DNA of 43,171 nt from Caulobacterales bacterium (lineage in GTDB: Bacteria > Pseudomonadota > Alphaproteobacteria > Caulobacterales > Caulobacteraceae): the NCBI GenBank assembly GCA_947474805.1, contig CANJKM010000004.1, positions 1-43,171 on the forward strand, given 5' to 3'. The notes under the pieces were generated by a model that was given only the letters and a program-made list of their open reading frames with translations, had not been told where the DNA came from and searched no databases. The position numbers and the translations under genes were made by a program. The stretch's first letter is position 1; each line of letters begins with the position of its first letter. Of the stretch, positions 1 to 43,171 are shown piece after piece.

Positions 1-876
<876 letters not shown>

Positions 877-934
877 CAAAACTCGCTACGGGACTTGACG
901 GCCAGGCCTCTAAGGCGCAAACCGCCCTCGCATC

Positions 935-953
935 TGACCGTACCGTACGGTCA
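935..953. promoter_or_regulatory. Probable TetR operator palindrome
   Basis: TGACCGTACCGTACGGTCA is a perfect inverted repeat of two 9-nt arms around one central base. It lies 58 nt upstream of the tetR ATG and 25 nt upstream of the nodT ATG, so a bound dimer would cover the divergent promoters. Length and symmetry suit a TetR-family dimer. No other gene nearby encodes a DNA-binding protein. Confidence 0.8.
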
Positions 954-978
954 TATAGCACGCCTCTCCGGTAACGTC

Positions 979-2457
979 ATGTCTTTCGTATCCTCCCGCC
1001 GCCGGGCGATCCGCTCCCTATTCCTCTCCGGAGCCGCCCTAGCGACGCTCTGCGCCTGCGCGCCTGACCTCGGCCCCGCCTCGAGCCTGAAGCCGGTCGG
1101 CGACTACGCCTCGGCCGAGAGCTTCCGGGCCACCGCTTCGGACTGGCCCGCCGACGGCTGGTGGAAGGCCTATGGCGATCCCCAACTCGACGCCCTGATC
1201 GACGAGGCCCTGAAGGGCTCGCCCGACCTGCGCGCGGCCGAGGCCCGCGTCCGAAAGGCCGAGGGCGAGACCCAGGAGGCCGGCTCGGCGCTGAAGCCGC
1301 GCGTCGGCGCCTCCGCCTCGCTGAAGGGCACACTGATCGGCCAGTCGCTCGGCCTGCCCGCCAACATCGCCGACGAGCTGCCCTCCAGCGTCCAGGCCGC
1401 CACCCAGATCGGCGCCAATGTCAGTTACCAGCTCGACTTCTTCGGCAAGAACCGCGCCGCCCTTGCCGCCGCCACCTCCATCGCCGACGCCGCCCGCGCC
1501 GAGGCCGCCTCGGCGCGCCTGCAGCTCTCCGCCGCCGTCGCCGGCGCCTACGCCGACCTGATGCGGCTGGCCGCCGACCGCGCCGCCCTCGTGGACGCCG
1601 TGCGCGTGCGCCGGGGAACCCAGGAGCTGATCGGACAGCGGTTGCAGAATGGGCTCGAGAACCGGGGCGGCTACAGCCAGTCCTCGGCGCTCGCCTTCGC
1701 CAGCGAGGCCGACATCGCCGAGGTTGATCGCCAGATCGCCCAGACCCGCAACCGCATCGCCGCCCTGATGGGCGCGGGGCCCGACCGGGGCCTGTCGATC
1801 GCCGTCCCCACCACGGTCCAGGCCCGCGCCTTCGGCCTGCCCGCCAGGCTTTCCGCCGACCTGATCGGCCGGCGTCCGGACATCGCCGCCGCCCGCGCGC
1901 GCGCCGAGGCCGCCGCCAAGCGGACCAAGGTCGCCAAGACGCAATTCTATCCGAACGTCGACCTGGTGGGGTCCTTCCTGACCCTGGCGCTCGGTCCGCA
2001 GAACCTTTTTGACCAGAGCATCCGCCTGACCCAGTTCGGCCCGGCCCTCACCCTGCCGATCTTCGAAGGCGGCCGAGCCGAAGGCAATTATCGCGTCTCG
2101 CGCGCCGAGTACGAGGAGGCGGTGGCCAGCTATGACGGCGCCCTGACCCAGGCTTTGCGCGAGGTCGCCGACGCTGTGGCGACCTCCAGGTCGCTGCAAA
2201 CCGAGGCCGGCCAGGCCCGCCAGTCGCTGACCGCGGCCGAGGACGCCCACAGGATCGCCCGCCTGCGCTACGAGGGCGGGCTTTCGCCGCTGCTCGAAGT
2301 GCTGAACGCCGAACAGAGCCTCGTGGACCGCCGCCGCGTGGTGGCCGAACTGCAGGCCCGGGCGCTGGCCGCCGACGTCGCCCTGGTGCGCGCGCTCGGC
2401 GGCGGCTACGCCGACCCGACCAAGACCGCCCAGACTCCGGCGCCCGCCGCCTCCTGA
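979..2457 (+). CDS. NodT-type outer-membrane efflux lipoprotein (TolC family)
   Basis: 492 aa from the ATG at 979. The ORF track starts at 133, but its first 282 codons lie antisense to tetR and lack protein character. The N-terminus has basic residues, a hydrophobic stretch and a lipobox-like LCAC with the modified cysteine at residue 27, marking an outer-membrane lipoprotein. The rest shows the two tandem OEP repeats of the NodT family, including WWKAYGDPQLDALI near the N-terminus, YQLDFFGKNRAAL, and GRRPDIAAARARAEAA. It forms the outer-membrane channel of a tripartite pump with the EmrA- and EmrB-like proteins that follow. Expression is probably controlled by the operator at 935-953. Confidence 0.93.
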   Translation: MSFVSSRRRAIRSLFLSGAALATLCACAPDLGPASSLKPVGDYASAESFRATASDWPADGWWKAYGDPQLDALIDEALKGSPDLRAAEARVRKAEGETQEAGSALKPRVGASASLKGTLIGQSLGLPANIADELPSSVQAATQIGANVSYQLDFFGKNRAALAAATSIADAARAEAASARLQLSAAVAGAYADLMRLAADRAALVDAVRVRRGTQELIGQRLQNGLENRGGYSQSSALAFASEADIAEVDRQIAQTRNRIAALMGAGPDRGLSIAVPTTVQARAFGLPARLSADLIGRRPDIAAARARAEAAAKRTKVAKTQFYPNVDLVGSFLTLALGPQNLFDQSIRLTQFGPALTLPIFEGGRAEGNYRVSRAEYEEAVASYDGALTQALREVADAVATSRSLQTEAGQARQSLTAAEDAHRIARLRYEGGLSPLLEVLNAEQSLVDRRRVVAELQARALAADVALVRALGGGYADPTKTAQTPAPAAS

Positions 2458-2502
2458 CCTCCTCCTGACCTCCTCCCCGAATACCACTTACGGAAAGCTG
2501 CC

Positions 2503-3657
2503 ATGGCCGACGATCAATCTGAAGCTTCCCGCCTCGCGGCCGACGACTCCGCCGGCAAGACCGCGACCCGCAAGCGGCTGTTCGGCCTGCTGGGCCTTGG
2601 CGTCGCCGGGCTGGGCGTCGCCTATTTCGTCTATTGGCTGCTGGTCGGGTCGCACCTCATCTCGACCGACGACGCCTATGTCGGGGCCGAAACCGCCATG
2701 GTCACCCCGGCGGTCGCGGGCACCATCGCTAAGGTCAATGTGATCGACACCCAGCCGGTGAAGGCCGGAGACGTGCTGGTCGAACTCGACAACCGCGACC
2801 TCGGCTTCGTCGCCGCCCAGGCCCAGGCCCAATATGGCCAAGCCATCCGCCGGGTTCGGGCCTATATCGCCAACACCGAGACGGCCGGTGCCCAGGTATT
2901 CGCCCGCGACGCCGACCTGCTGCGCGCCAAGGCCGAAATCGAGGCCGCCGTCGCCAACCTCGACCGCGCCAAGGTGGAGCTGCAGCGCCGCCAGAACCTC
3001 AGCGCATCGGGCGCCGTCTCCGGCGAGGAGCTGACCCAGGCCCAGACCGGGGTGAAGAACGCCGAGGCCGCTCTGGCCGGCGCCCGCGCCGCCCAGGCGA
3101 TGGCCCAGGCCAGCCGCCAGGCCGCCCAGGGGACTCTCGCTTCGCAATCGGCCCTGGTCGAGGGCGCCGGGGTGCAGGACAACCCCGAGGTCGCCGCCGC
3201 CCGCGCCGCCTGGCAGCGGGCCCAGAACGATTTCGAGCGCACCATCATCCGCGCGCCCGTCTCCGGCGTCATCGCCCGCCGCGCCGTCCAGATCGGCCAG
3301 CGGGTTCCCGTCGGCGCCGTGCTGATGAGCGTGGTCCCGGTCGACGAGGTCTATGTCGACGCCAACTTCAAGGAAAGCCAGCTGAAGAAGGTCCACGTCG
3401 GTCAGCCGGTGGTCCTGAAGTCCGACTACTACGGCGGCGGGACCAAATACCACGGCACGGTCGTCGGCATCGGCGGCGGCACGGGCTCGGCCTTCGCCAT
3501 CATCCCAGCCCAGAACGCCACCGGCAACTGGATCAAGGTGGTCCAGCGCCTGCCCGTGCGGGTCAAGCTCGACCCCGCCGAGCTGAAGCGGAAGCCCCTG
3601 CGCGTCGGCCTGTCGATGACGGCCGAGATCGACACCGCCCACCCCGGTAAGGAGTAG
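2503..3657 (+). CDS. emrA: HlyD/EmrA-family periplasmic adaptor of the efflux pump
   Basis: 384 aa. A single transmembrane helix (about residues 26-49) anchors it in the inner membrane. Then come the first half-lipoyl/barrel segment (STDDAYVGAETAMVTPAVAG and KAGDVLVELDNRD), a long alanine/glutamine-rich coiled-coil hairpin (about 100-240), and the second half (IRAPVSGVIARRAVQIGQRV followed by VDANFKESQL). This is the EmrA/HlyD domain order. It bridges the inner-membrane transporter to NodT. It begins 45 nt after nodT and ends 5 nt before the emrB-like gene, so the three form one transcription unit. The exported substrate cannot be told from sequence. Confidence 0.94.
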   Translation: MADDQSEASRLAADDSAGKTATRKRLFGLLGLGVAGLGVAYFVYWLLVGSHLISTDDAYVGAETAMVTPAVAGTIAKVNVIDTQPVKAGDVLVELDNRDLGFVAAQAQAQYGQAIRRVRAYIANTETAGAQVFARDADLLRAKAEIEAAVANLDRAKVELQRRQNLSASGAVSGEELTQAQTGVKNAEAALAGARAAQAMAQASRQAAQGTLASQSALVEGAGVQDNPEVAAARAAWQRAQNDFERTIIRAPVSGVIARRAVQIGQRVPVGAVLMSVVPVDEVYVDANFKESQLKKVHVGQPVVLKSDYYGGGTKYHGTVVGIGGGTGSAFAIIPAQNATGNWIKVVQRLPVRVKLDPAELKRKPLRVGLSMTAEIDTAHPGKE

Positions 3658-3662
3658 GCGCG

Positions 3663-5225
3663 ATGGCCGCCGCGGCCGCCGCGCCTGCGCCGGGTCGGAC
3701 CGACCTCGGCAACATTCAGCTGAAGGGCCTGCCGCTCTTCCTGGGCTGTTTCGTCCTGGCCTTCTCCAACTTCATGGCCGTTCTGGACATGACGATCGCC
3801 AACGTCTCTGTGCCCAATATCGCCGGCGGCCTGGCGGTCTCGCCCAATGAGGGCACCTGGGTCATCACCTCTTATGCGGTGGCCGAGGCCATCACCGTGC
3901 CCCTCACCGGCTGGCTGGCGCAGAGATTCGGCACGGTCCGGGTCTATATCGTCGCCATCGCCCTGTTCGGCCTGTTCAGCTTTCTCTGCGGCCTGGCCCC
4001 CTCGATCGGCTTCCTGATCGTGGGCCGGATCCTGCAGGGCCTGGCCGGCGGGCCGATGATGCCCCTGTCCCAGACCCTGCTGCAGCAGATCGTCCCGCCC
4101 AAGTTCCGCGCCCAGGCCATGGGGCTGTGGGCCATGACCACCGTGGTCGCGCCCATCCTCGGACCGGTGGTCGGCGGCCAGATCTCCGACAACATGGGCT
4201 GGGAGTGGGTCTTCTTCATCAACGTCCCGATCGCGGCCTTCCTGACCTTCGCCGGTCTGCGCTGGCTGACGTCCCAGGAGACCAAGACCGAGAAAAAGCC
4301 CATCGATGTGGTCGGCTTCCTGCTGCTGATCACCTGGGTAGGGTCGCTGCAGCTGATGCTCGACAAGGGCAAGGACCTCGACTGGTTCCACTCCGGCTTC
4401 ATCCTCGCCTGTCTGATGGTGGCCATCGTCGGCTTCATCGCCTTTTTGATCTGGGAGCTGACCGAGGAGCACCCGGTCGTCGACATCCGCATCTTCCGCT
4501 ATCCGGGATTCGCGGCGCCCTGCCTGTCGATGGCCCTGGCCTTCGGGGGCATGTACGCCTCCCTTGTGCTCATCCCCCTCTGGCTGCAGCTGAACCTCGG
4601 CTACACCGCCACCTGGGCCGGCTATGTCACCGGCTTCAACGGGGTGCTGGCGGTGATCGCCTCGCCCATCGTCGCCATGCTGGTCACCAAGGTCGATCCG
4701 CGCGCCCTGGTCAGCGCCGGCATCCTCTGGATGGCCGGGATCATGGCGGTGCGCACCACCTTCACCGCCGACATGGCCTTCGGCCAGCTGATCTGGCCGC
4801 AACTCGCCCAGGGCCTGGGCATGCCGCTGCTGTTCATCCCGCTGATGAGCGTGGCCATGGGCGCGGTGAAACCGTGGGAGATGGCCTCGGCCGCCGGTTT
4901 GCTGGCCTTCGTCCGCACCGTCTCGGGGGCCTTCGCCACCTCGATCACCACCACCGCCTGGGACGACGGCGGCAAGAAGAACCACGCCGTCTTCGCCGAA
5001 CGGCTGCAGCACCCGGACCAGGCGCTTAACGTCATGACCAACGGCGGCCTATCGCCCGACCAGGCCCTGACCCAGCTGAACAACATGGTTCAGCACCAGG
5101 CTGTAATGACGGCGACCAACCACATCTTCATGGTCACCTGCGCGGTGATGGTGGTATCGGTCGGAGCCATCTGGCTCGCGCCCCGGCCCAAGGGTCCCGC
5201 GCCCGCCGGTGGCGGAGGACACTGA
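3663..5225 (+). CDS. emrB: EmrB/QacA-subfamily (DHA2) MFS drug transporter
   Basis: 520 aa with about 14 predicted membrane helices, the DHA2 number. Motif D1 appears as LDMTIANVSVPNIAGGL in helix 1, motif A as LAQRFGTVRVY after helix 2, and motif C as GPVVGGQISDNMGWEWVFF in helix 5. It is the proton-driven inner-membrane pump of the tripartite system. The ATG follows emrA by 5 nt with a GGAG-type ribosome site in GTAAGGAGTAG. The C-terminus ends in a short Pro/Gly tail. Confidence 0.95.
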   Translation: MAAAAAAPAPGRTDLGNIQLKGLPLFLGCFVLAFSNFMAVLDMTIANVSVPNIAGGLAVSPNEGTWVITSYAVAEAITVPLTGWLAQRFGTVRVYIVAIALFGLFSFLCGLAPSIGFLIVGRILQGLAGGPMMPLSQTLLQQIVPPKFRAQAMGLWAMTTVVAPILGPVVGGQISDNMGWEWVFFINVPIAAFLTFAGLRWLTSQETKTEKKPIDVVGFLLLITWVGSLQLMLDKGKDLDWFHSGFILACLMVAIVGFIAFLIWELTEEHPVVDIRIFRYPGFAAPCLSMALAFGGMYASLVLIPLWLQLNLGYTATWAGYVTGFNGVLAVIASPIVAMLVTKVDPRALVSAGILWMAGIMAVRTTFTADMAFGQLIWPQLAQGLGMPLLFIPLMSVAMGAVKPWEMASAAGLLAFVRTVSGAFATSITTTAWDDGGKKNHAVFAERLQHPDQALNVMTNGGLSPDQALTQLNNMVQHQAVMTATNHIFMVTCAVMVVSVGAIWLAPRPKGPAPAGGGGH

Positions 5226-5241
5226 CGAGCAGGAGCCTTTC

Positions 5242-6171
5242 ATGGCTATCGAGCCGGTTTCGCTAACCGCTTACGACAAGGACTTCGACGGCTTCTCCAA
5301 GGCGCTCGGACAGGCCTTCGAGCGCTACGGCTTCGCGGTGATCGCCGACCACGGGCTCGACCCCGCCCTGCTCAAAGGCGTCGACGCCGATACAAAGGCC
5401 TTCTTCGCCCTGCCTGAGGCTGTGAAGCGCCGTTATCACGTCTCCGGCGGCGGCGGTCAGCGCGGCTACACCCCCTTCGGCATCGAAACCGCCAAGGGCC
5501 ACACCCAGCGCGACCTGAAGGAATTTTGGCACACCGGCCGCACCCTGCCGCCCGGCCATCCCTACGAGACATACATGCCGGCCAATCTGTGGCCGTCCGA
5601 GGTCCCGGGCTTCCACGCCCACGTCGGGGGCCTCTATGAGGCGATGGACGCGCTCGGCAAGCGCGTGCTGCGGGCCATCGCCCACCACCTCCAGATCGGC
5701 GACGGCTTCTTCGACAAGCCGACCGAGCTCGGCAACTCCATCCTGCGTCTGCTCCATTACCCCCCGATCGACGCCGACGCTCCCGGCGTGCGGGCGGGCG
5801 CGCATGAGGACATCAATGTCATCACCCTGCTCCTGGGCGCCGAAGAGGCTGGACTGCAGCTGCTGGACAAGGACGGCCAGTGGCTGCCGATCGACGCCCC
5901 GCCGGGCGCGGTGGTCTGCAACATCGGCGACATGCTGCAGCGGCTGACCAACCACGTCCTGCCCTCGACCACCCACCGGGTGGTCAATCCGCCGCCCGAG
6001 CGGCGCGGAGTCTCGCGCTACTCCATGCCCTTCTTCCTGCATTTCGAGCCGGACTATCTGATCGAGACCCTGCCCGGCTGCATCACGCCCGACCGGCCCG
6101 ACCGCTATCGCGAGCCGATCACCGCCCACGGCTTCCTTGAGGAGCGGCTGCGCGAGATCAAGCTGATCTAG
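5242..6171 (+). CDS. Isopenicillin N synthase-family 2-oxoglutarate/Fe(II)-dependent oxygenase
   Basis: 309 aa from the ATG at 5242, which has an AGGAG ribosome site just upstream. The track's GTG at 5209 would overlap emrB. The N-terminal DIOX_N region (YGFAVIADHGLD) and the C-terminal double-stranded beta-helix are both present. Iron ligands fit H188 and D190 (AHEDINV) and H245 (STTHRVVNP), and R259/S261 (SRYS) fits the co-substrate carboxylate clamp. Many bacterial members are annotated only at family level; substrate unknown. It sits 16 nt after emrB as the last gene of the efflux operon, so modification or detoxification of a pump substrate is conceivable (inference). Confidence 0.88.
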   Translation: MAIEPVSLTAYDKDFDGFSKALGQAFERYGFAVIADHGLDPALLKGVDADTKAFFALPEAVKRRYHVSGGGGQRGYTPFGIETAKGHTQRDLKEFWHTGRTLPPGHPYETYMPANLWPSEVPGFHAHVGGLYEAMDALGKRVLRAIAHHLQIGDGFFDKPTELGNSILRLLHYPPIDADAPGVRAGAHEDINVITLLLGAEEAGLQLLDKDGQWLPIDAPPGAVVCNIGDMLQRLTNHVLPSTTHRVVNPPPERRGVSRYSMPFFLHFEPDYLIETLPGCITPDRPDRYREPITAHGFLEERLREIKLI

Positions 6172-6298
6172 CGTCTTCCGGCTGGGTTCCAAGGAAGCTT
6201 GCCTGGGCTTGCCCACGGGCCCGACCCTCAAAAAGCACGGAAATTTAACGCTATTCCCGGCTAATGGCCGACGCTGGGCCTAAGGGGGCCGGCCGGGA

Positions 6299-8347
6299 AT
6301 GGCCAAGACCATGTCGATCGCGGAGCTCAAAGCGGAGCTGGCGGAGGCGAAAGCCGCCCTCGCCCGCGCCGAACATGAGCGCGCGGCCACCGAGGCCAGT
6401 CTCGACGCCATGATGGACCGGGCCCCGATGGCCGTGGTCCGCCTCGACACCGATCTGCGCATCATCAACGCCAGCCGTGTCTGGCTGAACGACATCAGGC
6501 TGGAGAGCGGCAAGGTGCTCGGCCGCTCTCTGTATGACGTCACCCCCGGCTCGCGCGCCTTCGCCCCCATGCTGGAGCGGGCGCTCGCCGGCGAGGTGGT
6601 GGGCGAAGACGAAGCGCGGGTGATCCGCCCCGATGGCACTCACCGCATGGCGCGCTATCAGATGGCGCCCTGGCAGCTGCCGAACGGCGAGATCGGCGGG
6701 GTGATGGTGATGAGCTGCGACATCACCGATCTCGTCGCCTCGCGCGAGGCGATGGCCCGCTCCGAGCAGCGGCTGACTCAAGCGCTGGAGATCGACCAGA
6801 GCGTCGCCTGGGAGATGTCGCTGACCGACCGCCGGGTCTACGCCACAGGCGCCATCGAGGCGGTCTATGACAAGCCGCCCAGCTACAAATCCTTCGCCCG
6901 GGACCTGTTCGTCTCGGTCCACCCCGACGACCGGGCGCGGGTCGAGAAGGCCTGGTCCGAGCATGTCCTGTCGGGCGCCCCGCTGAAGATCGACTACCGG
7001 ATCAACCGGGAGGACGGTCTGGAGGTCTGGGTCTACGCCATCGCCGAAACCCTGCGCGGGGCGGGCGACCGGCCCGAGCGCGTGGTCGGCGTGCTGAAGA
7101 ACATCACCGAGCATAAGAAGGCCGAGCTAGCCCTGGCCGAGGCCGGCAAGGCCGCCGAGGCCGCCAACCTCGCCAAGTCCGAATTCCTGGCCAATATGTC
7201 CCACGAGATCCGCACCCCGCTCAACGGGGTGATGGGCGTCGCGGGGGCCCTGGCCCGCACCCCCCTGGCCCCCGCCCAGCGCGAGATGGTGGCCCTGATC
7301 GAATCCTCCGCCCACACCCTCGAGCGGCTGCTGACCGACGTTCTCGACCTCGCGCGGGTCGAATCCGGCCGGGTGGAGATCCGCGCCGAACCGTTCGAAC
7401 TCGGCGACCTGATGCGCACCGTCACCGCCCTGTTCGAGCCGCGCGCCCACGCCAAGAAGCTCGATTTCGAGCTGAAGCTCGGGGCCGGGGTCGAAAGCGG
7501 CAAGACCTACCTCGGCGATGCGGTGCGGCTGCGCCAGATCCTTTCCAACCTCGTCTCCAACGCCGTGAAATTCACCGAACGCGGCGGGGTCAAGGTCGGG
7601 GTCCGCGCCCAGGCCTGCGGCGAGCGCACCCGCCTGCGCTTCCGGGTCGAGGACACCGGCATCGGCTTCGACCCGGCCGCCAAGGCCCGGCTGTTCCAGC
7701 GTTTCGAGCAGGCCGACGGCTCGATCACCCGCCGCTACGGCGGGTCGGGACTCGGCCTGGCCATCTCACGCTCGCTGGCCGAGCGGATGGGCGGGCGGCT
7801 GGAGGCCTGGTCCAACCCCGGCCAGGGCTCGATCTTCGAACTGACCCTCGACATGGAGCAGGGCGCGGCGGTCGAGCCGCTGCGCGAGGCCGAGCCCATT
7901 CCGGCCGGCGCCGTCGGCTTCGCCCCGCGCGTGCTGCTGGCCGAGGACCACCCGGCCAACCGCAAGGTGGTCGAACTCATCCTGGGCTCGATCGGCGTCG
8001 ATCTGGTCTGCGTTGAGAACGGAGCCGAGGCGGTCGAGGCCTGCGAGGACGAAATCTTCGACCTGATCCTGATGGATATGCAGATGCCGGTGATGGACGG
8101 CCTGACCGCCATCCGCGCCATCCGCGCCCGCGAGAAGGCGCGCGGCCGCCGCGCCGTGCCGATCCTGGCCCTGTCGGCCAACGCCCTGCCCGAACACTTC
8201 CGCGCCTCGGCCGCCGCCGGCGCCGGCGGCCACCTGACCAAGCCGATCGCCGCCGGGGTGCTGATCGACGCGGTCCAGAAAGCCTGCTCGGGCGGCTTTG
8301 GCCCGGACGGCGCCGTCGACGAAGCGCCCGAAGCCCTCAGCGCTTAG
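6299..8347 (+). CDS. PAS-domain hybrid sensor histidine kinase with C-terminal receiver
   Basis: 682 aa. Order: a short N-terminal coiled coil (1-35), PAS 1 (about 36-145), PAS 2 with a PAC-like end (about 155-270), HisKA with the H-box FLANMSHEIRTPLNG (phospho-acceptor H302), HATPase_c with an N-box (LSNLVSNAVKFTE) and G-boxes (DTGIGF and GGSGLGLAI), then a receiver domain whose phospho-acceptor is D593 in LILMDMQMPVMDG. No membrane helix is evident, so it is a cytosolic sensor. No response regulator or phosphotransferase is adjacent, so the output partner is unknown. The spaced HisKA-REC layout is common among Caulobacter cell-cycle and stress kinases, but the exact orthologue cannot be named. 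Confidence 0.93.
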   Translation: MAKTMSIAELKAELAEAKAALARAEHERAATEASLDAMMDRAPMAVVRLDTDLRIINASRVWLNDIRLESGKVLGRSLYDVTPGSRAFAPMLERALAGEVVGEDEARVIRPDGTHRMARYQMAPWQLPNGEIGGVMVMSCDITDLVASREAMARSEQRLTQALEIDQSVAWEMSLTDRRVYATGAIEAVYDKPPSYKSFARDLFVSVHPDDRARVEKAWSEHVLSGAPLKIDYRINREDGLEVWVYAIAETLRGAGDRPERVVGVLKNITEHKKAELALAEAGKAAEAANLAKSEFLANMSHEIRTPLNGVMGVAGALARTPLAPAQREMVALIESSAHTLERLLTDVLDLARVESGRVEIRAEPFELGDLMRTVTALFEPRAHAKKLDFELKLGAGVESGKTYLGDAVRLRQILSNLVSNAVKFTERGGVKVGVRAQACGERTRLRFRVEDTGIGFDPAAKARLFQRFEQADGSITRRYGGSGLGLAISRSLAERMGGRLEAWSNPGQGSIFELTLDMEQGAAVEPLREAEPIPAGAVGFAPRVLLAEDHPANRKVVELILGSIGVDLVCVENGAEAVEACEDEIFDLILMDMQMPVMDGLTAIRAIRAREKARGRRAVPILALSANALPEHFRASAAAGAGGHLTKPIAAGVLIDAVQKACSGGFGPDGAVDEAPEALSA

Positions 8348-8441
8348 GCGGACTGAGACTCTTGGCCTGCTCGCGCCGCGCGCCGGCTGTGCTAAGAGGA
8401 CCGGGCGCCCTCCCGCCCCAGCCGTTTCGAGACCGATCGCG

Positions 8442-8855
8442 ATGACCCCGGAAATCCAGGCTTTCGCCACCGGCTTTCCCATCACCTTGCTGCACGCGGG
8501 CGTGACCCTGCTGATGCTGGTGCTTGGCGTCTTCCTCTATGGGCTGCTCAGTCCCTTCCGGGAGGTTCCACTGATCCGCGAGGGCAACGCCGCCGCCGCC
8601 ACCTCGCTTGGCGGCGTGATGGTCGGCCTGGCCCTCCCGCTGTCCCTATCGCTGGCCTCCTCGCCGAGCCTGCTCGAAATCGCCATCTGGGGCCTGGCCG
8701 TCCTCGCGGTCCAACTCCTGGCCTTCCGGGTCACTGACCTGGCGCTCGGCGGGCTCGGCTCGCGCATCCAGCACGGCGAGATGTCCGCCGCATTGCTCCT
8801 GACCGCCGCCCGGTTGGCCAGCGCCATCATCCTCTCCGCCGCCGTCACCAGCTAA
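8442..8855 (+). CDS. DUF350 family four-helix membrane protein
   Basis: 137 aa from the ATG at 8442; the track ORF begins 48 codons earlier in low-complexity sequence. It has four hydrophobic helices and the DUF350 landmarks GNAAAATSLGGVMVGLALPL, a central WGLAVLAVQLLAF, and a polar IQHGEMSAALLL before the last helix. DUF350 proteins are inner-membrane proteins of unknown function, sometimes found near envelope-stress genes. Here it is followed by a repeat hairpin and the membrane-anchored protease at 8925. Confidence 0.85.
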   Translation: MTPEIQAFATGFPITLLHAGVTLLMLVLGVFLYGLLSPFREVPLIREGNAAAATSLGGVMVGLALPLSLSLASSPSLLEIAIWGLAVLAVQLLAFRVTDLALGGLGSRIQHGEMSAALLLTAARLASAIILSAAVTS

Positions 8856-8861
8856 GGCGGC

Positions 8862-8910
8862 GCGCATCATGCCGAAAAGTGGGAGCCGGTTTTCGGACCA
8901 CATGATGCGC
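8862..8910. repeat. Intergenic palindromic repeat (alphaproteobacterial CCGAAAA/TTTTCGG type)
   Basis: Outer arms GCGCATCATG and CATGATGCGC (10 bp, perfect) enclose inner arms CCGAAAA and TTTTCGG (7 bp) around an 11-nt loop, with a 4-nt bulge on the 3' side. Near-identical palindromes are dispersed in many alphaproteobacterial genomes (from memory, not searched). It starts 6 nt after the DUF350 stop and may also act as a transcript end. Confidence 0.8.
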
Positions 8911-8924
8911 CGGGCTCGCTAACC

Positions 8925-9782
8925 ATGACCGGGCCGCATCTGCATTTTCCGCGGCTGCCCGACTGGGCCATCTATGGAGCGCTGGTTCTGGCCTTCCTGG
9001 TCGGGGCGCGCAGCCGCGGCGAGCGGGCCGACGCCCCCTCGGCCCCACCGCCGCCCGCCGCGGCCGAGAGCGTGGCCATCGGTCCCGCCGCCCCCTTCGG
9101 TTCGGTTCAGCCGATCCGCCCGCCGTCGAACCCCACGCCCGAGACCCTGGGCACCGCCTTCTCGGTCGACGACAGCGGGGTCTGGCTTTCGGCCCGGCAT
9201 GTGTTCGAGGGTTGCAGCCACGCCGCCCTGATCGTGGGCCCAGGGCGCGGGGTCGCCGCCGAAGTCGAGCTCGACCCCAAGAGCGACATCGCCATCCTGC
9301 GAACCCTGGGTGGGGCTCCCGCCCTGCCGCTGGCGCTCGACCGGCCGCTTCAGCCCGGACAGCGCGCATTCCATCCCGGCTATCCCAGCGGCCGGCCGGG
9401 CGAGGCGGCGACACGCCTGCTCGGGCGCCAGTCTCTGGTGGTGCGCGGACGCGGCGAGCGCGGGGCGCGACCCGAACCCGTCCTGGCCTGGGCCGAGGCC
9501 GGCCGCACCGACCAGCTGAAAGGCGATCTGGCCGGTCTGTCGGGCGCGCCGGCGCTCGACGCCGCGGGCCGGGTGGTCGGGCTGACCATCGCCGAGGCGC
9601 CCCGGCGGGGCCGCATCTACACCATCGCCCCGGAGGCCATCCGCGCCGCCATGGTCCGCGCCGGCGTGCATCCCTCTCCGGCCGTGCCGTCCGATCCGAT
9701 CACGGTCGAGAACTATGGCCGCGCCGCCGACACCCTGAGGCGGGAGTTGCGCGTGGCCGAGGTGATGTGCCTGAAGAGCTGA
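8925..9782 (+). CDS. Membrane-anchored trypsin-like serine protease
   Basis: 285 aa. An N-terminal hydrophobic helix (about 13-28, WAIYGALVLAFLVGA) acts as signal anchor, followed by a Pro/Ala-rich linker and a trypsin-like fold. The catalytic triad can be assigned as H92 (SARHVFEG), D121 (KSDIAIL) and S206 (GLSGAPAL). There is no PDZ domain, unlike DegP/DegQ, so it resembles single-domain S1 proteases of the periplasm. The substrate is unknown. It follows DUF350 on the same strand with the repeat palindrome between them and converges on the NfeD-like gene 22 nt downstream. Confidence 0.82.
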   Translation: MTGPHLHFPRLPDWAIYGALVLAFLVGARSRGERADAPSAPPPPAAAESVAIGPAAPFGSVQPIRPPSNPTPETLGTAFSVDDSGVWLSARHVFEGCSHAALIVGPGRGVAAEVELDPKSDIAILRTLGGAPALPLALDRPLQPGQRAFHPGYPSGRPGEAATRLLGRQSLVVRGRGERGARPEPVLAWAEAGRTDQLKGDLAGLSGAPALDAAGRVVGLTIAEAPRRGRIYTIAPEAIRAAMVRAGVHPSPAVPSDPITVENYGRAADTLRRELRVAEVMCLKS

Positions 9783-9804
9783 ACCGCGCCCTTCAAGACG
9801 GCCG

Positions 9805-10329
9805 CTAGGCCTCCAGCCCGCGCACCTGCAGCTTGACGCCGCCGATCACCCGGACGACCCGCACCGACGCCCCCACCGGCAGGGTCTCCTCGACGCCCTC
9901 GATCTCGGCGGCCCATTCGGAGCCGTCGATCCAGACCCGGCCGACGCCGTTATTGAACTCGCCAGTGGCGCGGGCGATCCGCCCGACCAGGGCGCCGGGG
10001 TCCTCGGTCGGCTTTCCCGAGCCCATGTCATAGCCGGACGCCCGCGCCTGGCGGGCCGCGGCGGCTCCGACCAAGGCCACGCGGGCGCGGGGCTGGAGCG
10101 CGTAAGCGCCCAGAAGGGCGAAGGCGGTCAGGGCCGCGAAGATCCCGATCTCGGCTTCCACGCCCAGGCGGGCGCCGACCAGCTCGAGCAGGGCCACCGC
10201 GGCGGAGCAGGCGCTGGGCAGGAACAGCAGGTTGGCGCCCGTGGCGAAACTGAGCGCGACGAACACCGAGGCCGCGCCGAGCCAGATCCAGAACGGGTCG
10301 TGCAGATAGAGCGCTTCGAGTGTCGTCAT
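9805..10329 (-). CDS. NfeD-like membrane protein
   Basis: 174 aa from the ATG at 10329; the track ORF adds 22 upstream codons. Two to three hydrophobic helices (FWIWLGAASVFVALSF, LLFLPSACSAAVALLELVGA, IGIFAALTAFALLGAYAL) are followed by a soluble C-terminal beta-barrel of the OB-fold NfeD type (about 115-174; GRIARATGEFNNGVGRVWID). NfeD proteins partner with SPFH/stomatin proteins in membrane quality control, but no SPFH gene is next to it here. Last gene of a minus-strand group after PLD and TIGR02301. Confidence 0.8.
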   Translation of the reverse strand: MTTLEALYLHDPFWIWLGAASVFVALSFATGANLLFLPSACSAAVALLELVGARLGVEAEIGIFAALTAFALLGAYALQPRARVALVGAAAARQARASGYDMGSGKPTEDPGALVGRIARATGEFNNGVGRVWIDGSEWAAEIEGVEETLPVGASVRVVRVIGGVKLQVRGLEA

Positions 10330-10423
10330 GAGCCTCGCCACCCCCCGATGTCTGTCTAACCTTAAGCATGAAACCCGACAAACAGGACGCTTCATCTCGC
10401 GTCAGGCGAACTTGATCAACCCT

Positions 10424-10810
10424 CTAAGGGGCCGACCCGCCGCTGAGCCTTCGGGCCAGGGCCTCTCCCTTGGCGGCGGCGGCTTCCAGCGCCGACTGAA
10501 CCTCGGGGCGACAAGAGGGAAATTGGGCGCTCCTGGCGCTGAAGCCGGCGTTGAAGCTTTCGATCAACCGCCGCTGCCCCCCCGCGCCGAGGGCCTTGTC
10601 GGCCGCCTCGACCTCGACCAGCCGGCCCATGTGCACGCGCCACTCCTGATCGGTTTCGCCCAGACAGGCCTGACGCAGAGCATGGGCCTCGCCCATGGCG
10701 TAGGCAAGGTCGATCACCAGCTGCCGCGCCTGGGGCGAGCGCGGCGGCGGGGCCGTCGCCGCGAAGGCGAAGTCTGGAAAGGCCAGCAAAAGCAGGGCGG
10801 CGCGGCGCAT
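10424..10810 (-). CDS. TIGR02301 family secreted protein
   Basis: 128 aa with a signal peptide (MRRAALLLLAFPDFAFA) and a small helical domain. Conserved family features are LRQAC, EWRVHMGRLVEVE, SFNAGF and the second cysteine in FPSCRPE. These match the alphaproteobacterial TIGR02301 family, periplasmic and of unknown function. The two cysteines (LRQAC and PSC) probably form a disulfide. It starts 32 nt after the phospholipase D gene, so the two are likely co-transcribed. Confidence 0.78.
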   Translation of the reverse strand: MRRAALLLLAFPDFAFAATAPPPRSPQARQLVIDLAYAMGEAHALRQACLGETDQEWRVHMGRLVEVEAADKALGAGGQRRLIESFNAGFSARSAQFPSCRPEVQSALEAAAAKGEALARRLSGGSAP

Positions 10811-10842
10811 CCGACGATCCTAATCCGATTTCGGGCCTGGAA

Positions 10843-12468
10843 TCACCGCAAACGCCCGTCGTTGATCGTCGTGGTGAGGTCCTGAATGAATTGGCGGCGA
10901 GCCAGTTCGATGTTGGCCTTGCGCCGCCAGGGCCGCCAGCTGTCTTCCGTATCCGCCGGATCGCCGAGGTGAAAGGCCGCGATCAGCTCGGCCAGGGGTC
11001 CGAGCGGTTGCGGCGCCAGCGGCCTCAGCCGTCTTGCCCCGTTCAGGGCGTCGATCGCCTTGGCCAGGCTGCCGGTTTCCGCATGCAAGCGGGCCAGGAC
11101 CGCGGGCTCGGCGTGGATGAAGTGGGCCGCCGCCTTGGCTCGGTAGAGGGCGATCGCCGCGCGCGTCGCGGCGCCGGCCTCGCCCTCCTGGGCTTCGACC
11201 GCGATGTCGCATTCGGTGTCGAACCCGGTGGAGCGGTTGTTGAGATTGGACGAGCCCGCCCGCAGCAGCCGGTCGTCGATGATCGAAACCTTGGAGTGGA
11301 CGATGATCGCCCGGCCCCGCCTGGTGTAGGGTGAATAGGCGCGGAATCGGCCGTGCGCGTCAGCCGCTCGAAGGGTCGCCAGGAATTTCGAGCGGGTCCG
11401 GTCCATGGTCATCTGGTCGAACCAGCTCGGCGCCTTGGCCGTGGAGACGATCACGACCTCCGGACCATGCGGATCGCGCAGGCGCGCGGCCAGGGCCTCG
11501 GCGTAGATCGGCGAGGCGATATACTGGTTCTCCAGATAGATCAGTCGCTTGGCCGCCCCGATGGCGGCCAGATGCAGCCGCTCGGTCTCGCGCACCTCGG
11601 GAAACCGCCGCCAGCCCGGCTCGGTCCGGGCGATCCCGACCTCGGCCGTTTCGAACTCAGGCTTGATTCCCGCCGGCCAGAGGTTTGGCGTAGGCGCGCC
11701 GTGCGGGTCGGGCGCGGGGCGGATGTCGGTCGCCCGAACCCAACGCTCGCGGACCAGTTCACCCAGTTCGGCCGCGGCCTGGCCCTCAATCATGGCCATG
11801 ACCTCGTGCCGGGGCCCATGGCGGCCCCCCCAGGGCATGGTGCGCCGGCCGTCATCATCGAGGTGGCGGACCGTATCCCAGCGGTCGGTCGCGATGTCGC
11901 CGCCGCCCACGAAAGCGAGCTGGTCGTCGATCACCAGCACCTTCTGATGGTGGCAGGCCCCGAGGGGCACGGACTCGTCGAGCCTGAACTTGACCGGCGT
12001 GCCGTGGAAGCATCTGCGCGCCCGGTGCGGGAAGAAATGCTGGGAGGCCGCGATCGGCAGGGCCGACTTCCACACCAGGAGACGCACATCGAGCTCGGCC
12101 CTCGCACAGGCCAGCTCCTTCAGGAATTCGCCGACGGCGGCGCCCTTGCCTTCGACGTCGGGGGCCAGGCGGGTTTCGGGGTCGAAGGCCCAGCCGAGGA
12201 TGTGGATCGAGCGCCGCGCCTCGAGCATGGCCGAGCGGGCGGCGGCGAAATAGGCGGCCGTGTCGAGCAGGAAGGCGACGCGGTCGGCCTGCGCCACACG
12301 CCAGCAAGTCAGTCCTGGCTGCAACAACACGAGGTCGTGGTCTCCGGTGCGAAGCCCGAGCCTTTTCCAACGGAATGGCTCTCGTCGTATAACAATGCGC
12401 GTGCCCAGGCGGTTTCGCCGCCCGTACACGCTCGGGGGCATAACGCAATTGGTCGTCGAAGGCTGCAT
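10843..12468 (-). CDS. Phospholipase D-family protein with two HKD motifs
   Basis: Two HxKxxxxD motifs are visible: HHQKVLVIDDQLAFVGGGD in the first half and VHSKVSIIDDRLLRAGSSN in the second, the duplicated PLD/cardiolipin-synthase catalytic layout. The segment before motif 1 (RSIHILGWAFDPETRL) is typical of PLD-like transphosphatidylases. The C-terminal 110 residues are helical and Arg/Ala-rich. No clear signal peptide or membrane helix. The start is uncertain: family similarity begins near LLQPGLTCW (about residue 48), so the first 40 or so codons may be untranslated; an ATG at codon 10 and a GTG at codon 46 are alternatives. Substrate not predictable. Confidence 0.85.
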   Translation of the reverse strand: MQPSTTNCVMPPSVYGRRNRLGTRIVIRREPFRWKRLGLRTGDHDLVLLQPGLTCWRVAQADRVAFLLDTAAYFAAARSAMLEARRSIHILGWAFDPETRLAPDVEGKGAAVGEFLKELACARAELDVRLLVWKSALPIAASQHFFPHRARRCFHGTPVKFRLDESVPLGACHHQKVLVIDDQLAFVGGGDIATDRWDTVRHLDDDGRRTMPWGGRHGPRHEVMAMIEGQAAAELGELVRERWVRATDIRPAPDPHGAPTPNLWPAGIKPEFETAEVGIARTEPGWRRFPEVRETERLHLAAIGAAKRLIYLENQYIASPIYAEALAARLRDPHGPEVVIVSTAKAPSWFDQMTMDRTRSKFLATLRAADAHGRFRAYSPYTRRGRAIIVHSKVSIIDDRLLRAGSSNLNNRSTGFDTECDIAVEAQEGEAGAATRAAIALYRAKAAAHFIHAEPAVLARLHAETGSLAKAIDALNGARRLRPLAPQPLGPLAELIAAFHLGDPADTEDSWRPWRRKANIELARRQFIQDLTTTINDGRLR

Positions 12469-12543
12469 CCAGGCCGCGCGCTGGCGGCCGAGTGCGAAAT
12501 CCGTTCCCAGACGAGTCGATTTCGCCTATAGGAGAAGTTCACC

Positions 12544-12567
12544 CCGCCCGGCCGAAAGGCCGGGCGG
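12544..12567 (+). other. Stable GAAA-loop hairpin in the trcR leader
   Basis: CCGCCCGGCC-GAAA-GGCCGGGCGG is a perfect 10-bp stem with a GNRA tetraloop. It lies 55 nt upstream of the trcR ATG, between two divergent genes, so it cannot end either transcript from a normal promoter. It is most likely in the trcR 5' untranslated region or part of a processed upstream RNA. There is no T-tract. Confidence 0.6.
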
Positions 12568-12621
12568 AGCCGTTTCTGGCCTCTGGCTTCCTTAGGCTCC
12601 AAACCGTCCGTTAGGCCCAAG

Positions 12622-13269
12622 ATGACCGAAATCCTCATGCCCAAGGCGACCGCTGTCTGGCTGGTCGACAACACCTCCCTCACCTTCGAACAGATCGCCG
12701 CCTTCTGCGGTCTGCACCCGCTGGAAGTGAACGGGATCGCCGACGGGGAAGTGGCGCGCGACATCCGCGGCGCCGACCCGATCGCCAACGGCCAGCTGAA
12801 CCGCGACGAGCTGGAGAAGGCCGCCGCCGACCCGAAGTATCTGATGGTCGCCCAGAAAAGCCGTCACGCCGAACTGCTCAAGCCAGCGAAGAAGCAGCCG
12901 CGCTACACCCCGGTCTCGCGCCGCCAGGACCGCCCGGACGCCATCGCCTGGTTCCTGCGCAACCACCCGGAGATCACCGACGCGCAGATTTCCAAACTTC
13001 TGGGCACCACCAAGGCGACCATCGACCAGGTGCGCAACCGCCAGCACTGGAACGCCAGCAACATCAAGCCGGTCGATCCGGTGACTCTCGGTCTCTGCGG
13101 CCAGCTGGAGCTTGACGCCGTCGTCCGCAAGGCGGCCGACAAGCGCGCCAAGGACGACGCCAAAAAGGGCATCCTGCCGGAGGATCCGACCCTGCGCCCC
13201 GCGGCCGAAGCCGGCGTGGCCCCCGAAGAGCCTGAGGTCGAACTGGAGATGGATGACGAAGAGGACTGA
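12622..13269 (+). CDS. trcR: TrcR/DUF1013 family cell-cycle transcriptional regulator
   Basis: 215 aa. It opens with MPKATAVWLVDNTSLTFEQIA and has a first helix-turn-helix-like segment (LTFEQIAAFCGLHPLEVNGI) and a second one (TDAQISKLLGTTKATIDQVRN at about 113-133). The family's DAIAWFLRNHPEI and KPVDPVTLGLCGQ motifs follow, then an acidic tail rich in Glu/Asp. DUF1013 is conserved across alphaproteobacteria and is named cell-cycle transcriptional regulator TrcR in current family naming (from memory). It is cytosolic and DNA-associated by inference. A stable hairpin lies in the leader, and the DUF465 mini-gene converges on it 29 nt downstream. Confidence 0.88.
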   Translation: MTEILMPKATAVWLVDNTSLTFEQIAAFCGLHPLEVNGIADGEVARDIRGADPIANGQLNRDELEKAAADPKYLMVAQKSRHAELLKPAKKQPRYTPVSRRQDRPDAIAWFLRNHPEITDAQISKLLGTTKATIDQVRNRQHWNASNIKPVDPVTLGLCGQLELDAVVRKAADKRAKDDAKKGILPEDPTLRPAAEAGVAPEEPEVELEMDDEED

Positions 13270-13298
13270 TCCTCTTCGTCACTGCGGTTAGAAAGCGC

Positions 13299-13475
13299 CT
13301 AGTGCGCCCTGGCGCCCCGGAGCACTTCGATCTGCTCCTTCAGCTGCAGCTTCTTTCGCTTGAGATCGTGGACGCGCACCGAATCCGACATGGGTCGCCG
13401 GAGTTCGTCCTCAATAGCCCGTTCAAGGTTCTGATGCCGGGAGCCGAGTTCTCGGATACGCGCTTCGATCGCCAT
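13299..13475 (-). CDS. DUF465 (YdcH-like) small coiled-coil protein
   Basis: 58 aa, absent from the ORF track because it is short. It begins MAIEARIRELGSRHQNLERA and contains the DUF465 core DELRRPMSDSVRVHDLKRKK then LQLKEQIE, two helices forming an antiparallel coiled coil. A GGAGG ribosome site lies 7 nt before the ATG (reverse strand). The family is widespread and of unknown function. It lies between trcR and the podJ-like gene; transcription runs in the same direction as podJ, 115 nt after the podJ stop. Confidence 0.85.
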   Translation of the reverse strand: MAIEARIRELGSRHQNLERAIEDELRRPMSDSVRVHDLKRKKLQLKEQIEVLRGARAH

Positions 13476-13590
13476 GGGTAGGCCTCCGTTGCTGGACGCC
13501 TGAAGTAGAACACCGCCTCATCGCTATGTCAGGTCACGCCCGCGTGAGCTTGTGAATCGGCAGCGTCGGCCTGTGGATAGATGTCATTAG

Positions 13591-16281
13591 CTACTGGACC
13601 GCGACCCGGGCGCCCGAAATCTGGGCGCGGTAGGCGGCGGCGCTGCGCTGGGCCGCCAACTGGGCCTCGGGGCTGAGCTTGGCCTTCAGCCGGTCGGCGC
13701 TGGTCTTGGACTCGGTGTCGCCGCCGGCGCCCGAGATCAGATACCATTTATAGGCCTCGGCCGGGTTCTGGGCCACGCCGTAGCCTTCCTCATAGAGGCG
13801 GGCGAGGTTGTACTGGCTGTCCTGCAGTCCGAGATCGGCGGCGCGGCGGAACCAGGTCGAGGCCGTCGTCGGGTTCTTTTCCCCACCCGTGCCCTCGAAA
13901 TAATAGAGGGCCAGGTTGTGCATGGCCTTTGGGTCGCCGCCCTGGGCGGCGCGCTCAGTCCAGCGGCGGGCCTCCGCCACGTCCTTCTTGATCCCCGCCG
14001 TGCCGCCTTCATAGAGCTTGGCCAGATAGAATTGGGCCTGGGCGTAGCCGAGGTTGGCCGCGCGGCGCAGAGCCTCGACCCCCGTGTAGTCGCCGCTCTC
14101 GATCTGACCGACGGCCTTGGAGTAGAGGGCCTTGGCCGAGCCGTCGACGGCGGGCTTGACCGCGGCGGCCGGTCCCGTCGCCGGGGCTGCGCCGGTGGCG
14201 ACCGACATGGCCGGCGCCGGTAGGGGCGCGACCTGATCCAGGCTGGCGGTCGGGGCCAGATCGGAGGTCGGCTCGCTCAGGGCCACCGCGGCCTGGACCG
14301 GCTGCTCGGCGCTCGCCGAGGAACCCGACAGGACCGGATCGCCGCTGGCCGAGGCCGTCTGTTGGGTTTCCGACTTCAGCAGGAAGCCGCCGACCACCAT
14401 GCCGGTGATGGCCATGGCGGTGGCCGAGGCGAGAAGCGCGGTGCGCAGGGTCGGCGCCGCGTCCTTCTTCTTCTTTTTCGGCAGACGGAAGCCCGAGAAC
14501 CGGCCGCCCTCGGACGGCGGCGCCGGCGTGTCCATCTCCGAGCGGACGCGGCGACCGCGGCCATCGGCGGCGGAGGCCTGGCGGGCCGCGGCGCGGGCGG
14601 CCTCGATCAGGTCGCGGTTCGGATTTGACGACGGCGGCGGGGCGAATGAGGCGGGCTCGGCCATGGCCGGGATCACGGGCGTGGGCGGCGGCGTGAAGGG
14701 AACCGGCGCCGGATCGAAGGCGGGGTCGGCCGCGGCGGCTTCGTGGGGAAGAGCAAAGGCGTCGGCGCCGCTCGGGAAACCGGAGCTGGCCGCGAAGGGG
14801 TCGTCCTCGAAGGCCGGTCCGGAGGCCTGTTCGAACACCGGCTCCTCGAAGGCGGCGGCGGCCGGGAAGGGATCCTGGCCCGATTGGGGCTCGGCCTGCA
14901 TGACGTCGGGGGCGCTCTCGCCGGGCTCGGAGGCGAATTCGGCGGGGGCGGCGGGGAAGGGGTCGAAGCTGACGGGTTGGGCCTGACTTTGGGCCGGGAT
15001 CACGCCGCCGCCCAGGAGGCCGAACTTGCCGCGCGCCTCCTCCAGCATCTTGGCGGTGCGCTCTTCGCTCTGACGGATGCGCTCGGCCAGATCGGTCGAG
15101 GCCCGCTCATAGCGGCTGTTGATCTTCTCGGTGACGCGCGCGACCTGGTCGCCGACGTCGTCGATGGCCTGGGCGGAGCGGCGCTCGGCCCCGGCGATGC
15201 GGTCGGCCAGCTTCTCGGCGATCCGGGCGATCTCGGTCCCGAGCTTTTCCAGCGCTTCGGCCTGGGCGCCGTCAGCGGCGCGCATCCGGCCCTCCATGGC
15301 GTCGGCGATCCGGGCCATCTCGCCCCCGACCTGCTCGACCATCTTGGCGCTGCGGCCCTCGACCGCCTGCACCCGGCCGCCGAGCGTCTGGGCGATCTTC
15401 ATCACTTCGCGGCCCATGCGGTCGACCGCCTGGGCCTGGCGCTTTTCGCCCGCTTCCACGTGGTCGGCCAGATTGCGCAGCGCCGCCTCCATCCGATCGA
15501 GCTTGCCGTCGGCCGCTTGCTTGAGCCGCTCGTTCATCTCGGCGCGGGTGGCTTCGACCTTGTCCGCCAGGTCGAGCGCCAGCCGTTCGAAACGCGACAC
15601 GGCCGGGTCGGCGTCCGGCGTCACGGCTCTAGCTTCGGTCGAGCTTATCCGGGCGTCCAGCCCCGCGAAGCCCGCCTCGAGCGATTTGATCGCATCGTGA
15701 GTCTTTGATTCAGCCGCTTCAAGCCGCGCCGCGAACCGCTCGATCACCTCCTCGGCGCCGCCCTGGAGGCGAGCGTCCAGCCGGTCGACGCGGCGGGTGA
15801 CGCCTTGGATGTCCTCACGCACCTCGTTGAAGCCGGCGCGGTTGCGGGCCTCGGTCTCGTGCATCTGGCCGGCGACCTTGCCGAGCGCGGCCTCCAGCGC
15901 CCGCATCGCCTCGGCGCGCGGCGCGTCGGCCTCGTCCATCCGCCGCAGCTTGTCGGCGATCTTGGCTTGAGCGTCCTTGACGTCCTGCAGATTGACGTCG
16001 AACCGGGCCGCGATCGAGGTCTGGTCGCGCTCGACCCCTTCGATCCGCGACAGCACGCCCATGACCGATTGATCGATGCCGGTGATGGCCAGGGTCGAGC
16101 GGTGCTCGGAGGCCTCGAGCCGGGCGGCGAGACTGTCGAGCACGGCGGCGATCCGCGCGACTTCCGAAGCGCTGTCGGCCCTGCCGCGTCGGAAGCTGTC
16201 GAGGGCGACGGGGCCCTGGGCGTGGGGGGCGGGAGGCTCCACGAAGGGCGGGGCGTCGCCCTCCCTGCCCTCGATGATCAT
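13591..16281 (-). CDS. podJ: PodJ-like polar localisation protein (intact ORF downstream of an amber codon)
   Basis: The open frame gives 896 aa. Residues about 1-420 are heptad-like helical coiled coil, then a Pro/Ala/Phe/Asp-rich disordered linker (about 425-600), a basic KKKKKD patch, one membrane helix (about 613-637, TALLASATAMAITGMVVGGF), a periplasmic low-complexity stretch, and Sel1-type repeats (about 705-850; AQFYLAKLYEGG, AMHNLALYYFEGTG, SQYNLARLYEEGYG). This is the PodJ architecture, although the C-terminal peptidoglycan-binding domain of Caulobacter PodJ is absent. PodJ organises the new cell pole and recruits PleC and pilus factors (family knowledge). The true family N-terminus lies upstream in frame but is cut off by TAG at 16294-16296; this ORF begins at the first ATG after it, with no obvious ribosome site. 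Either the gene reinitiates here, is read through, or is damaged. Confidence 0.8.
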   Translation of the reverse strand: MIIEGREGDAPPFVEPPAPHAQGPVALDSFRRGRADSASEVARIAAVLDSLAARLEASEHRSTLAITGIDQSVMGVLSRIEGVERDQTSIAARFDVNLQDVKDAQAKIADKLRRMDEADAPRAEAMRALEAALGKVAGQMHETEARNRAGFNEVREDIQGVTRRVDRLDARLQGGAEEVIERFAARLEAAESKTHDAIKSLEAGFAGLDARISSTEARAVTPDADPAVSRFERLALDLADKVEATRAEMNERLKQAADGKLDRMEAALRNLADHVEAGEKRQAQAVDRMGREVMKIAQTLGGRVQAVEGRSAKMVEQVGGEMARIADAMEGRMRAADGAQAEALEKLGTEIARIAEKLADRIAGAERRSAQAIDDVGDQVARVTEKINSRYERASTDLAERIRQSEERTAKMLEEARGKFGLLGGGVIPAQSQAQPVSFDPFPAAPAEFASEPGESAPDVMQAEPQSGQDPFPAAAAFEEPVFEQASGPAFEDDPFAASSGFPSGADAFALPHEAAAADPAFDPAPVPFTPPPTPVIPAMAEPASFAPPPSSNPNRDLIEAARAAARQASAADGRGRRVRSEMDTPAPPSEGGRFSGFRLPKKKKKDAAPTLRTALLASATAMAITGMVVGGFLLKSETQQTASASGDPVLSGSSASAEQPVQAAVALSEPTSDLAPTASLDQVAPLPAPAMSVATGAAPATGPAAAVKPAVDGSAKALYSKAVGQIESGDYTGVEALRRAANLGYAQAQFYLAKLYEGGTAGIKKDVAEARRWTERAAQGGDPKAMHNLALYYFEGTGGEKNPTTASTWFRRAADLGLQDSQYNLARLYEEGYGVAQNPAEAYKWYLISGAGGDTESKTSADRLKAKLSPEAQLAAQRSAAAYRAQISGARVAVQ

Positions 16282-16416
16282 CTGATTCAGCCACTAGCCC
16301 AGGGTCATGCCCTGCCGGCGCGCCAAGTCCTTGGCCAGTTCGCGCGCCTTGGGATCAATTCCCTTGACGCTCCAGGGTCCGGCCGCCGACGACATGGTCC
16401 GAATCACACGCTCCAC
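16282..16416 (-). pseudogene. podJ: Interrupted 5' end of the podJ-like gene with in-frame TAG
   Basis: Read on the minus strand from the GTG at 16416 (GGGAGG 8 nt upstream) or the ATG at 16395, this encodes MSSAAGPWSVKGIDPKAREL, then AKDLARRQGMTLG, a TAG at 16294-16296, then WLNQ and the ATG that opens the 896-aa ORF. The PWSVKGIDPKARE and GMTLGEWLN motifs mark the conserved PodJ N-terminus, and Glu (GAG) is expected at the TAG, so one G-to-T change explains it. Frame is kept on both sides. Read-through from the ATG would give 934 aa. Confidence 0.85.
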
Positions 16417-16478
16417 TACCCGGTCCTCCCAGGTGATATTGGATGCTAGCCGTCCAGGTGTTGCGTGTAAACGCGACG

Positions 16479-16495
16479 TTAACGCTATATCTAGC
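16479..16495 (-). promoter_or_regulatory. Candidate podJ promoter with overlapping CtrA half-site
   Basis: On the minus strand GCTAGATA (plus 16488-16495) fits the Caulobacter sigma-73 -10 consensus GCTANAWC at 7 of 8 positions. A GTTAAC follows a few bases downstream, roughly over the expected start point, within TTAAC-N7-TTTA (CtrA consensus TTAA-N7-TTAA with one mismatch). No convincing -35 is seen. A CtrA site at this place would repress, as reported for podJ in Caulobacter. Confidence 0.4.
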
Positions 16496-16552
16496 GTAGG
16501 GCCGGTTTCCTGTGGACGACTTGGCGCGAGGGCCCACTAGGCCCTACCGGCG

Positions 16553-16567
16553 TTAACGTCCGGTTAA
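16553..16567. promoter_or_regulatory. CtrA-type binding site TTAA-N7-TTAA
   Basis: TTAACGTCCGGTTAA matches the CtrA full-site pattern exactly, and a third TTAA follows 6 nt later (16574-16577). TTAA is rare in this GC-rich sequence, so three in 25 nt is notable. It lies in the divergent gap between the podJ-like gene and the small membrane protein at 16594, so it could act on either. Confidence 0.55.
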
Positions 16568-16593
16568 GACAAGTTAAGCGGAGCGCAAGGATA

Positions 16594-16800
16594 TTGGATC
16601 TCTACATCACCCTGACCGCGATGCTGGGCGTGACCGGAATAGCCGTCTTTGCTGGCTGGCGCGGGGCCCGGCCGCCCGACCTGAGCCGCGGGCCGAGGCT
16701 GGTCCCGTGGCGGCCGATCATGATGTTGTCCGCCGTCGTGCTGCTGATGCTGCTGGTGCACTTGGTCAATCTTCTGGGGGTCCAGACCGGGAACCGGTAA
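16594..16800 (+). CDS. Small two-helix membrane protein, unknown function
   Basis: 68 aa from a TTG start; an ATG at codon 10 (16621) is the alternative. Two hydrophobic helices (LYITLTAMLGVTGIAVFAGW and PIMMLSAVVLLMLLVHLVNL) flank a short polar loop, GARPPDLSRGPRLVPWR, of a kind I associate with small conserved alphaproteobacterial proteins. AAGGA and GGAG sequences precede the TTG. It is divergent from podJ and lies just downstream of the TTAA-N7-TTAA site. No function can be assigned. Confidence 0.6.
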   Translation: MDLYITLTAMLGVTGIAVFAGWRGARPPDLSRGPRLVPWRPIMMLSAVVLLMLLVHLVNLLGVQTGNR

Positions 16801-16864
16801 GGCCTCGCCTGCGACCTAGGAGCCTGTCAGGCGAAGGGCGCCCATTTTTTTAGACGCCAGGAAC

Positions 16865-18535
16865 TTACCGGTTGGACGAAGTCGAACCGGGCGAGGTCCT
16901 TTGGCCACGCCGGGCCAGACCGGCCATACCGCCCGAGGTGAGCAGGCTGGCGTCGGCCATCAGCAGCGGGATCGACCATTTGTGCGGGGCGGCGATATAG
17001 CGGGGCTCCCAGGCCGGATCGTACTTGGCCTTGTAGCGGCGCACGCCCTGGAAATTGTAGAATTCCTCTCCACGCTCGAACATCAATCGCCCGACGCGCG
17101 ACATCAGCGGGGATAGCCGCCGGCCCTCCAGCCCCGCCAGGGGGGCCGAGCCGAAGGAGAAGGCCTCATAGCCCTCCCTCTGGCCCCAGAGCAGCAGCTC
17201 GACGAACAGGAAGTCCATGATGTTCTTGGGCGCCTCTTCGCCGTAGCGCATCAGGTCCATCGAGAAGACCGCCTTGTCGGCCGTCGGCCAGAGGGTGGCG
17301 AAGGCGGCGAGCTCTCCATCGACCCAGACCAGGGCGCAGGGGAATTCGGTGACATAGGCCTCCGAGAACCCGCCCATGGCGAAGCTCTTGTCGCCGCCGG
17401 CGTGGGTCTCCAGCCAGGCGTCGGACACCCGCTTCAGCTGCGGCGTCAGATCGGCCACGGTTTCAGGTCCGACCACCTCGAACACGGCGCCGGCTTCGGA
17501 GGCGCGGCGCCAGTTGCGGCGCAGCACCTCGCGTTTGCGCCCGGCCATGGAGAAGTCGTCGAGCGCCAAGGCGGCGGTCTCGCCGATCTTCTGGATCGCC
17601 AGCCCCATCTCGACCACTTCGGGGAGGAGGTCGGGCCCGACGCCATAGATCCCCTTGCGGGCGGCATGGACATGGGCCAGCTCGCGGAAGCGCCACAAGA
17701 GCTCCATCCGCTCCGACCGCTTGCCGACCGGCGGGCCGAGCGCGATCCAGGAGCGGCCGCGCACCCCGAACATCAAGAAGCTCTCGCCGCTTTCGGAAAA
17801 CAGGAAGCGCTTGTCCCCCAGCAGGGCGAGGTTGGCCTCGGGTTCCGGCTCCTCGGCGCTCGCCAGGATCGCCCGCACCCTGTCGAAGTCCGGGTCCTTG
17901 TCGCCGATCACCTTGGGGGTGTGGGGCGTGGCGACGAGCCGCCAGACCCCTATGCACAGCAGAGCCAGCGCCAGGCCCGTAAAGGCGCGGAGCGTCCGAG
18001 AAGCGTCGGCGTTGGCCATCAGCCGCCACCAGAGCTCGTCCGAATAGGCCACGTCGCGAAACGACCAGAGGGCGAGCACGCCCGCGCCCGCCGCGATAGC
18101 GAAGGCCGAGGCCATCCAGCCGGGCGTCACCTCCAGGTTCATCAGCCGCGCCTTGCGGGTGAAGGCCGCGCGCAGCGGAACCAGCAGCAGGCAGAGCAGG
18201 GCGAGAGCCGCCGTCTCCTCCCAGTTGAAACCCTTGAGCAGCGCCAGCACCGCTGCGACGGCCGACAGGAAGATCGCGCCCCACCAGGCCGCCCCGACCC
18301 GACGTCGCAGGCCGTCGGCCAGGAGCAGCAGGAGCAGGCCGATGATCGAGGAGGCGAAGTGGCTGGCGTTGATCAGCTCGGGAGGGGCCAATTGGAACAA
18401 CCAGCCGAACCGGTCGACCTCATTGGGCGTCGCGCCGGAGATCAGCAGCATGGCTCCGGCGGCGAAGGTCGCGGCGGCGGACCCGGCGGGGGCCAGCTCG
18501 CGCACGGCGGGTTTCAGCCCTCCAAACAACGACAT
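16865..18535 (-). CDS. mprF: MprF-like aminoacyl-phosphatidylglycerol synthase (DUF2156) with short membrane domain
   Basis: 556 aa. About six membrane helices (residues 18-210) are followed by a cytosolic DUF2156/LPG-synthase C domain (about 220-540) that has FLMFGVRGRSWIALGPPVG near its start, then IMDFLFVELLLWGQREGYEA, FSFGSAPLAGLE and FYNFQGVRRYKAKYDPAWEPRY, hallmarks of the tRNA-dependent aminoacyl-PG synthases. Such enzymes transfer Lys or Ala from aminoacyl-tRNA to PG, reducing surface negative charge. Full-length MprF has about 850 residues and up to 14 helices, so the flippase part is reduced here, as is common in proteobacteria. No acvB/virJ partner is adjacent. It is divergent from the SDR gene. 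Confidence 0.87.
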   Translation of the reverse strand: MSLFGGLKPAVRELAPAGSAAATFAAGAMLLISGATPNEVDRFGWLFQLAPPELINASHFASSIIGLLLLLLADGLRRRVGAAWWGAIFLSAVAAVLALLKGFNWEETAALALLCLLLVPLRAAFTRKARLMNLEVTPGWMASAFAIAAGAGVLALWSFRDVAYSDELWWRLMANADASRTLRAFTGLALALLCIGVWRLVATPHTPKVIGDKDPDFDRVRAILASAEEPEPEANLALLGDKRFLFSESGESFLMFGVRGRSWIALGPPVGKRSERMELLWRFRELAHVHAARKGIYGVGPDLLPEVVEMGLAIQKIGETAALALDDFSMAGRKREVLRRNWRRASEAGAVFEVVGPETVADLTPQLKRVSDAWLETHAGGDKSFAMGGFSEAYVTEFPCALVWVDGELAAFATLWPTADKAVFSMDLMRYGEEAPKNIMDFLFVELLLWGQREGYEAFSFGSAPLAGLEGRRLSPLMSRVGRLMFERGEEFYNFQGVRRYKAKYDPAWEPRYIAAPHKWSIPLLMADASLLTSGGMAGLARRGQRTSPGSTSSNR

Positions 18536-18704
18536 TCGGCGGAGCTATAGTCCGGTTTGGGCTAAAGCGGGGCGGAACCGGCGCGAGCGCGAAGGGTTTG
18601 GCTGTGGACGCCGCCATGGCCGATCCGGGCGAACGCATGCCGGATATCGGTGAAACCGCCCATTTGGAGTTATAGTGACGCACCCCGTCCTGCGAGGAGC
18701 CCAG

Positions 18705-19817
18705 ATGGCCGCCCGAAGAGCCTTCCTGAAACCGGTGTTGAAACCCCTGCACGAGCAGGTGATCGTCATCACCGGCGCCACCTCGGGGATAGGCCTCGCC
18801 ACCGCCCGCAAGGCCGCCGACGCCGGCGCCGCTGTTGTGCTCACCGCCCGCAACGACGTCGCCTTGGCTGAGCTGACAGCCGAACTGCGCGCCCGCGGGG
18901 CCCGGGCCATCGCCGTCGCGGTGGATATCGGCGCCCCCGGCGCGGCCGAGGAGATCGCGTTCGCGGCGGAATCGGCCTTCGGCGACATCGACACCTGGGT
19001 CAACAACGCCGGGGTCTCCATCTATGGACGGCTCGAGGACACTCCGATCGAGGACCAGCGCCGGCTGTTCGAGACCGACTATTGGGGCCTGGTCCGGGGC
19101 TCGATGACGGCGGTGAAGCGGCTGCGCGCCGGGCAAGGCGGCGCCCTGATCAATGTCGGCTCGGTGCTGTCGGATCAGGCCCTGCCGATCCAGGGCGCCT
19201 ATTCGGCGGCCAAACACGCGGTCAAGGGCTTCACCAACGCCCTGCGGATGGAGCTGATGCGCGACGCCCCCGGGGTCTCCATCACCCTGATCAAGCCGAG
19301 CTCGATCGACACGCCCTACAAGCTGCACGCCCGCAACTTCCTGCCCGGCCCCGCGACCAACCCACCGCCGGTCTATTCGGCCGACCTGGTGGCCGACGCC
19401 ATCCTGTACGCCGCCGAACACCCGATCCGCGAGCTTACCGTCGGCGGCGGCGGACGGCTGCTGGCCGCCTTCGGTCAGCTGATGCCGCGTCTGGCCGAAC
19501 CGATCCTGGCCTGGACCATCCCGGGCCTGTCGCGGGACATCGCCAAGAACCATCCCGACGGCGATTCCGACGCCCTGTTCGAGCCGGGCCGCGACCTGTC
19601 GGAACGCTCCCGCTATCCGATGGTCCGCCGCCGGAGCCTCTATACGAGAGCGCAGATGAACCCCGACACCACCGCCCTGGTGGCGGGGGTTCTGATCGCC
19701 GGCCTGATCCTGACCCTGAAGACGCGCCGGGCGTTGAAGGACCACGGCATCCGCCGCGAGGCCCGCGCCGCCGCCAAGGCGCGCTATGCGCCGAAGCCGA
19801 TTCAGCACGCGGGTTAG
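18705..19817 (+). CDS. SDR-family oxidoreductase with C-terminal membrane helix
   Basis: 370 aa from the ATG at 18705, preceded by GAGGAG at good spacing; the track's GTG at 18675 adds 10 residues. Classical SDR motifs are VIVITGATSGIG (cofactor loop), NNAG, the catalytic Ser in NVGSVLS, and YSAAK. The protein is about 100 residues longer than a minimal SDR, and near the C-terminus has a hydrophobic helix (TTALVAGVLIAGLILTL) and a basic tail, so it is probably membrane-tethered. Substrate unknown. It is followed by a hairpin and then metZ. Confidence 0.88.
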   Translation: MAARRAFLKPVLKPLHEQVIVITGATSGIGLATARKAADAGAAVVLTARNDVALAELTAELRARGARAIAVAVDIGAPGAAEEIAFAAESAFGDIDTWVNNAGVSIYGRLEDTPIEDQRRLFETDYWGLVRGSMTAVKRLRAGQGGALINVGSVLSDQALPIQGAYSAAKHAVKGFTNALRMELMRDAPGVSITLIKPSSIDTPYKLHARNFLPGPATNPPPVYSADLVADAILYAAEHPIRELTVGGGGRLLAAFGQLMPRLAEPILAWTIPGLSRDIAKNHPDGDSDALFEPGRDLSERSRYPMVRRRSLYTRAQMNPDTTALVAGVLIAGLILTLKTRRALKDHGIRREARAAAKARYAPKPIQHAG

Positions 19818-19852
19818 GTTTTTCTAATTTCCCAGGCGGGGAAGATTATCCC

Positions 19853-19875
19853 TCGCGTGAGCTTTTCTCACGCGA
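19853..19875 (+). terminator. Hairpin between the SDR gene and metZ
   Basis: TCGCGTGAG-CTTTT-CTCACGCGA is a perfect 9-bp stem 35 nt after the SDR stop and 55 nt before metZ. There is no T-tract, so it is an imperfect terminator or a metZ leader structure. It does not resemble a SAM-II aptamer. Confidence 0.5.
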
Positions 19876-19930
19876 CCCCCACATGCTCTGGGCTTGACCG
19901 TTCGGCCGCGCAGGCGTTCAACCCCGGACC

Positions 19931-21139
19931 ATGAGCAAGACCCCCCGCAAGGACCCGAAAGAGAACCCGGCCCTCTGGAGCGCCGCCACCAAACAGGTGC
20001 GCGGCGGCATCAGTAGAAGCGCGTTCGGCGAGACCGCCGAGGCCCTCTATCTCACCCAGGGCTTTGTCTATGACACCGCCGAGGAGGCCGACGCCCTGTT
20101 CGCCGGCGAGACCCAGGGCTTCGTCTACAGCCGCTACGCCAATCCGACGGTGCGGATGTTCGAGGAGCGGCTCGCCCTGATCGAGGGCGCGGAACTCTGC
20201 AAGACCACCGCCTCGGGCATGGCCGCCGTGGCCACCTCGCTGATCGGCCTTCTACAGGCCGGCGACCATATCGTCGCGCCGCGCGCCATGTTCGGCTCCT
20301 GCCGCTGGGTCATCACCCAGTACCTGCCGCGCTTCGGCGTGGAGGCGACCACGGTCGACGGAACCGACCTGGACGCCTGGAAGGCCGCGATCCGGCCCAA
20401 CACCAAGGCGGTCTTCCTGGAGACCCCGGCCAATCCCCTGCTGGAGATCATCGACATCGCCGCCGTCGCGCAGATCGCCCGCGCGGTCGGGGCCAAGGTG
20501 GTGGTCGACAACGTCTTCGCCACGCCGATCTTCCAGAAGCCCTTCACCCTGGGCGCCGACGTAGTGGTCTACTCAGCGACAAAGCACATCGACGGCGGCG
20601 GTCGGGTGCTGGGCGGGGCCATCCTGGGCGAGGCCCAGCTGCTCGAAGATTCCTATAAGGACTTCCTGCGCCACACCGGCCCGGCCCTGTCGCCGTTCAA
20701 CGCCTGGGTGATGCTGAAAGGGCTGGAGACACTTGAGCTGCGCGTCCGCCGCCAGGCCGAGACCGCAGCCCTGCTGGCCGACCGGCTGGCCGACCACAAG
20801 CAGACGGCGCGCGTCCTCTATCCGCACCGCAAGGACCACCCCCAGTACGAGATCGCCAAGCGGCAGATGTCGACCGGCTCGACCCTGATCGCCATCGATG
20901 TCGGGACGCGCGAGCGGGCCTTCGCCTTCCTCAACGCCCTGGAGCTGGTCGACATCTCCAACAACCTCGGCGACGCCAAGTCGCTGATCACCCATCCCTC
21001 GACCACGACCCACCGCGCCTTCACCGAGGAGGATCGACTGGCCATCGGTCTGACCGACGGCTTCGTGCGCCTGTCGGTGGGGCTCGAGGGTCCCGAGGAT
21101 CTGTGGCGGGATCTGGAACGGGCGCTGAATGGGCTCTGA
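19931..21139 (+). CDS. metZ: O-succinylhomoserine sulfhydrylase (trans-sulfuration type PLP enzyme)
   Basis: 402 aa of the Cys/Met-metabolism PLP family. Landmarks are SRYANPTVRMFEERLALIEG, TASGMAAV, ETPANPLLEI, VVDNVFATPI and SATKHIDGGGRVLGG with the PLP lysine at K218. The N-terminal LWSAATKQVRGGISRSAFGE is characteristic of MetZ, which makes homocysteine from O-succinylhomoserine and sulfide in methionine synthesis. Length is normal. The stop overlaps the apaG start by 11 nt, so they are one transcript. No SAM-II riboswitch was recognised upstream. Confidence 0.93.
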   Translation: MSKTPRKDPKENPALWSAATKQVRGGISRSAFGETAEALYLTQGFVYDTAEEADALFAGETQGFVYSRYANPTVRMFEERLALIEGAELCKTTASGMAAVATSLIGLLQAGDHIVAPRAMFGSCRWVITQYLPRFGVEATTVDGTDLDAWKAAIRPNTKAVFLETPANPLLEIIDIAAVAQIARAVGAKVVVDNVFATPIFQKPFTLGADVVVYSATKHIDGGGRVLGGAILGEAQLLEDSYKDFLRHTGPALSPFNAWVMLKGLETLELRVRRQAETAALLADRLADHKQTARVLYPHRKDHPQYEIAKRQMSTGSTLIAIDVGTRERAFAFLNALELVDISNNLGDAKSLITHPSTTTHRAFTEEDRLAIGLTDGFVRLSVGLEGPEDLWRDLERALNGL

Positions 21140-21536
21140 TTGGCCCTATCAGGCCAGGACGGGCGACCTCGTCGTCCGTGTCCGCCCCACCTATCTGCCC
21201 GACTATTCCGACCCCGAGGAGCGCCGCTTTCTCTGGTCCTACGACATCGAGATCGAGAACCTGGGCTCCGAAACGGTCCAGCTCCAGTCGCGCCACTGGA
21301 TCATCACCGACGCCCTTGGTCGGGTCGAGGAGGTCAAGGGTCCGGGCGTCGTGGGCGAGCGGCCGGTGCTCGGTCCCGGCATGCGGCACGGCTATACCTC
21401 GGGCTGCCCACTCGCCACCGCCTCGGGCGGCATGGTCGGCAGCTATGTCATGACCGGCGCCGACGGGCGGATGTTCGAGATCGCCATTCCACCCTTCTCA
21501 CTGGACATTCCGCAGGCGCGGGGCCGTCTGAACTAG
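21129..21536 (+). CDS. apaG: ApaG domain protein
   Basis: 135 aa. The conserved ApaG features are PTYLPDYSDPEERRFLWSYD, IEIENLGSETVQLQSRHWII and GERPVLGPGMRHGYTSGCPL, the fibronectin-III-like beta-sandwich of the family. ApaG is linked to Co2+/Mg2+ homeostasis by genetics, mechanism unclear. It overlaps the metZ end by 11 nt, implying translational coupling, and is followed by a strong hairpin. Confidence 0.93.
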   Translation: MGSDWPYQARTGDLVVRVRPTYLPDYSDPEERRFLWSYDIEIENLGSETVQLQSRHWIITDALGRVEEVKGPGVVGERPVLGPGMRHGYTSGCPLATASGGMVGSYVMTGADGRMFEIAIPPFSLDIPQARGRLN

Positions 21537-21558
21537 GACCGGGTCCCCCGGCGTGCAA

Positions 21559-21599
21559 AAGCCCGCACGGAGAGGGGCGCCGCGCGGGCTTCGCTGTTT
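21559..21599 (+). terminator. Terminator hairpin after metZ-apaG
   Basis: AAGCCCGC pairs with GCGGGCTT around a 17-nt GC-rich loop that can extend the stem, then TCGCTGTTT follows. It lies 22 nt after the apaG stop. The rest of the gap up to 21859 holds only long G-runs and no supported gene. Confidence 0.65.
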
Positions 21600-21859
21600 C
21601 GACCCGCCGGTGGAGGGCGGGGAAAGGTGTCGACCGGCCGAAGGCCCGAAACCCGGGGGGCTGGGGGGGGGGCTGTTCAGGTTCCTGGGCCCCAGGCGCT
21701 CCGACCGGCCGACCCGTCACTTTTCGGGGCTCGATCCGGCGGGGAAGCGTCCGAAATAAGGTCATTTCGTGACTCCGCCGCACCGGTTCGTATCAAGCCG
21801 CGGGTTTGATTTCAGAGGCGCCTTCTCAAGCCGCCCCAGGGCGCCTAACGTCAGAATCG

Positions 21860-22210
21860 ATGAACGTCGACAGTCTCCAGACCAGCGGCCCGTCCGGTCG
21901 CCCAGCCGCTTCCCGCGTCTTCTTCGAGCGGGGCGAGCTGAATCTGATCCTGCGCCTCTGCGGGCGGATGGTGGCCCAGGGCGAGTGGCGCGACTACGCG
22001 CTGGACGGCGGCATGGAGGCGGCGACCTTCTCCTGTTTCCGCCGCACGTCCGAGCAGCCCCTCTATCGCATCGAGAAGCGCCCGGCGCTGGCCCGCCGCC
22101 AGGGCGCCTGGGCCGTAATCGGCCAGGGCGGGATCATTCTCAAGCGCGCCCACGAGCTCGAACAGGTGCTGCGGGTGTTCGACAGCCGCAAGTTCCAGGT
22201 GGTCGAATAG
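21860..22210 (+). CDS. DUF2794 domain protein
   Basis: 116 aa from the ATG at 21860; the track's TTG is 18 codons upstream and the extra residues look unconserved. The family's core is plain: VFFERGELNLILRLCGRMV, GEWRDYALD, FRRTSEQPLYRIEKRP and GQGGIILKRAHELEQVLRV. The DUF2794 family is restricted to alphaproteobacteria and its function is unknown; no membrane or signal sequence is present. It lies upstream of rpmE with a 107-nt gap. Confidence 0.85.
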   Translation: MNVDSLQTSGPSGRPAASRVFFERGELNLILRLCGRMVAQGEWRDYALDGGMEAATFSCFRRTSEQPLYRIEKRPALARRQGAWAVIGQGGIILKRAHELEQVLRVFDSRKFQVVE

Positions 22211-22317
22211 GCCGCTTCTGAATCGCCGCCCTTGCGGAAAGCCCCCTGTTTCTGTAAACGCCCGTCCCTTGCTGGCTCGCCCTTCGAGCCCGACCCCATT
22301 CCTGCCGGACGCCTCCG

Positions 22318-22545
22318 ATGAAACAAGACACCCATCCGGACTATCACTTCATCACCGTGACCATGACCGACGGGACCAGCTACCAAACCCGTTCGACTTA
22401 CGGCAAGGAAGGCGCTGTCCTGAACCTGGACATCGACCCGAAGACCCACCCGGCCTGGACCGGCGGCAACCAGCAGCTGCTGGACCGCGGCGGCCGCGTC
22501 TCGCGCTTCAACAACAAGTTCTCGGGCTTCATGGCCAAGAAGTGA
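22318..22545 (+). CDS. rpmE: 50S ribosomal protein L31
   Basis: 75 aa starting [20 protein letters not shown] and ending [12 protein letters not shown]. It has the [20 protein letters not shown] block of the long L31 type used by alphaproteobacteria. The zinc-binding cysteines of the C+ form are absent, so it is a zinc-independent L31. A short hairpin GGCTCG-CCCTT-CGAGCC lies in the leader at 22274-22290. A small stem overlaps the stop codon (22544-22563) and a strong terminator lies at 22601. Confidence 0.97.
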
Positions 22546-22600
22546 TCGACCTCTAGGTCGATCATCCCGCCGCCGGCCGGGATCCAGTCCAAAGACAGAG

Positions 22601-22631
22601 AGGCCGGCCGCAGCGATGCGGCCGGCCTTTT
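22601..22631 (+). terminator. Rho-independent terminator of rpmE
   Basis: AGGCCGGCCGC-AGCGAT-GCGGCCGGCCT is a perfect 11-bp stem followed by TTTT, 55 nt after the rpmE stop. Confidence 0.88.
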
Positions 22632-22646
22632 CCGTTTCCCTTTGCA

Positions 22647-22744
22647 GCCGTCATCCTCGGCCTCCGGGCCGAGGATCCAGAGCGCAGACCTATCCTGCAG
22701 ACCCCCGCGCTCTGGATGCTCGGGCCAAGCCCGAGCATGACGGC
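22647..22744. repeat. Nested multi-stem palindromic repeat between rpmE and gcrA
   Basis: Outer arms GCCGTCAT and ATGACGGC enclose two local hairpins (TCCTCGGCC/GGCCGAGGA and GCTCGGGC/GCCCGAGC), and CCAGAGCGC pairs with GCGCTCTGG in the middle, so the 98-bp element can fold as a cruciform. Similar elements are dispersed in Caulobacterales genomes (from memory). It lies between two convergent terminators. Confidence 0.75.
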
Positions 22745-22784
22745 CAAGGTGCGGGATGGCGCTGGCCGGACGCGGCCGCCAAGG

Positions 22785-22817
22785 AAAAAGGCCCGCGGCG
22801 TCTCCGCCACGGGCCTT
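22785..22817 (-). terminator. Rho-independent terminator of gcrA
   Basis: On the minus strand AAGGCCCGTGGCG-GAGA-CGCCGCGGGCCTT forms a 13-bp stem (one T-G pair) with a GNRA loop and is followed by TTT. It is 31 nt after the gcrA stop. Confidence 0.88.
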
Positions 22818-22848
22818 CCCTGGATTCCGGTTGGAGGACCGGAACTGA

Positions 22849-23349
22849 CTAGATGTAGCGCCGCAGCGAGCGGGCCAGTTCGGACGCGTCCGAGCGCTTG
22901 CCCTTCTTCTGAACCGGCTGGTAGGCGATGTTGGCGTGCTCGTGGCAGTAGGGGCCTTCATCGCCGCCGGTGCGTCGGCCGCAGAAGGTGAAGCTGTCGC
23001 TCGACGGATCCCCGATCGGCCATTTGCACATATGGGCGCCCAGCGTCAGCACCGTGGCCGAGCCGGGGCTCTCCTCGCGGACATAGACCGGCAGCTGCGG
23101 GGCGACGGCTTCGGCGCGGCGGATCACGGGCGAGGCCGGCGCGGCGACCGGGCGGGCCGGGCGCGGGGCCTTGAAGACGGTGCGGGCGGGCTGCGACGGC
23201 GCGGCGCGGCCCGACAGACCCAGACGGTGAACCTTGCCGATCACGGCGTTGCGGGTGACGCCGCCCAGCTGCTTGGCGATCTGGCTGGCGCTCAGGCCGT
23301 CGAGCCAAAGCTTCTTAAGCGTCCCTACGCGGTCGTCGGTCCAGCTCAT
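22849..23349 (-). CDS. gcrA: Cell-cycle regulator GcrA
   Basis: 166 aa. The N-terminal DNA-binding domain MSWTDDRVGTLKKLWLDGLS, then ASQIAKQLG and TRNAVIGKVHRLGLSGR, is diagnostic of GcrA. A Pro/Ala linker (about 50-95) follows, then the C-terminal sigma-70-interaction domain with CKWPIGDP, FCGRRTGG and YCHEHANIAY. GcrA is the master S-phase regulator of Caulobacter: it binds sigma-70 holoenzyme and activates promoters carrying CcrM-methylated GANTC sites (family knowledge). Divergent from cysS. The sequence has full family length and appears intact. Confidence 0.97.
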   Translation of the reverse strand: MSWTDDRVGTLKKLWLDGLSASQIAKQLGGVTRNAVIGKVHRLGLSGRAAPSQPARTVFKAPRPARPVAAPASPVIRRAEAVAPQLPVYVREESPGSATVLTLGAHMCKWPIGDPSSDSFTFCGRRTGGDEGPYCHEHANIAYQPVQKKGKRSDASELARSLRRYI

Positions 23350-23410
23350 TTCAGCCTCCCAGCGCTAGATGTAGCGTTCGCCCCGGCCAAAAGAGCCCCT
23401 CGGACCTACT

Positions 23411-23497
23411 AATGGTAACTGAACGATTAAGGACCACAACCGGTGGCGCCGCCTCAATCCACAGAAACTAGATGTGGGGGGTGCGACCAAACGAATC
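23411..23497. promoter_or_regulatory. gcrA-cysS intergenic control region with weak CtrA, DnaA and CcrM-like sites
   Basis: Between the divergent starts I see GGTAACTGAACGATTAA (a weak CtrA-like pair of half-sites, 23414-23430), CAATCCACA (7 of 9 to the DnaA box TTATCCACA, 23455-23463) and a CcrM site GAATC at 23493-23497. In Caulobacter, gcrA is repressed by CtrA and activated by DnaA, so the types of site are the expected ones, but each match here is imperfect. Confidence 0.35.
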
Positions 23498-23517
23498 GCG
23501 GTGGTAGAAGTTGCGCC

Positions 23518-24939
23518 ATGGCCCTGATGATCCACGACACCCTGAGCGGCGAAAAACGCGCGTTCAAGCCCCGCGACCCGAGCCGGGTGACGCTCTACGT
23601 CTGCGGGCCAACCGTCTATAACTACGCCCATATCGGCAATGCGCGGCCGGTCGTGGTGTTCGACGTCCTGTTCCGGCTGCTGCGCCGGCTCTATGGCGAC
23701 GAGGCGGTGATCTACGCCCGCAACATCACCGACGTGGACGACAAGATAAACGGCAAGGCCGCCGACGAAGGTGTGGACATCTCGGTGATCACCGACCGTT
23801 TCACCGCCGTCTATGAGGCGGACATGGCCGCGCTCGGGGCGCTCAGCCCCACCATCCAGCCGCGCGCCACCAAACACATCGATCAGATGCTCGATCAGAT
23901 CGGACGCCTGGTGCAGGCGGGCTGCGCCTACGCCGCCGAGGGGCATGTGCTGTTCGATACGACCAGCTTCCCCGACTACGGCAAACTGTCGAAGCGCTCG
24001 CTCGACGACATGGTCGCCGGCGCCAGGGTCGAAGTCGCCCCCTATAAGAAGAACGCCGCCGACTTCGTGCTGTGGAAGCCGTCCAAGCCCGGCGAACCGG
24101 TGTGGGGCAGCCCCTGGGGTCCGGGGCGTCCCGGCTGGCACATCGAATGCTCGGCCATGATCGAGGCGGTGCTCGGCCTGCCGATCGACATCCACGGCGG
24201 CGGCCACGACCTCACCTTCCCCCACCACGAGAACGAGATCGCCCAGGGCCGCTGCGCCACCCACGGCGGCGAATACGCCCGCTACTGGATGCACAACGGC
24301 TTTCTGACCATGGACGCCGAGAAAATGTCCAAAAGCCTGGGCAATGTCCTGCTGGTGCACGAGCTCGTGGAAAAGTGGCCGGGCGAGGTGATCCGCTGGG
24401 CGCTGCTCTCGGGCCATTATCGGGCGCCGCTGAACTGGACCGACGAACTCCTGGAGCAGGCCAAGGCCTCGCTCGACCGTCTCTACGGCGTGATCCAGGA
24501 CGCCGAGCGGCTGGCCCTGCCGAAGTTCAGCCTGATGAATGTCGAGGACCTGATCGCCAAGATCGGCTTCGAGGAGGCGGTCGGCGACGACCTCAACACC
24601 CCCAAGGCGATGAGCGAGCTCTTCACCCTGACCAACGGCGTGCGCTCCGAACTGCTCAAGGGCGGCAAGGCCGACCTGCAGTCGGTTTCCGACCAGGTCC
24701 AGGCGTTGAAAGCCTGCGCCGGGGTGCTGGGCTTCCTCCAGGCCGACGCCAAGGCCTGGTTCACCTCGGGCGCTTCGGACGATCTGAAGTCGAAGATCGA
24801 GGGCCTGCTGGTGGAGCGCACCGCCGCGCGCGCGGGCAAGGACTGGGCCGCTGCCGACCGTATCCGCGATGAGCTCAACGCGCTCGGCGTCGAGGTCTTG
24901 GACGGCAAGGACGGCGCGAGCTGGCGGTTCAAGGGTTAG
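23518..24939 (+). CDS. cysS: Cysteinyl-tRNA synthetase
   Basis: 473 aa from the ATG at 23518 (the track start adds 25 codons with no family similarity). The class I signature is YNYAHIGNARP (HIGH variant), and the KMSKS loop is KMSKSLGN at about 269. Zinc ligands C29 (YVCGPTVYN), the Cys in WHIECSAM and the His residues in FPHHENE are all present. The DALR-like C-terminal anticodon domain ends DGKDGASWRFKG. It charges tRNA-Cys in the cytosol. It starts divergently from gcrA; an SRPBCC gene follows after 42 nt. Confidence 0.97.
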   Translation: MALMIHDTLSGEKRAFKPRDPSRVTLYVCGPTVYNYAHIGNARPVVVFDVLFRLLRRLYGDEAVIYARNITDVDDKINGKAADEGVDISVITDRFTAVYEADMAALGALSPTIQPRATKHIDQMLDQIGRLVQAGCAYAAEGHVLFDTTSFPDYGKLSKRSLDDMVAGARVEVAPYKKNAADFVLWKPSKPGEPVWGSPWGPGRPGWHIECSAMIEAVLGLPIDIHGGGHDLTFPHHENEIAQGRCATHGGEYARYWMHNGFLTMDAEKMSKSLGNVLLVHELVEKWPGEVIRWALLSGHYRAPLNWTDELLEQAKASLDRLYGVIQDAERLALPKFSLMNVEDLIAKIGFEEAVGDDLNTPKAMSELFTLTNGVRSELLKGGKADLQSVSDQVQALKACAGVLGFLQADAKAWFTSGASDDLKSKIEGLLVERTAARAGKDWAAADRIRDELNALGVEVLDGKDGASWRFKG

Positions 24940-24981
24940 CGGTCCCTAGCCCCGAGGGGCGGCAGTCACTATTCTTAAGCC

Positions 24982-25527
24982 ATGGCCTACCGCACCCAAG
25001 TCCGTCTCGGCGTGAAGGCGCCCCCCGCCGCCGTCTGGGCGGCGATGGCCGACTTCGATCAATGGGCCGACTGGAACCCCTATTACGTCAAGGCCGGGGG
25101 CCGGATGGCGATTGGCGCCGAGATCGAGTTGGTCCGCATGCTTGGGGGCGTCGCGGCGCCCGAGACAGGCGCCATTGTCGACTGGGTCCCGGACGAGCAG
25201 CTGGTCTGGCGTCGCAAGGCCGGTCTCTTCGCCCAGACCATCGCCTATATCGAGATCGACGGCCTGGCTCCCACCGCCTGCATCCTGACCGTAGGCGAGA
25301 TTTTCGATGGCCTGATCGGGCGGCATGTCTCCAAGCGCCGCCGCCGGTTGCTCAAGGCCGGACTGACCGCGCTCGGCGAAGCCCTGAAAGCCCGCGCCGA
25401 GGCGCAGTGGGACGGAACGCCGGACGAGACCGTCGTTCCCATCCCACCCGTGCACGTCAACCCCAAGGCCAAGAAGACAAAGGGCCCGATGCAGATGTCG
25501 GTCTTCGGCCGCCGCGGCCCCCAGTGA
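24982..25527 (+). CDS. SRPBCC (START-like) domain protein
   Basis: 181 aa. It opens with the SRPBCC pattern RTQVRLGVKAPPAAVWAAMA then DFDQWADWNPYY and GGRMAIGAEIEL, continuing with beta strands and a long C-terminal helix (KAGLTALGEALKARAEAQW). The fold makes a hydrophobic cavity for a small ligand; the ligand is unknown. After residue 140 there is a Pro/Lys-rich tail. The gene overlaps the IscU-like gene by 4 nt (GTGA), implying translational coupling. Confidence 0.8.
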   Translation: MAYRTQVRLGVKAPPAAVWAAMADFDQWADWNPYYVKAGGRMAIGAEIELVRMLGGVAAPETGAIVDWVPDEQLVWRRKAGLFAQTIAYIEIDGLAPTACILTVGEIFDGLIGRHVSKRRRRLLKAGLTALGEALKARAEAQWDGTPDETVVPIPPVHVNPKAKKTKGPMQMSVFGRRGPQ

Positions 25528-25985
25528 TCGACGACCTCTATTCGGCCAAGGTGCTGGCGCTGGCGGCCAACATGCCCCGCGCGGGACGGCTGGCCGCGCC
25601 CCAGGCCACGGTCGAGCGGATCGCCAAGCTGTGCGGATCGCGGGTGCTGGTCGACCTCGTCATGGACGGCGACCGGGTGGCCGACTTCGCCCAGGAGGTC
25701 CAGGCCTGCGCGCTCGGACAGGCCTCGGCCGCCGTGCTCGGCGCCAATGTCGTCGGGGCCAGCGTCGCGGAGCTGCAATTGGCCCGGGACGCGCTTTCGG
25801 CTATGCTGAAGACGGACGGCCCCCTCCCCGGCGGGCGTTTTTCGGATTTGCGCGTGCTCCAGCCCGTGAAGGACTTTCCGGCCCGCCACGCCTCGACGCT
25901 GCTCGCGTTCGAGGCCGCCCTGGCGGCCGCCCGCGAGGCGACGGCCCACACCGGCGCGCGAACTAGTCCCGCCGTCGCGGGTTGA
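25524..25985 (+). CDS. IscU/NifU-N-like Fe-S scaffold-related protein lacking the third cysteine
   Basis: 153 aa from the GTG at 25524 that overlaps the preceding TGA; the track instead lists a much longer ORF in the same frame. The fold-level pattern is that of NifU-N proteins: LYSAKVLALAANMPRAGRL, a first Cys at 37 (KLCGSR, where canonical IscU has CGD), a second Cys at 62 (VQACALGQASA) and VLQPVKDFPARHASTLLAFE. In canonical IscU/SufU a third Cys occurs where this protein has RHAST. Two of the three cluster-binding cysteines and the CGD aspartate position are therefore altered or missing, so it may not assemble clusters in the standard way. Related divergent scaffolds occur next to yidD and thrS in alphaproteobacteria (from memory). 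Confidence 0.78.
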   Translation: MIDDLYSAKVLALAANMPRAGRLAAPQATVERIAKLCGSRVLVDLVMDGDRVADFAQEVQACALGQASAAVLGANVVGASVAELQLARDALSAMLKTDGPLPGGRFSDLRVLQPVKDFPARHASTLLAFEAALAAAREATAHTGARTSPAVAG

Positions 25986-26046
25986 TCGACCCTCGCCGCC
26001 GGCGCCATAAGGCCGGCGACAGGTTCGCAAGGACCCCTGTGACGGC

Positions 26047-26277
26047 ATGAGCTTCTACACCGCCTGCGTCAGGGGCGCCCTTCGCGCCTACAAGCTGACG
26101 CTCTCGCCGCTGATCGGGCGGCAATGCCGTTACTCGCCGAGCTGCTCGGAGTACGCGGCCGAAGTCCTGATCGTGCACGGGCCCTGGCGCGGGACTTGTC
26201 TCGCCGCCGGCCGCGTGTGCCGCTGCAACCCTTGGGGTGGGTCGGGCTACGACCCGCCGCCCCCGCGAAAGACCTGA
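26047..26277 (+). CDS. yidD: Membrane protein insertion efficiency factor YidD
   Basis: 76 aa with the family core [28 protein letters not shown] and [15 protein letters not shown]. YidD is a small amphipathic inner-membrane-associated protein that assists YidC-dependent insertion. In many bacteria it sits with rpmH-rnpA-yidC; here it is instead 5 nt before thrS, an alphaproteobacterial arrangement. Confidence 0.95.
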
Positions 26278-26282
26278 GACCA

Positions 26283-28211
26283 ATGGACCTGATCTTCCCC
26301 GACGGCGCCGCCCGCCCCTTTCCCGACGGCTCATCCGGCCGCGCCGTGGCCGAGAGCATCTCGATCTCCCTGGCCAAGAAGGCGGCGCTGATCCGCCTGG
26401 ACGGCAAGCTCTACGACCTGGACCGCGCCCTGCCGCACGGCGGGGCCTTCGAAATCCTGACCCGCGACCACCCCGATGTGCTCGACACCATCCGCCACGA
26501 CGCCAGCCATGTGATGGCGGAAGCGGTGCAGGAGCTGTTCCCCGGCACGCAGGTGACGATCGGCCCGGCCATCGAGGACGGCTTCTATTACGACTTCGCC
26601 CGCGACGAGCCCTTCAGCCTCGACGACCTGGCCAAGATCGAGAAGCGGATGGCCGAGATCGTCGACCGGGACGAGAAGATCGTCCGCGAGGAATGGGACC
26701 GCGCCGAGGCGATCAATCACTTCCAGGACATCGGCGAGGCCTACAAGGCCGAGATCATCCAGGATCTGCCGGAAAGCGAGACCATCACCGTCTATCGCCA
26801 GGGCGCCTGGAAGGACCTCTGCCGCGGCCCGCACCTGCCCTCGACCAAACATGTCGGCAAGGCCTTCAAGCTGACCAAGCTGGCGGGCGCCTACTGGCGC
26901 GGCGACCACCTTAACGCCCAGCTGCAGCGCATCTATGGCACCGCCTGGGCCAGCCAGGCGGATCTGGACGCCTATCTCCTGCGCATCGAGGAGGCCGAGA
27001 AGCGCGACCACCGCCGCGTCGGCCGGGCCATGGACCTCTTCCACCTGCAGGAAGAGGGCAAGGGGATGATCTTCTGGCACCCCAAGGGCTGGACGCTGTT
27101 CCGCCAGCTGGAGAACTACATCCGCCGCCGGCTCGACGCCGTGGGCTACGCCGAGGTCAAGACGCCCCAGGTGCTCGACCGGACCCTGTGGGAAAAGTCC
27201 GGCCACTGGGAGAAGTTCGGCCACGCCATGTTCACCTGCGAGACCGAGGAGGGCGAGAGCCTGGCGGTCAAACCGATGAACTGCCCCGGCCACGTCCAGA
27301 TCTTCAACGTCGGCCAGAAGTCCTACCGGGACCTACCGCTGCGTATGGCCGAGTTCGGGGCCTGCCACCGGTTCGAGCCCTCGGGCGGCCTGCACGGCAT
27401 CATGCGGCTTCGCGCCTTCACCCAGGACGACGCCCACATCTTCTGCCGCGAGGACCAGATCGAATCCGAAACCACGGCCTTCGTCCAGCTGCTGCACTCG
27501 GTCTATGACGACCTCGGGGTCGAGCTGCACAGCGTCAAACTCGCACTGCGGCCTGATCTTCGGGCCGGCACCGACGAGATCTGGGATCAGGCCGAGAGCA
27601 AACTCGAGCGCGCCGCCAAGGCCGCCGGGGTCGAGGTCGAGATGCTGCCGGGCGAGGGCGCCTTCTACGGTCCCAAGCTCGAATTCCACCTGCGCGACGC
27701 CATCGGCCGCACCTGGCAGTGCGGTACGCTGCAGCTCGACTTCGTCCTGCCCGAGCGGCTCGACGCCGAATATGTGGCCGAGGACGGCTCCAAGCAGCGT
27801 CCGGTGATGTTGCACCGGGCCATACTCGGGGCGGTCGAGCGCTTCCTGGGCATACTGATCGAGAACTACGGCGGGGCCTTCCCGCTGTGGCTCGCCCCCG
27901 TCCAGGTGGTCGTGGCGACCATCACTTCGGACGCCGAGGGCTTCGCCGAGGAGGCCGCCGCCAAGTTGCGGGCCGCGGGTCTGCGGGTCGAGGTCGATGT
28001 CCGCAACGAGAAGATCAACTACAAGGTCCGCGAACACTCCCTGGCCAAGGTGCCGGTGATCGCCGTGGTCGGCCGCCGCGAAGCGGAGGAGGGAAAGCTG
28101 GCCCTGCGCCGCTTCGGCTCGGAGGGGCAAACCATTCTCACGCTTAAGGAAACCGCCTCCACCCTCGCGATAGAGGCCCTGGCCCCCGACCTGGCGCGCC
28201 TGGCCAGATGA
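26283..28211 (+). CDS. thrS: Threonyl-tRNA synthetase
   Basis: 642 aa from the ATG at 26283; the track ORF begins 53 codons earlier inside yidD. Domains in order: TGS (1-60; [16 protein letters not shown]), the editing N2 domain with the metal-binding [11 protein letters not shown] and DGFYYDF, the class II catalytic core ([47 protein letters not shown]), and the anticodon domain ([11 protein letters not shown] to the end). It charges tRNA-Thr. The ATGA overlap with the GT2 gene at 28208 links them translationally. Confidence 0.97.
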
Positions 28212-29113
28212 GCAAGGCCGTGAAACCGCCAATGACCGAATTTGGGGTTTCAGTGGTGATGGTCGTGTACCGCACCGGGCCGGCGCTTGAGCGCAGCCTG
28301 CGACGGGTGTTGGCCGAGCCGGCGGTGGGCGAGTTCGTCATCATCGACAACGGCTCCACCCCCGAGGAGGAGGCGGTGCAGGACGCCGTCGCCGCCTCGG
28401 ACGACCGGGTCATACTCAAGCGCGGCCAGGGCAATGTCGGCTTCGCGCGCGGCGCCAACCTCGGCGCCCGGTCGGCCAGTGGGCAGTTGCTGATCTTCCT
28501 GAACCCCGACGCCTTCCTCGAGGACGGCTGCGTCGCCGCCCGGCAGGCGGCGATCAAGGCGGCGCCCACGGCCCGGGTCGGGGCGCGGGTGCTGAACGAG
28601 GACGGGGCCGAACAGCGCGGCGCGCGGCGCGGAGAGGTGACCCCGGTCACCACCCTGCTCAGCCTGACCCAGCTCTCGCGCTTCCGTCCCTTCCGGGGGT
28701 TCGAGATCCATCAGGAGAAGACCAGCCTTCCCGATCAGGTCGTTCCGGTGCCCACCATTTCGGGCGCCTGTTTCGCCATGAAGCGCGAGGCCTTCCTGGC
28801 CCTCGGCGGCTTCGACGAGGGCTTTTTCCTGCACGTCGAGGACGTCGACCTGTGCTGGCGGGTGCGCAAATCCGGAGCGAGCGTGCTGTTCCACCCCGGC
28901 GCGCGGGTCACCCATCTGGGCCACACCAGCCTGAAGGCGCCCCTGGTGGTCGAATTCCACAAGGGGGTGGGCCTGGCCCGCTATTTCCGCAAACGTGCCG
29001 ACACGCCCTTCCGGGCGGTCTTGGCCTTCGTCTTGACCCCGGCGATCCTGCTGGTTTCGGTCGCCCGGCCGGTGCTGAGGGGCAGGCCGCTCCGCCCGGC
29101 GTCGAGGGGCTGA
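28208..29113 (+). CDS. GT2 family glycosyltransferase (rhamnosyltransferase-like)
   Basis: 301 aa. GT-A fold motifs are [51 protein letters not shown] (DxD-like site) and [18 protein letters not shown] (acceptor and base region). A C-terminal hydrophobic helix ([17 protein letters not shown]) may tether it to the membrane. This subfamily uses dTDP- or UDP-sugars for cell-surface polysaccharide. It overlaps the thrS stop (ATGA). Its last 133 nt are antisense to the convergent GT39 gene. Confidence 0.88.
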
Positions 29114-30849
29114 GCCTCATTTAGACCGATGGCGGGCTTCTCCTCCGCCGGCGGAGGGGGCGGGGGCGGGGGCTCCAGATTGCGCCACAGGGTCAGGGTC
29201 GTCGTCCGCCCGTTCGAATAGTTGGTTCCGCGCACCCGGCCCACCGGCGCCGCCTCCACCTTCAGCGCCGTGATCGCCTCGCGGAAGGCGGCGTCCTCGC
29301 GCGATTCGACAAGCGCCGGCCGGCCCTCGGCCAGGGCCTCGGCGGCCCCCGCGCCGCTGGTCAGCTCCGTCGTGGTGCCCAAAGCGAACACCAGGCTCGG
29401 CTCGGCATAGCCCGCCGTCGCGACCGGCCCCAGCGCCACCCCGTCGCGCGGATCGAGCCCGGTGGCCGCCAGCAGGGCCGCGGCCCGCTTCGACACCCAC
29501 AGGGGCTGCAGACTGGGCGCGACCGCCCCGGCCAGCACCCCGTGCGCTCCGATCCCGAACAGGCCGGCGGCGAGAAGGCCCGCGAGCGGCGCCCTGCGCC
29601 ACAGGCCGAGCCCCGCCGCGGCCACGGCCAGGGCCGCGAGGACGGCGGCTGCGACTCCCCAGGGCAGGCCGGTTCCGCCGTAGACCAGCGGCGCCGCGAT
29701 GGCGAGGGCGGCGACAAGGAGGCCGCCGATCAAGGCCAGGCCCGCGCCCGCCCAGCTGGTCCAACGCCCGCCCTCCCGTCCCTTCTCCATCTGGATCAGC
29801 CCGTAGGCGGCCAGCCAGGCGACCGCCCCATAGAGGGGCAGGGTGTAGTGGGGCAGCTTGGTCGGCAGGGCCTCGAACACGATCCAGGACGGGATCAGCC
29901 AGCACAGGGCGAAACGGACGCCCGGATCCTTCCGTCCCCGCCAGGCCGCCACCGCCGCCAGGGGCAGGAGAAAGGCGAAGGGGAAGCTGAGGATCGGCAA
30001 CAGGAGGGCGTGCAGCCCCGGAAGCGCGCCGTGGCTCTCGTGCGCCCCGGCCAGTTTGGGCGCCAGATCGCCGCCCACCGCCTTGCCCCAGAAACCGCCG
30101 TCGGTGGCGACGGTGATGGCCATGGCCCAGGGGCCGACAATGGCGGCCACCAGAACCAGGCCCCAGGTCCAGGACAGCCGCCGCACCCATCGCGCCTCGC
30201 GATCGGCCGCCCACAGCGCCAGCACCGCCAAGAGGACCACCATCGGCCCGACCGGCCCCTTGACCAGGATGGAAAGGCCCATTCCGAACCAGAACAGCGG
30301 CTTGGCGCTCCTTCCAGCGACGATCCCGCCGCGCGCCTCCGTATAGAGCCGGGCCAGCGCCGCCATCGCCAGGGTGAGGGCGAAACAGAGGGTCGCGTCG
30401 GTCTTGGCGATGAAGGCTTCGGTGGAGAGGATGAAGCTCCCGCCCAGGAACAGGCCCGCCGCCAGGGCTCCGGCCGGGCTGAGAAAGGCGGCCGCCCCCC
30501 AGGCGCAGGCCGCGGCGGCCGCCGCGGCGGCCAGGAGCGACGGCAGACGATAGGCGCGGATGTCGCGCCGCTCGACCGAGGAGACCAGATCGACCGCGGC
30601 GGCCTGCAGCCAATGGATGCCGACCGGCTTCTTGTCGCGCGGGACGTCCTGGAAGCGGATGTTCACAGCGTCGCCGGTCTCGAGCATCTGGGCGGTGGCC
30701 TGGGCGAACCGGGCCTCGTCGCGGTCCAGCGTCGGCAGGAACAGAAGGCCGGGCAGTCCGGCCAGCAGCGCGAACAAGGCCGCGATGGCCGGACCGCGCC
30801 AGCCGCGCGTCAGCCGGTCCGCCAGGACTATGGTTCGCTCCGCCTGCAT
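28981..30849 (-). CDS. GT39/ArnT-like integral membrane glycosyltransferase
   Basis: 622 aa with about 10-12 helices. The catalytic N-terminal loop LDRDEARFAQATAQMLETGD holds the acidic pair that GT-C (PMT/ArnT) enzymes use, followed by VPRDKKPVGIHWLQAAAV. Such enzymes transfer sugars from polyprenyl-phosphate donors to lipid A or glycans on the periplasmic face. After residue 560 a Pro-rich PPPPPPPP linker leads to a basic tail, [17 protein letters not shown], which overlaps the GT2 gene antisense. A tail of this kind is not typical, so the true C-terminus is uncertain. A GT2 that could make the lipid-linked donor lies divergent 59 nt away. Confidence 0.85.
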   Translation of the reverse strand: MQAERTIVLADRLTRGWRGPAIAALFALLAGLPGLLFLPTLDRDEARFAQATAQMLETGDAVNIRFQDVPRDKKPVGIHWLQAAAVDLVSSVERRDIRAYRLPSLLAAAAAAAACAWGAAAFLSPAGALAAGLFLGGSFILSTEAFIAKTDATLCFALTLAMAALARLYTEARGGIVAGRSAKPLFWFGMGLSILVKGPVGPMVVLLAVLALWAADREARWVRRLSWTWGLVLVAAIVGPWAMAITVATDGGFWGKAVGGDLAPKLAGAHESHGALPGLHALLLPILSFPFAFLLPLAAVAAWRGRKDPGVRFALCWLIPSWIVFEALPTKLPHYTLPLYGAVAWLAAYGLIQMEKGREGGRWTSWAGAGLALIGGLLVAALAIAAPLVYGGTGLPWGVAAAVLAALAVAAAGLGLWRRAPLAGLLAAGLFGIGAHGVLAGAVAPSLQPLWVSKRAAALLAATGLDPRDGVALGPVATAGYAEPSLVFALGTTTELTSGAGAAEALAEGRPALVESREDAAFREAITALKVEAAPVGRVRGTNYSNGRTTTLTLWRNLEPPPPPPPPAEEKPAIGLNEAQPLDAGRSGLPLSTGRATETSRIAGVKTKAKTARKGVSARLRK

Positions 30850-30908
30850 CGCCCTTGGCTTAGCACGCGCCCTCCCGCCGCGCGAAGAAACCCGCTACAG
30901 AGCCGCAA

Positions 30909-31631
30909 ATGTCAGAGCTTCAGGTCTCCATTGTAGTCCCGGTGTTCGACGAGTCGGGGGCCGCCCCCGCGCTCGCCGAGGAGATCGCGCTCGCCTTCGG
31001 CGGTACGCCGCACGAGATCATCTTCGTCGACGACGCCAGCAGGGACGACACCGCGCAGCGGCTCATCGCGCTGAAGACCCGGCTGCCCCAGCTGCGGGTG
31101 CTGCGCCATTCCAACAATGCGGGCCAGAGCCGCGCCGTCCGCACCGGCATTCTCGCCGCCCGCGCCCCGATCGTCGTCACCCTTGATGGCGACGGCCAGA
31201 ACGATCCGGCCGACGGACCACGGCTCGCCGCCCGTCTGGCCGCGGGCCCGCCCGAACTGGGGCTCGTCGGCGGCCGCCGCGCCAAGCGCCAGGACAGCGC
31301 CGCCAAGAAGATCGCCTCGCGCCTGGGCAACGCCGTCCGCAAGAGACTGCTCAACGACCAGGCCGACGACACCGGCTGCGGGCTGAAGGCCATGCGTCGC
31401 GAGGCCTTCCTGCGGCTTCCCTATTTCGACCACATCCACCGCTACCTGCCGGCGCTGATGCTGCGCGAAGGCTATACGGTCGCCTTCGAGGACGTCGGCC
31501 ACCGGGCCCGGACCACCGGCGCCTCCAAATACACCAACCTCGGACGGCTCTGGGCCTCGGCCTGGGATCTGATGGGCGTGATCTGGCTGGGCCGCCGGGC
31601 CCGTGTCCCCGGCGCCACGCTGGAACCCTGA
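30909..31631 (+). CDS. GT2 family glycosyltransferase (DPM1/ArnC-like, polyprenyl-phosphate sugar synthase type)
   Basis: 240 aa. QVSIVVPVFDESGAAPALAE and IIFVDDASRDDTAQRL open the GT-A fold, TLDGDGQNDPAD holds the DxD metal site, and DTGCGLKAMRREAFLRLPYF and ARTTGASKYTNLGRLW are DPM1/ArnC features. No C-terminal membrane helices are evident, unlike GtrB. It probably makes a polyprenyl-phosphate sugar for the divergent GT39 enzyme (inference from pairing). The LABN gene that sometimes lies between such a pair is not seen here. Confidence 0.87.
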   Translation: MSELQVSIVVPVFDESGAAPALAEEIALAFGGTPHEIIFVDDASRDDTAQRLIALKTRLPQLRVLRHSNNAGQSRAVRTGILAARAPIVVTLDGDGQNDPADGPRLAARLAAGPPELGLVGGRRAKRQDSAAKKIASRLGNAVRKRLLNDQADDTGCGLKAMRREAFLRLPYFDHIHRYLPALMLREGYTVAFEDVGHRARTTGASKYTNLGRLWASAWDLMGVIWLGRRARVPGATLEP

Positions 31632-32071
31632 TTCGACGCCCGTCGTAAAAATATCGCAGCGCGGTGGAACCATGGCCTAGCGACCCCGTTGAGGGTTCGT
31701 CGAAGGCAGGGGAGGCTGAGGGGAATAGGCGCGTTTATGGATTTCGCACACTGGCGTGAGCCGGGCGCGGACAGCCCTGAATTCGCCGTGTGGCGCTTTC
31801 GCGACAACACCCATCACGGGCGTTGCTTGCGCCAGAGCAAAGTCTCCCGGCTTTTTTTCTCGCCTGATTGTTGAACGGACTGGTCCCGAGAGCCGGACCC
31901 ATCGACAATTGCGGCTTGGCTGGTTAGCTTGTCCGCACGGCGATTATGACTTCGGGGCGATAATTCGGCGGTGTTGCCTGCGTGACACTGTCGCACCCCG
32001 AACGGCCTGTTATAGATTTTCGCTAGATCGGGGGCTTCTCGATCACCGAACTGAGAAGAGGGTTTCGCAAT
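31632..32071. other. 440-nt intergenic stretch without a supported gene
   Basis: Lower GC than its surroundings. The only short ORF here (from ATG 31737, 45 codons, MDFAHWREPGADSPEF...) has no proper ribosome site and no recognised similarity. A CCCGG-CTTTTTTTCTCG patch (31846-31862) could end the GT2 transcript. The downstream part carries the ompA promoter at 32022. Confidence 0.6.
32022..32029 (+). promoter_or_regulatory. Sigma-73-like -10 element of the OmpA-family gene
   Basis: GCTAGATC fits the Caulobacter housekeeping -10 consensus GCTANAWC exactly and lies 43 nt before the ATG. No clear TTGACGS -35 is seen 10-14 nt upstream, so activation by another factor is possible. Confidence 0.45.
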
Positions 32072-33343
32072 ATGAAGATTAAACTCCTGGCAGGGGTGGC
32101 TTTGGTCGCGATGGCAGTGACCACCGGCGCCAACGCTGCTCCGGTGATCGAAGGCTGGTACGGCGCGCTCGATATCGGCCGCCACCAGGCCAACGATTGG
32201 AACGGCACCTCGGCGGCCAACGCCCCCGACGGCACGCCTTACAAATATTCGTTCGGCACCGACGACGACTGGGCAGGCTTCGCCCGTCTCGGCTACCGCG
32301 TCGCGCCGCATTGGCGCGTTGATCTCGAAGGCGGCTACCGCAAGGGCGACCTCGAGAACGTGGTCGGCTCGAGCACCCGCGGCCCGTCCTCGCGCCTCTG
32401 CGCTCCGGGCGTTGTTCGCTCCGGCGCCGCCGCCTTCTGCGGTTCGCCCGCCGGCAAGCTCGATTCCTACACTCTGATGGGCAATGTCATCTTCGACATG
32501 GCGCCCGCCAGCCGCGTCAATCCCTTCATCGGCGCCGGCGTCGGCGTCAACCGCACCTCGATGGAAGCGCTGGGCCAGTTCGCCACGGTTCCGCTGCCCG
32601 TCACGGCCGCGAACCCGGCTTACCAGAACCTGTCGATCGCCGATAAGGACACCGCTCTGGCCGTCCAAGGCATCGCGGGCCTCGAGTTCCGCGCTACCGA
32701 CACGGTTTCGCTGGACCTGACCTACCGCTACCTGACCGGTTCGCGTCAGACCTTCAACTCGGTCGGCACCGCCGCTCTTCAGCCGGGCGCCTTCCGCGGC
32801 CGTTATCAAGACCAGTCGCTGACCCTGGGCGTCCGCGTCGCCTTCGGTAAGCCGCCGGCTCCGCCCCCGCCGCCGGCTCCGCCCCCGCCGCCTCCCCCGC
32901 CGCCGCCGCCTCCCCCGCCGCCTCCCCCGCCTCCCCCGCCCCCGCCGGCGCCGGAAGCTCGGGAATTCATCGTCTACTTCCCGTTCGATCAGTCGATCCT
33001 GACCACGGACGCCCAGGCCGTCATCCAACAAGCGGCTCAGTACGCTTCGTCGGGCGCCGCGACCCAGGTCGTCGTCATCGGTCACGCCGACACCTCGGGC
33101 TCGCTGAACTACAACGTTCGCCTGTCCGAGCGCCGTGCGAAGGTTGTCGCCGACGCCCTGGTGGGCCTGGGCGTGAACCAAGGCGTGCTGCAAGTTGACT
33201 GGAAGGGCGAAACCGCCCCGGCCGTCGCCACTGGCGATGGCGTGAAGGAGCCGCTGAACCGTCGTTCGACGATCAGCATCAACTTCGCCGGTCAGCAAGG
33301 CGCGGCCGCGGTCGTCTCCTCGACCCCGGTTCCGAATAACTAA
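32072..33343 (+). CDS. OmpA-family outer membrane protein with polyproline linker
   Basis: 423 aa. Signal peptide 1-22 (ending GANA), an eight-stranded beta-barrel of the OmpA/Omp25 type (about 23-265, GWYGALDIG to LTLGVRVAF), a Pro-rich linker holding 23 consecutive prolines, and the C-terminal OmpA peptidoglycan-binding domain (about 304-410; YFPFDQSILTTDAQ, GHADTSGSLNYNVRLSERRA, EPLNRRSTI). The conserved Asp and Arg that grip diaminopimelate are present. It ties the outer membrane to peptidoglycan. A long proline run needs EF-P to be translated efficiently. A strong terminator follows, and codon use suggests high expression. Confidence 0.95.
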   Translation: MKIKLLAGVALVAMAVTTGANAAPVIEGWYGALDIGRHQANDWNGTSAANAPDGTPYKYSFGTDDDWAGFARLGYRVAPHWRVDLEGGYRKGDLENVVGSSTRGPSSRLCAPGVVRSGAAAFCGSPAGKLDSYTLMGNVIFDMAPASRVNPFIGAGVGVNRTSMEALGQFATVPLPVTAANPAYQNLSIADKDTALAVQGIAGLEFRATDTVSLDLTYRYLTGSRQTFNSVGTAALQPGAFRGRYQDQSLTLGVRVAFGKPPAPPPPPAPPPPPPPPPPPPPPPPPPPPPPPAPEAREFIVYFPFDQSILTTDAQAVIQQAAQYASSGAATQVVVIGHADTSGSLNYNVRLSERRAKVVADALVGLGVNQGVLQVDWKGETAPAVATGDGVKEPLNRRSTISINFAGQQGAAAVVSSTPVPNN

Positions 33344-33396
33344 GACCGAAGATCGGGAGCTCGGCTCAGGCCGGGCTCCCAGCTTTGGAAGATCTG

Positions 33397-33424
33397 AGGG
33401 CCCGGCGCCAGCCGGGCCCTTTTT
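33397..33424 (+). terminator. Rho-independent terminator of the OmpA-family gene
   Basis: AGGGCCCGGC-GCCA-GCCGGGCCCT followed by TTTT: a perfect 10-bp stem with T-run, 53 nt after the stop. A weaker hairpin (GGGAGC/GCTCCC) lies between, at about 33356-33380, so termination may be two-step. Confidence 0.88.
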
Positions 33425-33452
33425 CTATGCGCGCGGCGCGCGCCCTGCGCCC

Positions 33453-33546
33453 CTCGAGACGGCGGTTCGCCCCGCCTCAGGATGACGGGCGGTTTTGCAC
33501 TCTAATTCGTCATGCTGAGGAGCGCCCGCAAAGGGCGCGTCTCGAA
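33453..33546. repeat. Palindromic repeat (CTCAGGATGACG/CGTCATGCTGAG type)
   Basis: Outer arms TCGAGAC and GTCTCGA and inner arms CCTCAGGATGACG/CGTCATGCTGAGG flank a short AT-rich centre, about 94 bp in total. Each half has its own small hairpin. This family recurs widely in alphaproteobacterial intergenic DNA (from memory). It lies between the ompA terminator and the GT39 stop. Confidence 0.72.
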
Positions 33547-33560
33547 GCCCGCACACCGCG

Positions 33561-35207
33561 TCAGCGGGGCTCCAACGCCGGCGGCGGAAAAGGCCGCCCG
33601 GTGCGCGGGTTGCGCGGGCGGGGGGCGAAGCCCAGGCCGTCGAACAGGGTCACGGTCAGGGCCCGCTTGGAGTCGAGCGGCAGGCGCCGCCGCTCCAGCC
33701 GCTCGTGACGGGTGAAATCGGCGGCCACCTCGGCCGGATAGCTGACCGCCGCGACCAGCACACGCGCCCCGTCGCCGGCCCGCAATGGAGCGGTCGCCTC
33801 GGCCTCGTTGCGGGCCCGCACCTCGCGCACCCACATTCTGAGCGGCGGCGCGCCGGGGCGGGCGAAATCGTCACGCCCGTAATAGGCCAGGGCGTTGAAC
33901 AGGAAGCGGTCATCGGCGGCGACGGCGTCCGGCCGGACCCCGCTCCGCGAGCGCGCCAGCACGGCGGCGGTCGCCTCCGACCAGCCCCGCGCCCGTTTGA
34001 CGCTGTTGCCCAGCCCGGCCCGGTCGGCGAGCGACGGCCGGGCGAACATCGCCAGGAAGACCAGGGCCAAGAGCCCCTGAAACACCACCGTGGCCGCGAG
34101 CGCCTTGTCGGCCCGCCGGCGCACCAGCCAGGCCGCCGCCAGGATCGAGCCGGCGGCGTAGGCCGCCGCGGCCCAGTTGGCGTTGGCGCGGGCGATGGCC
34201 GCCTCGGCCAGGGCGACCGCGAGGGCCGGGACCGCCAGACAGAGGAGCATCAGATCGGCCTCTCGCAGGCCTTGGGCCCCCGCATCGTCAGTCTTGCGGC
34301 GCAACAGGGCGACCCCGCCGATCAGCAGCACGGCGAAGGGGACCGGCCCGAACACACCGAACTGCGACAGCAGGAAGCCCGGCGCCTGACGGGGGTCCAG
34401 CAGCGAGCGCGCCGGCGCCGCCGCCTCGGCCGAGCCCCAGTCGGCGGCGTCGGCGGTGTGGGCCAGGGTCGAGAGGCCGTGCGTGAGGTTCCAGCCTAGG
34501 TTGGGCGACAGCAACAGCAGGAAGAGGCCCGCGGCCAGCAGGGCCGAGAGCGGGTCCCAGCGCCGCCGCGCCGAAGCGCTGACGGCGGCGTGGAGCAGCA
34601 CGCCCAGCCCGACATAGACGGCGGCGTATTTGGCCAGCATAGCCAGCCCTAGGGCGGCGCCGAGGCAGGCCGCCGCCCGCCGCCGTGTCCGGGCCTCCGG
34701 CGCGGTCATCAGGGCCGCATAGGCCCAAACCGCCAGGGCCAGGAAGGCCATCAGCGGCGCGTCGGTCGCGATCACCGCCGAGGACAGCTGCACGCCCGGC
34801 ATCAGGCTGTAGATGACCGCGGTCACGAGCCCGATCCAGCCCGGCCCGTAGAGTCGGACCGCGGCCCTCGCCAGGGCCAGGGCGGCGACGGCGTGAAAGA
34901 CCGGGGCCGATAGCCGCACCCAGGCCTCGTCCTGGCCGCCGATGGCGCTGGTGATGCGTATCGCCCAGGCGATCAGCGGTGGCTTGGAGAAGTAGCCGAG
35001 CCCCAGCCGGCGCGACCAGACCCAGTACTGGGCCTCGTCCGGATAGAGCTCCAAAGGGCTGACGAAGAGCGCCGCGACGCGCAGGGCGAGGAGGCAGAAA
35101 ACCAAGACCAGGCATAGGGTCCAGGGATCGGAGCAGGACGAGGCCCACGCGCCGGCGCCGACCCCCGAAGGGGCCCGCGAAGCGGTCGCGCGTCCAGCCT
35201 TGACCAT
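33561..35207 (-). CDS. GT39-family integral membrane glycosyltransferase, second copy
   Basis: 548 aa with around 10 helices. The catalytic-loop features are ELYPDEAQYWVWSRRLGLGY and FSKPPLIAWAIR, close to the ArnT/PMT-like family that contains DE in the first periplasmic loop. The sequence differs from the enzyme at 28981 (YPDEAQYWVW versus LDRDEARF), so this is a separate subfamily rather than a recent duplicate. A soluble periplasmic tail of about 150 residues follows. It is divergent from the TonB receptor and likely modifies a surface glycolipid. Confidence 0.83.
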   Translation of the reverse strand: MVKAGRATASRAPSGVGAGAWASSCSDPWTLCLVLVFCLLALRVAALFVSPLELYPDEAQYWVWSRRLGLGYFSKPPLIAWAIRITSAIGGQDEAWVRLSAPVFHAVAALALARAAVRLYGPGWIGLVTAVIYSLMPGVQLSSAVIATDAPLMAFLALAVWAYAALMTAPEARTRRRAAACLGAALGLAMLAKYAAVYVGLGVLLHAAVSASARRRWDPLSALLAAGLFLLLLSPNLGWNLTHGLSTLAHTADAADWGSAEAAAPARSLLDPRQAPGFLLSQFGVFGPVPFAVLLIGGVALLRRKTDDAGAQGLREADLMLLCLAVPALAVALAEAAIARANANWAAAAYAAGSILAAAWLVRRRADKALAATVVFQGLLALVFLAMFARPSLADRAGLGNSVKRARGWSEATAAVLARSRSGVRPDAVAADDRFLFNALAYYGRDDFARPGAPPLRMWVREVRARNEAEATAPLRAGDGARVLVAAVSYPAEVAADFTRHERLERRRLPLDSKRALTVTLFDGLGFAPRPRNPRTGRPFPPPALEPR

Positions 35208-35305
35208 TCCCTCTCCTCAGTGTTCGGCGGCCCAACGCCCACCGTTGAGGCGCCACGCCGTGTTTTTGCGCACCGTTGCCGATGTGCCACGCCCATGTGC
35301 CCGCG

Positions 35306-35327
35306 CAATTACAAAGGTGTCATGAAA
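35306..35327 (+). promoter_or_regulatory. Putative promoter/leader element of the TonB receptor
   Basis: ATTACAAAGGTGTCATGAAA is a local AT-rich element 97 nt before the chosen ATG and resembles ATTACAAA/TGTCAT patterns I associate with TonB-receptor leaders in Caulobacterales. The start of transcription is not defined. Confidence 0.35.
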
Positions 35328-35423
35328 GCTTGCGAGAGAGCTTGGAAGCCGCTTCAAGAACATATTGAGGCAGGTTTTGGGCGAAAGTCCGGCCCTCCGC
35401 AGGGGATGGTAAGGGGATCATCG

Positions 35424-38400
35424 ATGTCTATGAAAAAATTCGGTTGGCTTGCGTCAACCTCGCTGGCCGGTAGCGCGGGCCTTTCCGTCGGTCTGACCCG
35501 GCTCGGCGCCGGCGCCGCGCTGGCTGCTCTGGCCCTGGCCTCCGCGCCCGCCGCCTACGCCCAGGAAACCACCTCCGCCATCCAGGGCGCCGTGGTCTCG
35601 GGCGGCATTCCGGCGGCCAATGTCGCCGTCACCATCCTGCACACGCCCTCGGGAACCCGCCAGCAGCTGTCGACCAACAACGAAGGCCGGTTCGACGCCC
35701 GCGGCCTGCGCGTCGGCGGACCCTACACCATCACCGTCGGGTCCAAGTCGTACAACGACATCTATATCGACCTCGGCAAGACCTTCGCCTTCAACGCCGA
35801 TCTCGCCGCCGCCGACGAGATCTCGGCCGTCGAGGTTGTCTCCACCGCCACCCGCTCCAGCGACCAGGGCCCGCGCACGGTCCTGAACCGCGACGCCATC
35901 CAGTCGGTGGTCTCGGTCAACCGCGACATCCGCGACCTGGCCCGCCGCGACATCCTCGTTTCGCAAGACCTTCGCGCCCGGGGCGGCGCTAACGAGGGCG
36001 GCATCTCGATCGCGGGCTCCAACCCCCGCTTCAACCGCATCACCGTCGACGGCGTCTCGGCCAACGACACCTACGGCCTGGCCCAGGGCGGCCTGACCAC
36101 CTCGCGCGGCCCGGTCACCCTGGACGCGGTCGAGCAGTTCGTGATCTCGGCCGTGCCGACCGACGTGGAGAACGGCGACTTCACCGGCGGCGCCATGAAC
36201 CTGGTGCTGCGCTCGGGCCAGAACGACTTCCACGGCACGGCCTTCATCAACTACCTAAACGACGGCCTGGTCGGCACCAGAATCGGCAACCTCAACACCC
36301 GTGTGAAGGTGCCGATCAGCCAGACCAATTGGGGCGGCTTCCTGTCGGGCCCGCTGTGGAAGGACAAGCTGTTCTTCGCGGCCTCCTACGAGACCTACAA
36401 GACCTCCGACGCCACCGGCTTCGGCCCCACCGGCGCGGGCTTCCCCAACGCGGTTCTCAACCTGCCCCAGGCCGGGTTCGACAATGTGGTGAACATCTAC
36501 AACACCGGCTACGCGTCCAAGTTCAACATCGGCAACGTCGCCTCGACCCAGCCGGTCACCGACAAGAAGTATTCGGCCAAGATCGACTGGAACATCATGG
36601 ACGGCCAGCGGGCCTCCTTCACCTACCGCTACGCTGCCTCGAGCGCGGTCCAGCGCACCGACGCGGGCGTCACCACCCTGACCCCGACCTCGCACTGGTA
36701 CACCCAGTCCAACAAGGACGAGGCCTACACCTTCGAGCTGAACTCGCGCTGGACCGACAAGCTCGTCACCAACTTCCGGGCCACCAAGCGTTCCTACGTC
36801 AACGGCCAGAACCCGCCGTCCGGCCAAAACTACTCGGATGTTGCGGTCTGCACCGCGCCCAGCGCCGACGCCAACCTGGTCGCCTGCGGGGCCGGCTTCA
36901 GCCAGGTCCGCTTCGGGCCCGACAGCTTCCGCCACGCCAACGTCCTGTCGTCCAAGGAGCTGCGGTTCAACTTCCAGGCCGAATACACCCTGGGCAGCAA
37001 CCTTTTGAAGGTCGGCATGCAGGCCCGCCAAGCCAAGCCCTACAACCTCTTCCTGCCGCAGTCGCGCGGTGTCTACTACTTCGACAGCATCGCCGACTTC
37101 CAGGCCGGCCGCGCCTCGCGCCTGCAGTACGCCAACGCCGTCACCGGCAACCCGATCGACGCGGCCTTCGCCACCAACTACTGGACCTATTCCTTCTTCT
37201 TCCAGGACGCCCTGAACATCACCGACAATCTGAAGGTGACGGCCGGCTTCCGCTACGACTGGTACTCCTACCCCGACAAGCCGATCTTCAACCCCAACTT
37301 CACGGCGCGGAACGGCTTCACCAACCAGGGCAATATCGACGGCAAGTCCGTCGTCCAGCCGCGGGTCTCGGCCGAGTGGCGGGCGACCAGCCACCTGAAG
37401 ATCAACGGCGGCTTTGGCCTGTTCGCCGGCGGCACCCCCGACGTCATAACCGGCGTGCCCTTCTCCAACACAGGCTACGCCACCACCAATATCGACATCC
37501 AGCGCACCGCCACCGGCTTCACCGAGACCACGGGCGCGGGTGGGTTCACCCCGGCCATCGGCTCGCTGGCGCTCGACAACCTGAACCGCGACCCGACCTT
37601 CGGCTACACGGTCCCGGCCAATGTTCAGGCCCTGCAGCGCGGCACCCTGACCGGCACGCCTCTAATCCCGCCAGCGGCCGAGACCATCGCCATGTCCCCG
37701 ACGTTCAAGATGCCGGGCCAGTGGAAGGCCTTCTTGTCGGCCAAGTGGGACTTCAAGGGCTGGGACGTCGGCCTGGACGGGGTCGCCTCCAAGGCCTCCA
37801 ACGAGATCGCCTATACCGACACCAAGGCCCAATATCTGATCATCAACGGCCAGACCCAGGTGACCCCCGACGGCCGCATCCGCTACGACGGCCTGCCCAA
37901 CGGCACCACGCCCGGCAAGACCTCGAACAACGCCGGTTCGAACCGCGACCTCATCATCACCAACGTCAAGAACGGCGGCCGTAACTGGGTGGTGGGCGTC
38001 AGCGCGTCAAAGTCCTGGGACTTCGGCGGCGACTTCGCCATCGGCTACTCGCGCAGCCACGCCACCGACACCGGTCCGGGCCTGCGTTTCGGCACCACGG
38101 CCGGCTCGCTCTACGCCAGCGTGCCGCGTCTCGGCGACGTGAACGCCCCGGCCTATGTTGATCGCTCGGTCGATGAGATCAAGAACCGGTGGAAGATGCA
38201 ACTTGGCTATCGCCACGAGTTCTTCGGCGACAACGAGACCCGCCTGACCCTGTTCGGCGAGCGTCAATCGGGCCGTCCGTTCGGCTTCATCATGTCGGAC
38301 TCGGCCTCGGGCCGCAGCCCGGTGTTCGGGGTCAACCAGACCGCCTGGCAGCTGTATGTGCCCGACTTCGCCAATGCGAGCGGCCTGAACGCGGGCCTGG

Positions 38401-38819
38401 TCACCTTCGCCACCCAGGCCGACTTCGACCTGTTCAAGGCCTATACCGCCCGGTTCAACCTCAAGCAGGGCCAGATCCAGCGGAAGTACCAAAACACCAA
38501 CCCGTCGATCAACCGGCTGGACTTCCAGATCAGTCAGCAGTTCCCGACCATCATAAAGGGTCACAAGATCCGCGTGGTGGCCGATATGCGCAACCTGCTG
38601 AACTTCATCGACAACGACTGGGGCGTGGCCAAGGAATACTCGGACGTCACCAGCCTGGCCCGGGTCCAGTGCGCCGACGCCTCGGGGGCCGCGGTCGCGG
38701 CCAACAGCGCCGTCTGCGCCCGCTACCGCTACTCGCTGGTGCCGGTCACCGTGCCCTACCAGGTCAACAACGGCCTCTCGCTCTGGTACGCCCAGATCAG
38801 CTTCCGCTACGAGTTCTAA
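35424..38819 (+). CDS. Oar-like TonB-dependent receptor with carboxypeptidase-regulatory-like N-terminal domain
   Basis: 1131 aa from the ATG at 35424, with AAGGGG 7 nt upstream; the track adds 68 codons. A long signal peptide (about 46 residues, cleaved near APAAYA) is followed by a CarboxypepD_reg beta-sandwich (about 50-125; IQGAVVSGGIPAANVAVTIL), a plug (about 145-260; RGGANEGGISIAG and NRITVDGVSAND) and a large beta-barrel ending in the outer-membrane signature SFRYEF. Oar-type receptors import large or hydrophobic substrates or help adhesion. The ligand cannot be predicted. A terminator follows, so it is probably monocistronic. Confidence 0.93.
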   Translation: MSMKKFGWLASTSLAGSAGLSVGLTRLGAGAALAALALASAPAAYAQETTSAIQGAVVSGGIPAANVAVTILHTPSGTRQQLSTNNEGRFDARGLRVGGPYTITVGSKSYNDIYIDLGKTFAFNADLAAADEISAVEVVSTATRSSDQGPRTVLNRDAIQSVVSVNRDIRDLARRDILVSQDLRARGGANEGGISIAGSNPRFNRITVDGVSANDTYGLAQGGLTTSRGPVTLDAVEQFVISAVPTDVENGDFTGGAMNLVLRSGQNDFHGTAFINYLNDGLVGTRIGNLNTRVKVPISQTNWGGFLSGPLWKDKLFFAASYETYKTSDATGFGPTGAGFPNAVLNLPQAGFDNVVNIYNTGYASKFNIGNVASTQPVTDKKYSAKIDWNIMDGQRASFTYRYAASSAVQRTDAGVTTLTPTSHWYTQSNKDEAYTFELNSRWTDKLVTNFRATKRSYVNGQNPPSGQNYSDVAVCTAPSADANLVACGAGFSQVRFGPDSFRHANVLSSKELRFNFQAEYTLGSNLLKVGMQARQAKPYNLFLPQSRGVYYFDSIADFQAGRASRLQYANAVTGNPIDAAFATNYWTYSFFFQDALNITDNLKVTAGFRYDWYSYPDKPIFNPNFTARNGFTNQGNIDGKSVVQPRVSAEWRATSHLKINGGFGLFAGGTPDVITGVPFSNTGYATTNIDIQRTATGFTETTGAGGFTPAIGSLALDNLNRDPTFGYTVPANVQALQRGTLTGTPLIPPAAETIAMSPTFKMPGQWKAFLSAKWDFKGWDVGLDGVASKASNEIAYTDTKAQYLIINGQTQVTPDGRIRYDGLPNGTTPGKTSNNAGSNRDLIITNVKNGGRNWVVGVSASKSWDFGGDFAIGYSRSHATDTGPGLRFGTTAGSLYASVPRLGDVNAPAYVDRSVDEIKNRWKMQLGYRHEFFGDNETRLTLFGERQSGRPFGFIMSDSASGRSPVFGVNQTAWQLYVPDFANASGLNAGLVTFATQADFDLFKAYTARFNLKQGQIQRKYQNTNPSINRLDFQISQQFPTIIKGHKIRVVADMRNLLNFIDNDWGVAKEYSDVTSLARVQCADASGAAVAANSAVCARYRYSLVPVTVPYQVNNGLSLWYAQISFRYEF

Positions 38820-38843
38820 GCCGCGGACGTTTGAGCCAATATG

Positions 38844-38880
38844 CGCCCGTCCCGGGAGACCGGGGCGGGCGTTCTCTTTT
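38844..38880 (+). terminator. Terminator after the TonB receptor
   Basis: CGCCCGTCCCGG-GAGA-CCGGGGCGGGCG forms a 12-bp stem (one T-G pair) with GNRA loop, then TTCTCTTTT. It lies 24 nt after the receptor's stop codon and just before the nuclease gene. Confidence 0.85.
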
Positions 38881-38895
38881 GCGCGAGGCTCCACG

Positions 38896-39906
38896 ATGAA
38901 GGCCTGTCTTCCCCTGCTCGCGGCCTGCGCCGTCCTGACCTCCGCCACCCAGGCGCTGGCCTGGGGCGATCAGGGCCACCGGATGGTGGCTGTGCTGGGG
39001 GCCGAGGCGCTGGGACCCGAGCTGCCCGCCTTCCTCAAGACCAGGACGAGCCTCTTCCAGCTCGGCGAACTGGCCCGCGAGCCTGACCGCTCGCAGGGGG
39101 CGGGCCAGCCGCACGACCACGACCTCGACCCCGGCCACTTCCTCGACCTCGACGACGAGGGTAGGGCGCTCGGCGGCCCGCCGCTCGCGGCCATGCCCAA
39201 GGACCTCGAGGCCTACGGGCTCGAACTCGCCAAGGTCGGGACCACCCCGTACAAGGCCGGCTTCATCTATTACAACCTCGTCGACGGCTGGCAGCAGCTG
39301 GTCATCGACTTCGCCTATTGGCGGGTGGAGACGGCGGCGCTGAAGAGCAGCCGGAGTCGCGCCGACCGGGCCTGGCTCAAGGCCGACCGCGGGCTGCGCG
39401 AAGCCATCATCCTGCGCGACCTCGGCTACTGGGCCCATTTCGTCGGCGACGGCAGCCAGCCGCTGCACATGACCGTCCACTACAATGGCTGGGGCCGTTT
39501 CCCCAATCCCAAGGGCTACACCACCGAGCGCATCCACGACGGGGTCGAGGGCCCCTTCGTCAACCAATACGTCCCGCCGCAAATGGTCCGCGCGCGGATG
39601 TACGCGCCCGAGACCTGCGCGCCCCCGATCGAGGCCTGCGTCACCCGCCACCTCCAGCAGACCGGCGCGAAGATGGAGCCGCTCTACGCCCTCTGGGGCG
39701 AGGGTGGGTTCAAGGACGGCGATCCGCGCGGCCGGGACTTCCTGGCCCAGGCCCTGGGCGAGGGCGCCTCGCGGTTGCGCGACTATGTCGCCGCCGCCTG
39801 GGCCGCCAGCGCCGACGCCGAGGTCTCCGAGGCCCACCACATCAAGGTCCGCGACGCCGAGGCCGGCCTCCCCGTCACGATCGAGCAACTGAAGGCGGAG
39901 AAATAG
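38896..39906 (+). CDS. Secreted S1/P1-type zinc nuclease (or related zinc phospholipase C)
   Basis: 336 aa. A signal peptide of 22 residues ends ALA, leaving Trp23 as the mature N-terminus (ALA|WGDQGHRMV). A mature N-terminal Trp is the hallmark of the S1/P1 nuclease/PLC zinc fold, where its amine and nearby His/Asp ligate the trinuclear zinc site (family knowledge). Further ligands fit PHDHDLDPGHFLDLDD and WAHFVGDGSQPLHMTVHYNG. It is predicted to be periplasmic or secreted, acting on ssDNA/RNA or phospholipid. It follows the receptor terminator and is followed by a repeat. Confidence 0.83.
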   Translation: MKACLPLLAACAVLTSATQALAWGDQGHRMVAVLGAEALGPELPAFLKTRTSLFQLGELAREPDRSQGAGQPHDHDLDPGHFLDLDDEGRALGGPPLAAMPKDLEAYGLELAKVGTTPYKAGFIYYNLVDGWQQLVIDFAYWRVETAALKSSRSRADRAWLKADRGLREAIILRDLGYWAHFVGDGSQPLHMTVHYNGWGRFPNPKGYTTERIHDGVEGPFVNQYVPPQMVRARMYAPETCAPPIEACVTRHLQQTGAKMEPLYALWGEGGFKDGDPRGRDFLAQALGEGASRLRDYVAAAWAASADAEVSEAHHIKVRDAEAGLPVTIEQLKAEK

Positions 39907-39921
39907 GGCTTATCAAACGCT

Positions 39922-40014
39922 CCGAGCGTCCCCGCGGAGGCGGGGACCCAGGCTTTTGGGCCTCTGCACCGCGTTTCAAAAGGCCTGGACCCCCGCCTTC
40001 GCGGGGATGCTCGG
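39922..40014. repeat. Palindromic repeat (GAGCGTCCCCGC/GCGGGGATGCTC type)
   Basis: Arms CCGAGCGTCCCCGCGGAGGC and the matching right arm GCCTTCGCGGGGATGCTCGG are near-perfect reverse complements, and CCAGGC/GCCTGG and TTTTGGG/TTTCAAA flank the centre. About 93 bp. The CCCCGCGAAGGCGGGG motif recurs across alphaproteobacteria (from memory). It fills the gap between the nuclease and aguA. Confidence 0.75.
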
Positions 40015-40073
40015 CTTTGGGAAGCAAGAAATAGGGCTCCCCTTTCCGGTCCCACGGTCTTAATAGCCTCGCC

Positions 40074-41077
40074 ATGAGCTTCCTCGTTCCCGCCGAATGG
40101 GCGCCTCACCGCGCCATCTGGGTCGGTTTCCCGAGCCACGAAGAATTGTGGCAGGAGGATCTCGCCCCCGCCCAGGCCGAGACCGCCGCCCTGGCCCGCG
40201 CCCTGGCCGATCCGGGCGGCGAGCGGGTGCGCCTGCTGGTCATGGGCGACGCCGCCGCGGCGCGGGCCAAGAGCCTGCTGGAGGGCTCCCGGGTCGAGAT
40301 CGTGCGCGGCCTGTTCGGCGACATCTGGCTGCGCGATACGGGCCCCATCTTCGCCAAACGCGGCGTGGAGACTGTGGCCTGCGCCTTCACCTTCAACGGC
40401 TGGGGCGGGAAATATAACTTGGAGCACGATGATGCGGTGGCCGAGCAGCTGGCCGCCGCCTCGGGCAACCGCCGCCTGATCAACGACTTCGTGCTGGAGG
40501 GCGGGGCGCTCGACCACGACGGCTTCGGCACCGCCCTGACCACCCGCCAGTGCCTGCTCAATCCCAACCGCAACCGGGGCTGGAAGCAGGCCGAGGTCGA
40601 ACAGGCGCTGGGCGACTCGCTCGGCGTAAAGACGACCATCTGGCTCGGCGACGGTCTGCTGAACGACCACACCGACGGCCATGTCGACAACCTGGCCCGT
40701 TTCGTCGCGCCGGGCGTCGTGGCCTGCCCGATCAGTTTCGGCCGCAACGATCCCAACTCGACCGTCTTTGACGAGACCGCCAAGCTCTTGGGCGGCTCCA
40801 AGGACGCGCGCGGCATCCCGCTGCAGGTGATGCGCATCCCCTCCCCGGGCCTGATCCAGGGGCCGGACCACCGGGCCGTGCCGGCCTCGCACATGAACTT
40901 CCTCGTGGCCAATGAGGCGGTGATCGTGCCCCTCTACGGCGACGAGCGGATCTCGGGCATGGCGCTAGACGCGGTCCAGTCGCTCTTCCCCGAGCGCAGG
41001 GTGGTGGGCCTGTCCTCCACCGCCCTCCTGTCGGGCGGCGGCTCCTTCCACTGCATCACCCAGCAGGAGCCGGCCTG

Positions 41078-41078
<1 letters not shown>
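40074..41078 (+). CDS. aguA: Agmatine deiminase
   Basis: 334 aa of the porphyromonas-type peptidyl-arginine/agmatine deiminase family. WVGFPSHEELW opens the protein; RDTGPIF, EGGALD, TDGHVDNLARF (catalytic His203) and GGGSFHCITQQEP (catalytic Cys327) follow. It hydrolyses agmatine to N-carbamoylputrescine and ammonia. Its TGA overlaps the aguB ATG by one base, so the two steps of the pathway are translationally coupled. Confidence 0.95.
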
Positions 41079-41968
<890 letters not shown>

Positions 41969-41976
41969 TCCGCAAT

Positions 41977-42031
41977 CCCTCGCCCCGTTGGGGAGAGGGA
42001 GGGGACCCGCAATAGCGGGGAGGGTGAGGGG
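41977..42031. repeat. GC-rich repeat (CCCTCGCCCC...GGTGAGGGG type)
   Basis: CCCTCGCCCC-GTT-GGGGAGAGGG and ACCCGC-AATA-GCGGG followed by GAGGGTGAGGGG form two small stems. This looks like the CCTCTCCCC/GGGGAGAGG class of dispersed alphaproteobacterial intergenic element (from memory). It lies between the converging aguB and phosphatase genes. Confidence 0.65.
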
Positions 42032-42032
42032 A

Positions 42033-42854
42033 CTAGTAGGGCCTGACCGCCAGGGCCTGCGCTTCGGCCGCGCATTGCGCCGCCGGCGGTCGGGGCCCGC
42101 TCCTCAGGGCCGCGTCCAGCTCGCGCCTAGCGCGGACGAAATCGGCCTGGAAGGCGGGATTGTTGTGCAGGGCAGCGACCGCGCTCGCCCCCACCAGCCG
42201 CCCGGCGTCGATGTCCGACGCATAGTGGACGCCGCAGACCACCCGGCTCTCGCCGATCTCCTGGCCGCGCTTCAGCACCGCGTCGGCGCGCGAGGGCGCC
42301 AACTCCGACAGGATCAGGGCCCAGGTCCAGCCGTTGGCCGAATGGCCCGAGGAATAGGAGCCCTGCTTGATCAACCAGTCCGCCTTGGCGACGCAGGTCG
42401 GGCCGTCCTCGATCAGGAAGGGGCGCTTGCGCAGATATTTCTCCTTGGCGCCGCGCCCCACCTCGTCGCTGTCGTCGGAGGCGCGGGCCAGAAGCCGCAT
42501 CAGGACCGGCTGGGCGGCGATATCTAGCGAGACCCCGAGCGCGCAGTCGAACAGCTTGGGGGCGTTGGGGGTTTCAAGATCGGCGTCGCCCTGGGCGATC
42601 GTCCAGCGGGGCGAGCCCTCCAGCTTGCGGGTCGCCCGATAGACGGCCATGTCGGACTGTCCGCGCGGGCTGTCGAGCGACGGCGGCGGCGCGAGAAAAT
42701 CCTCAGCACGCGGCGAGGGGCCCTGGCCGAAATAGCCCTTGGGGTGGTCCTCGAAGTCCTTCCAGAGCGGGATCAGTCCCGACTGGCCGCCCGCTGTGGC
42801 GCAGGCGGCCAGCAGGAGGGCGGCGGAAAGCCCGATGAAGAGGCGTCGCTTCAT
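42033..42854 (-). CDS. PAP2-family class A acid phosphatase lipoprotein
   Basis: 273 aa. The N-terminus MKRRLFIGLSAALLLAAC has a lipobox with the modified cysteine at 18, so the mature protein is a lipoprotein of the periplasmic face. The three catalytic motifs of the PAP2/class A acid phosphatase superfamily are present: KEKYLRKRPF, GSYSSGHSANGW and GESRVVCGVHYASDIDAGR (nucleophilic His in the last). It removes phosphate from phosphomonoesters; substrate unspecified. It lies between the agmatine genes and the DHS-like gene, on the minus strand. Confidence 0.88.
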   Translation of the reverse strand: MKRRLFIGLSAALLLAACATAGGQSGLIPLWKDFEDHPKGYFGQGPSPRAEDFLAPPPSLDSPRGQSDMAVYRATRKLEGSPRWTIAQGDADLETPNAPKLFDCALGVSLDIAAQPVLMRLLARASDDSDEVGRGAKEKYLRKRPFLIEDGPTCVAKADWLIKQGSYSSGHSANGWTWALILSELAPSRADAVLKRGQEIGESRVVCGVHYASDIDAGRLVGASAVAALHNNPAFQADFVRARRELDAALRSGPRPPAAQCAAEAQALAVRPY

Positions 42855-42880
42855 CGGGCCAACCTAAACAACATTGGCCG

Positions 42881-43171
42881 CTAGGCGAACAGCTTCTGCC
42901 AGCGGCGCTTCTCACGGCCCTTCCAGTGGCCGCGATGATAGGCGTCCGAGACGATCAGCGGCACGACCGTGGTCGCCTCGGCGAACACCATCTGCTCGTG
43001 GGTGGTCTGGACCTTGCCCCAGGAGGCCGCCTCCTTCAGCGTCGAGGAGGAGCAGGCCCCGTCGCGCACGTCGGCGACGGTGATCTGCACGGCGTAGCGG
43101 TGCATCTCGGCCTCGACCCCGAGGATTTCGGCGCAGACCACCGTGTCCTGGGCGAAGTTCTTGGGCACGCC
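42881..43171 (-). CDS. Deoxyhypusine-synthase-like protein, C-terminal portion
   Basis: The gene enters from the right edge; only the last 96 codons are seen, so the GTG the track uses as start is internal. GVPKNFAQDTVV, YAVQITVADVRDGACSSSTL, KEAASWGKVQ and FAEATTVVPLIVSDAYHRG fit the deoxyhypusine synthase fold, where the SWGK lysine forms the covalent enzyme-imine intermediate. Bacteria lack eIF5A, so these relatives act on free polyamines (homospermidine-type synthase) or an unknown target. It neighbours aguA-aguB, which supply putrescine; polyamine elongation is the best inference. Confidence 0.85.
   Translation of the reverse strand, partial: GVPKNFAQDTVVCAEILGVEAEMHRYAVQITVADVRDGACSSSTLKEAASWGKVQTTHEQMVFAEATTVVPLIVSDAYHRGHWKGREKRRWQKLFA

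Follow-up and report, generated by a model that had tools for sequence, protein, structure and literature searches.

In Caulobacter crescentus, PodJ has been described with a C-terminal peptidoglycan-binding domain, it does not gather at the pole when residues 1-249 (including coiled coils 1-3) are removed, and it is still functional as an N-terminal YFP fusion (PMC8980812). The coiled coils CC1-3 of PodJ promote condensate formation (PMC9684454). In the literature, we found no test of a PodJ missing just its first 38 residues. The window analyzed here, the whole stretch of 43,171 nucleotides, is contig 4 of a 285-contig MAG from an environmental sample (82% complete, 3.1% contamination, 68% GC), and its minus strand carries a podJ-like gene with an amber codon within the frame. 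The first-pass annotation had reported this in-frame TAG, and our reading of the minus strand confirmed both the stop and its coordinates; the strand runs ...GGC ATG ACC CTG GGC TAG TGG CTG AAT CAG ATG ATC..., with the TAG at 16296-16294. From ATG 16395 onward the frame encodes MSSAAGPWSVKGIDPKARELAKDLARRQGMTLG, followed by the TAG and then by WLNQMIIEG and the 896-aa ORF. Upstream of the TAG the frame is open past 16437, and downstream it is open to the TAG at 13593-13591, giving 896 aa from ATG 16281. The parts of the gene and its neighbors are given below.

16393..16395, minus strand: conserved start ATG of the podJ-like gene, lining up with the starts of 28 relatives
16273..16395, minus strand: conserved N-terminal module PWSVKGIDPKAREIAKDLARRxGMTLGEWLNQMI, likely ribbon-helix-helix-like, with the TAG inside the second predicted helix
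16294..16296, minus strand: amber TAG, in frame, in place of a conserved Glu codon (residue 34 with ATG 16395 as the first)
13591..16281, minus strand: 896-aa ORF with a coiled-coil region, a disordered Pro/Ala-rich region, one hydrophobic helix and three Sel1 repeats; terminator TAG
16865..18535, minus strand: neighboring gene for a phosphatidylglycerol lysyltransferase C-terminal domain protein (PF09924, E 2.8e-88)
12622..13269, plus strand: TrcR-family cell-cycle regulator adjoining the podJ-like gene (PF06242, E 2.2e-61)

The earlier assignment of the gene as PodJ-like stands on full-length homology to Caulobacterales PodJ-like proteins. The identity is 55% over residues 2-947 to the protein of genome G027 and 54% to that of G012, and homologues of about 40-55% identity are found in Caulobacter and Phenylobacterium (named loci) and in other Caulobacterales. 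Pfam detects three Sel1 stretches (E 2.7e-23), and these C-terminal Sel1/TPR-type repeats are placed after the membrane helix, a hydrophobic segment read off the translation. The conserved N-terminal module is present at the protein start but is split by the TAG. Because Pfam gave no match to a peptidoglycan-binding domain at the C-terminus, we name the protein PodJ-like and not PodJ. A search of the MAG for PopZ yielded no match, which carries no information given a completeness of 82%.

Around the TAG, conservation is high, with 19 of 50 alignment positions invariant in 29 sequences, and on these grounds the TAG breaks a genuine coding sequence. All 28 aligned relatives carry Glu, rarely Asp, at the equivalent codon, which agrees with the earlier proposal that the codon is normally Glu (GAG) and that one G>T change accounts for the TAG. 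We searched 390 genomes of the family with exact patterns and found the sense form in 332 and the stop in one, the window; many relatives contain ATGACCCTGGGCGAGTGG, which is the window DNA with G for T, so that a single base separates the podJ-like gene from the family DNA at this pattern. When 398 genomes of the order were searched with a profile, the stop appeared only in the window among the matches listed. A TAA in G027 was rejected, since it is located upstream of the G027 start codon and outside the gene. Compared over 44 codons with the nearest N-terminus (L010), the window has 11 synonymous and four non-synonymous differences, the TAG being one of the four. The upstream segment is still under protein-level constraint, and the change to a stop would therefore be recent. 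The genomes compared included no second genome of the window's genus, the closest DNA being 74% identical. We conclude that the TAG is very probably an isolated nonsense change (GAG to TAG at codon 34) that is confined to this assembly, in a podJ-like gene intact in all other respects, and that it is neither programmed nor decoded.

The first-pass annotation had also proposed that a strong GGGAGG ribosome site still serves the upstream start. The motif is indeed present, but it sits before an alternative start, GTG 16416, whereas the relatives start at the equivalent of ATG 16395. The initiation signals of the gene are as follows.

16425..16430, minus strand: GGGAGG, 8 nt before the alternative in-frame start GTG 16416-16414
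16411..16414, minus strand: GGAG, likely the Shine-Dalgarno of ATG 16395, at a spacing of about 15 nt
16279..16281, minus strand: ATG at which translation may restart, 12 nt beyond the TAG, with a weak Shine-Dalgarno (-4.8 kcal/mol)

The GGAG lies nearer to the start codon in many relatives than in the podJ-like gene of the window. The predicted anti-Shine-Dalgarno pairing is -9.4 kcal/mol for ATG 16395 and -10.2 kcal/mol for GTG 16416, as against only -4.8 kcal/mol for the restart ATG 16281; a pairing as good as that of ATG 16281 is found at 33% of the internal in-frame ATGs of the same genome.

We sampled 1.07 Mb of the MAG as stretches, comprising 0.91 Mb of coding DNA. A homology scan used the codon-usage-selected genes of a complete relative, chosen since all long ORFs brought in antisense shadow ORFs, and among the 285 shared genes (82,811 codons) the podJ TAG was the sole in-frame stop flanked on either side by conserved sequence, while no frameshifts were found in the same genes; the MAG is thus not grossly error-ridden. 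A reference-free coding-potential scan of the 1.07 Mb revealed at least five other stops, likewise isolated and in frame, each interrupting a Pfam domain when read through.

L125 1835, minus strand: TAG in a Cu P-type ATPase
L090 2158, minus strand: TAG in a xanthine/uracil permease
L121 9807, plus strand: TAG in a PAS histidine kinase
L104 15371, minus strand: TAG in an SLT transglycosylase
L132 14026, minus strand: TAA in a cytochrome b561

Candidate stops lying between neighboring genes (e.g., L122 14145) or without a domain spanning them were left out of the count. The resulting rate of about six stray stops per 0.9 Mb of coding DNA is a lower bound, since the scan has low sensitivity. With the codon usage of this genome, random substitutions would produce TAG in 67% of new stops, GAG>TAG being the leading route (17%), and five or more TAGs among six stray stops have P 0.35. 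A GGC codon precedes three of the five premature TAGs, that of podJ included (post hoc P 0.005), for which we offer no explanation.

The first-pass annotation had listed error, mutation, restart and readthrough as candidate explanations. The list was the right one, except that readthrough or recoding is disfavored by the presence of RF1, by the use of TAG as a terminator, by the failure to find a UAG-reading tRNA and by the five or more further stray stops in unrelated genes. Whether the strain sampled has truly acquired this mutation recently or the MAG carries a consensus error is, in our view, close to evenly balanced, and the sequence data here cannot separate the two. A base-call, assembly or strain-mixture error, with G as the true base and an intact gene, has nearly an even chance of being correct, and the podJ-like gene would then be normal. 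It is favored by the draft state of the MAG (285 contigs) and by the single base that differs from the family DNA; taken all as errors, the six stray stops within the 0.91 Mb of coding DNA would amount to a substitution error rate of roughly 2.5e-4 per base, and shared genes free of frameshifts are what a substitution-type error predicts. The count of one affected gene among 285 conserved genes argues against it.

A real recent nonsense mutation is a serious candidate as well, though somewhat short of an even chance, with PodJ either lost or N-truncated via restart at ATG 16281. If the TAG is real, the ribosome would stop on RF1 after 33 residues, and re-initiation at ATG 16281 may yield a smaller amount of an N-truncated PodJ of 896 aa, which would keep the coiled coils, the membrane helix and the Sel1 repeats; both the re-initiation and its level are our inference. 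The in-frame ATG 12 nt past the stop and the intact frame downstream are consistent with such a mutation, and so is the nature of the six stray-stop genes, which, going by their families, look dispensable and not housekeeping. On the other side, the restart site is weak, and the density of stops is too low to tell mutation from error.

Amber suppression or stop-codon recoding, which would give full-length PodJ, is very unlikely. Five of the six premature stops are TAG, three of them behind GGC, and TAG ends 43% of the genes against 17% in the relative G011; moreover, a suppressor tRNA could be missing from a MAG of this completeness. An excess of TAG among the stray stops was nevertheless rejected as a sign of recoding, as it matches the 67% expected by chance. 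TAG is heavily used as a terminator, closing 382 of 893 genes with the podJ-like gene among them, and three release-factor-domain proteins were found, one of which, on contig C1, has the PAT motif typical of RF1, and we take it to be RF1. The anticodon CTA was found in none of the 35 tRNAs detected in the MAG, one weak partial match being left without an anticodon. Among the relatives, the in-frame TAG at the podJ site is not conserved (1 of 390). The permease and transglycosylase stops presumably fall at family Gln and Trp residues (by motif reading) and the podJ stop at Glu, so that no single suppressor or inserted residue would serve them all. A partly read podJ amber, giving the full-length protein along with a form lacking the N-terminal module (from restart at ATG 16281) in a ratio set by termination, is a shade more improbable still. 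Least probable of all is an arrangement in which this lineage has the upstream segment as a short gene of its own, with 16281 as the regular start of the large ORF. Other alphaproteobacteria do carry the same module in short ORFs beside a long ORF, but the product here would be 33 residues without the module's second helix, none of the relatives in the family has a stop at this position and the restart signal is weak.

Irrespective of how the stop arose, the module that it splits is likely of ribbon-helix-helix-like fold, as suggested by a combination of individually weak lines from modeling and profile comparison. The structure prediction of the module gives helices at 15-28 and 32-41, with the strand unassigned in the monomer and a mean pLDDT of 68. 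Pfam matches to the module are weak (DUF6290, NikA-like and MatP_C, E about 0.1), and about 22 of 50 Foldseek matches are of ribbon-helix-helix fold (Arc, CopG, MatP, PutA, NikA and antitoxin structures), none with E below 1. Aligning the module by hhalign with four ribbon-helix-helix proteins gave a probability of 56; the sequences of these four targets were confirmed as matching the Arc, CopG, PutA and NikA entries. Searching the PDB with a profile of the module returned nothing significant, and our literature search found no paper on the module or describing it as a ribbon-helix-helix domain. We know of no report of DNA binding by PodJ. In other alphaproteobacteria, we observed clusters in which a longer ORF has two or three short ORFs as neighbors, all with the PodJ N-terminal module.

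G504:C5:176654-177614: module cluster
G531:C7:190729-191952: module cluster
G525:C60:110617-112312: module cluster
G540:C68:15167-16869: module cluster
G553:C2:248989-250236: module cluster
G515:C4:38736-39773: module cluster

The module is also present in plasmid-borne proteins, 75-123 aa long, of Acetobacter, Komagataeibacter and Palleronia.

L217:3001-3372: small plasmid module protein
L218:1330-1686: small plasmid module protein
L219:3019-3246: small plasmid module protein

The significance of the podJ amber for decoding is small, as the same draft genome contains several stray stops of this kind. It does emphasize the caution to be exercised with gene starts in MAGs, as a gene caller would annotate the 896-aa protein without the conserved N-terminal module. 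Should the mutation prove genuine, the strain would offer a natural experiment on PodJ function in the absence of this module. The more useful by-product is the module itself, which looks ribbon-helix-helix and is found also in small stand-alone proteins.

In comparison with known systems, the podJ stop resembles the isolated nonsense alleles, or the consensus errors, of draft MAGs in its single-base change, in the otherwise intact frame and in the several independent instances within one assembly, and no feature in the present data sets it apart from them. No single match of the module to the ribbon-helix-helix proteins (Arc, CopG, PutA, NikA and MatP) is significant, whereas the helix positions agree. 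With the polar scaffold PodJ of Caulobacter, the podJ-like protein shares the cytoplasmic coiled coils, the disordered region, the single membrane helix and the C-terminal Sel1/TPR-type repeats, and its gene differs in the in-frame TAG at codon 34.
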